Assembly (NCBI GenBank): GCA_038874435.1
Contig: JAVZCK010000010.1
Span: forward strand, 1 to 64,000
Source: Thermoplasmata archaeon
Lineage (GTDB): Archaea; Thermoplasmatota; Thermoplasmata; Lutacidiplasmatales; SKW197
Reading direction: 5' to 3'
DNA length: 64,000 bases
Part shown: piece after piece, positions 1 to 64,000 of the stretch
How positions within the stretch are numbered: position 1 is the first letter of the stretch
How the letters are laid out: every line of letters starts with the position of its first letter
Made by a program: the position numbers and the translations under genes
The notes under the pieces: generated by a model
Database searches by the model: none
Told to the model about the DNA's origin: nothing
The model's input: the letters and a program-made list of their open reading frames with translations, nothing else

Positions 1-50
1 CGATATATTTTTTTAGTTCGGACGATATATGGACTTGTTGTGTTGACATT

Positions 51-92
51 CCATCCCCTCTGGTTGATTTTAGAGCGGGGATGGATTTTTTT
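51..92 (+). terminator. Stem-loop with T-tract
   Basis: An 8-base perfect inverted repeat, CCATCCCC at 51-58 and GGGGATGG at 77-84, encloses an 18-base loop and is followed by seven T residues at 86-92. This has the form of an intrinsic terminator for a plus-strand gene lying upstream of the window. From 93 to about 235 I see no gene, tRNA or clear structured RNA. Confidence 0.55.
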
Positions 93-235
93 CTATTCAA
101 ACTTTCTATGAACTTTCCGAAGTCATGAGGTAAACTAAGGTTGCTGGCAATAAGACCAGTTTTTCTTGGAGAAGGCGTTTTTCAGACACCAGAGCCAATA
201 GCGAAGCCCTTGCATCCCGCACCTTAAAACAAAGT

Positions 236-244
236 ATTATATAC
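236..244 (+). promoter_or_regulatory. TATA box of the ferredoxin gene
   Basis: The sequence ATTATATAC fits an archaeal TATA box. A start of transcription about 25 bases downstream (near 266) leaves a short leader carrying the GGATGTG ribosome-binding-like sequence just before the ATG at 292. It argues against the in-frame ATG at 250. Confidence 0.5.
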
Positions 245-291
245 AAAATGTGTATGGAGAATTCGCACTACTTGTGCAGGATGTGTCAAAA

Positions 292-474
292 ATGCCAACT
301 GTAGTGGATGAAGAAAAATGCATTGGATGCGGCAGCTGCGTGGATGTATGTCCTGCTGATCCGAAGGTCTATGAAATAGTGGACGGGAAATCCAAGATTG
401 TAAACCCAGATTCCTGCATAGATTGCGGGGCCTGTGTGGACGCATGCCCTGTGCAGGCAATTTCAATGAAGTAA
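292..474 (+). CDS. 2[4Fe-4S] ferredoxin
   Basis: A 60-residue electron carrier. It has two complete cluster-binding motifs of the C-x2-C-x2-C-x3-C-P type, CIGCGSCVDVCP near residues 9-20 and CIDCGACVDACP near 39-50, so it should carry two [4Fe-4S] clusters in the cytoplasm. The length is normal for bacterial-type archaeal ferredoxins. The start at 292 begins MPTVVDEEKC and follows GGATGTG; an upstream in-frame ATG at 250 would add 14 residues and would lie too close to the TATA box. L15e follows 27 bases downstream on the same strand and could be co-transcribed. Its redox partners cannot be told from the context. Confidence 0.93.
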   Translation: MPTVVDEEKCIGCGSCVDVCPADPKVYEIVDGKSKIVNPDSCIDCGACVDACPVQAISMK

Positions 475-501
475 GCTGAAAGCTAAACAGGATGTGACAC
501 C

Positions 502-1125
502 ATGAAAGGGATGTACCAGTACATCAGAGATGCTTGGAAGGACCTTGACGACTCTTATGTAGAAAAATTGCTGAAGGAACGGATGATACTCTGGAGACAA
601 CAGGAGGCCTGTACGAGAATTGAGAGACCAACACGACTTGACAGAGCCAGGGCACTTGGCTATAAAGCAAAGCAGGGCTTTGTGCTTGTGAGAGTTAGAG
701 TCAGGCGGGGTAATCTGCAGAAGAGAGCCATCAAAGCAGGAAGAAGGCCAAAACACAAGGGTATCCTGAAGATGACAGTCAAGAAGAGTTTACGCTGGAT
801 TGCAGAGGAGCGTGCTAACAAGAAATATCCAAATCTAGAGGTGCTTAATTCCTACTGGGTTGGAGAGGATGGCAAGCATAAGTACTTCGAAGTCATTCTG
901 GTAGATCCCTGGCATCCTGTAATCATGAGCGACCCTAAAATTAATTGGATTGGAAGAAACACCATGAGAGGCAGGGTTTACAGGGGTTTAACCGCTGCAG
1001 GGAAGCGAGGTAGGGGATTGCGCTGGAAGGGTAAAGGGGCAGAGAAACTCAGGCCCAGCAGACATGCCCACTGGAGAAGAGAACGCAGGACACAGGTAAA
1101 TGTGCTCAAACTCAAATACTCTTAA
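502..1125 (+). CDS. rpl15e: Large ribosomal subunit protein L15e
   Basis: A 207-residue, very basic protein of the eukaryote/archaea-specific L15e family, a component of the 50S subunit. Family signatures are visible: the amino end [10 protein letters not shown], the segment [18 protein letters not shown] near residue 43, [12 protein letters not shown], and the conserved stretch around [10 protein letters not shown] near the carboxyl end. The length is close to that of other archaeal L15e proteins. The ATG at 502 follows GGATGTGA; an ATG three codons later is also possible and would match the family amino end slightly better. The gene converges on endA, with about 20 T-rich bases between the stops. 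Confidence 0.97.
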
Positions 1126-1145
1126 ATTTTCTTTTAACCCCATTT

Positions 1146-2201
1146 TTAGGGTCTTGTCCTTTCCAGAGAGAGATAAGTTATTTCTTGTTCCGCTACGCCA
1201 GCAAACACAATTGTTTTTCTGACGCCATGGGCTAAACGCACTGCACCACTTATATCAGGCCATGAACCCTTGTAGTTTGCCTTAAGCGCATGAACGAGAT
1301 ACTTTGCGTGGGTTTTGTCTGGGTCATCTTCATAAGCCCTAAAGTGGGTTCCGTATTTGAAGCCAGTTTTCACAATCAAATTCCTTGCCTTCAATTCCTT
1401 ATAGACCTTGAGCCGTTCATCAAAATCCTTCTGGATTTTCCTGCATTTTTTCAGAAATTCATCAAGCATTAGTTCTTTCTGGCTTTTTGCATCTGTCAAT
1501 TTGAGACGTCCTTGCTCGCAAAGGTAATATGCTTCTGTGAGCGAGAGTTGGAGACGGCTGCCCACCATATGCCCATAGAATCCTGATGAATAAAGGGCTC
1601 TGGACTCATTTTCATCAAACACCATGACCCTGTCTTCAATGAACACTCCTGTTGCCACCGGCTTTCCTACCTCTTCAAACTTGCCTTTTGGCACCGACTT
1701 TTTCACAGAGTAATAAGTGATGTCACTTTCTTCGTCCACAACGCCAAGCAGCACCTCTTTTCTCTGGGCGGAAGCGGTCTCCAGAATTGAATTGAGTTTC
1801 CCGTAATCAAAAACCTGTCTCTCAGAGATTGCAAGCATCCAGTATTTTGCAGGGGTTTTTGTGGGAATGCTTCCACGGGAGAACACAAGAAAATGGATGT
1901 GTTCATTGCCCTTCTTCAGCACATAACCTCTTGTCCTCATGTCACGGTAGACAATGTACTTTATCTCAAAGGTCTTCTCCTTTTTAGAGCCATAGTTTAT
2001 AAGGTCCTGGAGCGTGTAGGTTTTTCCACTTGTATCTTTCAGTTCAAATTTCTTGAATTCAAGCAGGTATGCGGTCTCAAAAAGGTCAAGCAATAGAGAA
2101 CCGCCTGATTGTGGTTCACCAAAATGTCCCTTGTTGTAAATTTGAGATGCCTCAGACTGGTTCTTTATGATAGCCGCATCCTTTTCCAGAATCGCTTCCA
2201 T
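1146..2201 (-). CDS. endA: tRNA-splicing endonuclease, two-repeat (homodimer) type
   Basis: A 351-residue enzyme that excises introns from precursor tRNAs by cutting bulge-helix-bulge structures. The length and two similar halves show the tandem-fused form that acts as a homodimer in Archaeoglobus and Thermoplasma. The amino half (about 1-170) contains RTRGYVLKKG. The carboxyl half (about 180-351) contains the catalytic set: Tyr in THFRAY, His in KTHAKYLVH and Lys in GVRKTIVFAG. The start lies 3 bases after the pyrE stop, so the two genes form an operon. The amino half lacks the His and Lys arrangement, as expected of the structural repeat. Confidence 0.93.
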   Translation of the reverse strand: MEAILEKDAAIIKNQSEASQIYNKGHFGEPQSGGSLLLDLFETAYLLEFKKFELKDTSGKTYTLQDLINYGSKKEKTFEIKYIVYRDMRTRGYVLKKGNEHIHFLVFSRGSIPTKTPAKYWMLAISERQVFDYGKLNSILETASAQRKEVLLGVVDEESDITYYSVKKSVPKGKFEEVGKPVATGVFIEDRVMVFDENESRALYSSGFYGHMVGSRLQLSLTEAYYLCEQGRLKLTDAKSQKELMLDEFLKKCRKIQKDFDERLKVYKELKARNLIVKTGFKYGTHFRAYEDDPDKTHAKYLVHALKANYKGSWPDISGAVRLAHGVRKTIVFAGVAEQEITYLSLERTRP

Positions 2202-2204
2202 GCT

Positions 2205-2729
2205 TTAACCCTCTTTCAGTTCATGGGCTTTGATTAGAGCTTGTAGTTTCACATTTTTGGTTGCGATTGCCTCGTTGCCGCCCTCCTCCCTGTCCACGAC
2301 TACGATTACCTTTTTGACCACACACCCAGCATTTCTTAGAATATCCACAGATTTCACTATAGAACCAGCAGTAGTGCAAACATCTTCTACGAGCACAACT
2401 TCATCACCAGCTGCAAACTCACCCTCTATTTGCTTCATCGTGCCATGGGTCCTCTCGCCCTTGCGGATTATGAGAAATGGTTTCTTGGTCCTGAGCGAGA
2501 GAGCGGTTGCAAGTGGCACAGCACCCAGTTCCATCCCAGCAATCAGCTTTTCATTCTCAACATGCGCCGCCATCATATCAGCAATCAGGGAGAGAATCTC
2601 TGGTTTCGTGATTGCAAGCTTTATGTCCACATAGTAATTGCTCTCCTTCCCAGATGTAAGAATAAATTTTCCGAATTTGAGGGCACCACAACCCTTCAGC
2701 AACCTGATGAGTTCTGCTTTTGGTTCCAT
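2205..2729 (-). CDS. pyrE: Orotate phosphoribosyltransferase
   Basis: A 174-residue cytoplasmic enzyme that joins orotate to PRPP to give OMP in pyrimidine synthesis. The PRPP-binding loop VVLVEDVCTTAGSIVKS is near residue 115, and the amino end FGKFILTSGKESNYYVD is the family's orotate/PRPP contact region. A longer in-frame reading (to 2804) would add 25 residues overlapping the upstream gene; the ATG at 2729 is preferred because it begins the conserved domain and lies about 26 bases after a TATA-like box on the minus strand near 2752-2758. That box sits beside the 3' end of the radical SAM gene. endA follows directly. Confidence 0.95.
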   Translation of the reverse strand: MEPKAELIRLLKGCGALKFGKFILTSGKESNYYVDIKLAITKPEILSLIADMMAAHVENEKLIAGMELGAVPLATALSLRTKKPFLIIRKGERTHGTMKQIEGEFAAGDEVVLVEDVCTTAGSIVKSVDILRNAGCVVKKVIVVVDREEGGNEAIATKNVKLQALIKAHELKEG

Positions 2730-2764
2730 GTATCTTGAAAGAGAGAAGGAGAATATAATGGTTA

Positions 2765-4306
2765 TCAACCCACCCTCACCCTGAATCCCTGTCTCATACC
2801 CCATTTCTCAATGTGTCTGAGCACATACCTTGAGCCCTGCTTTGCAATCACATCTAGCATTGGTTTTGTGAGACCTTTCAGTTTTGAAACGCTGTCAAAC
2901 ATTGTGTCGATTTCCTTTATCGTGTGTTTCCAGCATTTGTAAACCAGGTTGAACCTTGTCTCATCAAATTGTTTCGTGAAATCAAAGAATCCCTTTTCTT
3001 TCCATGCTGCAAGAGGCACAAATGCAAGCGGTGCAACGATGAAATGCAAGCCCTCCCTCTCCATCCTGTCAATCAGTGCAATACTTTCCTCGACATCCTC
3101 CTGTGTTTCCTCAGGCAAACCAAGGATAAGGGTCATCCCCGGAAGCCAGTAATTCTGGTTGAGAATTTTTACAGCGTTAAAAACCACATCAGGCCATTCT
3201 GATGGCTTAAATGGTAGAGTTTTCCTTGGCATTATCTTCTCCATCAATCTTCCAGAGCCAGTTTCAAGTCCTGGCTGAATACCAATCCATCTATCTGGCC
3301 CAGCCCTTAAAATCTTTGAAAGCTCTGGAATTAGCTCTGGTGCTGCTGCAATTGCTGCAAGTGAGCCATGCGTTGGATTCGCATGGGTGACTCCCTTAAT
3401 GTTCATCACAAAAGAAAACAGTTCTTTGATTGCTTCCGTGTTCGGATAAAATTCCCTGCTTTCAACTTTGTAAAGGAATATATCGTCTGAATGCATCCAG
3501 ACCTTGCTCACACCTTTCTTCAGATTCATTTCCACATCATTTTTCACAACCTCAAATGGAATAAATCTTGCTTTTCTCATGTTTGGCTGGCAGAATCTAC
3601 ACCCTCTCCCACATCCCCTCATAACCTCTACAAGTCCTATCATCGTTGCTCCGATGTTAGGACAGATGGTTTCAAGAGGTGCTGGCTCCTTTATCTGAAC
3701 AATTTCGTCTGCATTGCCATCTTCAATCTCCCTTACCACTTTTCCAGCTATGTGGTCGCATTCTCCACTCACCACATGGTCTATTCCAAGTTCTCCCATT
3801 TTCTCAGGAAAATTTTCCAGTTGCCAGGTGCCACAACCGCCTATGACCATCTTGAAATCCCGCTCCCTCGGAAGCTGCTGGAGAACACGCATGAACATGA
3901 ATTTTGTAAACGATGTATGTTTTCCACCGGTAGTAAACATTAGGGAAACTGGGCCTAGTCCGAGAGGGTCCATCGTGTGAATTCCCACAATTTTTGTTCT
4001 CTTCCCGATGAATTTATCCAGATGTTGGGGAGAAGCAACAACTACATTTTCTTTTCCTATGTCTCTAACCAGTGCTGCCTCAAACCTTCTCAATCCCATC
4101 GGTGCAAAATCCAGGACTGGTTCTTTCGCATATGTCTTAGGCATGAGCATTCGATGGACAAATCTGGACAACATCCTATCGCTTGGAACACAACTGAAAA
4201 ACTGCCCAAGTGGTATGTTTCTGTACTCTGAAAGCAAGGTTTCATCTGTTGTAAGCACTACCTCCGCACCTTCACTCTTCACTACTCCTTTTCCCAGCAT
4301 ATCCAT
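2765..4306 (-). CDS. Radical SAM protein
   Basis: About 513 residues. The radical SAM cluster motif C-x3-C-x2-C is seen as CGRGCRFC near residue 233. The roughly 200 residues in front, with GGCGTWQLENFPE and HVVSGECD, resemble the cobalamin-binding-like amino domain of the B12-type radical SAM superfamily. The carboxyl part has LILGLPEETQEDVEESIA, typical of the radical SAM barrel. The substrate is unknown; many such archaeal proteins are methyltransferases or methylthiotransferases, but nothing here fixes the reaction. The start is ambiguous: GTG codons precede the ATG at 4306, and another ATG lies two codons later. A TATA-like box near 4343-4350 suits a short leader. Confidence 0.85.
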   Translation of the reverse strand: MDMLGKGVVKSEGAEVVLTTDETLLSEYRNIPLGQFFSCVPSDRMLSRFVHRMLMPKTYAKEPVLDFAPMGLRRFEAALVRDIGKENVVVASPQHLDKFIGKRTKIVGIHTMDPLGLGPVSLMFTTGGKHTSFTKFMFMRVLQQLPRERDFKMVIGGCGTWQLENFPEKMGELGIDHVVSGECDHIAGKVVREIEDGNADEIVQIKEPAPLETICPNIGATMIGLVEVMRGCGRGCRFCQPNMRKARFIPFEVVKNDVEMNLKKGVSKVWMHSDDIFLYKVESREFYPNTEAIKELFSFVMNIKGVTHANPTHGSLAAIAAAPELIPELSKILRAGPDRWIGIQPGLETGSGRLMEKIMPRKTLPFKPSEWPDVVFNAVKILNQNYWLPGMTLILGLPEETQEDVEESIALIDRMEREGLHFIVAPLAFVPLAAWKEKGFFDFTKQFDETRFNLVYKCWKHTIKEIDTMFDSVSKLKGLTKPMLDVIAKQGSRYVLRHIEKWGMRQGFRVRVG

Positions 4307-4424
4307 CACCACATTCGTATTGCAGTGAGGACTCTGTATGAAAAATATACATGAAGGAAGATATATACCCTGCGGTTTGTGATGCCCACTCTGTTTTTTC
4401 GTTAAAAATTTTGCAAGCCAGTAA

Positions 4425-5492
4425 TCACGAAATTATTTCTCCTAATTTGTGATTTGCCACTGCCAACTTTATTTCTCTTGCTATTCTTCGCCCTGTGGAC
4501 ATACCTGGCTCAACTAGTTCAGAGTAGGGACTACCGCCAATGGCAACATTGGTTCCAGCCACAATCCTTGCGGAAATTTCAAACACCTTGATTTTAAGTT
4601 CATCTGTCACTATGGTCTCCAGGCAGAATGGTCCTATCATTCCTCCAAAGAGCTGTAGGGAACGCTCCACAACCCTTTCTCCCATCTCCAGAATCCTAGG
4701 AAGCAAGGATTCTCGCATCACAACTTCAACATTGCCTGTAACAACAAATGTCTGCTTCCAGCCCAACTCACGGAGGCGTTCTATGCTTCCCACCTTGTAG
4801 ACCTCATCGATGTTGGCTTCGTCCCTTCTATCCATGCCAAGCAATTCCAAAGTTCCTTTCGAAAGCCGATAACCATCCTCTTTTATTGGAGAGTAAAAGT
4901 AGTGAATGTAGTACCTTGTTCCTATCACATATTCCTGAATTGTGTATTTTTCTTGCGGATTTACCTCTAAAAATTCTTCATAGTTCTTTGCTATGAAAAA
5001 GCCCTTTCCACCTTTCGCACCATAGAATTTCACAAGCACAGGGCGGTCTATTTTTCTGGGGTCATCAAACTTCATTGGCATTTCAATGCCAGCACTTTCT
5101 AGCCACTGCCTTGACTTGTCTCTGTCTGACTCCCATTCTAGGACTGCTCGATTTCCGAATGTGGGAATTGGAAGTTCTTCAAATTTTTTATGACCCAGGT
5201 ATTCAACGAATGAACCATGGGGTATAATTATCGCATTTTCCTCTTTCAGTTTTTCCACTATGTCTGGTATTTCCTGGTAGGAGTTCAGAATAATGAATTT
5301 ATCTGGCTTCCCGAGTGGAAACGCATCGTAAAACTTTGGTTGTTTACCGATTGCTATGCCAAGTGTTTTGAAACCCTCTTTTCTTGCACCATTGAAAATC
5401 TGCAAGCTAGAATGAGAACACACCGTTGCGATTGTAAGATTTTTCAGGTCATAGGAAGTAAGAATGTCTAGAATTTTCTCCTTTGGAACCAT
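4425..5492 (-). CDS. purP: FAICAR synthetase PurP (formate-dependent)
   Basis: A 355-residue ATP-grasp enzyme that uses ATP and formate to convert AICAR to FAICAR, the archaeal route in purine synthesis. Family features: IATVCSHSSLQIFNGARKEG at the start, AIIIPHGSFVEYLG, PVLVKFYGAKGGKGFF (the grasp lysine region, near 150-165), and the ATP-grasp end FEISARIVAGTNVAIGGSPY. Length is typical. The ATG at 5492 is preferred to an upstream TTG because a TATA box at 5511-5520 is centred about 24 bases before it, giving a leaderless message. It is a single gene between the radical SAM gene and the divergent secreted protein at 5746. Confidence 0.95.
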   Translation of the reverse strand: MVPKEKILDILTSYDLKNLTIATVCSHSSLQIFNGARKEGFKTLGIAIGKQPKFYDAFPLGKPDKFIILNSYQEIPDIVEKLKEENAIIIPHGSFVEYLGHKKFEELPIPTFGNRAVLEWESDRDKSRQWLESAGIEMPMKFDDPRKIDRPVLVKFYGAKGGKGFFIAKNYEEFLEVNPQEKYTIQEYVIGTRYYIHYFYSPIKEDGYRLSKGTLELLGMDRRDEANIDEVYKVGSIERLRELGWKQTFVVTGNVEVVMRESLLPRILEMGERVVERSLQLFGGMIGPFCLETIVTDELKIKVFEISARIVAGTNVAIGGSPYSELVEPGMSTGRRIAREIKLAVANHKLGEIIS

Positions 5493-5510
5493 ATCCAAGA
5501 TATTGAAAAC

Positions 5511-5520
5511 CTATATATAT
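5511..5520 (-). promoter_or_regulatory. TATA box of purP
   Basis: The run CTATATATAT (plus strand) reads ATATATATAG on the minus strand. Its centre is about 24 bases upstream of the purP ATG, the spacing expected for a leaderless archaeal transcript. Confidence 0.6.
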
Positions 5521-5745
5521 AGTTGATGGAAACGACAAGAGAGAATTCCACAATAAAAAAATCAATAGCATCAATAGCAAGATATTATAGATCCTGGCTT
5601 TAATTTTGAATTTTCAGCCAGTATCCCAAAGTGATGCCGAAAATGGTACATCGTGATATACCCCATTCTAGCGAGGTAATAACCCGAGAGGTTTTAAAAA
5701 CATTCAAACCCGTTTTGCAATCGAAGAAAAATAGGAGGTGAAAAA

Positions 5746-7707
5746 ATGAAAACGATAAAAAGAGGAAAAATGCGAAAATTGGCAGCAATCACAGCAATAA
5801 CAAGCTGTGTAATGCTGCTCCTGCTCGGATTCCTCCAAGCTAGTCCCCAGATTTCAGGGATGGGGACGCAGAGTAACGAATTCGAAGACAATCAGACAGC
5901 AGTTCCGGAGGGAACAATCAGTGCAGAATTGAATGCGATTAAAGTTGGCTCAAAGGGTGTCTGGGTCTGGGGTACTGATGTGGCAAATGTAGGGGCAACA
6001 ACACTTGCCTCAGAGTTTGCCAAACATGGTATTAGTGATGTCTTTGTGTTGATAAAAGGCGTTTCAGGTGCTTACAGATTTGACTTATTAGAAGCTATGT
6101 ACGAGAAGGCACATGGAAAGGGAATTAGAGTTCATGCCTGGGTAATATGCTTTGACGATGAATCCTGGGGTGGCTGGATCAATCCTAGTTCTGATACTTA
6201 CAGAGCTTATCTCAAAAACAACATATTTATTCCACTCGCCAAGAACCATAGATTCGATTGTGTTGTCCTTGACTGTATAAGGTATCTGGGCACTGCATAT
6301 GGAAACACCTATCCAATAACCTCTTTTTGCAAGGAAGTTTCTGCGATTATCAAAGCTTACAGACCAAATGCAATCATGGGTGCTGCAGTGATGCCAGAAA
6401 TGGCGTCCAATGCCTACTATTATGGACAGGACTATGCCCAGATGGCACAACATCTGGATGTGCTCATACCCATGGCGTACACCCACAACTATCACCAGTC
6501 ACCATCTTGGGTGGGTACAGTAACCCAGTATGTGCGTCAAAAGGCACAGCAGACAAATCCAAACTGCAAAGTATGGACTGCAATTCAGGCGCTTGATGAC
6601 AATGGCCAGTACATGAGTAACACAGAACTCCATGCCTGCATAAACTATGCTCTCTCTGGAGGTGCTGCAGGGATCAACTTCTTCAGATACCCGATTACCT
6701 CTGCACAATACCAGGTCATTGACAGGTATTCTGTTGACAATTCTCCACCAAACCCCTCCTCATTGACCAAGCAGGAAACTTTCGAGGCCTGCATTCAGCT
6801 TGCAAACTACATTGACAAGCATTTGAGGACTCCAAAATATGTGAGTACAAGCAAAGGCAACATTCCAATGCCCCAGATGCTCTACATCTCCTCAAAGTTT
6901 GTCTACGACCTTTCAACTGGCTCCCCGAATTCCAGCTACACCATTATCTCCTGCAACTATGCAGCAAATCCTCATGGAGAAGCGTATTCTGGCTCACTCA
7001 CACGCCCGGACTATGTGGATATCTCGTACAGGGTCTATAGATTCATTGAAAATAACGGTGTCGCACCGAATTGCGCAAATTCAGCTGTGGGCAAGATAAG
7101 AATGTGGGAGATTCTTTACATCAATGCAAGGGTTGTCAGATGGTACTACTACAATGGAATGCTGCCCACGCTTGCCTATGTAAAACCAGTGCCCGGCTTC
7201 AAGACAGATGCCTATTCTCAATATACGGGTGCAACCGTGAACTGCCAGGCAACAAATGGTGCCATACTCAATCTTGCTATGAGCATCATATGTAGTTACT
7301 CAAATCAAGCAAACAACGGCACGATGAATCCAAATGAGGCAATGTATAAATCAGGAGAAGCGATCTATTCATGGGTGAGAGACAACAAGGGTTATGCGTT
7401 CTATTACAACACCAGGTATGGAGCATACAGGGCAATCTTTGAAGCAAGTTCAATCAACTGCTGCGACCATGCTAACGCAGAGAATGCGCTAGCAAGGGCA
7501 GTTGGAATTCCTGCACTCTATCGCCATGCCTACTGTCAATTCTCAAGCGGTGCCTATGGGCATGTCTGGGGTTATTTCTATATCAACGGAAAGGGCTGGA
7601 TAAACGCAGACCCGGTGAAAAAGAGTGGTGGTTACTTCGGCTACCGCTACCCCATTATAAGTGACTACGGGACATACTACCAACTCCAATTCGTGATAGA
7701 GAACTAA
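5746..7707 (+). CDS. Secreted glycosidase-like / pseudomurein-binding / transglutaminase-like peptidase
   Basis: 653 residues with a basic amino end and a hydrophobic signal near 13-32. Residues about 65-335 form a TIM-barrel glycosidase-like domain of the YddW/GHL10 kind (VHAWVICFD, VVLDCIRYLG, DVLIPMAYT). Two pseudomurein-binding-like repeats follow near 339-400 and 418-480 (MPQMLYISSKFVYD and MWEILYINARVVRW). The carboxyl domain (about 520-653) is transglutaminase-like, with Cys572/573 in NCCDHANA, His606 in GHVWGY and Asp622 in NADPV. The order resembles the methanogen-phage endoisopeptidases PeiW and PeiP, which cut pseudomurein cross-links. The start has a strong AGGAGGTG. An autolysin, a lytic enzyme against methanogens or a wall-anchored protease are all possible. 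Confidence 0.82.
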   Translation: MKTIKRGKMRKLAAITAITSCVMLLLLGFLQASPQISGMGTQSNEFEDNQTAVPEGTISAELNAIKVGSKGVWVWGTDVANVGATTLASEFAKHGISDVFVLIKGVSGAYRFDLLEAMYEKAHGKGIRVHAWVICFDDESWGGWINPSSDTYRAYLKNNIFIPLAKNHRFDCVVLDCIRYLGTAYGNTYPITSFCKEVSAIIKAYRPNAIMGAAVMPEMASNAYYYGQDYAQMAQHLDVLIPMAYTHNYHQSPSWVGTVTQYVRQKAQQTNPNCKVWTAIQALDDNGQYMSNTELHACINYALSGGAAGINFFRYPITSAQYQVIDRYSVDNSPPNPSSLTKQETFEACIQLANYIDKHLRTPKYVSTSKGNIPMPQMLYISSKFVYDLSTGSPNSSYTIISCNYAANPHGEAYSGSLTRPDYVDISYRVYRFIENNGVAPNCANSAVGKIRMWEILYINARVVRWYYYNGMLPTLAYVKPVPGFKTDAYSQYTGATVNCQATNGAILNLAMSIICSYSNQANNGTMNPNEAMYKSGEAIYSWVRDNKGYAFYYNTRYGAYRAIFEASSINCCDHANAENALARAVGIPALYRHAYCQFSSGAYGHVWGYFYINGKGWINADPVKKSGGYFGYRYPIISDYGTYYQLQFVIEN

Positions 7708-7735
7708 AACATTTTTTCCACTTTTTTACTCTGCC

Positions 7736-10507
7736 TTAAATTTTTGAAATCTCAGTCCTTGCTTTCTCAACCCATGCTCTGTTCCCTATGCTCTCAAAAA
7801 ATTGCAGGACTTTTGCAATCGCATCTTTATCCGCCGTACTCCTACCAAGCTCAAACAGAATTCTGTAATAGGAATAGTCATGTCTTCCAATTTTCTCGTA
7901 CATTGTAAGTGCCTGCCTCAGTGATTCAACTGCCCTCTTCCTTTCCCCCTTTGCAAGATAAAATTTCCCCTCCACATATTTAGCAAAAGCAACTGTGTCT
8001 TTTTCTCCAAATATGAGTGAAACTTCTAAGGCCTCCTGAAGCAACGGAAATGCTTTTCCCAGTTCACCTGTTGCAATGTAGATTTCTGCCATTCCACACA
8101 TGGCGGCACACTCATTACCACGGGCACCCACCTGCCTGGCAAGTTCAAGTACCTTTTTAAAACACTCCTGGGCTTTCTCGTAATTTTCCATTTCAAAGAA
8201 AAGCATGCCTAGAAGAAAGTAAATGCTACAAAGACCTGCCCAATCACCAATTTGCTCCTTTATGCTAAGGCCTTTCTGATAAAACTCCAGCGCCTTCTCA
8301 TACTCTCCTTTTTGATAGTATGTTTCCCCCAGGCTACTGTACGAGATTCCGATACCCCTGAGGTCGCCAATTCGTTCTTCCAGCGTTAAGCTCCTCAGAT
8401 GATACTCCAAACCCTTCTCAAAATCTCCCTTCATCTTATATATCATCCCAATGTTATCATAACAAGCTGCAATTCCTCTCAGGTCTCCAATTCTCTCTTT
8501 TATAGCAAGAGATTTCTGATAAAATTCCAGTGCCTTTTCATATTCCCCTCTATAATCGTAAATTACTCCCATGTTGTTGTAAATCACTGCAATTCCCCAT
8601 ACATCACCGATGCGCTCATAGAGGGAAAGCCCTTTCTGGAAGAACTCCAAAGCTTTCTCATGCTCTCCAATCTGGTCATAAATCAGTCCAATGTTGTTGT
8701 ATGCCCCGGCAACTCCTCTTACATCGTTGATTTTTTCTCTTATTTCGAGGGCTCTTTTAAGATATTGAAGTGCTTTCTCAGATTCTCCCAGGTAGGCATA
8801 ACATGTACCGATTCGGTGTAATGCATTTGCAGTATCTTTTTCTCTTTCCATGGTCTCAAACACTTTCAGCGCTCTCTCCTGCCATTCAATCCCATTTTTA
8901 TACTCTCCTTTACGCTCATATATATGTGCCTTGGTGCTCCATACCCTCGCAAGTTCAAGTTTCCCTTCAGATTTCCCCATGAGAATCTCTACCGCTTTTT
9001 CCACTTCCCGTAATGCATTCTCGTATTCTCCTTTAGTAGTGTAGATTTCTGCCATCTTTCTATGTGTTCTTCCTGCCTCCAATGGCTCTTCTAAAATTGC
9101 ATACTCCCGCCTTTTACCCAACAACTCAAGTGCATCCTCAAATTTACCTTCCACCTCTAGCACCTCTGCAAGCTCCAAGAGAACCTCAATTTTTTGCCGT
9201 CTTTCCGCACCAGTTTCTCCAAGGAACTTAATCGCTTCCCCAAGAAATGCTGCCGCTTCCGTATTTGCGAATTTTTTCGCCGCACTTCTTCCAGCTTTCA
9301 CAGCAAACTCCACAAACTTGGTATTGTTACCTCCTTCTCTGTAATGATGGGCTATCGCAGGCCAGAATCTTTCATCTGTGCCATGATATTTCTCTAGAAC
9401 TTCTCCAGCCTTCAGGTGCATGTATCTTTTTCGAGCACCAGTTAATTCCTCATATATTACCTCATGTATGGTATTGTTCACGAATTTATATCCCTCCTCC
9501 AGTTCTCCTGTTTCCACCAAAAAATTCTGGTTCAAGAGTAGCTCAATAGAATCCAATAACTCTTCTTCGGTCAAGTCCAAGAGTTCCGCCAGCACTTTAT
9601 ACTCAAATACCCTTCCCAGAATCGCACAGCGTGATAAAACACTCCTTACCCTTTCATCCAACCTCAACACAAGGAACTTCACAATCTCTTTCACACTCTC
9701 TGGTAGTGTCATCCTTTTAATTGCCTCAATATCATTTACTCTCGCACTTCTCATCGCTGCTAAAAATTCGACTACAAAGAAAGGATTTCCAGAGGTTCTA
9801 TCGTAAATGTAATTTGTAATCTCTTCTGGCTGTGGGAATCCAAGCTGTTCAACAATTGCCTCCACCTCTTTCTCACCAAAGTTCTCCAGCTTTATCTGTG
9901 TGGCAACTCTCTCTATGTTAATGTTTCGCAAGGTTTCCGCAAAAAGAGTTTCTACAGTAGCATACTTCTCCACATAGGTTGCTAAAGCAATTATTCTTTC
10001 GTTTCTTATGTTTCTCGCCAGATAATGAAAAAACGCGAGGGTTGCAGAGTCAGCAAGATGGAGGTCATCTATTATAAACAGCACTGCTTGCTTTTTTGCA
10101 ATTCCAACAAACTGCTGGAGCAAATACTCGAGCATTCTTGTTCTCTCCTTTGTCATCCCATTCGGAGTTCTTTCCTCAATCTCCAGCGGTTGAAACCCAG
10201 CAAGTCCGACCGGCACATAGGTGTCTTTCTCCTCTCGAGATTTTTTTGCATAGTTTTCAAGTGTGCTGACAACGGGAAGGTAAGCGGGCTCACTGGTGCC
10301 CAGACACATTGAGCTCAGCACTACAAAGCCCTCTTTTTCGCAAATTTCCGCAAACTCCTCTGCCAACCTTGTTTTACCTGTGCCAATATCACCAGCAATC
10401 AAAACAGTGCTGCCTCTTCCCGCCTTACAATCTTCCATTACTTTCTTTAATACAGCAACCTCTTTCTCTCTACCCACAAACACTGGTGGAAATTTTTCTA
10501 TCGCCAC
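7736..10507 (-). CDS. AAA-type ATPase with a long TPR array
   Basis: About 923 residues. The amino part is an AAA_16/STAND-like ATPase: FVGREKEV at 10-17, Walker A GDIGTGKT at 39-46, Walker B-like VLFIIDDLHLAD near 140-150. Residues from about 440 to 880 are tandem 40-residue tetratricopeptide repeats whose consensus includes YEKALEFYQK and ERIGD; adjacent units are so alike that recent internal duplication is likely. No HTH or catalytic effector domain is visible, unlike bacterial LuxR-type relatives, so it may be a scaffold or sensor. A GTG at 10507 lies about 25 bases after a TATA box at 10528-10535 and is chosen as a leaderless start; a TTG at 10528 would overlap that box. Confidence 0.85.
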   Translation of the reverse strand: MAIEKFPPVFVGREKEVAVLKKVMEDCKAGRGSTVLIAGDIGTGKTRLAEEFAEICEKEGFVVLSSMCLGTSEPAYLPVVSTLENYAKKSREEKDTYVPVGLAGFQPLEIEERTPNGMTKERTRMLEYLLQQFVGIAKKQAVLFIIDDLHLADSATLAFFHYLARNIRNERIIALATYVEKYATVETLFAETLRNINIERVATQIKLENFGEKEVEAIVEQLGFPQPEEITNYIYDRTSGNPFFVVEFLAAMRSARVNDIEAIKRMTLPESVKEIVKFLVLRLDERVRSVLSRCAILGRVFEYKVLAELLDLTEEELLDSIELLLNQNFLVETGELEEGYKFVNNTIHEVIYEELTGARKRYMHLKAGEVLEKYHGTDERFWPAIAHHYREGGNNTKFVEFAVKAGRSAAKKFANTEAAAFLGEAIKFLGETGAERRQKIEVLLELAEVLEVEGKFEDALELLGKRREYAILEEPLEAGRTHRKMAEIYTTKGEYENALREVEKAVEILMGKSEGKLELARVWSTKAHIYERKGEYKNGIEWQERALKVFETMEREKDTANALHRIGTCYAYLGESEKALQYLKRALEIREKINDVRGVAGAYNNIGLIYDQIGEHEKALEFFQKGLSLYERIGDVWGIAVIYNNMGVIYDYRGEYEKALEFYQKSLAIKERIGDLRGIAACYDNIGMIYKMKGDFEKGLEYHLRSLTLEERIGDLRGIGISYSSLGETYYQKGEYEKALEFYQKGLSIKEQIGDWAGLCSIYFLLGMLFFEMENYEKAQECFKKVLELARQVGARGNECAAMCGMAEIYIATGELGKAFPLLQEALEVSLIFGEKDTVAFAKYVEGKFYLAKGERKRAVESLRQALTMYEKIGRHDYSYYRILFELGRSTADKDAIAKVLQFFESIGNRAWVEKARTEISKI

Positions 10508-10682
10508 AAAAAGCCAATGCTCTTGCAATATATAACAGTTTTTTGGTTTATTGTAGTATCATCCGATTATCCTATTCAATAAATGTGAAATTTTATCACT
10601 CTTCATGACGCACCATACTGTGAATTATACATCCAAAAATTTTATCTACATGGTTGCCTATGCCATGTGGGAGCTTGGGAAA

Positions 10683-11228
10683 ATGGCGACAATCAAAGTA
10701 AAATGTCCCAAATGCGGTATGGAAGTAGATGCCCCAGATAACCTGGAAAGAGTGTTCTGTCTTGGTTGTGGGTCACCAATAAATGTGAAGGCACCAGGAG
10801 CACCCCAGGAAAATGTGGATAGATGCATGAAATGTGGCAACATCATAACCCTAGAAAACAGGAGACACAAGTGTTCTGTGTGTGGAAACGAATTTTGTGA
10901 ACAATGCCAAGAACCCCATGTTCCTCCCGAACCTGATAAAATCACTGTGGATGTGCATTACCGTTATAGATTTTATACTGAAACAAGGTGGTTTGTAGAT
11001 GTAGCTCACTTTCCTGAGACCTTACCATCCCCTCTCTGTTCTGCATGTTACGAAAACGAATTTGAAAAAGCAATTCAGAGGGCAAAAACAAAGATAAAGG
11101 CCTGGCGTGCAGAACTCGCAAAGGATGAAGAAATTAAGATTCTAAAGGAAGAATATCCCCAGCCAAAGAAGAAGAAACTTGAAACCGCAAGAGAGTTTTT
11201 GAAACTGATTAGCTCAGGGGAAGAGTGA
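10683..11228 (+). CDS. Zinc-ribbon protein of unknown function
   Basis: 181 residues. Cysteine pairs mark at least two zinc ribbons: CPKCGMEVD with CLGCGSP (about residues 7-35) and CMKCGNI with CSVCGNEFCEQC (about 48-80). A third pair, CSACYENE, lies near 125. The carboxyl third is charged and helical. I do not recognise a family beyond the zinc ribbons. The ATG at 10683 begins directly before the first ribbon; longer in-frame starts (10605, 10665) would add unstructured residues. Its stop overlaps the start of the following peptidase gene, so both are probably translated from one message. Confidence 0.75.
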   Translation: MATIKVKCPKCGMEVDAPDNLERVFCLGCGSPINVKAPGAPQENVDRCMKCGNIITLENRRHKCSVCGNEFCEQCQEPHVPPEPDKITVDVHYRYRFYTETRWFVDVAHFPETLPSPLCSACYENEFEKAIQRAKTKIKAWRAELAKDEEIKILKEEYPQPKKKKLETAREFLKLISSGEE

Positions 11229-12445
11229 TGCCACCCGAAATAACTGCATCCGCAGAGGGGCTAAGGGCTGAGAGCATTGAGTTAATGCGAAGGTTAGTTG
11301 CAATTCCCGCAATTGCACCGGAGAACGGTGGAGACGGAGAGTACACTAAAGCAAAGTTTCTAATAAATTATTTGGATAAGATGGGGTTCGATGAACTTAA
11401 CTGGTATGATGCGAAGGATGTACGGGTAAGCAACAACTATCGCCCTAACATCGTGGCAAAACTCTATGGAAAAAACAGGGAAAGAACAATATGGTTCATC
11501 TCTCATCTGGATATTGTGCCACCTGGAGACCTTGCAAAATGGGAAACACCGCCGTATGAGTGTACTGAAAAAGATGGAAAGCTTTATGGACGAGGAACAG
11601 AGGACAATGGTCAGGCCATTGTCTCCACGATAATGGCTGCAAAAATCTTGAAAGACCTGAATCTGGTTCCTGAGTACAACATGGGACTTGTTTTTGCAGC
11701 AGATGAAGAGCAGGGCAGTGTTTACGGTCTCAAGTTTCTCGCCACTCAAGATATCTTTTCACCAAAGGATATGGCAGTAGTGCCCGATTATGGCAATAGT
11801 GATGGAAGCGTTATAGAAGTTGCAGAAAAATCTATACTCTGGCTTAAGTTTAGCATCATAGGAAAGCAAACTCATGGCTCACGACCAGATACGGGAATAA
11901 ATGCCCATCGTGCCGGTGCGAATCTTATTTGTGCTCTTGATCGAAGCTTGAAAAGAAAATTCAACGCTAGAAACAAAATCTTTGAGCCAGCAACTTCAAC
12001 ATTTGAAGTGACGAAGAAGGAAGCAAATGTGCCGAATGTGAACACCATCCCAGGCCAGGATGTTTTCTATTTTGACATGCGAATTCTTCCAGAATACAAG
12101 CTAGATGAGGTATTGGCCCATGTGAACAGCAACTGCAGAAAAATTGAGAAAAAATTCGGTGTTAAGGTGAGTTTTGAAAGTGTGAACAGTGAGCCAGCAG
12201 CACCGCCCACCTCAACAGAGAGCGAGGTTTATGTACGGCTTGCAAACGCAATCACAGAGTTGCGGGGAATTAAACCAAGGCCAGTGGGTGTTGGTGGAGG
12301 CACATGTGCTGCAATTCTGCGAAAGCAGAGAATTCCCGCGGTGGTGTGGGAAACTTTGGATGAGAAGGCACATGAAGTCAACGAGTATGCCTGGGTCAAA
12401 AACATTCTTGGAGATGCTGCAATTTTTGCAAGGATGATGCTGTAG
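11228..12445 (+). CDS. M20 family metallopeptidase / deacylase
   Basis: A 405-residue cytoplasmic zinc hydrolase of the ArgE/DapE/carboxypeptidase group. Metal ligands and catalytic residues are in place: His in FISHLDIVPPG, Asp in YGRGTEDNGQ, the Glu pair in FAADEEQGS, Asp in VVPDYGNSDGS and the carboxyl His in KAHEVNEYA. The dimerisation lid insert (about 180-290) is present. The start overlaps the preceding stop as TGATG; a GTG one codon earlier is less likely. The substrate is not fixed: an acylated amino acid, succinyl-diaminopimelate or a dipeptide are all known for the family. Confidence 0.9.
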   Translation: MPPEITASAEGLRAESIELMRRLVAIPAIAPENGGDGEYTKAKFLINYLDKMGFDELNWYDAKDVRVSNNYRPNIVAKLYGKNRERTIWFISHLDIVPPGDLAKWETPPYECTEKDGKLYGRGTEDNGQAIVSTIMAAKILKDLNLVPEYNMGLVFAADEEQGSVYGLKFLATQDIFSPKDMAVVPDYGNSDGSVIEVAEKSILWLKFSIIGKQTHGSRPDTGINAHRAGANLICALDRSLKRKFNARNKIFEPATSTFEVTKKEANVPNVNTIPGQDVFYFDMRILPEYKLDEVLAHVNSNCRKIEKKFGVKVSFESVNSEPAAPPTSTESEVYVRLANAITELRGIKPRPVGVGGGTCAAILRKQRIPAVVWETLDEKAHEVNEYAWVKNILGDAAIFARMML

Positions 12446-13033
12446 TTAGAGGATTGCTTGTAACCTCTCATAAGGCATGAGTGTGCGTTTTCTGCCAAAG
12501 CACTCCACAAAGGTTTTCTCAGCTTTGCTCACCACTTTGTGCTCTATCTTCTCTTCTGTTAGAATCCTCTCAAGAAGTGCAAGAGATGCAGGAAGTGTTG
12601 CCAAAAGCTTGGTGTATCTTTCCTGTAGTCCTTGACTGAGCAAATAATTTTCCTTTTTCTCCAGTATCCCAAGTTCTATGAGTTTGCTCAATGTTCCATA
12701 GAGCGAGTTTTTGTTCCGCCCAGTTAAACTCTCAAGCCTCTCAATGCTCATTGGTTTTTTACATGCTAGAATAACCTTGTAGTAACTCTCTCTTTCAAGA
12801 ACTGAAAAAAGTGGCACATCCACTGCCATCTCTTTAATTACCACACCGCCATTTGGAAGCACAACTAAGTATTCCAGATTCCCGAGTTTTCTATGCAAGC
12901 TACTCTTAGGCATCTGGCAAAGTTTAGCAAGCGTTCTTACTCTGATGCAGGGTCTTTCAAAGATGCAAAAAATTGCCTCCTGCATCCTTGGGTCAGCCAG
13001 GTTTGAAAACTCATAGAAATCTTTGCCTGGCAT
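12446..13033 (-). CDS. Predicted transcription regulator with two winged helices
   Basis: 195 residues. A helix-turn-helix is seen near residues 30-55 (VRTLAKLCQMPKSSLHRKLGNLE) and another near 95-120 (MSIERLESLTGRNKNSLYG). It probably binds DNA; no effector domain is recognised. The ATG at 13033 has GTGGAGG ten bases upstream and overlaps the end of the deaminase gene by 23 bases; a longer frame extends further into that gene. Its position directly behind the deaminase gene suggests co-transcription, but its targets cannot be told. Confidence 0.75.
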   Translation of the reverse strand: MPGKDFYEFSNLADPRMQEAIFCIFERPCIRVRTLAKLCQMPKSSLHRKLGNLEYLVVLPNGGVVIKEMAVDVPLFSVLERESYYKVILACKKPMSIERLESLTGRNKNSLYGTLSKLIELGILEKKENYLLSQGLQERYTKLLATLPASLALLERILTEEKIEHKVVSKAEKTFVECFGRKRTLMPYERLQAIL

Positions 13034-14285
13034 TTTCCGCGGCCTCCACAATTTCCTGCTCTCCTTCCATCTTTCCATTCTTTATCCGAATCTTTCCATC
13101 TACAATAACATGCTCTATTGCCGCCTGGCTTGCGCTATAAACAATCCCCGAAACAATGTTTGCCTTGTCTGCGGGTGCAAGTGAAGGATGGGCTAGATTG
13201 AAAAGCACAAGGTCTGCCTTCTTACCTACCTCTATAGAGCCAATCTCGTTTTCCATCCCGAGAGCTGAGGCAGCATTTATGGTAATCATGTCCAGAATTG
13301 TTTGGGCAGGTATAAGTGCAGGATTCGCAAAGGTAACTTTTTGGAGTAAGCCAGCAATTCTTGCCTCCCTCAAAATGTCCAGACAATTATTTGATGCATT
13401 GCTATCTGTGCCCAAGCCCACATTTACTCCTGCTTCAAGCATTGGAGCGACTGGCGAAATGCCAGAAGCAAGTTTCATGTTGGATGCAGGACAATGGGCG
13501 ACACTCACTCGCTTCTCAGCCAGCATTTTGATTTCTCTGCGGAGGAGATAGCAGCAATGCACCGCAATCTGGTTCTTCGAAAGAAAACCAATTTTCTCCA
13601 GGTGCTCACAGGGTCTCTCATTTTTCCCCCTCATAAACTCATATACCTCTTTTCTGGTTTCTGCCAGATGGTATGTGCACACTGTCCCATGTTTTTCAGC
13701 AATTTCCTTTGCCTTTAGCCATGTCTCATCAGAGGCAACATAGACGCCCTGAACTGCAATGCCTGGCTTTGTGAGGGCTTTATCTTTGAAATCGCTGATA
13801 AACTTCTCTGCGTTTTTGAGTGGATTTCCCTTCTGGGTTGTAAATTGCTCATCTAGCGTGCACCAGCAGAGCACACCCCTGATTCCAGATTTCTCAACTG
13901 CTTTGGCAATCACATCCTCGCTGTAGTAAAAATCAACGAAAGTGGTAACGCCTGAGCGAAGCATTTCAGCAATTCCAAGCAAGGCACCCGCATAAATGTC
14001 TTCCTCCTTTCTTTTGGCATCCAGTGCAAATGTAATCTCAAGAAACTTATCAAGCGAAACATCGTCCGCCATTCCTTTAAAAATGCTCATTGCTACATGA
14101 GTATGGAGATTGATGAAACCGGGCAGGGCTGCAAGTTTGCCAGAAATCACAACATCTGTTTCTGTGTCTATCTTCTGCTTTGATATCTCTCTTATAATAC
14201 CATCTTCAATCAAAATGCTTCCCTCAAATATATCCCTATTCGCATTCTGAGTGACAATCAGCACATCCTCTAACAGAATTTTCAT
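13011..14285 (-). CDS. mtaD: MTA/SAH (5'-deoxyadenosine) deaminase, amidohydrolase family
   Basis: A 424-residue zinc amidohydrolase expected to deaminate 5'-methylthioadenosine, S-adenosylhomocysteine or 5'-deoxyadenosine, in the purine and sulfur salvage of SAM-using enzymes. The metal and catalytic motifs are HTHVAMS near residue 61, YHLAET near 205, HCCYL near 243 and GLGTDSNASNN near 290. The carboxyl end returns to the small beta-domain (EVGKKADLVLFN). A TATA box near 14308-14314 suits a leaderless start at the ATG 14285. The exact substrate within the family is not shown by sequence alone. Confidence 0.9.
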   Translation of the reverse strand: MKILLEDVLIVTQNANRDIFEGSILIEDGIIREISKQKIDTETDVVISGKLAALPGFINLHTHVAMSIFKGMADDVSLDKFLEITFALDAKRKEEDIYAGALLGIAEMLRSGVTTFVDFYYSEDVIAKAVEKSGIRGVLCWCTLDEQFTTQKGNPLKNAEKFISDFKDKALTKPGIAVQGVYVASDETWLKAKEIAEKHGTVCTYHLAETRKEVYEFMRGKNERPCEHLEKIGFLSKNQIAVHCCYLLRREIKMLAEKRVSVAHCPASNMKLASGISPVAPMLEAGVNVGLGTDSNASNNCLDILREARIAGLLQKVTFANPALIPAQTILDMITINAASALGMENEIGSIEVGKKADLVLFNLAHPSLAPADKANIVSGIVYSASQAAIEHVIVDGKIRIKNGKMEGEQEIVEAAENARQRFL

Positions 14286-14350
14286 GCTCCATGAAATAGG
14301 AGAAGAATATATAACTTGTACGGAATAATCTCAAAATTGTTCCTGATTTT

Positions 14351-15448
14351 CTACACTGAATACCAGAATAGTGCGGTCTGCTCACAGATACTTTCAAGCC
14401 TTGTCTGGAACTCTCTCACCCTATGGGCAACCTGAAGGGTGGAAAGAAGCACATTTCTCTCAATGTTCTCGGGTTTCGGAAACTTTATTCTTGCCTGTAT
14501 CTCAAAAATTCTTCTCTCTGTGTTGACACGCTCCCTTGCAATTTCCATCCGCATCTTCAAGCTGGATTTGCCATCGCGATTTTGCACATACTCTTTTATT
14601 TCTGGCAGAATCTGGATGCAGTGTCTCACTGCCCTGAGATACTCCTCTTTCAATTCAGCCACGCATTCGGGAAATTTGGGTTTCTGAAACTCTTTCATCA
14701 AAATCTCGTAGGGATAGTTCAGATGTGGCCTGGGAATTCCATAAATATCACACATCAACTCTGCAATTCCAATTGAGGAATCACCAAGTCGCTCTAAAAT
14801 GTCGTTCACAAGTACCGTATAATTCAACTCTATGAAGCTCCTAAACTTAAAATTCAATCTAGACAGGTTGCGAATAATCTGGTAAACGCCTCTGTCTATA
14901 TCCCTGTCCTCTATTGCTGCAAGCATCTGCATCAGATGAATTGTTCTTTCAGGATTCAAATCAAAGTAGGTGAGGACTTCGTAGGCAAGATTCATCGCGT
15001 CCTGCACCCTGTCAAACAGAAGCGAAATTGCCTCCTCTATGTTGAACTCCTTCTCCACAAATCTATCAGTGAATTCTATTCTATGCTCATCTGTGCTTGT
15101 GACAAGTGTCTCGTCAAGAAATCGCATCACATTTCTTGCCTCCAGAATGCTCTCCTCATTCAGCCCCTGCTCTGCTTCCAGTGTAAAGTGGGAGAGCCCA
15201 TTCACATAGGCAGAAATCAGTGCCTGCTTTGTTTCTCGTTTGTCAGGTTTTTCCATCTGAACCTTGTTTTCCACATTTTTTGCTGGTGGTAGAATGAGAA
15301 CTGCTTTTTCCAGAATTTTTAATGAGACAAGGTACTCCTTTTCATTCTCTCTATCTGAAAAAACCTTTCTTATCCATTCCTTGGGAAGGTAAATTGCATA
15401 AGTCCCACTGCCTGTTCTTGTGAGTTTTTTTACATATGTTTCTTTCAT
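14351..15448 (-). CDS. phoU: PhoU-domain protein with amino-terminal SpoVT/AbrB-like domain
   Basis: 365 residues. The first 50 (KKLTRTGSGTYAIYLPKEWI) form a swapped-hairpin AbrB/MazE-like DNA-binding domain; the rest is helical and PhoU-like, with regularly placed acidic residues such as EEAISLLFDRVQDAMNLA and DILERLGDSSIGIAELM. Archaeal proteins of this build are annotated as phosphate-uptake regulators. No phosphate transporter gene is nearby, so the role is by family only. A TATA-like box near 15475-15481 is about 26 bases before the ATG at 15448, which gives a leaderless message. The small gene at 15565 is divergent. Confidence 0.85.
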   Translation of the reverse strand: MKETYVKKLTRTGSGTYAIYLPKEWIRKVFSDRENEKEYLVSLKILEKAVLILPPAKNVENKVQMEKPDKRETKQALISAYVNGLSHFTLEAEQGLNEESILEARNVMRFLDETLVTSTDEHRIEFTDRFVEKEFNIEEAISLLFDRVQDAMNLAYEVLTYFDLNPERTIHLMQMLAAIEDRDIDRGVYQIIRNLSRLNFKFRSFIELNYTVLVNDILERLGDSSIGIAELMCDIYGIPRPHLNYPYEILMKEFQKPKFPECVAELKEEYLRAVRHCIQILPEIKEYVQNRDGKSSLKMRMEIARERVNTERRIFEIQARIKFPKPENIERNVLLSTLQVAHRVREFQTRLESICEQTALFWYSV

Positions 15449-15507
15449 GAGAATGATATATACTTACATCTATGTATATTTTTTGATTCTATGTAGTTGA
15501 CATGCAA

Positions 15508-15518
15508 AATATATAAAT
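15508..15518 (+). promoter_or_regulatory. TATA box of the 75-residue orphan gene
   Basis: AAATATATAAA is a clear TATA box, predicting transcription from about 15539. This is consistent with translation from the ATG at 15550 or 15565. Confidence 0.5.
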
Positions 15519-15564
15519 ACTTCTCTGGGCTTCGCTCTCTCCAAAAATAATGGAGTGTGAAACA

Positions 15565-15792
15565 ATGGAAAAGAAATCTGGAACAAAGCACGGTCATATG
15601 CTTCACATAGTCAGGTTCGGCACAAAAGGACTCATCTACAACGGAGAACTTTATGCCTTTCCCAACCAGAAGATGAGGGAAGAGGTGTTCAGGCAAATCT
15701 GGAAAGTAGAGGAGGGAAGGAGCCTTTATGCAGAAATGGACCTCAAGGCAAGATTGTATAAATACTCGAAAGGAAAACTCGAGACCAATTAA
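15565..15792 (+). CDS. Small protein of unknown function
   Basis: A 75-residue protein (MEKKSGTKHG start) rich in charged and aromatic residues, with no cysteine, no membrane segment and no motif that I recognise. The ATG at 15565 is chosen because GGAGTGTGA lies just before it; the in-frame ATG at 15550 would add five residues. It has its own TATA box at 15508-15518 and a terminator-like hairpin after the stop, so it looks like an independent, genuine gene rather than a chance frame. It is divergent from the PhoU-like gene. Confidence 0.65.
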   Translation: MEKKSGTKHGHMLHIVRFGTKGLIYNGELYAFPNQKMREEVFRQIWKVEEGRSLYAEMDLKARLYKYSKGKLETN

Positions 15793-15807
15793 TCACTGAC
15801 GATGATG

Positions 15808-15859
15808 GTGCAGGAATGTGATACCTCTGCCAACCCATTTCTTACCCCCTTTCCTGCAC
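15808..15859 (+). terminator. Inverted repeat followed by T-rich tract
   Basis: Perfect 9-base arms GTGCAGGAA (15808-15816) and TTCCTGCAC (15851-15859) enclose a 34-base C-rich loop. The T-rich run from 15863 to about 15879 follows. It ends the 15565 gene and could also serve as a structured 3' end; a separate small RNA is possible but unsupported. Confidence 0.45.
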
Positions 15860-15938
15860 AAATTTATTTTATTTTTTATAGACCTCCGCGTTTGCTTTTC
15901 ACTTTTTGTCTGAGCTTGCCAGATTGAGGTTATGGTAA

Positions 15939-16400
15939 TTATGCAGTTATCTTTGCCATGCTGTGGGCGAAACCAGAGCCAGTAATATGGACTTCATCTC
16001 CGACAGACACATATATATCTGGGATGAAAGAAAGGAGAATTACATCACCTGCATACCAACTTAATTTCGAATCGGTTGTAATCAACGGAACACCACTAGC
16101 CACGATGTTGTTGTTTCTCAATACCACCACATTCTGGGGACAAAACTCGTGCCCCGTTGTGTTGTTAACAACAGATATTCTGGAGCCAGCTAGAGGTGCG
16201 TTTGAAGGGGCGGATGCCACAATCACATTCACATTGTGAGAATCGCTCACACTTGCATAAAGGTCTAGCGGCGGAGGGGTGGGTCCACCTGTTAACATGC
16301 TAATTATTACTACATAACTTACTATCGTTCCTATTATCAAAATAACAGTAACAATTACCATTGCATCTGGGACTTTATTTTTTGCCTGCTTATCTTCCAT
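15939..16400 (-). CDS. Archaeal pilin-like exported protein
   Basis: 153 residues. A short charged start (MEDKQAKNKVPDAM) leads into a hydrophobic helix at about 14-36, then a Pro-rich linker (GGPTPPPLD) and a beta-rich outer domain with NTT and NVxV segments. This is the build of archaeal type IV pilin/DUF1628-like proteins. A prepilin peptidase site is not certain, since the usual charged-Gly pair before the helix is missing. The ATG follows GGGAGGTGG, a very strong ribosome binding site, and a TATA-like box lies near 16455-16463. No assembly ATPase or peptidase gene is in the window. Confidence 0.65.
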   Translation of the reverse strand: MEDKQAKNKVPDAMVIVTVILIIGTIVSYVVIISMLTGGPTPPPLDLYASVSDSHNVNVIVASAPSNAPLAGSRISVVNNTTGHEFCPQNVVVLRNNNIVASGVPLITTDSKLSWYAGDVILLSFIPDIYVSVGDEVHITGSGFAHSMAKITA

Positions 16401-16582
16401 TTATTCCACCTCCCTGTGTCTTTTTTATTTATGTTTAGAGGTAATTATCTATATTATAAACTTACCCTCCACCATTCGGTAAATAACGATTTGTAATTCG
16501 ATATTTGTTTTAAATTGATTAGAATTAGCACTTTTTCATTTGCAGGTTCTATGCTATCTCCATACAAATAGACTGATGTTGC

Positions 16583-17917
16583 TTATAGGAGTTTGTAGTG
16601 TTTATATGCCTCCACATCCTCTGCAAAGCAGTATTTGATTGTCTTGAACTGTGATTTGAGTTCGATAACCTCCTTCTTTACCTCTTCTGGGTCTTTCTTG
16701 TCAATGCAGATTTTCTTCAGCAGATACGCAACCTCTTTCATCTCGCTTTCCCGCATTCCGATTCTTGTAAGTTCCTGAACACCGAGCCGTATGCCAGATG
16801 GATTCAAAGCAGCATTCACATCATCCCAAGGCAGCAAATTCTTGTTGGCAATTATGTTGGCTTTTTCCATTGCTTCCACACACACCGTGCCTCCACCAAT
16901 CTTCGAAACATCAATAGCCAGTGTGTGAGATTCTGTAAAGCCCTTATGGGCACATAGCACATCAAAACCAAGCTCATGCATCGCCTGTCCAAGTGCCTTT
17001 GCGTTTCTCACGATTTGGTCAGCATACTCTCTTCCAAAGACGATGTGTTCAGCAAGGGAAATACAGAGAGACGCCATTGCATGCAGGTGATGGTTGCTTG
17101 TCACACCCGGGAATACTGCATAGGTGAGCTTGTTCTTCATTTTTTCATCTTTTGGATTCGCAAGAATGATGCCATGCTGAGGTCCTGGGAGCGTCTTGTG
17201 GGTGCTTGCGGTCATCACATGGGCGCCCTCTCTTAATGGGTCCTGGAATTTTCCCCCTGCAATCAAACCCAGCACATGGGCGGCATCATACCAGACAACC
17301 GCACCGACTTCATCTAGCACCGGCTTCAGCTCCTTGAGTGGTGCTGGGAACAGAAAAACAGACATCCCGAAAAGTGCCAGCTTCGGCTTTGTCTCCCTTA
17401 TCACCTTTTCAGCTCCATCCACATCAATGCACATGTCCTTCACATTGAATGGGTAAGGAACACCAGTAACACCACGAACACCAACTGCTCCAAACTTAGC
17501 ACTGCTTATATGGGCACCGTCGGAAACATTGGGAACTGTGATCTGGTCTCCAGGCTTTGTGAATGCGAATAGCACTGCGAGGTTTGCGACAGTGCCAGAT
17601 GTAGGCCTCACATCCGCATGCTCGCATTTGAAAAGCTTCTTTGCCAGTTCTATCGCCTTCAATTCCACCCTATCCACATAGATATTACCCTGATAGTATC
17701 TAGCACCTGGAAGTCCTTCTGCATATCTATCACAAAAATCTGAAATAAGCATTTCTCTAGCAAGTGGGGATATCAGGTTTTCAGATGCAATCATTGGCAG
17801 TGAGTTCTCAAACCACTTGTGATGCTGAGCGATCTGGTCACGGACAAATAGCACATTTCCAAACATTTCCTCAGCGATCTCGTCATTCATATATCTATCT
17901 GGAATTTTCAAGCTCAT
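16583..17917 (-). CDS. glyA: Serine hydroxymethyltransferase
   Basis: A 444-residue PLP enzyme that interconverts serine and glycine while transferring a one-carbon unit to a pterin. Signatures: the amino segment NSLPMIASENLISP, GARYYQGNIYVD, the Schiff-base lysine in TASTHKTLPGPQ near residue 236 and VWYDAAHVLGLI. Length fits archaeal GlyA. The gene is divergent from rpiA across a 56-base region with overlapping TATA-like boxes near 17946-17955. It supplies glycine and one-carbon units, so it is linked in metabolism to the serine-type operon near 43 kb. Confidence 0.96.
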   Translation of the reverse strand: MSLKIPDRYMNDEIAEEMFGNVLFVRDQIAQHHKWFENSLPMIASENLISPLAREMLISDFCDRYAEGLPGARYYQGNIYVDRVELKAIELAKKLFKCEHADVRPTSGTVANLAVLFAFTKPGDQITVPNVSDGAHISSAKFGAVGVRGVTGVPYPFNVKDMCIDVDGAEKVIRETKPKLALFGMSVFLFPAPLKELKPVLDEVGAVVWYDAAHVLGLIAGGKFQDPLREGAHVMTASTHKTLPGPQHGIILANPKDEKMKNKLTYAVFPGVTSNHHLHAMASLCISLAEHIVFGREYADQIVRNAKALGQAMHELGFDVLCAHKGFTESHTLAIDVSKIGGGTVCVEAMEKANIIANKNLLPWDDVNAALNPSGIRLGVQELTRIGMRESEMKEVAYLLKKICIDKKDPEEVKKEVIELKSQFKTIKYCFAEDVEAYKHYKLL

Positions 17918-17973
17918 TGTATCACCGCACCCGCATACGCAACAGATAAATTATACTTTTGCATCCTCCCTAC

Positions 17974-18699
17974 ATGGAAGCGGAAAAGTCGCAAACAGGT
18001 GAGAAAGCAGCAATTGGGAAAATCGCTGCTGCAGAGAGGGCACTAGGACTTGTGCAGAACGGAATGGTTGTTGGGCTGGGAACTGGTTCCACAGCGGAAA
18101 TCTTTGTGAGAAAATTAGCCGAACGGGTGAGTTCTGAAAAAATAGATGTCAGATGCATACCTACCTCCCAGAAAACTGCTGCACTTGCCAGAGCCCTCGG
18201 GCTCAAACTGATAGAAATAGAAGAATACACTGAGATCGACTTGACGGTTGATGGTGCAGATGAAGTTTCGCCAAAATTGGATCTTATAAAGGGAATGGGC
18301 GGTGCTCTTCTCTGGGAAAAAATTGTGGCTAAAATGAGCAGAAAAGAGTGTATAGTCGTTGATTCCTCCAAACTTGTGAAAGTTCTGGGCGAGAAAACAC
18401 CAGTGCCCATTGAGGTAGTGCCATACGGCTGGAAAAAAACTAAGCAGATTCTAGAAACAAAATTTGGTTGCAGAGCAGAACTGCGGAGAAAATGTGGTGA
18501 GATTTACTCGACGGACAGTGAAAATTACATTCTTGACTGTAAATTCGAGAGAATTGAAGAGCCAGAGGCAATTGAGAGAGAAATAAAGTCGATGACAGGC
18601 GTCATAGAATCAGGACTCTTCTGTGGGATTGCAACGCTCGTAATAGTAGGTGACGAAAATGGAAAAATAAGGGAGATAGAAACTAGCAGGACTACTTGA
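17974..18699 (+). CDS. rpiA: Ribose-5-phosphate isomerase A
   Basis: A 241-residue cytoplasmic enzyme interconverting ribose 5-phosphate and ribulose 5-phosphate. Family motifs are GLGTGSTAEIFV near 34, PTSQKTAALARALG, the catalytic TVDGADEVSPKLDLIKGMGG near 90-112 and the phosphate-binding KMSRKECIVVD. The ATG at 17974 is used instead of an upstream TTG because it begins the conserved helix and lies about 25 bases after a TATA-like sequence. The stop overlaps the convergent HTH gene by 8 bases. Confidence 0.95.
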   Translation: MEAEKSQTGEKAAIGKIAAAERALGLVQNGMVVGLGTGSTAEIFVRKLAERVSSEKIDVRCIPTSQKTAALARALGLKLIEIEEYTEIDLTVDGADEVSPKLDLIKGMGGALLWEKIVAKMSRKECIVVDSSKLVKVLGEKTPVPIEVVPYGWKKTKQILETKFGCRAELRRKCGEIYSTDSENYILDCKFERIEEPEAIEREIKSMTGVIESGLFCGIATLVIVGDENGKIREIETSRTT

Positions 18700-19063
18700 A
18701 ATTCTTAGCGAGACGCTTTATTTTTTCCAGGTTTTCATTTATCTGTTTGATTCTCTCCTTTTCTTTTTGTTCAATGTACTCTACCACCTTTTCAAATGGG
18801 ACTATCATCTTGTATGTGTGAATAGGCCTCCCTTTACCTTCTTTCCTTCTCTCAAATTTGATCACCCAATTAAGCTTTCTAAGTTCCTGGATGCCTATTG
18901 AAACCTCTGGCTGTCTCATATCCATTCTATTTTCTATGTCTCTAGATGAAGATTCACCATTAAGTGCTAGGTGCACCAAACACTTTGCAACATTTTTGGA
19001 AATATTCGCTTTTATTAAAGCGGAAACCATCTCCATTTCTTCATCTTTTAGTTGGCCGCACAT
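18692..19063 (-). CDS. Winged-helix transcription regulator
   Basis: 123 residues with an ArsR/TrmB-like winged helix (KNVAKCLVHLALNGESSSRD, then DMRQPEVSIGIQELRKL as the recognition helix, about 22-66) and a lysine-rich helical tail probably used for dimerisation. Effector and targets are unknown. The ATG at 19063 has GGTG upstream; a longer frame to 19114 would run through the TATA-like ATTTAAATA near 19100. The start region has a Cys (MCGQL), but no metal site is evident. Confidence 0.78.
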   Translation of the reverse strand: MCGQLKDEEMEMVSALIKANISKNVAKCLVHLALNGESSSRDIENRMDMRQPEVSIGIQELRKLNWVIKFERRKEGKGRPIHTYKMIVPFEKVVEYIEQKEKERIKQINENLEKIKRLAKNFK

Positions 19064-19160
19064 ATTGATACACCCATAGTTATTATTAAAACACCAATAT
19101 TTAAATCTTTCCATAATCTGGCATCGAAAAAAATTTAAGTTTTAGAAAAGTAAGAATAAA

Positions 19161-20081
19161 TCACACAACTGCTGGCACACCAGGCACTCTTGGGAACACC
19201 TGCACATCCTCAATATGAGGCATCCCTGTGAAGTATCTCACAAGTCGCTCAATCCCGATTCCTGCACCAGCAGAAGGTTTCAACAATCCTTTTCTTGCAA
19301 TCTCAAGATATGGCCAGAAGTTTGTGGGGGAGAGGTTTGACCTTTGGAGTTTTGCAATTATTTTCTCATACTCGTGTTCTCTTTCGCCACCTGAAAGCAC
19401 CTCTCCATAACCCTCTGGCATCACAAGGTCGTAGTTAAGCGTATGCCCTGGTTTTACCTCATCCTCTTTGTCATAGAACTCCCTTGAAATGTCAGTTATC
19501 CAGAATGGCTGGGTTGAGACCCTACTCAACTCTCTATCATTTCCGTATTCTTTCACTACCTCCTCCATAGTATAAACCTTAAAAGGACGCTGGAAAACAG
19601 GAATCTCTCGCTCAAATCGCTCCCAGACAGTTTTTCGGACTGCTTCTGCAGTTCTGCAAACTGCTTCCTCAACAAACCGCATCACATCGCCCATTTTTCC
19701 ATAAGCAATCTCAAAATCAAGCTGGGTGAACTCATATGCATGGTGCCCATCGTCCCTCTCGGGCCGCTCAATTCTTATGTTCGGAGAGAGAATGAAAATT
19801 TTATCCAGCCCCATGCTCACTGCAATCTGCTTGTGCAGTATCATACTGTGCATCAACTTCATTTTTTTGCCATAAATCTCAACTTCCGGTGCCGTTATCT
19901 GAGTGCTCGATGGCTCTGGCCACAAAGGGTCCGTAACAAAGCTCAGCATCACTGGCAGCATCCATCGGAATCCGTTTTCCTTGAAAGACTCAGTTAGTGT
20001 GTGGATTACCTCCGTCTGGACTTCCATAACTTCGCACATCCGCCTTCTTGCCACAATCTCTTCTATGGTCCTCAGTGCCAT
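19161..20081 (-). CDS. Archaeal asparagine synthetase related to AsnRS (AS-AR type)
   Basis: 306 residues forming only the class II synthetase catalytic domain, without the anticodon-binding OB-fold of AsnRS/AspRS. Motif 2 is seen in PNIRIERPERDD near 103 and motif 3 in GAGIGIERLVRYF near 275. This is the build of the Pyrococcus asparagine synthetase-related proteins, which amidate aspartate with ATP. The ATG follows GAGGTG. It is divergent from an Lrp/AsnC regulator gene, with a 117-base region between. A tRNA-modifying or other AsnRS-paralogue role cannot be excluded. Confidence 0.85.
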   Translation of the reverse strand: MALRTIEEIVARRRMCEVMEVQTEVIHTLTESFKENGFRWMLPVMLSFVTDPLWPEPSSTQITAPEVEIYGKKMKLMHSMILHKQIAVSMGLDKIFILSPNIRIERPERDDGHHAYEFTQLDFEIAYGKMGDVMRFVEEAVCRTAEAVRKTVWERFEREIPVFQRPFKVYTMEEVVKEYGNDRELSRVSTQPFWITDISREFYDKEDEVKPGHTLNYDLVMPEGYGEVLSGGEREHEYEKIIAKLQRSNLSPTNFWPYLEIARKGLLKPSAGAGIGIERLVRYFTGMPHIEDVQVFPRVPGVPAVV

Positions 20082-20169
20082 TTTTACACCTCAATTTGTC
20101 TGCACGACATCCATGTTTATAAGCGTTTTGTTTTATTTGTTGGCAATTTTACGGCATTATTTGGAAAAA

Positions 20170-20177
20170 TTTAAATA
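20170..20177 (+). promoter_or_regulatory. TATA box of the Lrp/AsnC gene
   Basis: TTTAAATA is centred about 26 bases before the ATG at 20199, so a leaderless transcript is expected. The 20082-20198 region must also hold the divergent promoter of the asparagine synthetase gene (TATA-like sequence near 20115-20123), which makes it the likely site of control by the regulator. Confidence 0.5.
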
Positions 20178-20198
20178 TTTTTAGGCATTATGACGGAC

Positions 20199-20657
20199 AT
20201 GGGCGGAATAAAGTTTGATGAGATGGATGCCAAAATTCTTCGCATTCTCGTAGAGGACGCCTCAATGCCAGTGACAAAAATCGCTGATAAGCTCGGGCTA
20301 CCCAGAACAACAGTGCAGGAAAGAATTGCTAGAATGAGAGAGCAGGAAATCATCCAGAAATACACTGTGATTGTGAACCACAGATTGTTGGGAAGAGGGA
20401 CTGCTGCCTTTGTGCTGGTTTCATTCATGCCTGGTGTTGGCTATTCTCAACGAGAAGTGGCAGAAAAAATTGCGAAAATTTCTGGTGTGGAGGAAGTGCA
20501 TTTGATTGCTGGCGAATGGGACATTCTGCTAAAGGTGAGGGCGGCCACCATAGAAGATATCGGGAAACTGATAATTGATAAAATCAGGGCAATTCCTGGC
20601 GTAGCTAGAACGCTCACATGCACCGTCTTTGAGACCATTGTAGAAGACGAAAAGTAA
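20199..20657 (+). CDS. Lrp/AsnC family transcription regulator
   Basis: 152 residues. The amino HTH spans FDEMDAKILRILVED and ADKLGLPRTTVQERI (about 4-50), and the RAM ligand-binding domain follows (ISGVEEVHLIAGEWDILLKV near 90-110). Lrp/AsnC proteins sense amino acids and act as DNA-binding dimers or octamers. It is divergent from the asparagine synthetase-like gene and followed 81 bases later by an aminotransferase, so amino-acid control of one or both is likely. The ATG at 20199 fits the TATA box; the ATG at 20190 would lie only about 16 bases from it. Confidence 0.9.
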   Translation: MGGIKFDEMDAKILRILVEDASMPVTKIADKLGLPRTTVQERIARMREQEIIQKYTVIVNHRLLGRGTAAFVLVSFMPGVGYSQREVAEKIAKISGVEEVHLIAGEWDILLKVRAATIEDIGKLIIDKIRAIPGVARTLTCTVFETIVEDEK

Positions 20658-20738
20658 CCTAAGCAGCGCTGAAAATCCGTCCAAACCCTACCAAAAACCG
20701 TATATATTCTTATGCCTTTCTGATTAATGGTGTAAGAA

Positions 20739-21998
20739 ATGGGTGACAGATTTCAGGAACTATTTTCCCATAGGGCGCAGCAAATGAAAGCGTCTGATAT
20801 AAGGGAACTTTTGAAACTTGTCCAGCAGCATGACATCATTTCTTTTGCAGGCGGGTTACCAAACCCACAGGCGTTTCCATCTGAGGAGATAAGGAAAATA
20901 GTCATGGATGTGGTAGAAAAGGACGCAGCGTCTGCCCTCCAATATGGTCCCACTGAAGGAATAAAACCACTTCGCCAAAAAATCTCAGAAAGGATGGCAA
21001 AAAAAGGAATTCATTGCGAAGATACCGATGTGCTCGTGGTGACAGGTAGCCAGCAGGCATTAGACCTTGTTGCAAAGGTATTTCTGAACAGAAAGGACAT
21101 AGTAATAGCAAGTGCACCAAGCTACCTTGCCGGATTGAGTGCATTTTTAAGCTATGAAGGTAAGGTGGAACAAACGCCGATGGATAGCCAAGGTGTGCTA
21201 ACAGATGTGCTAAGAGAGAAAATTCATGCAATTCACAGGCACGGGGGTAACATAAAGTTCATCTACGCCTTGCCAACATTCCATAATCCTGCTGGTGTAA
21301 CAATGCCAGAAAAGCGAAGGAAGGAGATGCTAGACATTGCAAAGGACTACGATTTACTTATCGTTGAGGACGATCCATACAGCGAGCTCAGGTATGTGGG
21401 TACCGATTTAAAGCCGATAAAAGCATTTGATGATGAAGGAAGAGTGATTTACACAAGCACATTTTCGAAGATTCTCACACCGGGGCTACGAGTTGGTTGG
21501 GTCATTGCAGACCCAGAAATCATAAGAAAGCTGACAATTGCAAAGCAGGCAACTGACCTCTGCACGAGCACATTCAATCAGTATATTGCGTATGAGTATA
21601 TGGCAAGAGGCTACATTGATAAGCATATTCCGAAAATTAAGGAATTATACGGTAGAAAAATGAAAATCATGCTTGAGGCAATGAATAAATATTTCCCAAA
21701 GAGTGTGAAGTGGACAGAGCCAGAAGGAGGCATGTTCTTGTGGTGCAGTTTGCCGAATGCGGGGAAAACGGACACGCGGGAGATATTGAAGGAGGCACTC
21801 GTACAGAAAGTTGCGTTTGTGCCAGGCAATGGGTTCTATGTAGATGGAAGTGGAAAGAACTGCATGCGGTTGAACTTCACCCATCCAAAAGATGAAGACA
21901 TTCCTGTAGGTGTGAAACGGCTTGCAAAGGTGCTGGAAGAAGAACTCGCAAAAGCAAAGGAATACAAGTTCCTAGATACTGCACCAATTGGAGTTTAA
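20739..21998 (+). CDS. PLP-dependent aminotransferase (fold I, LysN/ARO8-like)
   Basis: A 419-residue aminotransferase of the group related to 2-aminoadipate and aromatic aminotransferases. Seen: SFAGGLPNPQAFPSEEI near 34, the cofactor-binding GSQQALDLVAKVF, PTFHNPAGVTMPEKRR, DDPYSELRY and the Schiff-base lysine in TSTFSKILTPGLRVGW near 245. The HTH domain of MocR relatives is absent, as usual in archaea. Substrate specificity cannot be read from the sequence. GGTG lies before the ATG and a TATA box is near 20699-20708. It follows the Lrp/AsnC gene. Confidence 0.92.
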   Translation: MGDRFQELFSHRAQQMKASDIRELLKLVQQHDIISFAGGLPNPQAFPSEEIRKIVMDVVEKDAASALQYGPTEGIKPLRQKISERMAKKGIHCEDTDVLVVTGSQQALDLVAKVFLNRKDIVIASAPSYLAGLSAFLSYEGKVEQTPMDSQGVLTDVLREKIHAIHRHGGNIKFIYALPTFHNPAGVTMPEKRRKEMLDIAKDYDLLIVEDDPYSELRYVGTDLKPIKAFDDEGRVIYTSTFSKILTPGLRVGWVIADPEIIRKLTIAKQATDLCTSTFNQYIAYEYMARGYIDKHIPKIKELYGRKMKIMLEAMNKYFPKSVKWTEPEGGMFLWCSLPNAGKTDTREILKEALVQKVAFVPGNGFYVDGSGKNCMRLNFTHPKDEDIPVGVKRLAKVLEEELAKAKEYKFLDTAPIGV

Positions 21999-22044
21999 AA
22001 TGCGTTGAACTAACTTTAAATATTCCATCTACCTTGCAGCCAAT

Positions 22045-23064
22045 ATGGGCGTGGACATTGTATCAATTGTTGAGGCTAACCAGGCGACACTGGAAGATTT
22101 CTCTGGCAAAATAATTGCAATTGATGGTTACAACACCCTCTACCAGTTTCTTGCTATAATTCGACAGCCCGATGGAACACTACTGATGGACAAACAGGGA
22201 AGAGTAACATCTCATTTATCAGGGCTTTTCTACAGAACTGCAAATTTTCTGGAGATTGGGATTAAACCTATTTTCGTCTTCGATGGGGAGCCCTATCCTC
22301 AAAAAATGAGGACAATAGAGGGAAGAGTCGCCGCAAAGGAGAAGGCGATGGAAGAATGGAAAAAGGCGCTAGAAGAGGGAGACCTGGAGATGGCAAAATC
22401 AAAGGCACAGCAGACCTCTCATTTAACAAAGGAAATGGTAAGTCAGGCAAAGCGATTGCTAGGATATATGGGTATCCCTTGGATTGATGCCCCGAGAGAT
22501 GGCGAAGCGCAAGCAAGTTACATTGTGCAGCGGGGCGATGCAAATTACAGTGCGTCTCAGGACTTTGATTCCCTTCTTTTTGGAAGCCCAGCTCTAGTTA
22601 GGAATCTCGCAATCTCTGGCAAAAGAAAATTGCCAAGGAAAAAAGAATTTGTGGATATAAAGCCAGAGATAATCCTACTCAACGATGTGCTCCAGAAAAA
22701 TGGAATTACCAGAGAACAGCTCATTGACATTGGAATTCTGGTTGGAACTGATTTTAACGAGGGTGTTAAGGGCATTGGGGCGAAAAAAGCTCTGAAATTG
22801 ATAAAGGAGTATGGAACGATAGAGAAAGTGATTGAGGTAAAGAAAATAGATGTGCCTGGCTATGAAGATGCAAGAAAGATTTTTTTACAGCCAGATATTG
22901 TGAATAACTACAACCTCAAATGGTCGTTGCCTGATACTGAGAAAATTATAGAAATGCTGTGCGAGGAGTTTGAATTTTCGGAAGACCGCGTAAGAAAAGC
23001 GCTATCATTCGTTGCGGCGAGAAAGGCCATGTGTATGCAAACTTCACTCGACCAGTTCTTTTGA
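22045..23064 (+). CDS. fen: Flap endonuclease 1
   Basis: A 339-residue structure-specific nuclease that removes 5' flaps in Okazaki fragment maturation and repair. The amino and internal nuclease regions hold the metal-binding acids (AIDGYNTLYQFL, FVFDGEPYPQK, DAPRDGEAQASYI, ASQDFDSLLFG, GTDFNEGVKGIG with the helix-hairpin-helix). The last residues, QTSLDQFF, form a PCNA-interacting motif. Length matches archaeal FEN-1. The start ATG follows a TATA box near 22013-22021. The Dus gene begins 2 bases after its stop. Confidence 0.97.
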   Translation: MGVDIVSIVEANQATLEDFSGKIIAIDGYNTLYQFLAIIRQPDGTLLMDKQGRVTSHLSGLFYRTANFLEIGIKPIFVFDGEPYPQKMRTIEGRVAAKEKAMEEWKKALEEGDLEMAKSKAQQTSHLTKEMVSQAKRLLGYMGIPWIDAPRDGEAQASYIVQRGDANYSASQDFDSLLFGSPALVRNLAISGKRKLPRKKEFVDIKPEIILLNDVLQKNGITREQLIDIGILVGTDFNEGVKGIGAKKALKLIKEYGTIEKVIEVKKIDVPGYEDARKIFLQPDIVNNYNLKWSLPDTEKIIEMLCEEFEFSEDRVRKALSFVAARKAMCMQTSLDQFF

Positions 23065-23066
23065 AC

Positions 23067-24026
23067 ATGTTGAATTTTCTTAGAAGAAGGGTAATCTGTG
23101 CACCGATGGCTGCAGTCACTTCACCTGACTTCCGATACATGATACGCAAGTATACGGACACCCTGGTGTTTACAGAAATGTGCAGTGCCCATGCACTAGT
23201 GCACAATCCTGCGTTACTTTCTGCTAGAATCTATGAATGGGACCATCCAATTGGGTTGCAGATATATGGTGCTGACATTAGAAGAATGGTAGAAGCGGCA
23301 AAAATTGCGGAAAGGCTTGGTGCAGACATCATAGACATCAACATGGGCTGTGCGAGAAGAATTATAACCAAGCAGGGAGCCGGTGCCGCCCTACTTAAAA
23401 AGCCAGAATTTGCAAGGCAACTGATAAAGGAAATCGTAAGGAATGTTTCAGTCCCAGTAAGTGTGAAAACTAGAATCGGTTGGGATAACTTTCAGCCGGA
23501 TTTTTTCGAGGCCATTGCAGATTGTGACCTCGCATTTGTTACAGTTCATGGAAGAACTGCAAAAGCAGGTTTCAGCGGTGATGTAGATTTTGACGCTATA
23601 GCCAGTTTGAAAAAAATTTTAGGCACAGTTATTGTGGGCAATGGTAACATTTTCGCACCTGGAAAAGCAGTTGAAATGCTGAAAAAAACGGGTTGCAATG
23701 CAGTGATGGTAGCGAGGGGAATGATGGGGCGACCTTATTTTCCAAGTCAATGTATAAAAGCGGTGAATGATGAAACCTTTCATGAGCCAACGAAGAACGA
23801 GATTCTATCGGACTTGCTAGAACATGCTCGAAAATTCTGCGAAATAAATGGCACGACAGCACTGAAAAAGTTTCGTCAGCATATTTACTGGTATTTCAAA
23901 ACCTTCAGGAAGTCACCTGAATTTTACGAAAAAATTCAGGAGGTGAAGGAATTCTGCCAACTCGTGAAGTTGCTAGAATGGTATACTAGAAGTGTACCCT
24001 CAGCACGGGAAAAAGAATCACCTTAG
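23067..24026 (+). CDS. tRNA-dihydrouridine synthase
   Basis: A 319-residue FMN enzyme of the Dus family that reduces uridines in tRNA. Motifs: APMAAVTSPDFRYM near 11, IDINMGCARRIITKQGAGA with the catalytic Cys near 91, SVKTRIGW, VTVHGRT and IVGNGNIFAPG for FMN phosphate binding, and VMVARGMMGRPYF. The ATG at 23067 gives the conserved beginning; a longer frame overlaps the fen gene. It is tightly linked to fen, probably one message. Which tRNA position it modifies is not shown. Confidence 0.93.
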   Translation: MLNFLRRRVICAPMAAVTSPDFRYMIRKYTDTLVFTEMCSAHALVHNPALLSARIYEWDHPIGLQIYGADIRRMVEAAKIAERLGADIIDINMGCARRIITKQGAGAALLKKPEFARQLIKEIVRNVSVPVSVKTRIGWDNFQPDFFEAIADCDLAFVTVHGRTAKAGFSGDVDFDAIASLKKILGTVIVGNGNIFAPGKAVEMLKKTGCNAVMVARGMMGRPYFPSQCIKAVNDETFHEPTKNEILSDLLEHARKFCEINGTTALKKFRQHIYWYFKTFRKSPEFYEKIQEVKEFCQLVKLLEWYTRSVPSAREKESP

Positions 24027-24154
24027 GCATTCCAGCCCAATCCTCATTTCCAGCCCCTGAGGGCAAGAGAAAAAAGAAATCGTGATAAAAGGTTTTTCCG
24101 TCTCAGTATCAATATCCATAAATATTAAGAGCGTATATGCAATGCTGTGAGAGA

Positions 24155-27100
24155 ATGGCTGAGAAAGAGGACAAACCAATAAATGAACTCTTTACTGAAA
24201 TACTCATCCGGATAAAGCAGGATGTGGAAATCTCCTTACTCATGGACTCTTTAGGGAGGTACAAGAGAAAGTACAGAGAACTAGCAAAAATCGGAGTAAC
24301 GCCTGACTATGAAGTAACCCTGAAGGGGGAAATTAAAGATGTGGAAGAGACCTTGCTTGGATTCCTGTATGCGGTCTACGAAACAGCCAAGGAAAAATCT
24401 GGAGTGGAAAGGGCGAGGGCAGAAATGAGCGAGGTACTTGAACATCTAATTGCCACGAGTGAGAACACCTCGGTAGCAAAAGTTGCTAAGGAATTTCTGA
24501 GTAAGATCCGACTTGAGCGGAGCCCTGTGGAAGAAATTGCTGAAAAATTGCTCAAGTATAAATTTGAGGGTTACCCAATTGAGGATGTGATTGGAGAGAA
24601 GGAGAAGGGAAAGGATGCCTTCTTGAAGGCCTACGAGGAATATGTGGCAAAAATAGAAAAATTAAAGAGTATCGAGGCACAGCTTGATGAATTAGATGTT
24701 ACTGGTTTTGAGAAGGAAGCCCTTGAAATTCGTTCACATATAAAAAACCCTGCAAAACTAGATTATGTGGAGCAGCTGATGAATAAGATTGTTGCTGGTG
24801 CGAGCATTGACAGAATGGAGAAAGAATTAAATGAAATTTCAAAAGAGATAGATGTACTAGAAAAGAAGGTCGCAAAAAAACCAAAAATTCAGCCCGCACC
24901 GAAAACTCCTAGGGAAGGTAAGGTAAACGGACGGAAAGATGGAAGAATTAATGGCAGGATCAATGGAAAAGTCAATGGGATGCGAGAAAGTAAAGGTGTT
25001 GTCCCAAAACGAGAGACCGAAGCTGGAAAGAGAACGGCAATCGCACTGATTGTATTCCTCTTGCTTGCTATCCCTCCTGCAGCAATCCTTCTCTATACAG
25101 AGGCAGGAATAAAGATAGATGGAAATCTAGATGATTGGGCTGGTAAGGCATCAATAGAGCAGGTGCCAACTGGAATGGATGTGCCAATAACGAAGTATGC
25201 GATCGATGTAGATGAAAAGTATGTGTATTTCTATCTGCAAGTGCAAAGCCCTCGTGCAGTGTTTGAGAGCAGTGGGAATCAAAGGGACACCGTTTTGCTG
25301 TTTCTAGATACAGGACAAGCTGGCTATAGATTTGATGGAATAAATGCAAAGTACAAGGTTGAGATTTCTGGTAGTGAGGGAAATGTGGTTTCTACATCGC
25401 TTTCCGAATATCAGGGCGATGGCACAAGCTGGAAATGGGCACCAAAGGGTTCAATTGAAGCAAAGGCAAGTATTGGAACACTTGAAGGTAGGATAAAGAA
25501 GAGCGATATTGGAAATGCTGAGCCGACAGTTTACATTCTAGCACAGCATGCGGATGGCAAGACGGGGAAGAGTATCATACCATTCAACAAAGAAATGAAA
25601 GGTGTGGCACTCACACAGGTTGGCATTGTGGACGAGATAGTACAGCCAGATGCCAATGCTACCTTGCTCACAGTTAATGCAAGGGCTTATGGAAAAGATG
25701 TGGAACTCAAGACACTTCTGCTGAAGAGAAGTGGGGGCTACAACGGAGTGCTAAATGTGAGAGTGGTTGATGCAAACAATGCGGAGCTTGGCACTGCGAG
25801 CTTCAGTGATGGAGCAATAGAGACAACAGCCACGCTGAATCGTGCAGTGGGTACGACTGGAGACCTTACTTTTAAGGTCGTTGCAGATGTGAGTGGAATT
25901 GCTAACAATTCAATTGGATTGAAGGTTGCTGGTGCCACAGTTGAAGGCACTGTAAAGGTTTATGGGGAAAGTAAAGTGGTGTATGTTGGTGCACCCACAG
26001 GAATAATAATCGATGGAGCATTTGGAGATTGGGCAGGAATTCAGGGACATGATGACCCTACGGGAGATGTGGCTATGATTCCAACGACTCTACCAGCGAA
26101 TTCAAACATAGACATAAATGCAACAAAGTACACGAACGACACAAACAATGTGTACTTCTATGCAAAGGTCTATGGTGATAAAATAATGGCAGGGTTGACA
26201 CAGGTGTATCGAGGAGTAGCAGGTGGAGGTCAGAGTGGCACACCTACACCAATTGAAGAGGTGGACATTTACGATTACCTTTACATCAACTTTACAGTGA
26301 GTGCAGTGGGGAAGGAGTATTCGATCCAAGTTGTGGGTAAAGATGGTGTAGTTCTCAGCAAGAAGGTGTTGGAGAAAGATATACAGGCAATGGTTTGGAG
26401 TGAGAGCACAGGATTGAGTGCAAGCTTGACAGTTGCTTGTGCAGCAGGGGAACTTGAGCTTGGCATACCGTTTGCAGATGGACAGATTACCACATACACA
26501 GTGACAATGAGCGACTGGATTGGAAAGGACACGACAAGTGTGATATTCAGTTACCACGGAGGGATAAGAGCATCTGGGGAAATACAACCAAAAGGCACAC
26601 CGCATGCACCGATTCACATAAACGGGAATGCAGATTTTGCTGCAAAGGCAACAGCTGAAAGCTGGCCTGGAGATGGGACACAAAACAATCCCTACATTAT
26701 TGATGGCTATGAGATAAACGCAAATGGTGGGAGTTATGGAATCTGGATTGAGAACACGGATGTCTATTTCGTGATACGGAACTGCAATATAACAAATGCA
26801 AGTAATTCGGGCAGTGCTCCGTACGGTTCGGGCATTGCATTGAATAATGTTCAAAATGGAACAATAGAAAACAATACTTGCACAAACTCAAAAAGAGGCA
26901 TATACTTATCCAACTCCGGTAACAACACGCTGACAAACAACAATGTGTTAAGCAATGAGTATGGAATTTACCTATCTGCCCAAAGTACTAATAATTACAA
27001 TCATAATCTTCTCTACTCTAACAATGTGTTAACCAATGAACATGGGATTTACATATATAGATCGAGTAACAATACGATAATCAACAACAATATTTCTGAA

Positions 27101-27583
27101 AATACAGTTAACGGCACTTATCTATACCAATCGAGCAATAATACGCTATCAAATAACAATATTTCAAAGAATAATGTTGGAATTTTTCTGAATTCCACCA
27201 GCAAGAATAACCTTATCACCTACAATTGGATTACACAGAATTCTAATTACAGCATAAACATAAGTAGTTCAAGTGCGACTGGCAACCTCATCCACCACAA
27301 CAACTTCATAGCTAACAACGGTGCTGGCAAAGGCCTAACAGGTAGATGTCAGGCATATGATGCAGGTGGAAATCAGTGGTACATTGCCACAAAGGATGGG
27401 AAAGGTACAGAGGGCAACTACTGGAGCAACTGGGATGGGAAAGACGATTATCCGATTGATGGAAGCAGTGCAAGTGACCCGTCGCCGTTTAGCAGTCCAG
27501 TATCAGAATTCACGCAATTGCCCCTCTTTGCCATGTTCCTTATCGGGGCTCTTGTCGCAATTGCCAGAAAACGAAAACACTGA
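24155..27583 (+). CDS. Large membrane-anchored beta-helix surface protein
   Basis: About 1142 residues. Residues 1-260 are charged and helical (cytoplasmic), followed by Asn-Gly repeats (GKVNGRKDGRINGRINGK near 255-275), then a transmembrane helix at about 294-316. Outside, two CBM9/DOMON-like domains begin with IDGNLDDWAG near 320 and IDGAFGDWAG near 618. From PHAPIHINGNADF near 815, a NosD-type right-handed parallel beta-helix with many N-x-T sites runs to about 1105. The tail VSEFTQLPLFAMFLIGA plus RKRKH is a possible second anchor or sorting signal. It may bind or process polysaccharide. The ATG at 24155 is about 35 bases after a TATA-like box (24112-24126). Confidence 0.82.
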   Translation: MAEKEDKPINELFTEILIRIKQDVEISLLMDSLGRYKRKYRELAKIGVTPDYEVTLKGEIKDVEETLLGFLYAVYETAKEKSGVERARAEMSEVLEHLIATSENTSVAKVAKEFLSKIRLERSPVEEIAEKLLKYKFEGYPIEDVIGEKEKGKDAFLKAYEEYVAKIEKLKSIEAQLDELDVTGFEKEALEIRSHIKNPAKLDYVEQLMNKIVAGASIDRMEKELNEISKEIDVLEKKVAKKPKIQPAPKTPREGKVNGRKDGRINGRINGKVNGMRESKGVVPKRETEAGKRTAIALIVFLLLAIPPAAILLYTEAGIKIDGNLDDWAGKASIEQVPTGMDVPITKYAIDVDEKYVYFYLQVQSPRAVFESSGNQRDTVLLFLDTGQAGYRFDGINAKYKVEISGSEGNVVSTSLSEYQGDGTSWKWAPKGSIEAKASIGTLEGRIKKSDIGNAEPTVYILAQHADGKTGKSIIPFNKEMKGVALTQVGIVDEIVQPDANATLLTVNARAYGKDVELKTLLLKRSGGYNGVLNVRVVDANNAELGTASFSDGAIETTATLNRAVGTTGDLTFKVVADVSGIANNSIGLKVAGATVEGTVKVYGESKVVYVGAPTGIIIDGAFGDWAGIQGHDDPTGDVAMIPTTLPANSNIDINATKYTNDTNNVYFYAKVYGDKIMAGLTQVYRGVAGGGQSGTPTPIEEVDIYDYLYINFTVSAVGKEYSIQVVGKDGVVLSKKVLEKDIQAMVWSESTGLSASLTVACAAGELELGIPFADGQITTYTVTMSDWIGKDTTSVIFSYHGGIRASGEIQPKGTPHAPIHINGNADFAAKATAESWPGDGTQNNPYIIDGYEINANGGSYGIWIENTDVYFVIRNCNITNASNSGSAPYGSGIALNNVQNGTIENNTCTNSKRGIYLSNSGNNTLTNNNVLSNEYGIYLSAQSTNNYNHNLLYSNNVLTNEHGIYIYRSSNNTIINNNISENTVNGTYLYQSSNNTLSNNNISKNNVGIFLNSTSKNNLITYNWITQNSNYSINISSSSATGNLIHHNNFIANNGAGKGLTGRCQAYDAGGNQWYIATKDGKGTEGNYWSNWDGKDDYPIDGSSASDPSPFSSPVSEFTQLPLFAMFLIGALVAIARKRKH

Positions 27584-27678
27584 AATCTTTTCTTTTCAAT
27601 TTTTTAGTTTTCAGTAACGGCCAAGCGATTTTTAAAATCCCAGAAATCTTAATAAATACCGAAGGGTATAGCAAGGTG

Positions 27679-28212
27679 ATGCAAGAGGTAAACCGATTTG
27701 TGGTTGGCAACTTAGAAGTAATTATAAAGCGAGGAGACATCACAGAGGAAGAAGTGGATGCAATTGTAAATGCTGCGAACAACCATTTCTGGATGGGAGG
27801 TGGTGTTGCAGGCGCAATAAAACGCAAAGGTGGTGTAGAGATAGAAAGGGAAGCTGTGAAAAAGGGTCCTGTGGAGGTTGGAAAGTGTGTCTATACTAGT
27901 GCTGGAAAACTCAAGGCAAGGTATGTGATTCACGCTGCAGTTATGGGTCAGGACCTTGTAACAGATGCGGAAAAAATTGCCACAGCAACAGCTAACGCAC
28001 TGAAAATGGCAGAGGACCTAAAGCTGCAATCAATTGCATTTCCAGCTCTTGGCACTGGTGTTGGCGGCTTTGATTACTCAGAATGTGCAAAACTCATGCT
28101 TCACCAGGTCTTGGGATTCAAACCAGTGAACCTTATGGAAGTTCTTTTTATTCTCTACAGCTCTGAAGCATTTGAGGCTTTTCTAAACATTGCGAGGAAA
28201 TTGTATGGCTGA
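27679..28212 (+). CDS. Macro domain protein
   Basis: 177 residues of the ADP-ribose-binding macro domain family, many members of which hydrolyse ADP-ribose esters. Seen: RGDITEEEVDAIVNAANNHF near 17, the GGGVAGAIKRKGG loop, VIHAAVM and the second phosphate loop FPALGTGVGGFDYSEC near 115-130. The ATG at 27679 lies about 26 bases after a TATA box near 27650-27656; the GTG one codon earlier is not needed. Its stop overlaps the TPR gene start by 8 bases, so the two are co-expressed, followed by trmY. Confidence 0.9.
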   Translation: MQEVNRFVVGNLEVIIKRGDITEEEVDAIVNAANNHFWMGGGVAGAIKRKGGVEIEREAVKKGPVEVGKCVYTSAGKLKARYVIHAAVMGQDLVTDAEKIATATANALKMAEDLKLQSIAFPALGTGVGGFDYSECAKLMLHQVLGFKPVNLMEVLFILYSSEAFEAFLNIARKLYG

Positions 28213-30310
28213 AAAAACAGAAAGACAGAGAGCAATGGTTTACATAATGACTGGCGACTCCCTGTCAGATGAGGGAAAATATGTTGATGCCATTAAATAC
28301 TACAACATGGCAATTGAAATAGACCCAAAGAATGCAGTTGCTCACAATAACAAGGGGGTTACACTGAACGCGATGGGCAGGCATTTAGAGGCAATCAGGT
28401 GCTACGACAAAGCCCTTGAACTAAATCCAAAGTATGAAGTGGCATGGTACAACAAGGGTAATGCTCTCTCTTATCTAGGAGAATACCTTGGTGCAATTGA
28501 ATGCTATCGTAAGGCCTACACTCTCAATCCAAAGTATGAGGCAGCGTTCTACGATGAGGCAAGCACAAGGTTTCTAATGGGAGATGTGAAGGGAGCGATA
28601 GAGGTCATTGACAAACTAATTGAAATGAATCCGAAGAGTGTCAATGGCTGGCTCAAAAAAGGTCAGATGCTAGAGGATTTGGGACAGTTTGATGCTGCCC
28701 TTGCATGCTATGAGAATGCACTTTTGATTGATCCAGAGAGCGTAGAAGCCTACAATAGCATCGGTGGACTTTACTTTTCTATTGAGGAATACGAGAAAGC
28801 CATAGAGGCCTACCAAAAAGCAATTGAGTTGAATGATGGAATTGCCGAAACCTGGAACAATCTAGGATTCACCTACTTCGTACTTGGTTTCTATGATGAG
28901 GCATTAAACTGCTACGACCGTGCTCTCCAGATAAATCCAGAGTACAAGCATGCGTGGTACAACAAGGGCTACACCTACCACGGAATGGGAAAACTTGAGA
29001 AAGCGGTGGAGTGCTATCAACGAGCTATCAAACTCGACCCGCATGACGAAGTGCTCTGGAACAACTTAGGCAATGCTCTCTACAACCTGAAGAGATTTAA
29101 AGAAAGCATCCCCTTCTTCGTGAACGCACTTGAAGTTAATCCGGAATACGAAATTGCATGGAACAATATAGGGAATGCACTGGACAAAATGGGAATGCAT
29201 GATAAGAGCATAAAGTATCACGAGAAAGCAATTGAACTCAATCCGAAATTTGACTATGCATATTATGCAAAGGGCTACGCCCTGCACAAGCTTGGTAAAT
29301 CAGAGGAAGGACTGAAATTTGTTGAAATTTCACTTGCACTCAACCCGAACTATGACCATGCCTGGTATGCACTGGCAGACATCTATCTCGCACTGGGTGA
29401 AAGGGAAGAGGCACTTGCAGCCATAGAAAATGCCCTTATCCTTAACCCAGAGTATCCTGAAGCATATTTGATGAAGGCAGAAATTCTTGGAGCGATGGGC
29501 AGAGAGGCAGAGGCACTTGATATGCTCCAGACAGGATTGAAGGCTGCTCAGGCCTTGCTCAAATTTGAGAGAGATATTGACAACCTGAAGGTTTTGGAGA
29601 AAATTTTGATGAAATTAGGAAAATATGATGATGCCATAAATGTAGAGATGGAAATTCTCAGCATTGATTTTGTGCCTCAAGTAGCAGAGAATTTGGCTGC
29701 AAATCTTTTTGACAAAGAGCAGTACGCTAAAATCATTGAACTCTTTGGAATGCGAAAGGAATTGCCAAAGAATGTAGCTCTCCTGCTTGCCAGAAGTTAT
29801 CGTGAGATAGGCGAGAAAGAAATGGCATTAAAGACCTGCGATGAAATGTTTCAGAAAACTGGTGACATAGATTTTGCAGTGGAAAAACTCAAAATCCTCT
29901 ATGAATCAGGGTTGAGCGAAATTGCGAAGCTCATTCTTGAGTTGCCACAAAAAGACCCTGATGCCATCGCTTTGCTTGGAGATTACTACTTCCGGAAGAA
30001 AATGTATGCTGCGGCACTGCCTTGCTATACTTTTTATGTAAAGAACCGCGAAAATCTGGAAATCTGGTACAGAAAAGGGCTCTGTCATCTTTACCTCAAC
30101 CAACTCTGGCAGGCAGATTTCTGCTTTGACTACCTTACTGGTGCCTATCCCGAATCTGGACTCGGTTGGTATGGCAAGTATCTAGTGCTGAAGAAGAAAG
30201 GAAAGTCAAAGAAAGCCAACGGATTTCTAGAAATTGCACTCTCAAAAGATGAAAAGATTGGAGAGGTTACTAGAGATGCTGAAGCGAAAGTTTCTGATAC
30301 TCTGCCATGA
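28205..30310 (+). CDS. Tetratricopeptide repeat protein
   Basis: 701 residues made mostly of about 12-13 tandem TPR units of 34 residues (for example AIKYYNMAIEIDPKNAVAH, AIRCYDKALELNPKYEVAW) over residues 1-430, then more divergent helical repeats to the end. No signal peptide, membrane segment or catalytic domain is visible, so it is probably a cytoplasmic scaffold. The ATG at 28205 has GAGG upstream and overlaps the macro gene by 8 bases; a TTG at 28190 is weaker. trmY starts inside its 3' end, 35 bases before the stop. Confidence 0.88.
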   Translation: MAEKTERQRAMVYIMTGDSLSDEGKYVDAIKYYNMAIEIDPKNAVAHNNKGVTLNAMGRHLEAIRCYDKALELNPKYEVAWYNKGNALSYLGEYLGAIECYRKAYTLNPKYEAAFYDEASTRFLMGDVKGAIEVIDKLIEMNPKSVNGWLKKGQMLEDLGQFDAALACYENALLIDPESVEAYNSIGGLYFSIEEYEKAIEAYQKAIELNDGIAETWNNLGFTYFVLGFYDEALNCYDRALQINPEYKHAWYNKGYTYHGMGKLEKAVECYQRAIKLDPHDEVLWNNLGNALYNLKRFKESIPFFVNALEVNPEYEIAWNNIGNALDKMGMHDKSIKYHEKAIELNPKFDYAYYAKGYALHKLGKSEEGLKFVEISLALNPNYDHAWYALADIYLALGEREEALAAIENALILNPEYPEAYLMKAEILGAMGREAEALDMLQTGLKAAQALLKFERDIDNLKVLEKILMKLGKYDDAINVEMEILSIDFVPQVAENLAANLFDKEQYAKIIELFGMRKELPKNVALLLARSYREIGEKEMALKTCDEMFQKTGDIDFAVEKLKILYESGLSEIAKLILELPQKDPDAIALLGDYYFRKKMYAAALPCYTFYVKNRENLEIWYRKGLCHLYLNQLWQADFCFDYLTGAYPESGLGWYGKYLVLKKKGKSKKANGFLEIALSKDEKIGEVTRDAEAKVSDTLP

Positions 30311-30920
30311 TGCAAGCACAGATGGTGCTTTCACGCTTGATGATTTACCAGGTTCTGGCGGAAGAATCGATGTTGCAGCAAGATGCGTAGTTGCAAGCTT
30401 GTTAATTTCATATGGCATAAGGAAGGATGCAGAGGTCATTCTGTTTTTCTGCAAGGGACCCAGAAATGGATTAACCATTAGAGTTAGTGGCAACAATGTA
30501 AAATACCTAAACCCAGATGAGCGGAGCACTGCTGCTCTCCTCAGAAATGCGATGTTGAAATACAAAAATGTGGCAATGGAAAGTTCACCAGGTGTGGAGG
30601 TGTGCACCACGAACCTGGAAACCATTCTGGCCGGGGAGAAAAATGTGTACTATCTGAAGGAGGAGGGGTTTCCAGCAGGAAATTTTGAGTTCCCAGACGA
30701 GGAAATACTGTTTGTGCTTGGTGACCACAAGGATTTGACGCCGGAAGAAGAGACAATTGTGCTGAAGTACGCAAAAGCCAAACTCAGCATCTCGCCGCTC
30801 TCCCTCTACTCAGAGCAATGCATTACTATCATTCACAACATCCTTGACAGGAAATTTTCAGGACGCTTTATACCAGAAAATCGAGAGCATAAGTCCGTTG
30901 ACCGCAACGATGGCAAATAG
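30276..30920 (+). CDS. trmY: tRNA (pseudouridine(54)-N1)-methyltransferase
   Basis: 214 residues of the SPOUT-fold TrmY family, which methylates N1 of pseudouridine 54 in the T-arm of archaeal tRNAs. Seen: KFLILCHDASTDG at the start, LPGSGGRIDVAARCV, KYLNPDERSTAALLRN and LGDHKDLTPEEE near 150. The ATG at 30276 is the family-like beginning and overlaps the TPR gene by 35 bases in another frame; a longer reading to 30234 is unnecessary. The family core ends at about ITIIHNILDRKF, so the last 20 or so residues are an extension that overlaps the convergent MFS gene by 63 bases. Confidence 0.92.
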   Translation: MLKRKFLILCHDASTDGAFTLDDLPGSGGRIDVAARCVVASLLISYGIRKDAEVILFFCKGPRNGLTIRVSGNNVKYLNPDERSTAALLRNAMLKYKNVAMESSPGVEVCTTNLETILAGEKNVYYLKEEGFPAGNFEFPDEEILFVLGDHKDLTPEEETIVLKYAKAKLSISPLSLYSEQCITIIHNILDRKFSGRFIPENREHKSVDRNDGK

Positions 30921-32066
30921 TGGATATGCCATTATACTCATGGATGCAAAAAGAAGCCCCCCGACCAGTGCCCCTGCAGCCATACCTGCGGAAAGGGAGA
31001 GGTGGTAGACACCCATTGCACTTCCAGTGTGATAACTCTCTGCAAATCGCATCACCATTCTCACACTTGCAGAGGAAATGCCTGCCCATCCTAATCCCAT
31101 CAGGCCATTTAGAACTATTGCTGTGAGTAAAACAAGCGAGGCGGAGGGTAAGAAAAAAATAAAGGCAAAGCTGGAGATAATCCCAATTCTGAGTGCAGTG
31201 GCAATTTTCAAAAGTTTGTCTGCTCTGGTTTGACTTACAATCAAATAGCCAAGCGTACATGCGAATGCACTGCTTAGATGTACAGCAAAAATTCCAGTTC
31301 CTGAGACACCGCTCTTGATCAGAAAAACAGGAAGGGTAGTGTTAAAAGCTGCAAACCCGAAAAGCATGAGCGAAAAGCCCAAGCATAACCAGTAAATTCT
31401 CTTGTCAACACTCGCAAACTTCAGTTTTGTAGCAATCTTCGAAGGCAGATAGTGGAGCCGTTCATATATCCCAGTGTTTATTTTCACAAGTTCCGACTTG
31501 GAAAGCATCGGTTTATGTGGTGCTTTATCAGGAAGATATGTTGAAAGCCCGAGACCTAGTGCAAAGGCAGCAAACACAATCAGAAGCAGAAGGCGAAGTC
31601 CGAATTCATCGTCAAATACATTGAGTAAAAGGGCTGCAAACGCAAGGGCTATGAGCGTGCTGGTAGATATCACAATATTGTAATTTTTCAATCTGTCTCT
31701 GTACTTGCCTGCCTTTGTTTGAGCTACCAGTGTACTTCCCAACAATCCAAAAACACTGAAGAAGAAGCCGAGGAGGGCTGATGCTATAATCAACCAATAG
31801 AAGCTATCACTGAAAATTCCAATTATTGTAGCAGTTGCAACACAACAGAATCCAAGAATTGCAGGGGCCCTGCGTGCCTCATGTCTGTCAATCCACATGC
31901 CCCAGTAGACAATGCCCAACATTGAAAAAAGAGAAACAAACATGTTCAAGAACCCAACTTCTCTCGCCCCTAGTCCAAGTGCAAGCAGCACTAGGAGTGG
32001 AAGGGTATTTGAGAAAATTGCATAACCGAATTGGGCAAAACCGAAGGGGATGTAGAGTTTCTGCAT
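30858..32066 (-). CDS. MFS transporter
   Basis: A 402-residue membrane protein with about 12 hydrophobic helices in two halves separated by a charged cytoplasmic loop (about 185-215, DKAPHKPMLSKSEL). The MFS loop 2/3 signature is seen as GIVYWGMWIDRHEARR near residue 52. The direction and substrate of transport are unknown. The start is 13 bases after the idsA stop, so it may be the last gene of the isoprenoid operon. The 3' end overlaps trmY on the other strand. Confidence 0.88.
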   Translation of the reverse strand: MQKLYIPFGFAQFGYAIFSNTLPLLVLLALGLGAREVGFLNMFVSLFSMLGIVYWGMWIDRHEARRAPAILGFCCVATATIIGIFSDSFYWLIIASALLGFFFSVFGLLGSTLVAQTKAGKYRDRLKNYNIVISTSTLIALAFAALLLNVFDDEFGLRLLLLIVFAAFALGLGLSTYLPDKAPHKPMLSKSELVKINTGIYERLHYLPSKIATKLKFASVDKRIYWLCLGFSLMLFGFAAFNTTLPVFLIKSGVSGTGIFAVHLSSAFACTLGYLIVSQTRADKLLKIATALRIGIISSFAFIFFLPSASLVLLTAIVLNGLMGLGWAGISSASVRMVMRFAESYHTGSAMGVYHLSLSAGMAAGALVGGLLFASMSIMAYPLFAIVAVNGLMLSIFWYKAS

Positions 32067-32079
32067 ACAATAAATTTAT

Positions 32080-33096
32080 TCACTTTATTCTATGCACCAT
32101 GAAATCCGCAAACATGTTTAGAATCTCTCGTTCCCTGTTGTTAGGTAACACTTTGAGGCACTCCTTTGCTTTGAGTGAAAACTCAACAGCAACTTTCTCT
32201 GCATACTTTATGGAGCCTGTGGTTTTGAGAATGTCTATGCAGCCCTCAATTTCCTCTGGCGTTGCAAATCTGTTTCCAAGGCAGGAGACAATCTTCTTTT
32301 TCTGGCTCTCGCTTGCATTTGCAAGTGCATGAACCACAATAAGCGTCCGCTTCCCTTCTTTGATATCTCCTCCCCTTGCCTTTCCAGTTATTTCTGGATT
32401 GCCAAGCAGGTCGATTATATCATCTGCAATCTGGAAACCTATGCCCACCAATCTTCCAAATTCAGCACAACTTTCTATCTGCTTCTCGGTGCCATCTGCA
32501 ACGATTGCACCGCCCATTGCCGCAGTCCTGAACATCAGTGCAGTTTTTTTCTCTATCATCTTCAGATACTCCTCTTCACTGATGTTGTATCGCTGGGCAA
32601 AGTCCATGTCCATCTGCTGTCCCTCTGCGATTCCCAGCACCATTTTTGCGGTCTCTCTTACCAGTCGCCGCACGATCGCATCACTTGCATCCACGCTCTC
32701 CAGCACCTCAAATCCTTTTGCGAAGAGGGCATCGCCAACATCTATGGCATAGGCAAGGCGATAATGTTCATCGGGATGAATGGTTTTGTCAGCGTGAATG
32801 CACTTTATTTTTCTTCTTGTTTCAGCCATGTCCATGATATCGTCATGCACAAGCGTGAAGTTATGGATTAGTTCAAGAGCAATCCCAAAGAGCATTGCCT
32901 TGTCTCCAGCACCTGCAATGCAGTCAGCAGTGAGCATTGCAAACACGGGTCGCCAGCGTTTCCCGCCTGCAAATGGATAACGCTGCATTCCTTTCAGCAA
33001 CGGCTCATATTCTCCATGTCCGAGAATTTCCTTTATTGCTACATCTATCTTCTCTCTGCGCTCAAGGATTTCAGGCAATTCAGAAATGTCATTCAT
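32080..33096 (-). CDS. idsA: Polyprenyl (geranylgeranyl) diphosphate synthase
   Basis: A 338-residue trans-prenyltransferase that condenses IPP with allylic diphosphates to make the chains of archaeal membrane lipids. The first Asp-rich motif DDIMDMAETRR is near residue 88 and the second, QIADDIIDLLGN, near 222. GGKRWRPVFAML is the conserved amino helix. Product length (C20 or longer) cannot be judged safely. The ATG follows GTGAGGA and is 3 bases after the fni stop, in the order ipk-fni-idsA. Confidence 0.94.
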   Translation of the reverse strand: MNDISELPEILERREKIDVAIKEILGHGEYEPLLKGMQRYPFAGGKRWRPVFAMLTADCIAGAGDKAMLFGIALELIHNFTLVHDDIMDMAETRRKIKCIHADKTIHPDEHYRLAYAIDVGDALFAKGFEVLESVDASDAIVRRLVRETAKMVLGIAEGQQMDMDFAQRYNISEEEYLKMIEKKTALMFRTAAMGGAIVADGTEKQIESCAEFGRLVGIGFQIADDIIDLLGNPEITGKARGGDIKEGKRTLIVVHALANASESQKKKIVSCLGNRFATPEEIEGCIDILKTTGSIKYAEKVAVEFSLKAKECLKVLPNNREREILNMFADFMVHRIK

Positions 33097-33099
33097 TCC

Positions 33100-34152
33100 T
33101 CACTCCTCCAGATACTCCTTTGTTTTACCAACAATAATGCAGGGAACCTTCTTCAGTTCTTCGATGTTCTTCACACCAAGCAAAAACATTACTGCCTTCA
33201 ACTCTTCCCTGATTGCTTCAAGCTTCCGCTCTAGTTTCTGCTGGCTATCATGTGCGGGTTTCAACAGAGCTCCCGCAATGCCTACCGCATCTGCACCAAG
33301 TGCAATTGCCCTTGCTACATCCATTCCGTTTCTTATCCCTCCACTGGCAACGAGTGGTAAACCTTTCACCCTTGATTTGAGCACGCACACTGGAGAGGGA
33401 ATTCCCCATTCACCAAGAGTGGTGCCGAGAACCGCATGAAGGTAATCCTTCTGAAGCACAGCCCTGTACTGCTCTACCTTCGCAAAACTCGTGCCGCTCA
33501 AACCAGAAATGTCTATTGCTTTCACTCCCGCAGCCCTTAGTTTTTCAGCAGTTCCACGCGAAATTCCCGCACCAGTTTCTTTTACCATTACTGGCATTGC
33601 TGATGCAAATTCCTTGATTTTTGCAAGACAACCCTTGGCATTTTTGTCGCCTTCGCGCTGCACAACTTCCTGCAGAAAGTTAAGGTGGATTGCTAAAACA
33701 TCACCATCAATCATCTCAATTGCTTTCTTTCCATCCTCAACAGTAAATACATGTCCACCTTTCTTCTGCGGAATAAGTTGTGGTGCACCTAGATTGGCTA
33801 TTTTCAGAGGAATTTTATGGGCTTTAAGTATCTCGTAGGACTTCACATCGCCGCCCTCAAATGCAGGTCTCTGACTTCCCACACCCATTCCAATCCCGAA
33901 TTTTTCTGCAGCCGATGCAAATCTTCCATTATACTTCTCAGCTTCTGGGATTCCACCAGTGATTGCGTTTATTATTACGGGCATCTCTAGTTTTTTTCCA
34001 AGAAACTTCGTTTCTAGTGAGATATCATCATAGTCAATTTCTGGCAATGCATTATGCTCAAAAGTAATGTCATCCCAGTAGTTATGCTGCGCCTCCACAT
34101 TTTCACGAAGGCATATTTCCAGATGCTCCAACTTTCTTTTTTGTGCGGTCAT
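33100..34152 (-). CDS. fni: Type 2 isopentenyl-diphosphate delta-isomerase
   Basis: A 350-residue FMN/NADPH enzyme interconverting IPP and DMAPP. Family motifs: RKLEHLEICL at the start, MPVIINAITGG, GMGVGSQRPAFE near 90, LAIHLNFLQEVVQREGD near 150, VMVKETGAGISRGTAEKL, DISGLSGTSFA and PLVASGGIRNGMDVARAIALGA. The start overlaps the stop of the kinase gene by 4 bases. With the kinase and prenyl synthase it forms the lower archaeal mevalonate pathway. Confidence 0.96.
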   Translation of the reverse strand: MTAQKRKLEHLEICLRENVEAQHNYWDDITFEHNALPEIDYDDISLETKFLGKKLEMPVIINAITGGIPEAEKYNGRFASAAEKFGIGMGVGSQRPAFEGGDVKSYEILKAHKIPLKIANLGAPQLIPQKKGGHVFTVEDGKKAIEMIDGDVLAIHLNFLQEVVQREGDKNAKGCLAKIKEFASAMPVMVKETGAGISRGTAEKLRAAGVKAIDISGLSGTSFAKVEQYRAVLQKDYLHAVLGTTLGEWGIPSPVCVLKSRVKGLPLVASGGIRNGMDVARAIALGADAVGIAGALLKPAHDSQQKLERKLEAIREELKAVMFLLGVKNIEELKKVPCIIVGKTKEYLEE

Positions 34153-34940
34153 TTTATCACAACCTTAGTTCCATGAATGTCTTTTCCTATAAGTGCATTT
34201 CTAAGGTTGACAAAATCTCTACCCGAGATTATCCATATCTCTACATTCTCTTTTGTTTTCAAGAACTCAAAACACTTCTGAACTTTGCCAAAAATCCCGC
34301 CAGTCACATCAATTTCTGGGTTGGCAGCTTTGAGGTTACCAAGAAAATCTGGGGATATCTCCTCTAGAATCGCTGTACCTTTTTTTGGAGGATAATCTGC
34401 ATAGACGCCTGGAACATCACATACGAATATCACTCTCTCTGGCTTAAAATGGGCTGCAAGACATAATGTGAGGTCGTCACCTGAACAGATACTGAAACCC
34501 ATTTTTTCATCAAACACTACATCTCCAAAAGTTACTGGCAGAAGGGAATTCGCAAGTGACTCCTCAAACTTTCTCACATCTAGTGATTTGAGAGTGCCAC
34601 CAGAATTGAGGGCTGTGGCTAGAGGAGGCAGGGAGATTGCTGGTACACCGACCCTCATGAGAGTTTCCATCACACGATGGTTGAGCGTTCGCACATCATG
34701 ATGTACCGTAGCAAACCCGAAATTCTGGTTCCTAATTTTCAGATTTCTGCCAAATTGGAGTTGATACTCCTTTGCCTTTATGTGTCCGAAGGAGCCAGCA
34801 CCATGAACTATCATGATTTTTTCATCGGCATCAGTTGCTCTTTTTATCTCGCTTGCTATTTTTTCTACAATTTTGCGCCTGAACCTACGATATCTTTTCT
34901 TGTCTGTGATGACAGAACCACCAAGCTTTATCACATGCAT
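34149..34940 (-). CDS. ipk: Isopentenyl phosphate kinase
   Basis: A 263-residue amino-acid-kinase-fold enzyme making IPP from isopentenyl phosphate, a step of the modified archaeal mevalonate pathway. Seen: MHVIKLGGSVITDKK at the start, MIVHGAGSFGHIKAKEY with the family-defining His near 60, and VPGVYADYPPKKG and EIDVTGGIFGKV near 185-225. The ATG at 34940 is the true family start; a longer frame reaches 35036. A weak TATA-like sequence near 34963-34972 fits a leaderless start. It heads the operon with fni and idsA. Confidence 0.94.
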   Translation of the reverse strand: MHVIKLGGSVITDKKRYRRFRRKIVEKIASEIKRATDADEKIMIVHGAGSFGHIKAKEYQLQFGRNLKIRNQNFGFATVHHDVRTLNHRVMETLMRVGVPAISLPPLATALNSGGTLKSLDVRKFEESLANSLLPVTFGDVVFDEKMGFSICSGDDLTLCLAAHFKPERVIFVCDVPGVYADYPPKKGTAILEEISPDFLGNLKAANPEIDVTGGIFGKVQKCFEFLKTKENVEIWIISGRDFVNLRNALIGKDIHGTKVVIK

Positions 34941-35116
34941 GCTACCGTATATGCATTGCCCAATTAATGTTTTTTGGTTTTTATTCAGCATAACAAAAAA
35001 ATAATCTGCATTTAAAGGATTGTCTCCAACCCTCACATATAGTTATTTCAACTATAGAAAATTCAATGAAATAGAAAAATTTATATTTAGTATTTTTATA
35101 TGGTTGTGCGGTAGAA

Positions 35117-36172
35117 ATGAGGGGACTGACAGTAAAGGAGAAGTGCACGTTGTGCGGTCTAATATTGTATCCTGATGCTACTGATAAGGAGATCGCTAAC
35201 AAACTGAATATCCCAACTAGCACAGTGACTGCAATTAGACGAAGGCTCAGAGAACGAAATCTCTTTAGATTTGTCTATCTCCCGATGCTCAACTTACTGG
35301 GACACGAGTTACTCGTGATCTCTTATGGAAAATTTGACCCAAATTCCTCAGAGAAGACAAGGGAATTATTTCTGAGTAAACTAAAAGAGATAAATCCAAA
35401 GATTTTCGCACAATGCAGAAACCACGAAAACTGGCTTATGATGAGCAATGCTGCAAACTACACAGAAGCAAAAAAAAACCTGGATGCTTTAGAAGAATAC
35501 ATTGGTAGACATGAAATTGCAAGCACCCAGAAAATCTCACACATCCTGTTTCCATATGCTGTAACTGACATTATCAAATTTTTTGACTTTGGAGGACTAG
35601 CAAGATACATAATGCCATCTGAGATTAACGCTAAACTCTGGAAAGAAAGTTATGAGCTCCCCCAAAACTATGCAAGAGAAGTGCTTACAAAAAAAGAACT
35701 GCTTGTACTTGCTGGGCTTTTGAACTATGCTGAGTACCCGTTAAGCGAGATTGCGACGAAAGTGAAGGTCTCAAGGCAGTGTGTGTCCAAGACAGAAAAA
35801 GAATTAAAGGAAAGGAAAATTCTAAAACCTATAATAATTCCAAATCTGCATCTGCTTGACTACAAATACCTACTTGTACTTCATCTTCAGTATAAAACCC
35901 ATATACAAAAAATAGATAGGGATAGGATTGCAGGCACAGTTCTGGACAATTTTCCTGTGATATTTTTTGTGAGTGGAACTTTTGAGAGTTTCATGGTTAC
36001 GCCTGTAAAAACATTTGAGGATTGTGTGGCTGCAAGAAAAACCCTGATTGAACTACATGCCTCACACGACCTGTTGAGAGCGGCGCCAACATTCATGTTC
36101 TTTCCCACGGACCACATGGCATGTTTACAGGATTTTGATTTCAAAAGATGTATTGGTGGCGGAAAGGTATAA
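35117..36172 (+). CDS. Tandemly duplicated HTH regulator
   Basis: 351 residues in two similar halves. Each has a helix-turn-helix (TDKEIANKLNIPTSTVTAI near 22-45; LSEIATKVKVSRQCVSKTE near 213-235) followed by a beta-rich segment with a matching LPMLNLLGHELLV / IPNLHLLDYKYLL sequence. The second parts resemble degenerate Lrp-type RAM domains. It probably acts as a DNA-binding regulator with an internal pseudo-dimer. Its start is at a TATA box near 35080-35090 plus a GTGCGG-type leader. Targets are unknown; ipk is divergent. Confidence 0.8.
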   Translation: MRGLTVKEKCTLCGLILYPDATDKEIANKLNIPTSTVTAIRRRLRERNLFRFVYLPMLNLLGHELLVISYGKFDPNSSEKTRELFLSKLKEINPKIFAQCRNHENWLMMSNAANYTEAKKNLDALEEYIGRHEIASTQKISHILFPYAVTDIIKFFDFGGLARYIMPSEINAKLWKESYELPQNYAREVLTKKELLVLAGLLNYAEYPLSEIATKVKVSRQCVSKTEKELKERKILKPIIIPNLHLLDYKYLLVLHLQYKTHIQKIDRDRIAGTVLDNFPVIFFVSGTFESFMVTPVKTFEDCVAARKTLIELHASHDLLRAAPTFMFFPTDHMACLQDFDFKRCIGGGKV

Positions 36173-36178
36173 TTCTAT

Positions 36179-36856
36179 CTAATTTTGAAGGTAGGAGCCA
36201 CAGATTCTGCATCTCTTGTTGCCAGGTGCGTTTATGGAGCCACATACTGAGCATTCCAATTCCTGTATTTCTGCCTCTCTAGCTTCCCTAATGCTTCGCT
36301 CAATCTCGCGAATCTTCTCTCGTTCTATCTCAATCTTTTTAAGTTCGTGTTCATGCTCTTCCAGCATCTCATCGATCATCTGAAGCTTCTTTCCAATCTC
36401 GGGGTAAACACTCTTATCAGGAACTGCTCTCCCAATCTCTGCGAGCATTTTCACAATTTCTTTCTCCTTCGCAAGAAGCTTGTGCTCTTTCTCGTTGAGT
36501 TCCTTTTCTCTTTGTATCAATTCTTCGTATTTTCTAGTAATTTCTATCTCTTTCTCCTGCAAACGGGCTTCAAACTCATCTAGTTCATGCTCCCTCTTGT
36601 ACAATCGTTCTAATCTTTCTTTGTAATCTCTTTCCTTAATCTCCAGCTCACTTTCTCGCTTTACAAGAGCTTCCTCCCTTTCCTCTATAATTTTCAGCTT
36701 TGAGTCAATTTCATCCTGGATGTTCTTGAGTATATCTCCAATTGTGATTACCAAAGCTTCCTCAAGGTTTGTGCCACACACAGGGCAATGCTTACACATC
36801 GGATCAACACTTGTGCCGCAGGTTCTACACCTGACTTCTTTTATAAGGACTCGCAT
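36179..36856 (-). CDS. Zinc-ribbon / coiled-coil / zinc-ribbon protein
   Basis: 225 residues. An amino zinc ribbon (CRTCGTSVDP and CKHCPVCG, about 10-28) and a carboxyl zinc ribbon (CSVCGSINAPG and CRICGSY, about 203-222) flank a long Glu/Lys/Arg-rich coiled coil (about 45-195). This dumbbell build would place two zinc modules at the ends of a rod and may link two partners or act as a dimer. No family name is recognised. The ATG overlaps the upstream stop by one base, so it is translationally coupled to the DUF6015-like gene. Confidence 0.78.
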   Translation of the reverse strand: MRVLIKEVRCRTCGTSVDPMCKHCPVCGTNLEEALVITIGDILKNIQDEIDSKLKIIEEREEALVKRESELEIKERDYKERLERLYKREHELDEFEARLQEKEIEITRKYEELIQREKELNEKEHKLLAKEKEIVKMLAEIGRAVPDKSVYPEIGKKLQMIDEMLEEHEHELKKIEIEREKIREIERSIREAREAEIQELECSVCGSINAPGNKRCRICGSYLQN

Positions 36857-37257
36857 TACTGCACCTGTTCATTTGTGGACCGAACCCATGCATCTTCTGG
36901 TATCTGGTAATATACAGAAGTCAAATCATGGTCCAGGTCCTCTACTTTCTTCTCAGGGGCTTTTATCAACTCTAGCACTCTTTCTTTCCTAAAAATCCAG
37001 TAATGGATTCTCCACTCCCTCCCATCATAAAGGGTGGTTTCCTCGCGCTCTGTCGTTAAAATCCCCACATCTTCAAGGGTATAGAAGACATCTCGGTCTT
37101 CTGGTTCAAGAACATTATCTATGATTCTCTCCCCATAACCAAAAAAATTCAGGATGTGATGCGCAATCCTTCTAGCCTCTTCATCTGGAATTGGGCGTCC
37201 TGGTTCTGAATTCTGAATTGCAATAGCAAGCTGTTCTACATCTACATTAGTTTTCAT
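36856..37257 (-). CDS. DUF6015-like conserved archaeal protein
   Basis: 133 residues with the core PIPDEEARRIAHHILNFFGYG and RIIDNVLEPEDRDVFYTL and the later segment TTLYDGREWRIHYW. I match this from memory to the uncharacterised archaeal family DUF6015; function unknown, with no metal or nucleotide motif. The ATG at 37257 has GGTGGTT upstream and starts the conserved part. The in-frame ATG at 37335, about 30 bases from a TATA-like box near 37361-37369, would make a leaderless form 26 residues longer. It is coupled to the zinc-ribbon coiled-coil gene. Confidence 0.72.
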   Translation of the reverse strand: MKTNVDVEQLAIAIQNSEPGRPIPDEEARRIAHHILNFFGYGERIIDNVLEPEDRDVFYTLEDVGILTTEREETTLYDGREWRIHYWIFRKERVLELIKAPEKKVEDLDHDLTSVYYQIPEDAWVRSTNEQVQ

Positions 37258-37405
37258 GTAACCACCACTCAACCCGTTCTCTTTTCCAATCTTCATTTTT
37301 TTCGGAACCTCTTCATACTTCATTCTAAAAGCCATAGTTTCACGGCTCCTTTTATGTGTAAACTATAATGTAATTGAACTGAGGTGTATATATAAGTTTC
37401 TGTGG

Positions 37406-39736
37406 CTAATTGGCACGTGTGCTATCAAGAGTTCTTCTGTGAAGCTGACTTTTAGTGTTCCGAGGGCATTTATATAATGTACCCCTCCAAAACCCTAACA
37501 TGGATATTATCAAGAGCGCAATCAATGAGAGTTGTGAGCACTCACTCACAGGGCTTCCCATTGGATACCAGTCGCTTGCACCCGCACCGCCATCAATTGG
37601 GTAGGCATTTGCAGTGCCGTTGCCATTGCCATCCCAATTGCTCCAGTAGTTGCCCTCGTTCACACTGTTGTCATACCAGTAGTTGCCACCAACATCATCG
37701 TAGGCCTGGCAGTTGCCGGAGACGCCTTTACCAGCACCGTTTGGGGTATCGTTAGATACCCCTTGACCCAGGTACCATAGGGCGGTAGCCCTGTTGCCAA
37801 TGAAGTAGTTGTGATTGATTTTGTTGTTCGTAGACATATCTGTGAGGTAAACTCCATACTTTACATTGTTGCAGAACCAGTTAAGGGTTATGGTGTTATT
37901 GGTTGAGCGATGGAGGTAAGTTCCATTGGAATTGCCAGACACATTGTTTTCTGTGATTGTGTTATAGTTTGAATAGTATGTGAGATAGAGGCCATTTTCG
38001 TTGTTGTTGGAAAGAATATTCTTCGTTATTGTATGGTTGGTTGAGGTGTGCAGAAGCATCCCGTAATAGTAATTCCCGCTGAAATTGTTGTATGCTATGT
38101 TGTTGTAATTTGAGAACTGAATGTAGGCACCATCATAGTTATTGTAGCCAGTGTTAAATGTTATATTGTTATAGTGTGCCTGGGAAAGATAGATTCCGTA
38201 ATTGTTTCCATTTACCAGATTTGTGTTTATTGTCGCATTGTTTGAGGAAAACAATGTGATTCCATATGTGTTGCCGTTTGCGTTTGTGTTGGAAATTGTA
38301 ATATTATCTGAAGAGCCAACATAAATTCCACTGACAGAATTGCTGTTCGCATTGCAGAAATCAACAACGACATTACTTGCGTAGTAGAGATAAATCCCGT
38401 AGGTATTGCTGTTGGCTGAATTGTTAACAATAGTATTGTTATCAGAAAAATAGAGTGCGATACCTTGCTGCACTGTATTTGCAGTGTTGTTCACAATCGT
38501 GTTGTACATAGAGGCACCATAGATGTACACTCCACGAATTGAGGCTGTGCAAGTGTTGTTTTCTATTTTGCCGTTTTGTACATTGTTCAGGGCAATTGCA
38601 GCCCCGAATGGTACAGTGCTGATGCTAGTTGCACCTTGGATTGTGCAGTTCCTAACTGCGAAGTGCACCGTTGTGTTCTCAATCCAGATACCATAACTTC
38701 CCCCAGCACTGTTGATGTCATATCCCTCAATGAGGTATGGAGCATTCTCTGTTCCATCTCCACTCCAACCCTCAGATAGTGCCTGTGATGCAAAATCTGC
38801 ATCTCCGTTTATATGTATCGGAGCATGAACTGTCCCTCTGGATGCAATAACTGGCGTTACTGTTGGTGTTTTTGCGGTTAATACTCTCTCTGCCAACATG
38901 AAGTTATCAGGATTTACATACTGCAAAGCATTCTCTAGCTTGCACTCCTTGTTCTGCCAGTCAATCATGTAGAAGTAAACTGCATAATTTTCACCGATGC
39001 CAAGCAAACTTTTGCCTGCCATTGTTTCTACCTGCTTTCCATTTGTTGCTGCAGCCACACTCTCTCCAATTACCCATGTCCATTCCTGCTGCACCACACC
39101 AGCAAATGTAAGCACTCGACATGCCTCTATCTTTCCATTCTTGCCCACAATCTCTATTGATTTATCCGCACCCACTGCAAAATTAACAGAGGGCTTGAAG
39201 CCAGTTGCTGCGTTATTGTCCGTGTCCACAAACACATACGCCACATCCCTGCCATTCTGATTCGGAATTGCCGTCTCCCTCTGGTATGCAACATACACTG
39301 GATTTTCAGATGGTGCCTCCACAATGTATCTGCCATCGCCAACGAGCAAATTGCCATACACCTTCGCATAAAACGCCACATTCTTACCAGATTCTGCAGT
39401 TGCATACTCCGCAATGTCAATGTTCTCTGGCACACCCAAATCTCTTGCCCTCGTGGTCTTTTCAACGCCCTGCCAGTCCTCAAAACTGCCATCAATCTTG
39501 ATCACATTTGAACTGACACCCTGCCATGCCAGAACACCGACAGCACTGAACACCAACACCGCAAATAAAACACCAATGCCAGCTTTACCATATTTTGCTC
39601 TATTCCTAGTCATTGTCATACTCCTTTTCCAGTTACTGCCCTGCAACCCGTTGGTAAATCCATTTTTAGCACTCGAGCCATTCTTTCTAACGCTGTAAAA
39701 ATCAATACCCTTTGTAGTTCTGCTTTTCAATCTCAT
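37406..39736 (-). CDS. Membrane-anchored beta-helix surface protein with palindromic insertion
   Basis: 776 residues. A basic amino end with an NG motif (KNGFTNGLQG, near 24-34) precedes a transmembrane helix at about 50-72, then one CBM9/DOMON-like domain (IDGSFEDWQG near 79) and a NosD-type beta-helix from HAPIHINGDADF near 305 to about 720, rich in N-x-T sites. It is a shorter paralogue of the 24155 protein, which has two DOMON-like units. Residues 649-665 are an insertion absent from that paralogue and encoded by a palindromic element. After a hydrophobic tail near 733-750 the end (WRGTLYKCPRNTK and on) is unusual and about 25 residues longer. A TATA box near 39767-39775 and GGTGG support the start. 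Confidence 0.8.
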   Translation of the reverse strand: MRLKSRTTKGIDFYSVRKNGSSAKNGFTNGLQGSNWKRSMTMTRNRAKYGKAGIGVLFAVLVFSAVGVLAWQGVSSNVIKIDGSFEDWQGVEKTTRARDLGVPENIDIAEYATAESGKNVAFYAKVYGNLLVGDGRYIVEAPSENPVYVAYQRETAIPNQNGRDVAYVFVDTDNNAATGFKPSVNFAVGADKSIEIVGKNGKIEACRVLTFAGVVQQEWTWVIGESVAAATNGKQVETMAGKSLLGIGENYAVYFYMIDWQNKECKLENALQYVNPDNFMLAERVLTAKTPTVTPVIASRGTVHAPIHINGDADFASQALSEGWSGDGTENAPYLIEGYDINSAGGSYGIWIENTTVHFAVRNCTIQGATSISTVPFGAAIALNNVQNGKIENNTCTASIRGVYIYGASMYNTIVNNTANTVQQGIALYFSDNNTIVNNSANSNTYGIYLYYASNVVVDFCNANSNSVSGIYVGSSDNITISNTNANGNTYGITLFSSNNATINTNLVNGNNYGIYLSQAHYNNITFNTGYNNYDGAYIQFSNYNNIAYNNFSGNYYYGMLLHTSTNHTITKNILSNNNENGLYLTYYSNYNTITENNVSGNSNGTYLHRSTNNTITLNWFCNNVKYGVYLTDMSTNNKINHNYFIGNRATALWYLGQGVSNDTPNGAGKGVSGNCQAYDDVGGNYWYDNSVNEGNYWSNWDGNGNGTANAYPIDGGAGASDWYPMGSPVSECSQLSLIALLIISMLGFWRGTLYKCPRNTKSQLHRRTLDSTRAN
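37742..37792 (-). repeat. Palindromic element inside a coding sequence (short form)
   Basis: Two hairpins side by side: arms AGGGC/GCCCT at 37779-37783 and 37788-37792, and 8-base perfect arms GGGGTATC/GATACCCC at 37743-37750 and 37755-37762. The 51 bases encode exactly the 17 residues that the paralogue at 24155 lacks at this place. Read on the minus strand it matches the intergenic repeat at 53836-53912: CCCTATGGTACC is identical over 12 bases, followed by TCAAGGGG and a GC-rich hairpin. It keeps the reading frame open. Confidence 0.7.
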
Positions 39737-39870
39737 TTAAGCCACCATTATGAGATAGAACTGGTAGTATATATTACTTTAGAAATGGGTTGATCTTATA
39801 GTGTAATAGTAAAAAAGTTTGATGGAAAAATATACATAAATATAATAAACATTGCTCTATCTTACTCTAT

Positions 39871-41037
39871 CTAAGATAGATTACTGATTATCTTGACTGC
39901 ACTTTCCACTGTGTGGGCATCATTTTGATAAATTCCAACACTTGCAAGCATGAAACCAATTTCCCGCTTCGTCTCCATTCTGTAGAAATCATCCTCAATT
40001 GCATCTGCCACTTCCAGCGCCCTCTGAATCAAATTGTGGTTCTTTAAAACGCCAAGCTTGGCAAGGTTGAGGGCAATCTCTCGAAACACAGAGGTTCGGT
40101 AGTGTATGGTCAGGATTGCTTTGCCGATGCTGTACGCTTTCTCCAGCAAAAAACTGTTATCCGTCTTTTCGCCTTGTTTTGAAAATTCAAGAGCAATTTC
40201 TCTCAGAATTTCATCCCTTGATGCATGATTTTTCATATCCGAGAGGGCTTCAAGTCCTTTTCTGAAGGTCTCACGTTCGTTGACAATGCCCTTCATTTTA
40301 GCAATTTCCACGATTAAGTCCCTTATTGCCCATGCCTTTTGGGTTTCGTTCTCAATGGACAATGCCACATTCATAGCTCGGCTCAGCACCTTTTTTGTAT
40401 TGTTGAAATTTCCATTTGATAGCCAGCTTCCAGCCACAATGGACAATGCCCAAACCTTGTGTCTTGTGCTCTCAAGTTGTTCCGATATTTCCTCTGCAGT
40501 AGCCAGCAGTTCCTCTGCTTTCTCGTTTTCCTCCACCTTAGAAAACAGATTTGCGGTCTCACAGATTGCAAACACACGGACACGGGGGTCGTCAATTGAA
40601 TATGCAAAGTTCATAATGTTTTTCAGCATTTCTTTGGTTTTGGCTTTTTTTGTTTCAAATGTGCGGGCAATTTTTTCACTAATGAGGTCAGCAATCACGG
40701 TAGCACATTGGTAGTTTCCACTATCAAATGCTTTAACCGCCATATCGTATTCCACAGATGGATAGCTAAACCCATGTTCTTTCATTTCTCGGATATTCGA
40801 ATGCAGTTTGTCAATTGCATTCCTTGTCTCTCTGTAGTCCTCATACACCTTTAAGAGGGCTTTTTCTGCTAGTGCGGCCTGTTCTGCTGCCTCCGCATAC
40901 TTTCCACTTTTGTAAGAACGATGTGCTTCATTAACAATTATCTGAATTTTGCTTACATTTACGCCCTCTTCCAATGCACTAACAAGTTTTTTATCAAGCT
41001 CATCCAAAATTTTTTTTACATCAGTTTTTTTAATCAT
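39871..41037 (-). CDS. Helical-repeat protein of unknown function
   Basis: 388 residues, nearly all alpha-helical. A charged coiled segment (about 1-100, KKILDELDKKLVSALEEGV and AAEQAALAEKALLK) is followed by repeating pairs of helices resembling TPR/HEAT-like units (VFAICETANLFSKVEENEKA, ALSIVAGSWLSNGNFNN, FREIALNLAKLGV). No signal peptide, membrane segment or catalytic motif is seen, so it is probably a cytoplasmic scaffold. The ATG at 41037 follows GGGGTG; the longer frame to 41154 includes the TATA box near 41070-41080 and is rejected. Confidence 0.75.
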   Translation of the reverse strand: MIKKTDVKKILDELDKKLVSALEEGVNVSKIQIIVNEAHRSYKSGKYAEAAEQAALAEKALLKVYEDYRETRNAIDKLHSNIREMKEHGFSYPSVEYDMAVKAFDSGNYQCATVIADLISEKIARTFETKKAKTKEMLKNIMNFAYSIDDPRVRVFAICETANLFSKVEENEKAEELLATAEEISEQLESTRHKVWALSIVAGSWLSNGNFNNTKKVLSRAMNVALSIENETQKAWAIRDLIVEIAKMKGIVNERETFRKGLEALSDMKNHASRDEILREIALEFSKQGEKTDNSFLLEKAYSIGKAILTIHYRTSVFREIALNLAKLGVLKNHNLIQRALEVADAIEDDFYRMETKREIGFMLASVGIYQNDAHTVESAVKIISNLS

Positions 41038-41249
41038 TTTTTCACCCCATATACAATGGACTACATAGTATTTATAAGTTGTTATAGTAGAAGTTTTTTT
41101 GTTAAAAATTTTATTGTGTGTTCTGCGGGACTCACTCCTTCTTTTCCTCTCCACTTTTATGGATGGGGCAGGGTCTTCCTAACCTGCAAAAATGGCATTT
41201 TTCCTTTGGCACTGGTTGAATGGGCTTTTGCAACCTTCCATACTTACGC

Positions 41250-42527
41250 CTAGGCATTTAACTTCTCCCCTGGTGTTATGTCCATCATGGTCAAGCCAGA
41301 AAGCATTTTTGGATAAAAGTCCGTGCTTTTTTCAGGCATCCGCTCGTGATTTTTTGCAATTTCAAGTACCTGCTCTGGCCTTGTCGCATTTACAAGAAAA
41401 GCTACCTTTCCCTTGCCACAGTTCACCTTGTCGATTGCTTCATCAATCCATCTACAGTAGTCAATGTCCACATCAATCTTTAATTCCTTTGCATTCATTA
41501 TTCCCTCAAAAATCACATCTCTCAGCACGACCACATCAAGTCGCCTATAGCTCTCGCTGTACTCGGGCTTGAAAAATTTGTTCACTTGCTCTATGCCCTT
41601 GAGCATAAGACCCAAATACCTTTTGCCATCGTAAGCTACGAAGCAGATTTTTTCCCTGTGCTTTGCAAGGAAATCCTCAACATCTGCCCTTGAAATCTCC
41701 ATTACCTCAAAATATTTCCTGACTTCCGTGAGATGTTGTTCAGTGAGAGGAATCTGCAAGAGAATCCTGTGTCCGGGCAAAATTACAAGCCCAGGGTCAT
41801 TCACTGGCACGAGCAGGGTCATTCTGAAGTTAAAGGCATCATTTTCGTCCCATTTTACTTTCTGACGGAGTTCGTCCCTGAAAGCCACAGCTGTCTCATA
41901 CCTATGATGCCCATCTGCAATCACCACCTGCTTGTCCTTGAGCACTTCCTGGATTTTTCTGATGTCATCAGGCTCTTCAATTTTCCATAGACGGTTGCGA
42001 ACTCCATATTCATCTACCACTTCCAGGAGTGGTTTCTCCTTCGCATACTTCTCAAAAATTTTCACAGTTTCGTGATTCTCATCTGGATACAACATGAAAC
42101 CCGGCTCCAGGTTTTTGAGGGTTGCTCTGAGCATGTTGAGGCGGTCTATCTTTGGTCCCGCATGTGTTTTTTCATGCGGAAGCACCACATTCTCGTTGAA
42201 TGGATGCAGTTTAACTGCACAAATCATGCCCCGCCTCAGATATTTTTTACCAAGAACTTCAAATTCCTGGTAATAAACATATATTCCTGGCTTTTCGTCC
42301 TTTGCAAACACTCCTTCAGCTAAAAACATCTCAAGTCGCTGCTTCGCAATCTCATATCTGTTTTCTTCAATTGGCAATATCAATCTACAATAATTGAAAT
42401 CTGACTTTGCGTAATATCTTTTTTGCATCTCCTGCGAGATTTTATCGTATGGTTGTGTCACCAAGTCCTCCAGTTTCCCTGCTTTCCCTGTGTATCTGAT
42501 TGCCCGAAATGGCCTGATTTCCACCAT
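41250..42527 (-). CDS. DUF1015 family protein
   Basis: 425 residues of the uncharacterised DUF1015 family (COG4198). Seen: IRPFRAIRYTG at the start, VTQPYDKIS, NVVLPHEKTHAGPK near 117, the ADGHHRYETAVAFRDE motif near 208, and a conserved end MPEKSTDFYPKMLSGL. The DGHHR motif resembles that of ParB-type proteins and the archaeal free-serine kinase SerK (inference). It is the third gene after a class V aminotransferase and serA, so a job in serine metabolism is plausible. The ATG follows GGTGGAG; a GTG three codons upstream is not preferred. Confidence 0.88.
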   Translation of the reverse strand: MVEIRPFRAIRYTGKAGKLEDLVTQPYDKISQEMQKRYYAKSDFNYCRLILPIEENRYEIAKQRLEMFLAEGVFAKDEKPGIYVYYQEFEVLGKKYLRRGMICAVKLHPFNENVVLPHEKTHAGPKIDRLNMLRATLKNLEPGFMLYPDENHETVKIFEKYAKEKPLLEVVDEYGVRNRLWKIEEPDDIRKIQEVLKDKQVVIADGHHRYETAVAFRDELRQKVKWDENDAFNFRMTLLVPVNDPGLVILPGHRILLQIPLTEQHLTEVRKYFEVMEISRADVEDFLAKHREKICFVAYDGKRYLGLMLKGIEQVNKFFKPEYSESYRRLDVVVLRDVIFEGIMNAKELKIDVDIDYCRWIDEAIDKVNCGKGKVAFLVNATRPEQVLEIAKNHERMPEKSTDFYPKMLSGLTMMDITPGEKLNA

Positions 42528-42547
42528 TTTCTCCACCTTTTTCTCTT

Positions 42548-43447
42548 TTAGTTCTTCAATGCCTCAATAACTCGCTCTGCAATCTGCACGCCTGCACGCT
42601 GCTGGCCTTCCTCTGTCTGAGCGCCAATATGCGGTGTAAGAATAACCTGTTCTAAACTGAAGAGTTTGTGTTCTTTTGCAGGCTCTACCTCAAACACATC
42701 AAGACATGCGACCTTTACCTTGCCAGATACCAGTGCATCATACAACGCATCTTCATCCACAACACCACCCCTTGCACAGTTTACTATTATCACACCGTTT
42801 TTCATTTTATCAAATGCGGTTTTGTTCAATAGATGGGTGGTTTCCTTTGTTTTGGGTATATGAAGGGAAATGAAATCAGAATCTTTTAATATTGTATCCA
42901 ACTCAACTATCTTGGCGAAATCAGAGGTTTTTACATAGGGGTCATAGGCAATAACTTCCATCCCCAGTGCTCTTGCCCTTTTTGCCAGTTCAGAGCCAAT
43001 CCTACCGATTCCAATGATACCTAGCGTCTTTCCATAGAGTTCAGTCCCGTGGAATCGCTTCTTCTCCCATTTGCCCGCCTTCGTTGAAACCGTTGCCTGA
43101 GGAATCATTCTTGCTGCAGACAGCATCATTCCTAGAGCAAGCTCGGCAACAGATATAGAGGTTGCCTCTGGCGTGTTCACTACTTTTATTCCCTTTGCCT
43201 TTGCATGTTCCGCATCCACATTGTCAAGCCCTACGCCGGCTCTCCCAATCACCTTCAAATTAGGTGCCGCATCAATCAATTCTTTCGTGACCTTCGTAGC
43301 ACTTCGCACAATTATGGCATCACAGTCCTTTATCAGTTCTGGCAATTGCTCCTTGGGCGCCTCCCAGGCCTCAACTACCTCAAGTCCTGCATCCTTCAAC
43401 TTTTGAATGCCTTCCTTTGCAATTTTGTCAGCAACCAGCACCTTCAT
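42548..43447 (-). CDS. serA: D-3-phosphoglycerate dehydrogenase (short form)
   Basis: A 299-residue NAD-dependent 2-hydroxyacid dehydrogenase. NAD-binding [20 protein letters not shown] is near residue 145, the substrate/catalytic Arg lies in [11 protein letters not shown] near 230, and the acid and His of the triad lie in FEVEPA and [11 protein letters not shown] near 256-281. The carboxyl ACT regulatory domain of long SerA forms is absent, so serine feedback by that route is not expected. It is placed between the aminotransferase and the DUF1015 gene. A related dehydrogenase substrate cannot be excluded. The ATG is 2 bases after the upstream stop. Confidence 0.9.
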
Positions 43448-43449
43448 GT

Positions 43450-44526
43450 TCACAGCCCCCAGATGTCCTCTATGTTGAGAAGCAGGGATTTGATTTCTTC
43501 TGGCGTCCAGTCGCCCATGTGTCCAATTCTGAAGGTTTTATCCTTCAAAGCGCCATAGCCATTCGAAATCTGGAAGCCCCTTTTACCCAGTGCCTTGTTC
43601 AGTTCGCCAATGTTCTTGTTTAGATTGTTCTTGAGCGTGGTCACAGTAACTGATTCGTATCCCTTCTCCGGGAAGATTTCAATTCCATGCTCAGTTGCCC
43701 ATTTCCTTGTCATCTCAGCCATTGCTAAATGTCTCTCGTATCTTTTCTGGGCTGTTTCTGCAAGCATTCTATCAAGTTGGTAATCCAGTGCATACATCAA
43801 CGACACATTTGGCGTCGTTGGGTTCTGCTTCTTCTTTGCAAAGTAGTCAAAGATTGCAATCAGGTCTGTGTAATGCCCTCGGCCTGGCACCTGTTTTGCC
43901 CGTTCAAGTGCAGCATCTGAGACAATGCCTATTGAAAGGCCAGGTGGAAGTGCAAAACACTTTTGAGTGGATGTAAATATTATGTCCGCATTCATCACAT
44001 CTGGTTCAATCAGGTCTCCACCTGCTGAGGAGACAGTATCAACAACAATCATGATGTCTGGATATTCCTTCTTCACTGCCTGACAAATCTCATTTACAGG
44101 GCTCCTTACACCTGTAGAGGTTTCGTTCTGGCAGACTGCAAGGGTATCGTAGTTCCCACCTTTCAACCGCTCAAGCACCATTTCCGGCTTTATTGCCTTG
44201 CCCCAGTCAACCACAAGAGCATCCACATCTTTGCCACAATCCTTTATGGTAAGATACATTCTCTCAGAGAATGCACCGTTCACGCATGCCAGTGCCTTCT
44301 TCTTTACCATGTTTCTGCCTGTTATGTCCATCCAGATTGTACCAGATGCAGTGAGCACGGTAATATTTCTTTTTGTGTTGAAGTATTTCTGAAGTTTTTC
44401 AATAATTCCTGTGTAAAGCTTTGTATAATCATCACTTCTGTGCCCAATCATAGGTTTTGTTTGCTGCAGCAGCACTTCTGGAAGAACATCTGTCGGGCCC
44501 GGGATTAACAACCTTTTATGTGCCAT
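43450..44526 (-). CDS. Class V aminotransferase (alanine-glyoxylate / phosphoserine type)
   Basis: A 358-residue PLP enzyme. Seen: RLLIPGPTDVLPEVL at the start, TASGTIWMDIT for cofactor phosphate, NETSTGVRSPV, VVDTVSSAGGD (the Asp near 150) and the lysine in FTSTQKCFALPPGL near 193. In organisms lacking SerC this family can serve as phosphoserine aminotransferase; its place at the head of a serA operon supports that role over glyoxylate metabolism (inference). A strong GAGGTGG precedes the ATG and a TATA-like box is near 44562-44572. Confidence 0.88.
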   Translation of the reverse strand: MAHKRLLIPGPTDVLPEVLLQQTKPMIGHRSDDYTKLYTGIIEKLQKYFNTKRNITVLTASGTIWMDITGRNMVKKKALACVNGAFSERMYLTIKDCGKDVDALVVDWGKAIKPEMVLERLKGGNYDTLAVCQNETSTGVRSPVNEICQAVKKEYPDIMIVVDTVSSAGGDLIEPDVMNADIIFTSTQKCFALPPGLSIGIVSDAALERAKQVPGRGHYTDLIAIFDYFAKKKQNPTTPNVSLMYALDYQLDRMLAETAQKRYERHLAMAEMTRKWATEHGIEIFPEKGYESVTVTTLKNNLNKNIGELNKALGKRGFQISNGYGALKDKTFRIGHMGDWTPEEIKSLLLNIEDIWGL

Positions 44527-44677
44527 TTTACCACCTCAAGACCCCCAACTCATTGAGATAATTAAACTCTTCGGGGCTCTTTATTAGAAACAAAATCAGG
44601 GAAAAACATGGGATTGTTGTGAGAAAAAATTTTATTCTATAAACATGATGTTGCCATAAAATATAAAAAATAATATT

Positions 44678-45706
44678 TCAGGAAGAATTTTTGATGTAAA
44701 GAGACCCATAAAATACCTTTGAAAATCCATTTCGACCATGGATGGTGTATTTCAGGTAGTAATAGGGCACATAGCGTTCAAATGGATTTTTGAGGCTCTG
44801 ATTCTCTGTGTCTGGCTTATAAGAAACTTCGATCTTCTCAATCACCACTTTTGTCACCTCGCTTGCGTTTATATCCTTGCCTATGTTGATTCCATGGGTT
44901 TTGTAGTAATTGAGAAGCTCTTGGGGTGTTCCAGAGTAAACTTGTGATTCGGGTGTGAGAACAAAGTCTGTAGGTGCAGTGTAGCTGAAAACCCCTCCTG
45001 TATGATTTATCCATACATTTATCAAATCGCCAATCCAGTAATTTCCATAATAGAGAGCAAATGCTACCACTTTAGAGACTGTGTACGTAGGATAAGGCCC
45101 TCCTGTTACATTGTTGGAACCAACAATCTCAAGTTTGAGAGAAAGGTGTTCTCGGAGGTGAGGCACCGTATTAAGAACTGTCATATTCACAAAATTCCAT
45201 GCAATGCTGACTGCCTCCTCATCAGAAATGAAGTCATGCCCCGGGAAATGGGAATCAGAACCACATTCTACTGACACAGCAAATGGTGTCATTGCATCGG
45301 CATTTGTGTCTGTCGTCGGAATTGCAAATTTAACGGTTCCCTCAGGACCAGAAACAACAATCCAATTCGCGTATTGTAGTGTAACATTGTTTCCTGTGAC
45401 TCCATATTTTTTTGCCTCTTTCAGTGCAGTCGTTGTGTTTATTGATACAAAGTATGTAGCTTTGTAGACATTAAGATAACTTTCCCATTTATTTTGGCTG
45501 GCGTTCACCAAATCGCCAAGATAGATTTCGCTACCGTTGTACCTCTGCTCAAAGCCCATGACAGTAGAAGGTGGTTCAGTAAATTCTACAGAATGAGGGC
45601 TTGGATAACCTTGTTTGGTTTGTTTCTCCATTGCTATCCACAGAAATCCTCCACTTCCACTTATAAGGAACACACAGCACATAATGATTAAAATTCTTTT
45701 TTTCAT
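44678..45706 (-). CDS. Exported or membrane-anchored protein of unknown function
   Basis: 342 residues with a hydrophobic amino segment (ILIIMCCVFLISGSGGFLW, about 4-23), an outer beta-rich region with several N-x-S/T sites, and a conserved-looking piece SDEEAVSIAWNFVNMT near 165 reminiscent of PepSY-like modules (weak). No catalytic motif is seen. A strong GGAGGTG lies directly before the ATG, overlapping the intergenic gap to the caspase-like gene upstream, so the two are probably co-expressed; it may be an inhibitor, chaperone or accessory of that protein (inference). Confidence 0.7.
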   Translation of the reverse strand: MKKRILIIMCCVFLISGSGGFLWIAMEKQTKQGYPSPHSVEFTEPPSTVMGFEQRYNGSEIYLGDLVNASQNKWESYLNVYKATYFVSINTTTALKEAKKYGVTGNNVTLQYANWIVVSGPEGTVKFAIPTTDTNADAMTPFAVSVECGSDSHFPGHDFISDEEAVSIAWNFVNMTVLNTVPHLREHLSLKLEIVGSNNVTGGPYPTYTVSKVVAFALYYGNYWIGDLINVWINHTGGVFSYTAPTDFVLTPESQVYSGTPQELLNYYKTHGINIGKDINASEVTKVVIEKIEVSYKPDTENQSLKNPFERYVPYYYLKYTIHGRNGFSKVFYGSLYIKNSS

Positions 45707-45721
45707 TTTCTGCACCTCCTT

Positions 45722-46663
45722 TTAAGGGTTATAACTATAGTCATGTGGCCAATCAGCCAACCAACTGTAATACTGGACATACACATACCATCTGATATTT
45801 CCCTGTGTCTTTGAAATCGGATCTCTCCATGGTTGTTCCACATCTTCCCACCAATAGTAATCCGTACCGACCAAAGTTCCGTCAACATAGTACTCTAGAC
45901 ACGCGTACAGTGACGCACCATATATACAGGTAGGATTAGGAGATTGATAAAATCTTGCTAGCACACCATCATCTATTGTGGTATTGTACCATGACTGCCC
46001 TGCACCCCTTAACCACTGAGCACCATGAAGATACCCTGCATACACTGCACCTCTAGGAGACCCCTTACCATCCTCTGACCAGTATTTATAGTTGTTTGCA
46101 GTGCCCTTAAACCCGTTAATCACATGCAATCCTCTATACAAAATGTTATCGCCCCAGCTTGCAATCGCTGTATTAGCATCAGGTCCCAGAACATCACATG
46201 CAGAAAAAGTTATCCACTCCAGGTCTGTGTAGCCCCAGAAATCCTCATCTGGCTCCACATCTTTGTCTTTGTCTCCTCCTGAAGCAGCGACATTGAACAC
46301 AATCCTTGGTTGTCCGTTGAGCGTGGCACCATGCCCTGCAAAGTATGCAATATCTGCATTTACATCTGCATCAGGATCATGGCCAACCCATTTTGCGAAA
46401 TGGTCAGGTTTTGCGTTGTTGTTTCCATAGCATCCTTTTCCAGTCCAGCCATATGGATCCAACATCTTATTATAGAATCCCTGTCCATCTTTATCTGCAC
46501 CTATGGCTTGGGTGCCACCATATTGCTTTACCCAGTCAACCCACACTTCAGTAGTATTGTCGTTGTCGGCTCCAGCTTTCGCTGTAGGCATTTGAGCCAC
46601 AGAGCACCAGAATAGTGCGAAAAGCACAATTCCTATCCCGAAAACTCTCCATTTTGTACCCAT
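45722..46663 (-). CDS. Exported caspase-like protein (DUF6345-like)
   Basis: 313 residues with a signal peptide (MGTKWRVFGIGIVLFALFW, cleavage probably near TAKAGAD). The segment IAYFAGHGATL with His111 and LEWITFSACDVLG with Cys156 form a His-Cys pair spaced and embedded in strands as in caspase-fold (clan CD) peptidases; I recall the family as DUF6345. Activity is unproven. The mature protein is rich in Trp, Tyr and Asp. The ATG at 46663 has GGTGAG upstream and lies below a TA-repeat promoter at 46693-46709; a longer frame reaches 46714. The exported unknown protein follows 15 bases downstream. Confidence 0.72.
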   Translation of the reverse strand: MGTKWRVFGIGIVLFALFWCSVAQMPTAKAGADNDNTTEVWVDWVKQYGGTQAIGADKDGQGFYNKMLDPYGWTGKGCYGNNNAKPDHFAKWVGHDPDADVNADIAYFAGHGATLNGQPRIVFNVAASGGDKDKDVEPDEDFWGYTDLEWITFSACDVLGPDANTAIASWGDNILYRGLHVINGFKGTANNYKYWSEDGKGSPRGAVYAGYLHGAQWLRGAGQSWYNTTIDDGVLARFYQSPNPTCIYGASLYACLEYYVDGTLVGTDYYWWEDVEQPWRDPISKTQGNIRWYVYVQYYSWLADWPHDYSYNP

Positions 46664-46692
46664 TTTTCTCACCAATAATAAGAAAACAAATC

Positions 46693-46709
46693 TATATATA
46701 TATATATAT
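46693..46709 (-). promoter_or_regulatory. TA-repeat promoter region
   Basis: Seventeen bases of alternating TA lie 30-46 bases upstream of the caspase-like gene's ATG, where its TATA box is expected. A dinucleotide run can change length by slippage, so expression could vary between cells (inference). Confidence 0.4.
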
Positions 46710-46904
46710 CGCAAGTTTTCACAGTTTGAAGCATAAACACTGGCTCATTCTGGATTGTTTGATGAAAAATTATGCCAGTAATTTCAAATAATCATAAAAA
46801 ACAACATCAAATTGTGAAATCACACATTAGTTTTATATAGGAGAACCTCACATCTCAACATTTGTCCCCAAACCTTTAAATTCAGAGGAATTTTATTCTG
46901 CTCC

Positions 46905-47183
46905 ATGGCATCTCTGCTCTCCTACCAGATTCCAGTGTCTCTCCCCAACATCACCTTTTCACTCTGGGACATCTGTGTCTGCATCCTTGCCACCTGCGGA
47001 TTGATTGCAATTATTTTTGTGCTCCTCATCCTCCTGAAAATAAAGAGGGCAATGAAGGTCATGGAAAAAACAAAACAATTGTTTTCCGGCGGAAAAGAGG
47101 TCGTGTTGAAAAAATGCCCGAATTGTGGAAACTTTTACGATGAAAACAGTTTTTGCGAGAAATGTGGCTATAAAAAGAAGTAA
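46905..47183 (+). CDS. Small membrane protein with zinc ribbon
   Basis: 92 residues: a hydrophobic helix near 22-47 (DICVCILATCGLIAIIFVLL) followed by a basic stretch and a cytoplasmic zinc ribbon (CPNCGNFYDENSFCEKCGY, near 70-89). Function unknown. A TATA-like sequence near 46870-46878 is about 30 bases before the ATG. Confidence 0.72.
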   Translation: MASLLSYQIPVSLPNITFSLWDICVCILATCGLIAIIFVLLILLKIKRAMKVMEKTKQLFSGGKEVVLKKCPNCGNFYDENSFCEKCGYKKK

Positions 47184-47210
47184 ATAAAAATCCATAACTT
47201 CATGATGCGT

Positions 47211-47258
47211 AAACTTAAATGCAAAGGTTTAACAATCGTTAAGTGCATGAACTTAACG
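47211..47258 (+). promoter_or_regulatory. Promoter and operator-like palindrome of the small HTH gene
   Basis: A TATA-like ACTTAAATGC is at 47211-47220. A perfect inverted repeat, CGTTAAGT at 47237-47244 and ACTTAACG at 47251-47258 with a 6-base spacer, covers the predicted transcription start near 47242. A further imperfect palindrome TTAAC-AATC-GTTAA spans 47229-47242. The site ends 8 bases before the ATG at 47267, so binding there would block expression of the winged-helix gene; autoregulation is likely. Confidence 0.6.
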
Positions 47259-47266
47259 GTGAAAAT

Positions 47267-47494
47267 ATGGGTGATGGAATAGAAGCACTGGAAAAACTGC
47301 CCAGGTCTGCAAAAGAGGTCTACAGCCTTATTTCTGAAAACAGGGTAATAAGCAGGGAAGCCCTGATTCAGATGACAGATTTCCCTGAAAGGACCGTGAG
47401 GTTTGCAATAAAAAAATTGCTGGCTATGGGTTTAATCCAAGAAAGAATTTCGCTGAAGGACGCAAGGAAAAAGATATATGGGATTAAGCACTAA
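47267..47494 (+). CDS. Small winged-helix (MarR-like) regulator
   Basis: A 75-residue protein consisting of little but one winged helix: SAKEVYSLISENRVISREAL, then MTDFPERTVRFAIKKLLAMG as the recognition helix and LIQERISLKDARKKIYGI as the wing. Such minimal forms act as dimers on palindromic DNA, and a perfect palindrome lies just in front of the gene. GGTG precedes the ATG; a longer frame to 47243 would run through the palindrome. The next HTH gene follows 18 bases downstream. Confidence 0.82.
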   Translation: MGDGIEALEKLPRSAKEVYSLISENRVISREALIQMTDFPERTVRFAIKKLLAMGLIQERISLKDARKKIYGIKH

Positions 47495-47512
47495 TTGAAT
47501 TCGGTGAGCACA

Positions 47513-47863
47513 ATGAAAAAAGTACCCTGCGAGGACGCTGTATGGGAGATTCTGCCTGCAATAAGAAGAGAACTTGCAATCTCGCTTATAAAAGAACATT
47601 CGCTCACCCAGAGAGACACTGCAAAAATTCTGGGTTTAACAGAGGCAGCAGTAAGTCAATACATAAGCTCAAAAAGGGGTGGCAGAATGGTTCTTCCACC
47701 AGAGGTCATGCCAGAAGTCAAGAAGGCAGCAGAGACCATAATTCTCAACGAGGCAAGAACTACACATGAACTCTGCAGAATCTGCACCCTTGTGCAGCAC
47801 TACTCAACCTGTGGCCAGAGCCATATGATAGTGAAGGAAGAGAGAAAAAAATCAAAAAAATAG
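47513..47863 (+). CDS. HTH regulator with Cys motif
   Basis: 116 residues. The HTH is seen in LTQRDTAKILGLTEAAVSQY near 31-50, followed by SKRGGRM. A carboxyl cysteine cluster (CRICTLVQHYSTCG, near 86-99) may bind metal or an iron-sulfur cluster; a Cys near residue 5 could add a fourth ligand (inference). The pattern resembles the archaeal COG2522 group. GGTGAG precedes the ATG. The stop abuts the stop of polB on the opposite strand. Confidence 0.82.
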   Translation: MKKVPCEDAVWEILPAIRRELAISLIKEHSLTQRDTAKILGLTEAAVSQYISSKRGGRMVLPPEVMPEVKKAAETIILNEARTTHELCRICTLVQHYSTCGQSHMIVKEERKKSKK

Positions 47864-50278
47864 TCACATGAAATCTTCAAGCGTGAATTTTTTCTTTGGC
47901 TCTGCTTTTCCTTGCTCCTCCTCTTTTTCAGAAGCCATAAACGAATCCAGCGAGCCCTCTGCCAAACTTGACTGTCTCCTGCCAGAAAACAAACTTTCTT
48001 CATCGTAGCCAAAGACCTCGAGCACCCTTGCCAGCGTCATCGCAACCCTTCTTGCGTAGTATTCGTAATCTGGCTTTCCTTTAAACTCACGGCCTTCTAC
48101 ATATGGTTCAACCTTCTGCGGTGTTTTCTTTGCGTCCACAACAATCCAGGACACTTTCATTCCAGGAATGAACTCATAGCCCTTTGCAATCATCTGTTTT
48201 GCCACCTCTACATGGGCAAGTCGTCCTGCGTCCTTATAACTATCAAACTCCCTTACACTTCTGGAAATCACAAGTTTTTCCACTGGCACCTCGCCACGCA
48301 ATGTCATCTCCACAAGCAACTTCGCCTTTGCAATCACATTTTTCTTCAACTCCTCCTCATCCTTGCTGTTGAGCACGGTCTCAAACACTTCCATCAAAGC
48401 TTCGCTTTGCCAATCAAATGCGTCGGTGCGTCGTGTCTCATAGCCCCTCACCACAATTTCCTCCTTTGGCCAAACAGCTTTTCCCACATACCTCTTCTTT
48501 TTCCCATGCGAAAAAAACGGCTCGAGAATCCGCTCAAATTCCAGTGTCAGGCCACCCTTTGAAAACCTTGCAGCTGTTGTTTCCCCGAATTTGATGGACT
48601 CCTCCAGATTTGAATGTGGGGATTGAAAGAAAACGCTGTCGGTGTCGGAATAGAGCACCTTGTGCCCTTCACTCTCAAGTGTCTCAATCAGATTTTTTAT
48701 GTTTTGCCTTGCAAATGCAGTTATTGAAGCCCCAATGTTTTTATCAGTGAATCTGTAAAAAGAGGATGCAAAAACTCCATAGAAGGAGTTCATCAGAATT
48801 TTCACAGCATTCTGGAGACCATCGTAGTACGCCTTCTCCTCCTCGCTCTTTGCTCGTTTTGCCTTCTTCTTAAATTCGTCTCTCTGCCTCATGAGGTTCT
48901 CAAGGATGTCTGGTACAATCCCCCGTTTTCTTTCCTTGGAGACGAACCGCACATTGCATGGACTCACAATTTCTCCATCTTCTGATATCGTGGTGAAGCA
49001 GATGTTGTTGGAGATTATGATGCTTGGGTACATTGATTTGAAGTCGCACACAATCACCCAGTGATAAAGCCCAGGCCTGATTGAATGCACATAACCTCCC
49101 TCTATCGGGGCCTCGCTGCCTCCGAATTTATTCATTGGCACGCCCACTTTTCTTCTATCCGCCTCCCTGATTATGAGGGAATCAATCAGTGTTGAGGTTC
49201 TACCGTTGATTGCATCATCAAGTGGAAGCTTCGCAACTGCAGCGATGTCCATCCCCCTGCTTATCTCCGCAATCTCCTCAAGAATTCTGAGGGCAAGTTC
49301 AGCGTCCTTGATGCAGTAACTTATCACCGCCTCCCTCCGCTCCTTCCACTCCTCATCAATCTTCAGGCGATTCACATCCTCCTTCTCCTCGCCCAGCAGC
49401 ATCTTCGCAATGAAATTCAGGGTTTCCTGCTTGGGTCTCAGTCGCATCTTAGCGGTGAGCCAGACATCAATCACAATTCTGCCATGAATCCGCCAGAACC
49501 TTTCCTGGCTAACTGAAAAGATACCAAAATCCCGCCCCAGCTCAAGTGGAATTCCATGGGCTTTTGCCCTCTCGGTGAGCAACGGGATGTCATAGCCACC
49601 AATGTTGTAGCCAGTTATCACATCTGGGTCATACTCCCGCACAAGCTCAACAAATTTCCTCAGAATCTCCGCCTCGTCATCTGTCTCAGATGCAATAGCT
49701 CCTTTTATTAACTCAGTCCCCTTTCTAACCGCATACGAAATCACATAAATTTTTCCATTTGCGATGCTGTTCTCTATATCAAAACTCAGCACAACAAGGG
49801 GAATTTTAAATGGCTGCACTTGCGCAATTGCCTTTGTTTCAATTACTAGCTCAGTTGTGTAATTCTTTCTCACCTCTTCTGATGCCTCTTCCCCTTCTAT
49901 TTCAACACAGAGAGAGAGGTCGTTATCAAAGAAATATCTGAGATGGAAGGGTATGTCTGCAGCCAGGCAAGCACCTTCTGGAAATTTTTTTCTGAATTCA
50001 GGCACCTTATAGGGATGTTTTATCGTTACTTTCAGGCAATCCATTTCCCTGTTTTTCACGAAAAGTTTGCAGTGCTCAACACCATGCACTTCCTCATGCG
50101 TTTTCAGTTCCTCGACAACAGCGGCTGGTGGCGAAACCACATAAAAATAGGGAGAGAAGCCATGAATTCTCGCTGTGAGAGATTGACCTTCCTTTGTTCT
50201 GCAGTATAAGTCAATCACAACACTCCCGTTTTCCTCGTGATAACTGGCATCAAGCACCATTGCCCTGTATTTCTTCAT
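47864..50278 (-). CDS. polB: Family B DNA polymerase
   Basis: An 804-residue replicative-type polymerase with 3'-5' exonuclease. Exo I is VVLSFDIENS near 162, Exo II lies in DPDVITGYNIGGYDIP, and Exo III in YCIKDAELALR near 315. Polymerase motif A is CDFKSMYPSII near 412, motif B is NAVKILMNSFYGVF near 495 and motif C is YSDTDSVFF near 545. The tail has a PCNA-box-like SLDSFM and a terminal KKFTLEDFM. No intein is present. The ATG at 50278 is about 27-30 bases after a TATA-like GTTAAATAA inside the 3' end of the upstream protease gene. Confidence 0.96.
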   Translation of the reverse strand: MKKYRAMVLDASYHEENGSVVIDLYCRTKEGQSLTARIHGFSPYFYVVSPPAAVVEELKTHEEVHGVEHCKLFVKNREMDCLKVTIKHPYKVPEFRKKFPEGACLAADIPFHLRYFFDNDLSLCVEIEGEEASEEVRKNYTTELVIETKAIAQVQPFKIPLVVLSFDIENSIANGKIYVISYAVRKGTELIKGAIASETDDEAEILRKFVELVREYDPDVITGYNIGGYDIPLLTERAKAHGIPLELGRDFGIFSVSQERFWRIHGRIVIDVWLTAKMRLRPKQETLNFIAKMLLGEEKEDVNRLKIDEEWKERREAVISYCIKDAELALRILEEIAEISRGMDIAAVAKLPLDDAINGRTSTLIDSLIIREADRRKVGVPMNKFGGSEAPIEGGYVHSIRPGLYHWVIVCDFKSMYPSIIISNNICFTTISEDGEIVSPCNVRFVSKERKRGIVPDILENLMRQRDEFKKKAKRAKSEEEKAYYDGLQNAVKILMNSFYGVFASSFYRFTDKNIGASITAFARQNIKNLIETLESEGHKVLYSDTDSVFFQSPHSNLEESIKFGETTAARFSKGGLTLEFERILEPFFSHGKKKRYVGKAVWPKEEIVVRGYETRRTDAFDWQSEALMEVFETVLNSKDEEELKKNVIAKAKLLVEMTLRGEVPVEKLVISRSVREFDSYKDAGRLAHVEVAKQMIAKGYEFIPGMKVSWIVVDAKKTPQKVEPYVEGREFKGKPDYEYYARRVAMTLARVLEVFGYDEESLFSGRRQSSLAEGSLDSFMASEKEEEQGKAEPKKKFTLEDFM

Positions 50279-50300
50279 TAATTGGAGAATTGCATCAGAG

Positions 50301-52025
50301 TTATTTAACTTTCTTTCGCGAGCAAGAGCAACCTTGGAGTGCCGCAATCAAACCAGCGACAACAATACAGAACATCAGGACCTGGCCAGATTCTGTAGCT
50401 GCCGGCTGAACAATCACAGTGTAGTTCTCAGTTTGGGAGGCATAACCGCCAGAATCCAATGCATAGAAATAGTATTCAAGAGTTCCAGCAGCACCCTGGG
50501 CAGGAAGTGTTGCTGTGTAATTACCATCTGTGGAATTCCCTGATGTAAGCGACATTCCCATTGCATACCATGTAGTATCTCCAACTGGCTTGTAATACAC
50601 CCAGACGCCTGAAAGCGACAGCGTGCTTGTAATTCTGACGGAAACTGGAATGGTCTCGCCTTGCAACACAGAGCCTGGTGGAGTGTGTTCAAAGCCAATC
50701 TTTGCCTCAAGGGTGACATTTGCATAAACATAGCTCCCACCATCTGGAATTGAAACTGGGGTCTCATTTGACACATTTGTTATTCCCCAATTATAATCAG
50801 TTGCATTCAGGAATTGAATTGTTCCTGTTGTCCCACTATAAGCATCATTCACCTTCACGAAAATTCGGTTTTTTGTGCTATGGTTTATGTAGTTTACGCC
50901 ATCTGAGAGGTCAATCACAATGTTGCAGTCAGGGAAAGCATACCTTTGGTAGCTTGAGATTCCCACATATCCCTGGATTGAGTTGAAATCCAGAATTTTG
51001 AGAGAATAGGAAGGAGATGTAACGTTTCCAATCCCTCCTGTAATCCCATTCCACATTATTTCACCCCTGTAAGCATGCTGAATTTTTACCTCTGCAACCA
51101 GCGATGGAGTGTAATTTGTTCTATCCGTGAGGAAATAGGCAGTAAGCCAGCAAATGGTTGCGTTTTTCATCGCTTTGTAAGACATCCAGAAATGACCTGC
51201 ATCTCCCCAGCCAGTTCCCCAGGAATTCACAAGACAGAACGCACCAGGCCCATCTGCAGTTTGTCTATCGTCATCAAAGCCGTAAACAGTAACTGCATGA
51301 CCGCCTCTGTTTGTGCCATAAACTTCAGATTCACAGTATGTGTTGTTAAAACTTGAAATGTAGTCAAAATTCGAATACACATTGATTGCAATTACTGCAG
51401 TGCCACCATTGGCAATGTGCTGTTTCAGGTTGGTAAGCCCACTATCAGTGGCTGTGGAAATGTAAGAATAGTTCCAAGCCCTGAACTGAAGGGCATTTCT
51501 GTAGGTTTGAGATGATGATGGCCAGGATGTTGCATCACTGGCGCTATAAGGCATCTCTTGATAGGAGGCACAGCCCATCGTGCACATAAAATCCATTGCT
51601 TCGTGGATAAAACTCCCGGTGTCTGAGCCACCGTTGATGTGGTGATAGAGGAATGCAGGTGAACACTGATATGAGGTAAGATTAACATCCCATTGCTTTT
51701 CTCTCCATTCCAGATGTGTTCTGTGGTAGTAAGCACTTGCCCAGGCAGTGCAGGAACCCTGGGAACCCTGGCTTCTCACGGGAGGCAGGCCAGCACTGTT
51801 TATTACCGAGTGAATTGAGTGGTTGGTTCTTATGTCGAGTTCTGGTGATGCTGGTGCAATGTAGGTCACTTTGTGGTCAGGAATCACTATGTCTGGATTA
51901 GCAAACAGAAGCCCAAGACCATGTTCGCTCAAATCCGCATCGAGATTTCCAACACTACCTTCTCCCTGAAAATACAAAGGGCACATTACGAGGAGGGAGA
52001 TGAATCCTATCATAACTTTCTGCAT
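50301..52025 (-). CDS. Exported papain-like (C1) cysteine protease
   Basis: 574 residues. A signal peptide (MQKVMIGFISLLVMCPLYF) is followed by a short pro-region and a C1 peptidase domain: oxyanion Gln and nucleophile Cys92 in RSQGSQGSCTAWAS, His243 in RGGHAVTVYGFDDD, and Asn267 in LVNSWGTGWGD. From about 330 the protein continues with beta-rich, Ig-like domains (GVWVYYKPVGDTTWYAMG) and a hydrophobic tail near 548-566 with a basic end (CSCSRKKVK) that should anchor it to the membrane. It probably degrades external protein. GTGGTG precedes the ATG; a TATA box is near 52059-52067. Confidence 0.88.
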   Translation of the reverse strand: MQKVMIGFISLLVMCPLYFQGEGSVGNLDADLSEHGLGLLFANPDIVIPDHKVTYIAPASPELDIRTNHSIHSVINSAGLPPVRSQGSQGSCTAWASAYYHRTHLEWREKQWDVNLTSYQCSPAFLYHHINGGSDTGSFIHEAMDFMCTMGCASYQEMPYSASDATSWPSSSQTYRNALQFRAWNYSYISTATDSGLTNLKQHIANGGTAVIAINVYSNFDYISSFNNTYCESEVYGTNRGGHAVTVYGFDDDRQTADGPGAFCLVNSWGTGWGDAGHFWMSYKAMKNATICWLTAYFLTDRTNYTPSLVAEVKIQHAYRGEIMWNGITGGIGNVTSPSYSLKILDFNSIQGYVGISSYQRYAFPDCNIVIDLSDGVNYINHSTKNRIFVKVNDAYSGTTGTIQFLNATDYNWGITNVSNETPVSIPDGGSYVYANVTLEAKIGFEHTPPGSVLQGETIPVSVRITSTLSLSGVWVYYKPVGDTTWYAMGMSLTSGNSTDGNYTATLPAQGAAGTLEYYFYALDSGGYASQTENYTVIVQPAATESGQVLMFCIVVAGLIAALQGCSCSRKKVK

Positions 52026-52167
52026 CAAGTTATCACCACTACAGGATATTGTCTCCAAAGTTATATATTTTCTCTTCGATGGGTTGGTCTCACGGTTATT
52101 GCTTTCCCTGTTCTATTCTGACCAAAAAAGTTATTTACACATCTCCATTATTTGGTCTCGTGATACC

Positions 52168-53307
52168 ATGAAGTTTGAGCTGACCAAGGAACAGGAAGAG
52201 TTTAGAAGCAAGATAAGGGAATTTGCTCAGAATGTGATTGCAAAGTATGCAGAAGAGAACGACCGCACTGGGAAGCTCTCTCAGGAACTCATAAAAAAGA
52301 TGGGTGATGCGGGCTATCTGGGATTGACAGTGCCAAAGGAATATGGGGGTAACCTCGTTGACAACATCTGCTATGCCATAGCGATTGAGGAGATGGCAAA
52401 GGTATGTGCCTCAACTGCTATCTCCGTGGCTGTCCACAGTTCCCTAGGATGCGGGACAATTCTCTACTATGGCTCAGAAGAACTCAAGAAAAAGTATCTG
52501 CCAGATTTGGCAAGCGGGCGAAAGATTGGGGCTTTCTGTCTAACCGAGCCGAATGCCGGAAGTGACGCAGGCGCCCTCCAGACCACTGCCAAACTGGAAG
52601 GAGAGGAGTATGTGCTTAACGGAGAAAAAACCTTCATCCTGAATGGACCAATTGCCAGCGTTTACACCATCTTTGCACTTACACAGCCGGAACTGAAAAC
52701 AAAAGGAATAAGTGCAATCGTCATAGAGCGTGACACACCTGGCTTCTCAATTTCCCATGTTTTTGACAAGCTTGGTGTAAGAGCCGCTGAAACAGCAAAG
52801 CTGAAGTTTGAGAATGCAAGGGTGCCGAAGACCAATCTACTTGGCAAGGAAGGCGAGGGCTTCAAGATTGCCCTTTCCTGTCTGGATGGTGGCAGAATAG
52901 GAGTTGCCGCCCAGGCACTGGGAATTGCGGAAATCTGTCTTGAGAGTGCAATAAATTATGCAAAGCAACGAGTTCAATTTGGACAACCAATCAGCAAGAA
53001 CCAGGGCTTGCAGTGGATGATCGCGGAAATGGCAACAAGGATTGAGGCAGCCAGATTACTGGTTTATAATGCGGCTTACCACAGAGACATGGGGAAAAGG
53101 GTCACAAAGGAGGCATCAATGGCAAAACTCTTTGCCTCCCAGTGTGCGGTGGATGCATCATCGCTCTGCATGCAGGTTCATGGGGGCTATAGCTACATGA
53201 AAGAATATCCAATTGAGCGGTATTACAGGGATGCGAAGATTACCCAGATTTACGAAGGCACAAGTGAGGTGCAGCGCATCGTAATTTCCAATATGCTTGG
53301 CTTATGA
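52168..53307 (+). CDS. Acyl-CoA dehydrogenase
   Basis: A 379-residue FAD flavoenzyme oxidising acyl-CoA to enoyl-CoA. Seen: KLSQELIKKMGDAGYLGLTV near 35, GAFCLTEPNAGSDAGAL near 120-135, YVLNGEKTFILNG, QALGIAEICLESAINYA and the catalytic Glu in QIYEGTSEVQRIVISN near the end. In an archaeon it points to fatty or amino acid oxidation, consistent with peptide breakdown (inference). The ATG at 52168 is preferred to the long frame from 52000. The stop overlaps the DUF131 start as ATGA. Confidence 0.94.
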   Translation: MKFELTKEQEEFRSKIREFAQNVIAKYAEENDRTGKLSQELIKKMGDAGYLGLTVPKEYGGNLVDNICYAIAIEEMAKVCASTAISVAVHSSLGCGTILYYGSEELKKKYLPDLASGRKIGAFCLTEPNAGSDAGALQTTAKLEGEEYVLNGEKTFILNGPIASVYTIFALTQPELKTKGISAIVIERDTPGFSISHVFDKLGVRAAETAKLKFENARVPKTNLLGKEGEGFKIALSCLDGGRIGVAAQALGIAEICLESAINYAKQRVQFGQPISKNQGLQWMIAEMATRIEAARLLVYNAAYHRDMGKRVTKEASMAKLFASQCAVDASSLCMQVHGGYSYMKEYPIERYYRDAKITQIYEGTSEVQRIVISNMLGL

Positions 53308-53744
53308 GAAATCCGTGGCTTTGGAGACACTCTTTTTTCCTTGGTTTCTTATTTTTGATCGGTGCAATACTCTGCTTTGCCTATGGAATTTACAAGGGAG
53401 AGGTGCAGGCAGGACTTTTACTCATTTTTCCATTTTTTATTGGTAGTGGGATTCTTTCCCTGCTCGGCACAATCTTTCTGATGCTTGCAATCTTCTGCTT
53501 TGCAATTGGATTCATAGGAAGAAGCGTGGGTTTCATAGATATTGGGGTTGAGGAAAAAGATTACGGAGAGCATTTACAAAGCCATGAAAAACCCGAGACA
53601 AGTGTAGATGGGATTCTGCTCGTCGGTCCTTTTCCAGTTATTTTCACCACAAAAAAATCCCACATACTCTATCTCGCAATCCTCGCATTTGCACTAGCAG
53701 TAGGAATTCTGCTCCTGTTTCTAGTTCTCGCATTCTTTCATTAG
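53304..53744 (+). CDS. DUF131-type membrane protein
   Basis: 146 residues with about three hydrophobic helices (12-30, 37-70, 120-143) and the family-like segment DGILLVGPFPVIFTT near 102. Function unknown. Its ATGA overlap couples it to the acyl-CoA dehydrogenase gene. The last 84 coding bases (53655-53738) occur again at 62018-62101 beyond the block of giant genes. Confidence 0.78.
   Translation: MRNPWLWRHSFFLGFLFLIGAILCFAYGIYKGEVQAGLLLIFPFFIGSGILSLLGTIFLMLAIFCFAIGFIGRSVGFIDIGVEEKDYGEHLQSHEKPETSVDGILLVGPFPVIFTTKKSHILYLAILAFALAVGILLLFLVLAFFH
53655..53738 (+). repeat. Direct repeat, left copy (3' end of DUF131)
   Basis: 84 bases identical to 62018-62101 except at two positions, both third codon positions that leave leucine unchanged. 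This is the functional copy within the DUF131 gene, and lies next to the left edge of the block with the giant exported genes. Confidence 0.85.
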
Positions 53745-53783
53745 TTTATTCACTGATTTCTAATGCTAACTTTTGAGGACATG

Positions 53784-53988
53784 AAAAGGGGCTAACCGCT
53801 CTACGCTACCACGAGGGGCTGCGCCACTTACGGACGGGGTTACACCCTATGGTACCACGAGGGTTGGCACCCTTACGGTAACCTGCCTCAAGGGGATACC
53901 TTCGGTATCCCCGAACCTGTCCATTTTTTCCGTGAACGCTTTTGCGAGCGTTAGCGAGCAAAAGGGTTCACCGAACCAACCCTTTTTT
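53784..53988 (+). repeat. GC-rich structured intergenic repeat (long form)
   Basis: It has a run of hairpins and repeats unlike the surrounding sequence. Two related units begin TACCACGAGGG and end CTTACGG (53807-53833 and 53853-53878). A hairpin with 9-base arms GGGGATACC and GGTATCCCC and a 3-base loop is at 53892-53912. Arms CTTTTGC/GCAAAAG are at 53939-53945 and 53958-53964. A terminator-like hairpin AAAGGGTT/AACCCTTT with T-tract is at 53961-53988. Part of it (53836-53912) matches the element at 37742-37792. No coding potential is credible here. Confidence 0.6.
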
Positions 53989-54022
53989 CGTACGATCTAT
54001 GTGTTGCCCTTATTTACCTCTC

Positions 54023-57000
54023 TTAAGAAGAGATTTTCTGCCTCCCTTTCATCCCTTCCCATATCCCCACAATTAGAAGCACAATTAGAAGCAATGCAAG
54101 TGGGATTCCAAAATCAATTCCTTGCTCTGGCACTGACTTAATCCAAACACCAGCTCCAGATTTTGCCTCTGCAAATCCCTCCTTTTTCGCTATTACCTGA
54201 AAAACAAGATTTCCCTCTTTTAATGCAGAAAAAGTAAACACAGCTCCTCCCTCAGCATTCGTAACCTTCTGGTATTCACCAGCAACTACTCCATTTTGCC
54301 CAACAAAAATCTCCACAGTTGCGTTCTCTACACCCCTTCCATTCTCATCCTTCACACTAACAACCACAGTAAAATTCTCACCAACCTTTACCGCTGTTTT
54401 ATCAATCTCCACGCTTATTTTCATTTCTCCTGGCAGAATTCCAAGCAAAATACTTGTTGTTGCATTTTCGTAATGCTCAGCACTTATGTTCGCAACCAGT
54501 TTCCCAAAGATACTAGCATTTACATTCCCAGCAACAAATTTTGTTGTAAATGTTCCATTCGCATCTGTTTGCCCTGCCAGGCTCTCAAACTTACCCGGCA
54601 ATTGCGTGGAAAGAGAAACAGTTGCGTTCTTTACTGGCTCTCCTGTCTCTGCATCTGCGACAATCACACGAAACTCATTTTCTTCGTCAGAGCGAAGCGT
54701 GCTCTTTGCCACAAGAATTTTCGCAGTGAGTTTTGCTAGTGGCACTGTAACACAAACTGTGTTGCTTGGCTCACTCTCGCCAATTGCGTTTACGGCTGTA
54801 ACATGGTAGTAGTAGGTGATGCCAGGGGTAACATTGGTGTCAACAAAAGATGTAGTGTTGGCATCAACGGAGGCAAGAAGGGATTTGTTTTCTGGGCTAA
54901 TACCACGATAAATATTATAGAAGAGAAGAGAAGAACTCCCATTGTGAAGTGGCGGTAACCAAAATAGCGAAGAAGATGTGGGAGAAACCTCAACTTGCAA
55001 ATTGGTTGGTCTTTGGGGAACGCTCTTTTCAAATGCGAACCAAAACATATTTGTGCTCTCCAGATTGCCGCTTTCATCTTCAGCAGTAATGTAGTACTCA
55101 ACCTCGCATATCTTTGGATTATATGAGAAGTCTAGAGTGCACAAGTATTTTCCATGTCTTCCATCTCCACCTTGCAATTCCAAATCTCTCGTGAGAAATT
55201 CTTCATTTTGATACTTATAATGAAGTTTTACAGAAGTAATCGGTAATTTGGATCCCCACACTTCAGCCTCTATCGGCACTTTCCAGCATGATGCAGCAGG
55301 GCAAAATTCATGAACAATGATTATTCTTGATGGTCGTGTAAGGGGAAGAAAATCATTATGCCCTGCCAACGGGACGGGGTAAGGTTTGTCTACAAATCCG
55401 TCGGAATTGTTGTCTGGCGAAAGCCAATTTGACCAGAAATTTCCTGCACTGCTTGAATTCCAGCAATTTCCATTTTCATGTCCTATCAGATGTCCTTCCC
55501 ACACTTGCGTAGTATTGTTGTTATTGTTGATAAAAGCATTCTCATATGTTTGGGTGAAGCCGCAATTAAATCCTAGAGTTATCGCCAATTCTTCGTTTTC
55601 AATAAAACTATTGTTTACGATTCTCGTACTCACTCCTCCGTCAAGATATAAACCCTCTCTATTCTTTATGAGCGTGTTATTCTCAAATCTCGTACGCACA
55701 GATGCCCAGGTATCAATAGCAATTTCATTTCGGAAGAAATAGTTATTCTCAAACAAAAGACAGTTTAAGATTTCGCATCCTATGTAGTTTTCATAGAAGA
55801 TATTTCCCTTTATTACCACCGTTGGTGTGTCATAAGCCGTAGTAGCGTCAAAAAGGATTCCATATGTGTTATGGAATATTGTATTATTTTCAATGATGGT
55901 TACATATGTGCCCTCAGAGGCCACTTCGGTATATACGAAAATTCCAGCGTAACTATCTGAAATTTTATTGTTTATTATATGTAAATCCCTACAAAATCTT
56001 ACGTTTATTCCTCCATATTTTATTGTTGTCTCGGATAATGTAAGATTTGTGCAATTCAGAAAGATTACCTCTCCAATCTCGTGCCTAAATGAGATTTTTT
56101 CTCTCGCTCTATCCTTTATAAAAATTACAGGCAAATCGTTAACATAGTTTGTTTCATCTATATCTATCCCACAAACGAAAGGTGGTGAATAGATCGTGAG
56201 TGTAAGTCCTATTGAAGCATTGTACAATCTGTTTCCTCTGAGAGTGATGTTCCCTTGTGAAAAGACATCTATACACCACTGGTTAGCATAGATTGTATTG
56301 TTGAATATGTTCAAACTATAATCGTTAAATACACAAATCCCAACAATAGAGCTCCGAATTATATTCCCAACAATAGCAACATCTTTATTGTACGATGTAA
56401 ATACACACCCGGCAAATAACCCTCCTTCCACTACCTCCTCAATTGTGTTGTTCAAAACTACACACATTTCCGAACGAGACAATGTGAGACCATACCCACA
56501 TACATTATTTACCACTTTTCCGCCTTTACACTCGATAAGGAGTACCCTCTTCAGGAAAGAGCTATTAGATATTGTTATGTTTTGGGATTCGGATATCCAA
56601 CACGAGATTATATCACTATTCTCACAATCTATACATTTTAATATTGTAAGGTTTACTGTATTAGAGACTCTAATCCCCCTGCAATTAATGAATGTAATTC
56701 CAAGAAGAGTTGCATTTTTTACATTGTTAAGAATAATGCCAAAACCATCAGATGTTATCTTCTTAATTAAACAATTAGCTATCTTAAAATGCTTTGTAGT
56801 ATTTCCAATATATATTCCATATGTACCATACTCTCCGTCGATCTCCCAATCGGAAATAATAAAAGGATTCTCAGGCGTTCCGTTCCCTGAAGAAACTCCA
56901 TTTGCTTCGATAAAATTTTCATCTCCTTCAATGAATATCGGTTTATGAGGATGAGAGTAAGAAGCTTTGCCACATGCTCCAAAAGAATATGAAGAAAAAG

Positions 57001-57058
57001 GAGTACTCACAAAAAAGAGGAGAAGAAAAAATACCATGGAAAAAATCTTTTGGTGCAT
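54023..57058 (-). CDS. Giant exported beta-helix / FN3 / Ig-like surface protein
   Basis: About 1011 residues. A signal peptide (MHQKIFSMVFFLLLFFVST) is followed by a NosD-type beta-helix from about 40 to 560 (begins PIFIEGDENFIEANG, SGNGTPENPFIISDWEI), a fibronectin type III domain near 680-780 (PTNLQVEVSPTSSSLFWLPP, NAIGESEPSN), two Ig-like domains near 790-975 (EPVKNATVSLST, VENATVEIFVG) and a transmembrane tail near 983-1003 with a basic end. It is related to the other two beta-helix proteins only in the helix. The ATG follows GAGGTAAG 10 bases after the stop of the caspase-like giant gene, so it is the second gene of a two-gene unit. Confidence 0.85.
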   Translation of the reverse strand: MHQKIFSMVFFLLLFFVSTPFSSYSFGACGKASYSHPHKPIFIEGDENFIEANGVSSGNGTPENPFIISDWEIDGEYGTYGIYIGNTTKHFKIANCLIKKITSDGFGIILNNVKNATLLGITFINCRGIRVSNTVNLTILKCIDCENSDIISCWISESQNITISNSSFLKRVLLIECKGGKVVNNVCGYGLTLSRSEMCVVLNNTIEEVVEGGLFAGCVFTSYNKDVAIVGNIIRSSIVGICVFNDYSLNIFNNTIYANQWCIDVFSQGNITLRGNRLYNASIGLTLTIYSPPFVCGIDIDETNYVNDLPVIFIKDRAREKISFRHEIGEVIFLNCTNLTLSETTIKYGGINVRFCRDLHIINNKISDSYAGIFVYTEVASEGTYVTIIENNTIFHNTYGILFDATTAYDTPTVVIKGNIFYENYIGCEILNCLLFENNYFFRNEIAIDTWASVRTRFENNTLIKNREGLYLDGGVSTRIVNNSFIENEELAITLGFNCGFTQTYENAFINNNNNTTQVWEGHLIGHENGNCWNSSSAGNFWSNWLSPDNNSDGFVDKPYPVPLAGHNDFLPLTRPSRIIIVHEFCPAASCWKVPIEAEVWGSKLPITSVKLHYKYQNEEFLTRDLELQGGDGRHGKYLCTLDFSYNPKICEVEYYITAEDESGNLESTNMFWFAFEKSVPQRPTNLQVEVSPTSSSLFWLPPLHNGSSSLLFYNIYRGISPENKSLLASVDANTTSFVDTNVTPGITYYYHVTAVNAIGESEPSNTVCVTVPLAKLTAKILVAKSTLRSDEENEFRVIVADAETGEPVKNATVSLSTQLPGKFESLAGQTDANGTFTTKFVAGNVNASIFGKLVANISAEHYENATTSILLGILPGEMKISVEIDKTAVKVGENFTVVVSVKDENGRGVENATVEIFVGQNGVVAGEYQKVTNAEGGAVFTFSALKEGNLVFQVIAKKEGFAEAKSGAGVWIKSVPEQGIDFGIPLALLLIVLLIVGIWEGMKGRQKISS

Positions 57059-57068
57059 CGTTCTTACC

Positions 57069-60000
57069 TCACAAAAACACATGAAGGGAAGTGGTATAGG
57101 CGACCTGTGGGTGTTCATTGGCCCATACATATACACCAACTTTTATCGGAAAAGTGAAATATTTACACTCAAGGTGTCCTGCCTGTGCAAATGAGTCTTC
57201 TTGGTTCGCATAATTGAAAGCCAACTGAAGCGATACTCTAAGTGAATTTACAGAAGGAGAGAAACCGATATGATCTTGCCGGAAAAATCCCCAATCAGGA
57301 TGATGTTTCCGTAAATATGAAAGAAAATAGTAGAGAAATTCTGTTTCAAACCCTTCACAATCTCTATCTGCATATTGGTTGTAATAGGATTCACACATCT
57401 TTTCCCATGAAAATGCCTCTGGCTGAGAGGATGGATTATAGCTCTCTGCGCATCTATCATTCCACCATTTCTCTGCATTTTGAAGAGAACATCTATCTGC
57501 TACAGCGAAAGAATATTCACTCCCCTTGCAGCTAGTGATAATCACACCTATGTTATTGAGAGTAGAGTTTGAGAGCCACTTAATTACATTTGCCACAAAG
57601 TTACCACTTTTGCATGCAAAGATTAGGATGGACTGTTTTGTGGTGGATGGTAGAATGGAAAGGTCCGTTGCAAACTGTCGTGCAAGGATGAATCCTTCTC
57701 CACTTAACCTATCGTCACTCCCGTGACATATATAGGCAGAAAATACAAAGGAGGGAGAAAGAGCACTGATTGAAGTATAGAGAGAGGAGAGTGTTGAAGA
57801 AGTGAAATCATGGTCAACAATACCTTCATGTACAGGGTCAACAAAAGATGTATCATTCCGTGTCATATCGTATATACGCGGTAAGTTGTAGGAGGAATCC
57901 ATTGTTTGTGTAGAGGGAGGCTTACCCCTTGGGTAGCATACATGGATATCCTCAGGTTTGTAATTGTAAACCCACACCAGAACATCATAGAGGAAAATAA
58001 GTTCGTTCCAGAATTCAGCGTAGTTTGTATCTGCAGTGGAGCCTGCACCTAGTATTGCAATTCGTTTGTCGTGCCGAATAGGGTCTTGCCAGCTCCCCAT
58101 GCTTCTTGCATACTCCTCATATTCATCAGGCATTCCGTCCCAGTCACCATCCTGCGTGTAACTCCACGGGTCTGTAACAAAACCAATGCACTCACAGCAA
58201 TCCCCAAATCCATCAGAATCTGAATCTCCATTAGTGGGATTTGTGAAGTAAATCATACACTCTTCCCAATCCGTGAGATAATCCTGATCAGAGTCATAAG
58301 CAAATGGATTTGTTATTCCTGGATGTGCCACTGCCCAGCCACTCACATCTTGCTGTGTCTGTGGCACAAAGATTAGTGTGTGAGGATTTATGTCCTGCAA
58401 ATAGAGCCAGTTTCGCTTAATTTCGTTTTGAGGCGTAATTGTATCCAGATAAACCTTGTATGGCACTTCCCAGTTTGCACCACTGAAATGTGCCCGAAAC
58501 TCCCATCTTGCATGCATAGTGCTTTGTGCTCCTGGCAAATGCAACACAATGTTAGATGTATGAATTGTACTTCCATAAACTGTGGGCATCAACAAATCTT
58601 CCTGGCCATCTTTCAGACCATCATCGTCCACATCTGGGTCATTTGGGTCTATCTTTACTCGGTTCATGCCCTTTGGAAAGAAATCCAAAAAGGAACTGGA
58701 AAGAGAAACAGTGAAGTGTGGATTTGTGCTTGTGTATGTTATTGTATGCACACCACTCAAAAGCGGATGTTCTACATCAAACTCACCAACTCTCATAGGC
58801 AGAGAGAAAGGATTCCTACCTTCATATTTTCCCTGATGTACCAGCCACCCATCCAGGTAAACCTCAATCCATGTGCTCTCTATTTCCCACCAACTAGTTC
58901 CTGCACAGAAAACATAATAGTGAAGCTTGTAATGGCCAGGGTATTTTACAGAGAAATCACCCCATGAGGGATATGCATAACACATGGTAAATGTAACATA
59001 CCCTGTTGCCACTCCATTTTTTCCTTCAAATTTCAATTTGAATCCTGTTGCACCATCAAAAATGGCTCCAGGCATGTACTGTGTAAGGTCTATATCAAAA
59101 CTCTCCCTTTCTATCCCCTCATTATCTGTCCCTCTATCGCCACCATCTCCAGCTGTAAAGCTCCATATCTGGTTTATATGAATGTGGTTATTTGCATCCA
59201 TATACCAAAAGTAGATTTTAAGAGATGCTGAACTTACCGTAGATTTCCACTCAAACTTTCCAGATAGTTTATAGTTACACAACTCATCATAAAAAGAGAT
59301 TGGGTTTGTAAAATATGACTGTTGGGTGGTTCCAAATTGATATGTAAATGACAATACAGCAACTTCTGCAGTTTCATACCCATCACTCAATCCGTCATTA
59401 TCCGTATCTTCAGCTACAACCTTCGTTGCCACATCAAACTCCAGCTTTACGCTCTCCAGCCTTCCCTCACAGCCTTTCTCCATATCGTAGATAATTATCT
59501 CCCAGTCCTTCCAGTAATAGAAATAGTCCTCTGGTAGCAATGGCTCTATGTCCTCAACTGTTGCATCAGTGCCAAACAAATCTCGCTTTATTGTTGCGCT
59601 ACCATTAATTGGCTCATTTGTATTCCACACTTTCCATGAAATCTGCCAGGGATAGTTTACTGGTCTCATGTACACAACCAAATCGCTCAGTCGCTCATGC
59701 CAGAGTGTGAACTCAACATAGCCATTCTTCAAGTCTCCATACACCTCCACATCCACATATGCTTTTGTGCTATTTAAATCATGCAGGTTGTACGGGGAAG
59801 GTGTGTAGTTAATTGTGTAAGGCACAGGTGGTTCTGGCACGAAAGCGAAAAACGAAATTGTTTGTGTGGTAAATGCCTCATACCCATCTATTAGTTTATC
59901 CTCATCAGTATCGCTTGAAAATGGATTGCTCAGGTAGTTATCAACTTCCTCGCCATCCAGCAAGCCATCAAAGTCCGCATCTGCAAGTGCCATTCCTGTC

Positions 60001-61802
60001 TGGTTTTCTGAGATTGGGGCTCTGAAATCTCTGTAAAATGCACTCACGAGAATTACCTCTCTGTAATCGTTTATTCCATCATTGTCTGTGTCGTTGCTCG
60101 TTGCATTCGGGTCTGCAAATCCGCTCACGCATAGCACACTTTCCATCTCCAGCAAAAGATTGCCATTGCTGAGTGTGAAGTTCTCGCTCTGGTTCTTGCA
60201 GAACTGGAAGTAAGCAATTGGATTACTCACATTCTCCTCGTAAATCTCTATCCTCGTGTTCATGAAGAAAGAGACAGCAACTAATTCATTCACCTCAATT
60301 GTCCCATTTACGCTCTTGCCAGAAAATTCCCAGTAACCCGCTTCAGGGACTCTATAGCCAGAGTAAGGCGAGAGTGTGGAATTCTTGTTCACAAATGCAT
60401 AGAATTTTCCAGTTGTAATTTCATAGCCTGCAAGAACAATTTTCCGCAAATAAATTTCAGTGACTGTGTTTTTGTTCCCATCAAGAATGCCATCGTCATC
60501 GCTATCTGGGTCATTCGGGTCTGGCTCATAGAGGTCAACCCTGCCATTGTGGTCTGCATATTCCGTGCCATCTAGAAGTCCATCATTGTCTGTATCCGGA
60601 TTCAGCGGGTCTGTTGTTGTATTCGTATCCGTATCGTTTTGCCATGAAAGCGGTGTGCCATTGCCTTGTGCCTTAGCCAATCCAATTTCCAGGCCATCAG
60701 AGAGCCCATCATCATCTGTATCCGTCAAACCAGGATTTGTTTCTCCACTATCAACCTGCCCATTTCTGTTCACATCCTCATTTCCATCAATTATGCCATC
60801 ATCGTCGCTGTCATCATCACCTGGATTTGTTGTTGTCACCGGGTCCGTGTCAGCCACAAACAAGCTCATGTTGGTATTGTTGCCCTGTGGTTGCACAAGT
60901 CCGATTTCCAGACCATCTGAAAGGAAATCCAAATCTGAATCCCAGACAAGTGGCGAAGTTCCCAGAGCTAGCACTTCGTAGCCATCCCAGATTCCATCCT
61001 CATCGCTATCATCATCAAGTGGATTTGTGAAAAATAACTTTACTTCCTGTCCATCGCAAAGCAAATCGTTATCAGTATCTGGATCAAATGGGTCTGTCCC
61101 AATGCTCACCTCCTCCTCAAATCCCAGGCTATCGTTATCATAATCTTGCGAGAGAGTTTTGTCAATTATTTTGCAGAGCATTTCCTGGGCGGTTGCATTT
61201 ATTATCCAGTCATTATTTCCGCTGCCATCCATCTTTGCCCTGATGTCATTTTGCATTTTATCAACGAATTCGCTGTAGTTGCCAGCAACAAGCATGTTTT
61301 TTGCAGCATCAATTTTGTTTGCCAATGCATTTTTTCGCTGTTTTGCTGGTGGCTTGAAGTATGCATCTGGGAGCGAGAGTATTTTTTCCTTCAGAAAATC
61401 CAGGGCAAGGAAAATGTCGCAGGAGTAAACTGTGGCTGTGAGCTCGTTGTTTGTCTCATCCGTTTCTGTGATTTCGTTCTGCGGGTCAATCACCACTCTC
61501 AATATGTATTTGCCAGCATTTGGAAGTGTGAAATTGAGTGAAACAATCTCGGTTTCGTTTTTAAAATTAAGATTACCATGATAAAAATTATCATTGAAGC
61601 ACACAACATACTCTGTTTGCAAGTTTGTTGTGGTGGAACAAAAAGTAATCTTTACGGTTATGTTTTCCCCTGGATAGCCAATTTCATCCGTGTAATTTAT
61701 GTTAATGTTTTTTACGGACAAATCCACATCCATAAACTGGTTTGGTGTTATCCAGGCACTTAAAAGCATCAGCATACACACAAAAATTGGATTTGGATTC
61801 AA
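57069..61802 (-). CDS. Giant exported protein with Ca-repeat stalk and caspase-like domain
   Basis: About 1577 residues. A signal peptide leads to a CARDB-like domain (30-130, GENITVKITF, ETDETNNELTATV), then thrombospondin type 3-like Asp-rich Ca-binding repeats (about 225-440, DPDTDNDGLLDG, DSDDDGIIDGN), more such pieces near 600-640 and a P-domain-like region near 665-790. The last 250 residues carry VFSAYICHGSDDR with His1360 and ILIFACKSGNF with Cys1397, a clan CD (caspase/C13/C25-like) pair. GAGGTG at 61809-61814 sits 6 bases before a TTG at 61802, the probable start; no ATG fits. Calcium-dependent folding and secreted peptidase activity are inferred. Confidence 0.8.
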   Translation of the reverse strand: MNPNPIFVCMLMLLSAWITPNQFMDVDLSVKNININYTDEIGYPGENITVKITFCSTTTNLQTEYVVCFNDNFYHGNLNFKNETEIVSLNFTLPNAGKYILRVVIDPQNEITETDETNNELTATVYSCDIFLALDFLKEKILSLPDAYFKPPAKQRKNALANKIDAAKNMLVAGNYSEFVDKMQNDIRAKMDGSGNNDWIINATAQEMLCKIIDKTLSQDYDNDSLGFEEEVSIGTDPFDPDTDNDLLCDGQEVKLFFTNPLDDDSDEDGIWDGYEVLALGTSPLVWDSDLDFLSDGLEIGLVQPQGNNTNMSLFVADTDPVTTTNPGDDDSDDDGIIDGNEDVNRNGQVDSGETNPGLTDTDDDGLSDGLEIGLAKAQGNGTPLSWQNDTDTNTTTDPLNPDTDNDGLLDGTEYADHNGRVDLYEPDPNDPDSDDDGILDGNKNTVTEIYLRKIVLAGYEITTGKFYAFVNKNSTLSPYSGYRVPEAGYWEFSGKSVNGTIEVNELVAVSFFMNTRIEIYEENVSNPIAYFQFCKNQSENFTLSNGNLLLEMESVLCVSGFADPNATSNDTDNDGINDYREVILVSAFYRDFRAPISENQTGMALADADFDGLLDGEEVDNYLSNPFSSDTDEDKLIDGYEAFTTQTISFFAFVPEPPVPYTINYTPSPYNLHDLNSTKAYVDVEVYGDLKNGYVEFTLWHERLSDLVVYMRPVNYPWQISWKVWNTNEPINGSATIKRDLFGTDATVEDIEPLLPEDYFYYWKDWEIIIYDMEKGCEGRLESVKLEFDVATKVVAEDTDNDGLSDGYETAEVAVLSFTYQFGTTQQSYFTNPISFYDELCNYKLSGKFEWKSTVSSASLKIYFWYMDANNHIHINQIWSFTAGDGGDRGTDNEGIERESFDIDLTQYMPGAIFDGATGFKLKFEGKNGVATGYVTFTMCYAYPSWGDFSVKYPGHYKLHYYVFCAGTSWWEIESTWIEVYLDGWLVHQGKYEGRNPFSLPMRVGEFDVEHPLLSGVHTITYTSTNPHFTVSLSSSFLDFFPKGMNRVKIDPNDPDVDDDGLKDGQEDLLMPTVYGSTIHTSNIVLHLPGAQSTMHARWEFRAHFSGANWEVPYKVYLDTITPQNEIKRNWLYLQDINPHTLIFVPQTQQDVSGWAVAHPGITNPFAYDSDQDYLTDWEECMIYFTNPTNGDSDSDGFGDCCECIGFVTDPWSYTQDGDWDGMPDEYEEYARSMGSWQDPIRHDKRIAILGAGSTADTNYAEFWNELIFLYDVLVWVYNYKPEDIHVCYPRGKPPSTQTMDSSYNLPRIYDMTRNDTSFVDPVHEGIVDHDFTSSTLSSLYTSISALSPSFVFSAYICHGSDDRLSGEGFILARQFATDLSILPSTTKQSILIFACKSGNFVANVIKWLSNSTLNNIGVIITSCKGSEYSFAVADRCSLQNAEKWWNDRCAESYNPSSQPEAFSWEKMCESYYNQYADRDCEGFETEFLYYFLSYLRKHHPDWGFFRQDHIGFSPSVNSLRVSLQLAFNYANQEDSFAQAGHLECKYFTFPIKVGVYVWANEHPQVAYTTSLHVFL

Positions 61803-62011
61803 CGCAATCACCTCAAAAGTAATATATGGATTTTGTAGTATTTAATTGTTTCTATGCATGATTTTTATTTAAAATTAATTATTTTTTTTTTTTTTTATTT
61901 ATAAAAATCTGAAAATAAAACTACACATTTGCTATTCTGGTAGATACATGCTACGGACAATCTAGGTTGCATTCTCATACAGTACAACCCCCTCCTGGAA
62001 AACATTGGGTT
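61803..62011. other. AT-rich non-coding gap with T15 tract
   Basis: Upstream of the giant gene: TATA-like sequences for the minus strand near 61843, then a 15-base T run at 61882-61896. The remaining bases to 62011 show no credible gene. With the repeat remnant at 62012-62107, this makes about 306 bases without a conventional gene. Confidence 0.5.
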
Positions 62012-62107
62012 ATGGAGAAATCCCACATACTCTATCTCGCAATCCTCGCATTTGCACTGGCAGTAGGAATTCTGCTCCTATTTCTAGTTCTCGCATTCTT
62101 TACGTAA
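62012..62107 (+). pseudogene. DUF131 3'-end remnant or 31-residue micro-ORF
   Basis: ATG at 62012 to TAA at 62107 encodes 31 residues (MEKSHILYLAILAFAL at the start). Its 84 bases from 62018 duplicate the DUF131 membrane helix at 53655-53738 with two synonymous changes. No ribosome binding site or good promoter is seen, so a truncated remnant is most likely. It ends one base before the stop codon of the convergent M16 gene. If translated it would be a one-helix membrane microprotein. Confidence 0.6.
62018..62101 (+). repeat. Direct repeat, right copy
   Basis: The right copy of the 84-base repeat (82 of 84 bases identical to 53655-53738, same orientation). The two copies enclose about 8.3 kb holding the structured repeat and the two giant exported genes. 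Confidence 0.85.
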
Positions 62108-62108
62108 A

Positions 62109-63335
62109 CTATTCTTGGTTTCTTATTACTGCACATGAATACCGTGCCTTGAGAAGTTTATTTGCGATTCTAGTTACATCCTCAAATTTTACATTTTCAA
62201 TTCTGCTCTTTAGTTCTTCAAGCGTTACAATTTTTCCGGTTCTCATTGCATACTCACCCAGCACAAATGCCCGTGCCTCACTTGTTTCAAGTTTTCTTGT
62301 GAAGAGACCGTTGAGCATGTTTTTGGCCGTTTGAAATTCCTCTTCACTGATGCTCCCCTCGGACACCTGTCTCACTTCTTCCAAAATTCTCTGTTTTCCC
62401 CTCTCTATGTTTTTAGTTGCAACCCCTGCATAAATTCCTAGTAAGCCAGTATCTTCATAACTCTGCGTGTGGGTAAAGACAGCGTAACCCAGCCCCTCTT
62501 TTTCGCGGATTGTTCTGTAAAGCCTAGAACTTGTACCACCACCGAGCAACACGCTGAGAACTTTAAGGGCAAATAGGTCGGGATGTGAAAAATTCAGGCC
62601 TTCAAACCCAATACCAATGTGGGCCTGTGCCTCGCCCCCATGAAATTCTTTTTCCATCCCAAGAAATTCTGGTTTCTTTCTCTGCTTTTCAGCACTTCCT
62701 TCTCTCAAAGTCCTGAAATAGCGCTCCACCCATTCTACAACCCTATCATGTGCTAGATTTCCAGATGCAGAGACAAGGAGATTTTTTGTTAGGAAATGGT
62801 TGTTTATGTAGGTTTTTAAATCCTCTATCCTCTGCTTTTTCACATCTTCAATTTTCCCAGTTTCAATTTTTCCAAGCTCACTTTCACCCCATGAACACAT
62901 TCTCAGTGCATCGAAAATAAACTTCTCTGGATTTTCTTCATGAAGGCGGATTTCTTCATACACTACATGCTTCTCTCTTTCCAAAATTTCTTCCGAAAGC
63001 AACGGCTCAGTGAGAATTTCTGCAAGGAGGGCAAATGCCATTTCCAGCTTTTCTTTAAGAGTACCTGCATAAAAGCACATGTACTCACTACCAGTTACTG
63101 CATTCATTTCTCCACCAGCACCCTCAATCAACCGATTTATTTCCTCGCCGCTCCTTTTTCCAGTACCACGAAAGAGCATGTGCTCCAGCATGTGGGCGGT
63201 GCCTGGGGGGACCCCAGTTTCATCCCTTGCACCAGACATTATCCAGACGCACACCGTTGCGGAATCAAGATGGGGAATTTTCTCTGTCACGATTCTTATG
63301 CCATTTTCAAGTTTGGTTTCACTGTATCTGTCCAT
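62109..63335 (-). CDS. M16 family zinc peptidase
   Basis: A 408-residue inverzincin. The zinc motif HxxEH is HMLEH, His48-Glu51-His52, and the further Glu ligand lies in VYEEIRLHEENP near 125. The second half has the usual non-catalytic M16 repeat (GGGTSSRLYRTIREKEGLGY near 247). Length fits bacterial and archaeal PqqL/YmxG-like proteins, which form dimers and degrade small peptides. No signal peptide is seen. The ATG at 63335 is about 27 bases from the TATA box at 63358-63368, a leaderless start; a frame reaching 63485 overlaps the divergent gene. Confidence 0.92.
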   Translation of the reverse strand: MDRYSETKLENGIRIVTEKIPHLDSATVCVWIMSGARDETGVPPGTAHMLEHMLFRGTGKRSGEEINRLIEGAGGEMNAVTGSEYMCFYAGTLKEKLEMAFALLAEILTEPLLSEEILEREKHVVYEEIRLHEENPEKFIFDALRMCSWGESELGKIETGKIEDVKKQRIEDLKTYINNHFLTKNLLVSASGNLAHDRVVEWVERYFRTLREGSAEKQRKKPEFLGMEKEFHGGEAQAHIGIGFEGLNFSHPDLFALKVLSVLLGGGTSSRLYRTIREKEGLGYAVFTHTQSYEDTGLLGIYAGVATKNIERGKQRILEEVRQVSEGSISEEEFQTAKNMLNGLFTRKLETSEARAFVLGEYAMRTGKIVTLEELKSRIENVKFEDVTRIANKLLKARYSCAVIRNQE

Positions 63336-63357
63336 CAATCCAAGGATATTGGCAAGG

Positions 63358-63368
63358 GATATATATTT
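63358..63368. promoter_or_regulatory. Shared TATA box for divergent M16 and RmlD genes
   Basis: GATATATATTT lies 25-28 bases from both the minus-strand ATG at 63335 and the plus-strand ATG at 63388. A single near-symmetric TATA box may therefore drive both divergent leaderless genes. Confidence 0.45.
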
Positions 63369-63387
63369 TTGTGGATTATGGGAGAAC

Positions 63388-64000
63388 ATGAGAATTCTGG
63401 TCATCGGTGGTTCCTCTCTCCTTGGCGATAGAATCGTGCGAAGTTCTACGAGGCATGCAGAATCATGGTACACAGTTGCAAGCAAAGAAGTTAAGATTGA
63501 AAACGCAAAAAGAATTCAAATGGACATAACTGAGCCAGAAAACGTTGAAAATGGATTTAAGAAAGTAATGCCAGATATCGCTGTGCTTGTCGCTGCTTAC
63601 ACAGAAGTGGATGCTTGCGAGAAAAACAGGGAGAAGGCAATTGCGCTGAATGTGCGTGGTGCAGAAAATGTGTTTAGAGCATGCCAGAACTCTGGAACAA
63701 AGCTTGTTTACATATCAACGGATGCAGTTTTTGATGGGAGGAAGGAGGAGCCCTATACCGAGGAGGATAGACCCAATCCCCCAAACTTTTATGCGCACAC
63801 TAAACTGGAAGCAGAGAAGATTGTGTTGAGGGAGAAACAGAATCTTGTTTGTCGTGTCTCCACAATTTATGGAAAACGCTCTCTCCATCACCGTCAGAAT
63901 GTAATTATGTGGATGATTGAAACGCTAAAGGCAGGAAAAAGAATTGAGCTTTTTGAAGATAGGTTCTGCAATCCCACCTTTGCTGATGAAGCGGCAGATG
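63388..64000 (+). CDS. rmlD: dTDP-4-dehydrorhamnose reductase-like protein (truncated by window end)
   Basis: 204 codons are present with no stop; the gene runs off the window. The amino end MRILVIGGSSLLG is the Rossmann nucleotide-binding motif, VYISTDAVFDG near 111 holds the conserved Thr-Asp strand, and FYAHTKLEAEK near 137 holds the YxxxK catalytic pair of the extended SDR family. RFCNPTFADEAAD matches the RmlD substrate region. It makes NDP-rhamnose-like sugars, perhaps for surface glycans. The RmlD-like domain of MAT2B-type proteins is an alternative. The ATG at 63388 has GGGAG upstream. Confidence 0.85.
   Translation, partial: MRILVIGGSSLLGDRIVRSSTRHAESWYTVASKEVKIENAKRIQMDITEPENVENGFKKVMPDIAVLVAAYTEVDACEKNREKAIALNVRGAENVFRACQNSGTKLVYISTDAVFDGRKEEPYTEEDRPNPPNFYAHTKLEAEKIVLREKQNLVCRVSTIYGKRSLHHRQNVIMWMIETLKAGKRIELFEDRFCNPTFADEAAD

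Follow-up and report, generated by a model that had tools for sequence, protein, structure and literature searches.

The window analysed here is a stretch of 64,000 nucleotides from contig 10 of the 43 contigs (denoted C) of a 2.16 Mb Thermoplasmata genome (G000, the home genome), a bin that is 95% complete. The features discussed are collected in Table 1, together with loci elsewhere in this genome and in that of Thermoplasmata archaeon SKW197 (G001; JAOAJK01), which belongs to the same genus. On the minus strand of the window a beta-helix gene carries 51 bases that are missing from a paralogue in the same window. An earlier note on this DNA had described these bases as an in-frame insert of 17 codons composed of two hairpins; the coordinates proved exact, and the site in the paralogue is empty. 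On the plus strand the junctions read ...GCACCGTT / TGGGGTATCGTTAGATACCCCTTGACCCAGGTACCATAGGGCGGTAGCCCT / GTTGCC..., the insert being bounded on each side by GTT, which is AAC on the coding strand. No clear target duplication was found at this site, where there is only AAC on either side. The two hairpins are linked by TTGACCCAGGTACCAT. Hairpin 1 is nearer to copies from SKW197 than to those of the home genome, and hairpin 2 is nearer to home-genome copies.

Table 1. Coordinates and sequences of the insert, the repeat modules and related loci. Positions without a contig are those of the window.
Feature	Location	Strand	Description
Host gene	37406..39736	-	776-aa right-handed beta-helix / NosD-like protein; PF13229 E 5e-38, PF05048 E 2e-35
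In-frame insertion	37742..37792	-	51 nt = 17 codons, RATALWYLGQGVSNDTP; two hairpins; antisense to tRNA-intron orientation of repeat
Hairpin 1 (B module)	37743..37762	+	GGGGTATC-GTTA-GATACCCC; arms 37743-37750/37755-37762
Hairpin 2 (C-type module)	37779..37792	+	AGGGC-GGTA-GCCCT; arms 37779-37783/37788-37792
Insert peptides			RATALWYLGQGVSNDTP, SEGSASPYGTPSPFK
Paralogue without insertion	24137..27583	+	empty site AAC/AACGGTGC at about 27316/27317
Intergenic array	53781..53970	-	A module 53930-53969; B+C unit 53858-53916; C-type hairpins down to 53781
A module			GAACCCTTTTCAGGGTGCTTCGCACCCCGAAAAGCGTTCACGG and variants
P module			GAAACCTTTTCAGGCTTCGCCCGAAAAGGTTTCATCC
B module			GTTCGGGGATGC...CCCC
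C module			GGTTACCGTAAGGGGGCGTAGCCCCCTCG
Arrays after tRNA 3' ends	home genome C5:84245, C2:10676-10803; SKW197 C21, C2
23S candidate BHB introns	home genome C8:30019-30064, C8:30635-30665		shared A-module hairpin
16S candidate BHB intron, site 781	home genome C26:1200-1237		GATTAGATA/.../CCCCGG; shared A-module hairpin

The insert as a derived, open reading segment

The C-terminal domain of the host protein was matched 48 times in the home genome and 34 times in SKW197. We conclude from these alignments that the stretch is a derived insertion and not ancestral, because, when the distinct copies are read, the 17 residues are present in only three of the 48 home-genome matches and in none of the 34 from SKW197. 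Shared ancestry of the stretch, which the earlier note had offered as one way to refute an insertion, is thus not what is seen. The three insert-bearing copies (C10, C2:32430 and C3:75725), all in the home genome, carry it at the same codon, and the inserts are 84-88% identical, above much of their flanks. In its flanks the C3 copy shows hardly more similarity than random paralogues do; the near flanks of the C10 and C2 copies are similar too. In a tree of the domain, in which few forks were resolved, the three insert-bearing paralogues do not group. A single insertion followed by duplication of the paralogue is disfavoured by this tree, with the same reservation about its resolution. Given the divergent C3 flanks and the scatter of the three copies in the tree, the paralogues had probably diverged before the insert spread among them, through gene conversion or repeated insertion at the AAC/AAC site.

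All three beta-helix inserts have an open frame and no indels, although in two of them mismatches have already arisen in the hairpin arms. When these sequences are read in all six frames, two of the three have only 2 of 6 open, the frame of the gene being among the 2. Selection on the insert, which had been suggested previously, could not be demonstrated; the synonymous and non-synonymous changes among the three copies are too few. No bulge-helix-bulge (BHB) structure, the archaeal splice signal, was formed at the junctions of the protein-gene inserts, which are therefore most likely translated. We infer, without RNA or protein data, that the beta-helix insert is probably not spliced and adds 17 residues to the protein. 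In an AlphaFold model of 300 residues (mean pLDDT 83) the insert (model residues 173-189, counted by hand) appears as a low-confidence loop (pLDDT 50-65) between segments at 96-97, and the extra residues would then probably form a disordered loop beyond the final coil of the helix.

A modular repeat family and a second protein gene

The match of the insert to an intergenic repeat at 53836-53912, which the earlier note had pointed out, is real and cannot be attributed to chance. BLAST with the intergenic copy gave 26 matches in the home genome at E <= 10, of which 18 were below 1e-6. A covariance model built from 17 intergenic and tRNA-intron copies, with no protein-gene copy included, gave 39 matches in this genome at E <= 1. 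These include the insert in the window (37739-37795, plus strand, E 7.8e-8) and the two other beta-helix inserts (E 7.8e-8 and 1.4e-6). A lack of further copies in the genome, which would have counted against a mobile element, is thereby ruled out. The 12-base word taken by itself, with mismatches allowed, is not significant; the two-hairpin unit is. SKW197 had 5 matches to the same model, 39 genomes belonging to other genera of the order had none, and an exact 20-mer scan of 84,980 species genomes returned SKW197 only (records of the home genome were perhaps excluded). As far as these searches reach, the family is found only in one Thermoplasmata genus. Copies in the home genome were located by searches and the reading of stretches only. 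There was no phage or plasmid match. An exact 20-mer does occur in two viral contigs, inside one ordinary coding gene common to both, and a viral origin was rejected as resting on a chance identity.

Inspection of the loci side by side shows that the repeat is a chain of hairpin modules of 20-45 nt, usually in the order A, P, B, C, with C often repeated and the number of modules variable. Most copies begin with GAACCC, the 3' ends vary (CCCTCG or CCCCGTT), and the only terminal inverted repeats of the family are GAAC/GTTC. In the helix of the B module, two-sided (compensatory) changes occur in 6 of 9 pairs, pairing is 98% and none of 500 shuffles reaches the observed score. Intergenic copies occupy about 14 places. 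Several arrays lie directly 3' of tRNA genes, starting right after the 3' ends of tRNA-Cys and tRNA-Leu genes. Beside the intergenic array of the window, the gene ends at 53655-53751 and 62018-62114 are 92% duplicates, and on C15 and C26 of the home genome a similar gene end adjoins the same array; gene end and array may therefore have been copied together. In both species a weak, antisense match to the A module was also seen in the gene for archaeal RNase P RNA (C1:19295-19333 and G001:C20:8009-8047).

A second copy within a protein gene was found in a gene encoding an HD-domain protein (PF01966, PF19276), where a C module lies at C3:78449-78480 (E 8e-9). The insertion comprises 66 bp in frame, namely a 40-nt module plus a direct duplication of 26 bp of the target (AAAACCATCCATGACTGTGTTCATAG), and the protein across it reads MSEFKTIHDCVH (SEGSASPYGTPSPFKTIHDCVH) RSIRL. 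No clear target duplication was seen at other copies of the family. SKW197 matches the uninterrupted HD protein without gaps (99 residues in 297 bases) and therefore carries the empty site. Judged on sequence, this insertion is independent of that in the beta-helix gene. The repeat is thus present both inside and outside protein genes, and it stands in frame, opposite empty sites, in two unrelated ones. These are properties of a palindromic element like those of Rickettsia (Rickettsia palindromic elements, RPE), and the proposal that such an element had been inserted here is supported. The events in protein genes that are independent number only two, however, so that in-frame insertion is not established as a habit of the element. 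The many further copies that the earlier note had looked for were found, and only one other protein gene was hit. Long open frames across the intergenic copies at C15:34115, C8:10412 and C5:84245 were set aside as spurious or as 5' extensions of a gene and not taken for insertions, and weak matches in coding genes at C28:7625, C4:116034 and G001:C83 look like ordinary coding sequence.

Introns in tRNA and rRNA genes

In both species, modules of the repeat form introns in five tRNA genes, for Glu-UUC, Glu-CUC, Gln-CUG, Gln-UUG and Arg-UCG. ARAGORN, with introns allowed, gave lengths of 455, 425, 384, 190 and 217 nt in the home genome and of 173, 191, 184, 204 and 186 nt in SKW197; archaeal tRNA introns are put at 11-129 nt in a review (PMC4090602). 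Because the program had misplaced the splice point, most of its labels for these tRNAs (Stop, SeC, Pyl, Arg-tcg) were incorrect; the identities given here come from a manual reassignment guided by BHB geometry and by intronless homologues. All sites lie next to the anticodon, and in 10 of 10 introns there is a BHB central helix of 3-4 out of 4 bp with two 3-nt bulges; the inner helix is weak (0-2 bp) in 5 of the 10. With three rRNA introns added to the ten, the central helix averages 3.77 of 4 for cognate combinations and 2.86 for non-cognate ones. The cognate total was reached by 7 of 20,000 permutations, which is no strict probability, given the relatedness of the species and the setting of sites by hand. 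Apart from these, no tRNA gene for Glu or Gln was found in the home genome, and the introns should therefore be spliced; splicing is inferred, there being no RNA data.

In other genera the corresponding tRNAs are intronless at the anticodon: Gln in G002, G006 and G008, Glu-UUC in G003 and Arg-UCG in G006. The Arg-UCG tRNA of G003 seemingly has a short anticodon intron, and the Arg-UCG genes of G003 and G002 also show an apparent T-loop insertion. A further small tRNA intron, in a gene read by hand as Gly-CCC (C5:36539-36642 and G001:C55:47570-47713), consists of one AT-rich palindrome starting with GGAACC in one species and of a doubled palindrome in the other.

The A module also has weaker matches (E 7e-6, 2e-5 and 2e-4), which fall at two sites in 23S rRNA and at site 781 of 16S rRNA. 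The rRNA identity of these loci was confirmed by Rfam, a BHB core is present at each of the three, and introns at 16S site 781 are already known from archaea (PMC4496867). The kinship of these putative introns with those of the tRNA genes is less certain, resting as it does on a short hairpin.

Routes of movement and comparison with known systems

As a whole, these results make it highly probable that the 51 bases arose by the derived, in-frame insertion of a B+C submodule, and that this comes from a palindromic repeat which is non-autonomous, specific to one genus and persists only where the host gene survives. The chain has dispersed to the intergenic places, to the five tRNA introns and to protein genes. 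It would have been kept where it is harmless, between genes, inside RNA genes whose ends support BHB splicing, and in protein genes where it keeps the frame open and in phase and adds a loop at the surface. That the repeat is a non-autonomous mobile palindrome is the most likely reading; its route of movement is not shown and its neutrality is inferred. Loop length varies among beta-helix proteins, and the stretch might be an ordinary difference of this kind that resembles the repeat by chance, but this is scarcely credible in view of the E values from a model lacking these copies (8e-8, 8e-8 and 1e-6) and of inserts more alike than much of their flanks. It is also distinctly improbable that the repeat is a host element recruited many times without being mobile (a terminator, or a site for RNA stability or chromatin). 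The strong, conserved hairpins with covariation would fit such a role, as would the position of several copies immediately 3' of tRNA genes, but copies in tRNA introns and coding frames, the restriction to a genus and the variable number of modules would not. For the HD-gene event alone one may consider an off-target, CRISPR-type integration by Cas1-Cas2, with a 40-bp repeat fragment as the spacer and 26 bp of target duplicated. The 40-bp insert is spacer-like in size and the 26-bp direct duplication is repeat-like, yet what was inserted is a single, recognisable module and no random fragment, and such an event would leave both the tRNA introns and the beta-helix site unexplained; we regard this as rather improbable.

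If the palindrome is mobile, two routes deserve comparison, and the orientation of the copies bears on both: those in RNA genes all have one orientation, and both protein-gene events have the opposite one. MITE-like movement at the DNA level, the hairpins being mobilised in trans, is a real possibility, if short of an even chance. The transposase would have been lost, be missing from the 95%-complete bin or be of an unrecognised type. The discrete 5' end GAACCC of most copies, the short inverted ends GAAC/GTTC, the dispersed intergenic copies and the target duplication in the HD gene agree with this route, and protein-gene copies antisense to the introns are not what intron RNA inserting into mRNA would produce. 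Against it, 26 bp is a long duplication for a MITE, the 3' ends vary and no full-length autonomous relative was found. No mobilising gene was identified either: a search of the home genome for Y1_Tnp was negative, which led us to reject RAYT/IS200 mobilisation, and other transposase families were outside the search. Alternatively, excised BHB introns may reverse-splice into tRNA and rRNA and be copied back to DNA, intergenic and protein-gene copies being secondary. Related introns in the same orientation at eight RNA-gene sites (5 tRNA, the 16S and two in 23S), and inner BHB helices supplied in several by the intron ends, are in its favour; transposition of tRNA introns, by an unknown mechanism, has been reported for Thermoproteales (PMC4090602, PMC4033280). 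Both protein-gene events are antisense, however, and DNA recombination copying intron to intron would look identical, so that we consider this second route unlikely. Open frames are commoner in the protein-gene orientation (31 of 51 against 18 of 51), and selection could therefore explain the orientation. A tentative and doubtful extension is that one mobile palindrome family makes both archaeal introns and in-frame protein loops, by entering tRNA and rRNA in a form that BHB splicing can remove and growing by added hairpin modules, with re-insertion at the RNA level possible. If this is true, a single mobile element has two outcomes, the gain of introns and insertion into proteins.

This is not an invasion of proteins on the scale of RPE, because only one other protein gene carries the repeat; the larger story is that of repeat-built tRNA introns and related rRNA introns. 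In two species of one genus, five tRNA introns are visibly built from a dispersed repeat, with intronless tRNAs known from other genera of that order. The family offers an archaeal case of protein-coding palindromes in which the fate of one element in RNA and protein genes can be compared directly, and a snapshot of the gain of new protein loops and new introns in an archaeon. A literature search among openly licensed papers gave only general papers on in-frame palindromic elements in archaea and no report of archaeal tRNA introns with MITEs.

Like RPE, the repeat is palindromic and non-autonomous, and lies in frame in unrelated protein genes as well as elsewhere in the genome. It differs in its modules of 40-51 nt, its two independent protein-gene events, its archaeal host and its part in building tRNA introns. 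Sequence homology to RPE across domains seems unlikely. RPE measure about 150 bp, and R. conorii has 44 insertions of them, of which nearly half lie in ORFs (Ogata 2000, 2002, as summarised in PMC10969869). With REP/RAYT and GTAG-tagged palindromes (PMC3733652) the family shares short palindromes and, in some copies, GTAG before the hairpin, but many copies read GTAA and no Y1 transposase was found. Archaeal MITEs of Sulfolobus and haloarchaea (PMC10969869) are likewise short, non-autonomous and dispersed, whereas here there is no known parent transposon or consistent target duplication, and the hairpins form a modular chain. The rRNA introns share site 781 and a BHB core with known archaeal 16S/23S introns (PMC4496867), but are too short to accommodate a homing endonuclease and have the A-module hairpin in common with the tRNA introns. 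Finally, the transposed tRNA introns of Thermoproteales (Fujishima 2010, as cited in PMC4090602 and PMC4033280) also place similar introns with BHB signals in different tRNAs. The introns described here occur in a Thermoplasmata genus, are 173-455 nt long against the 11-129 nt of the review (PMC4090602), and are built from a repeat that is also found between genes and in protein genes.
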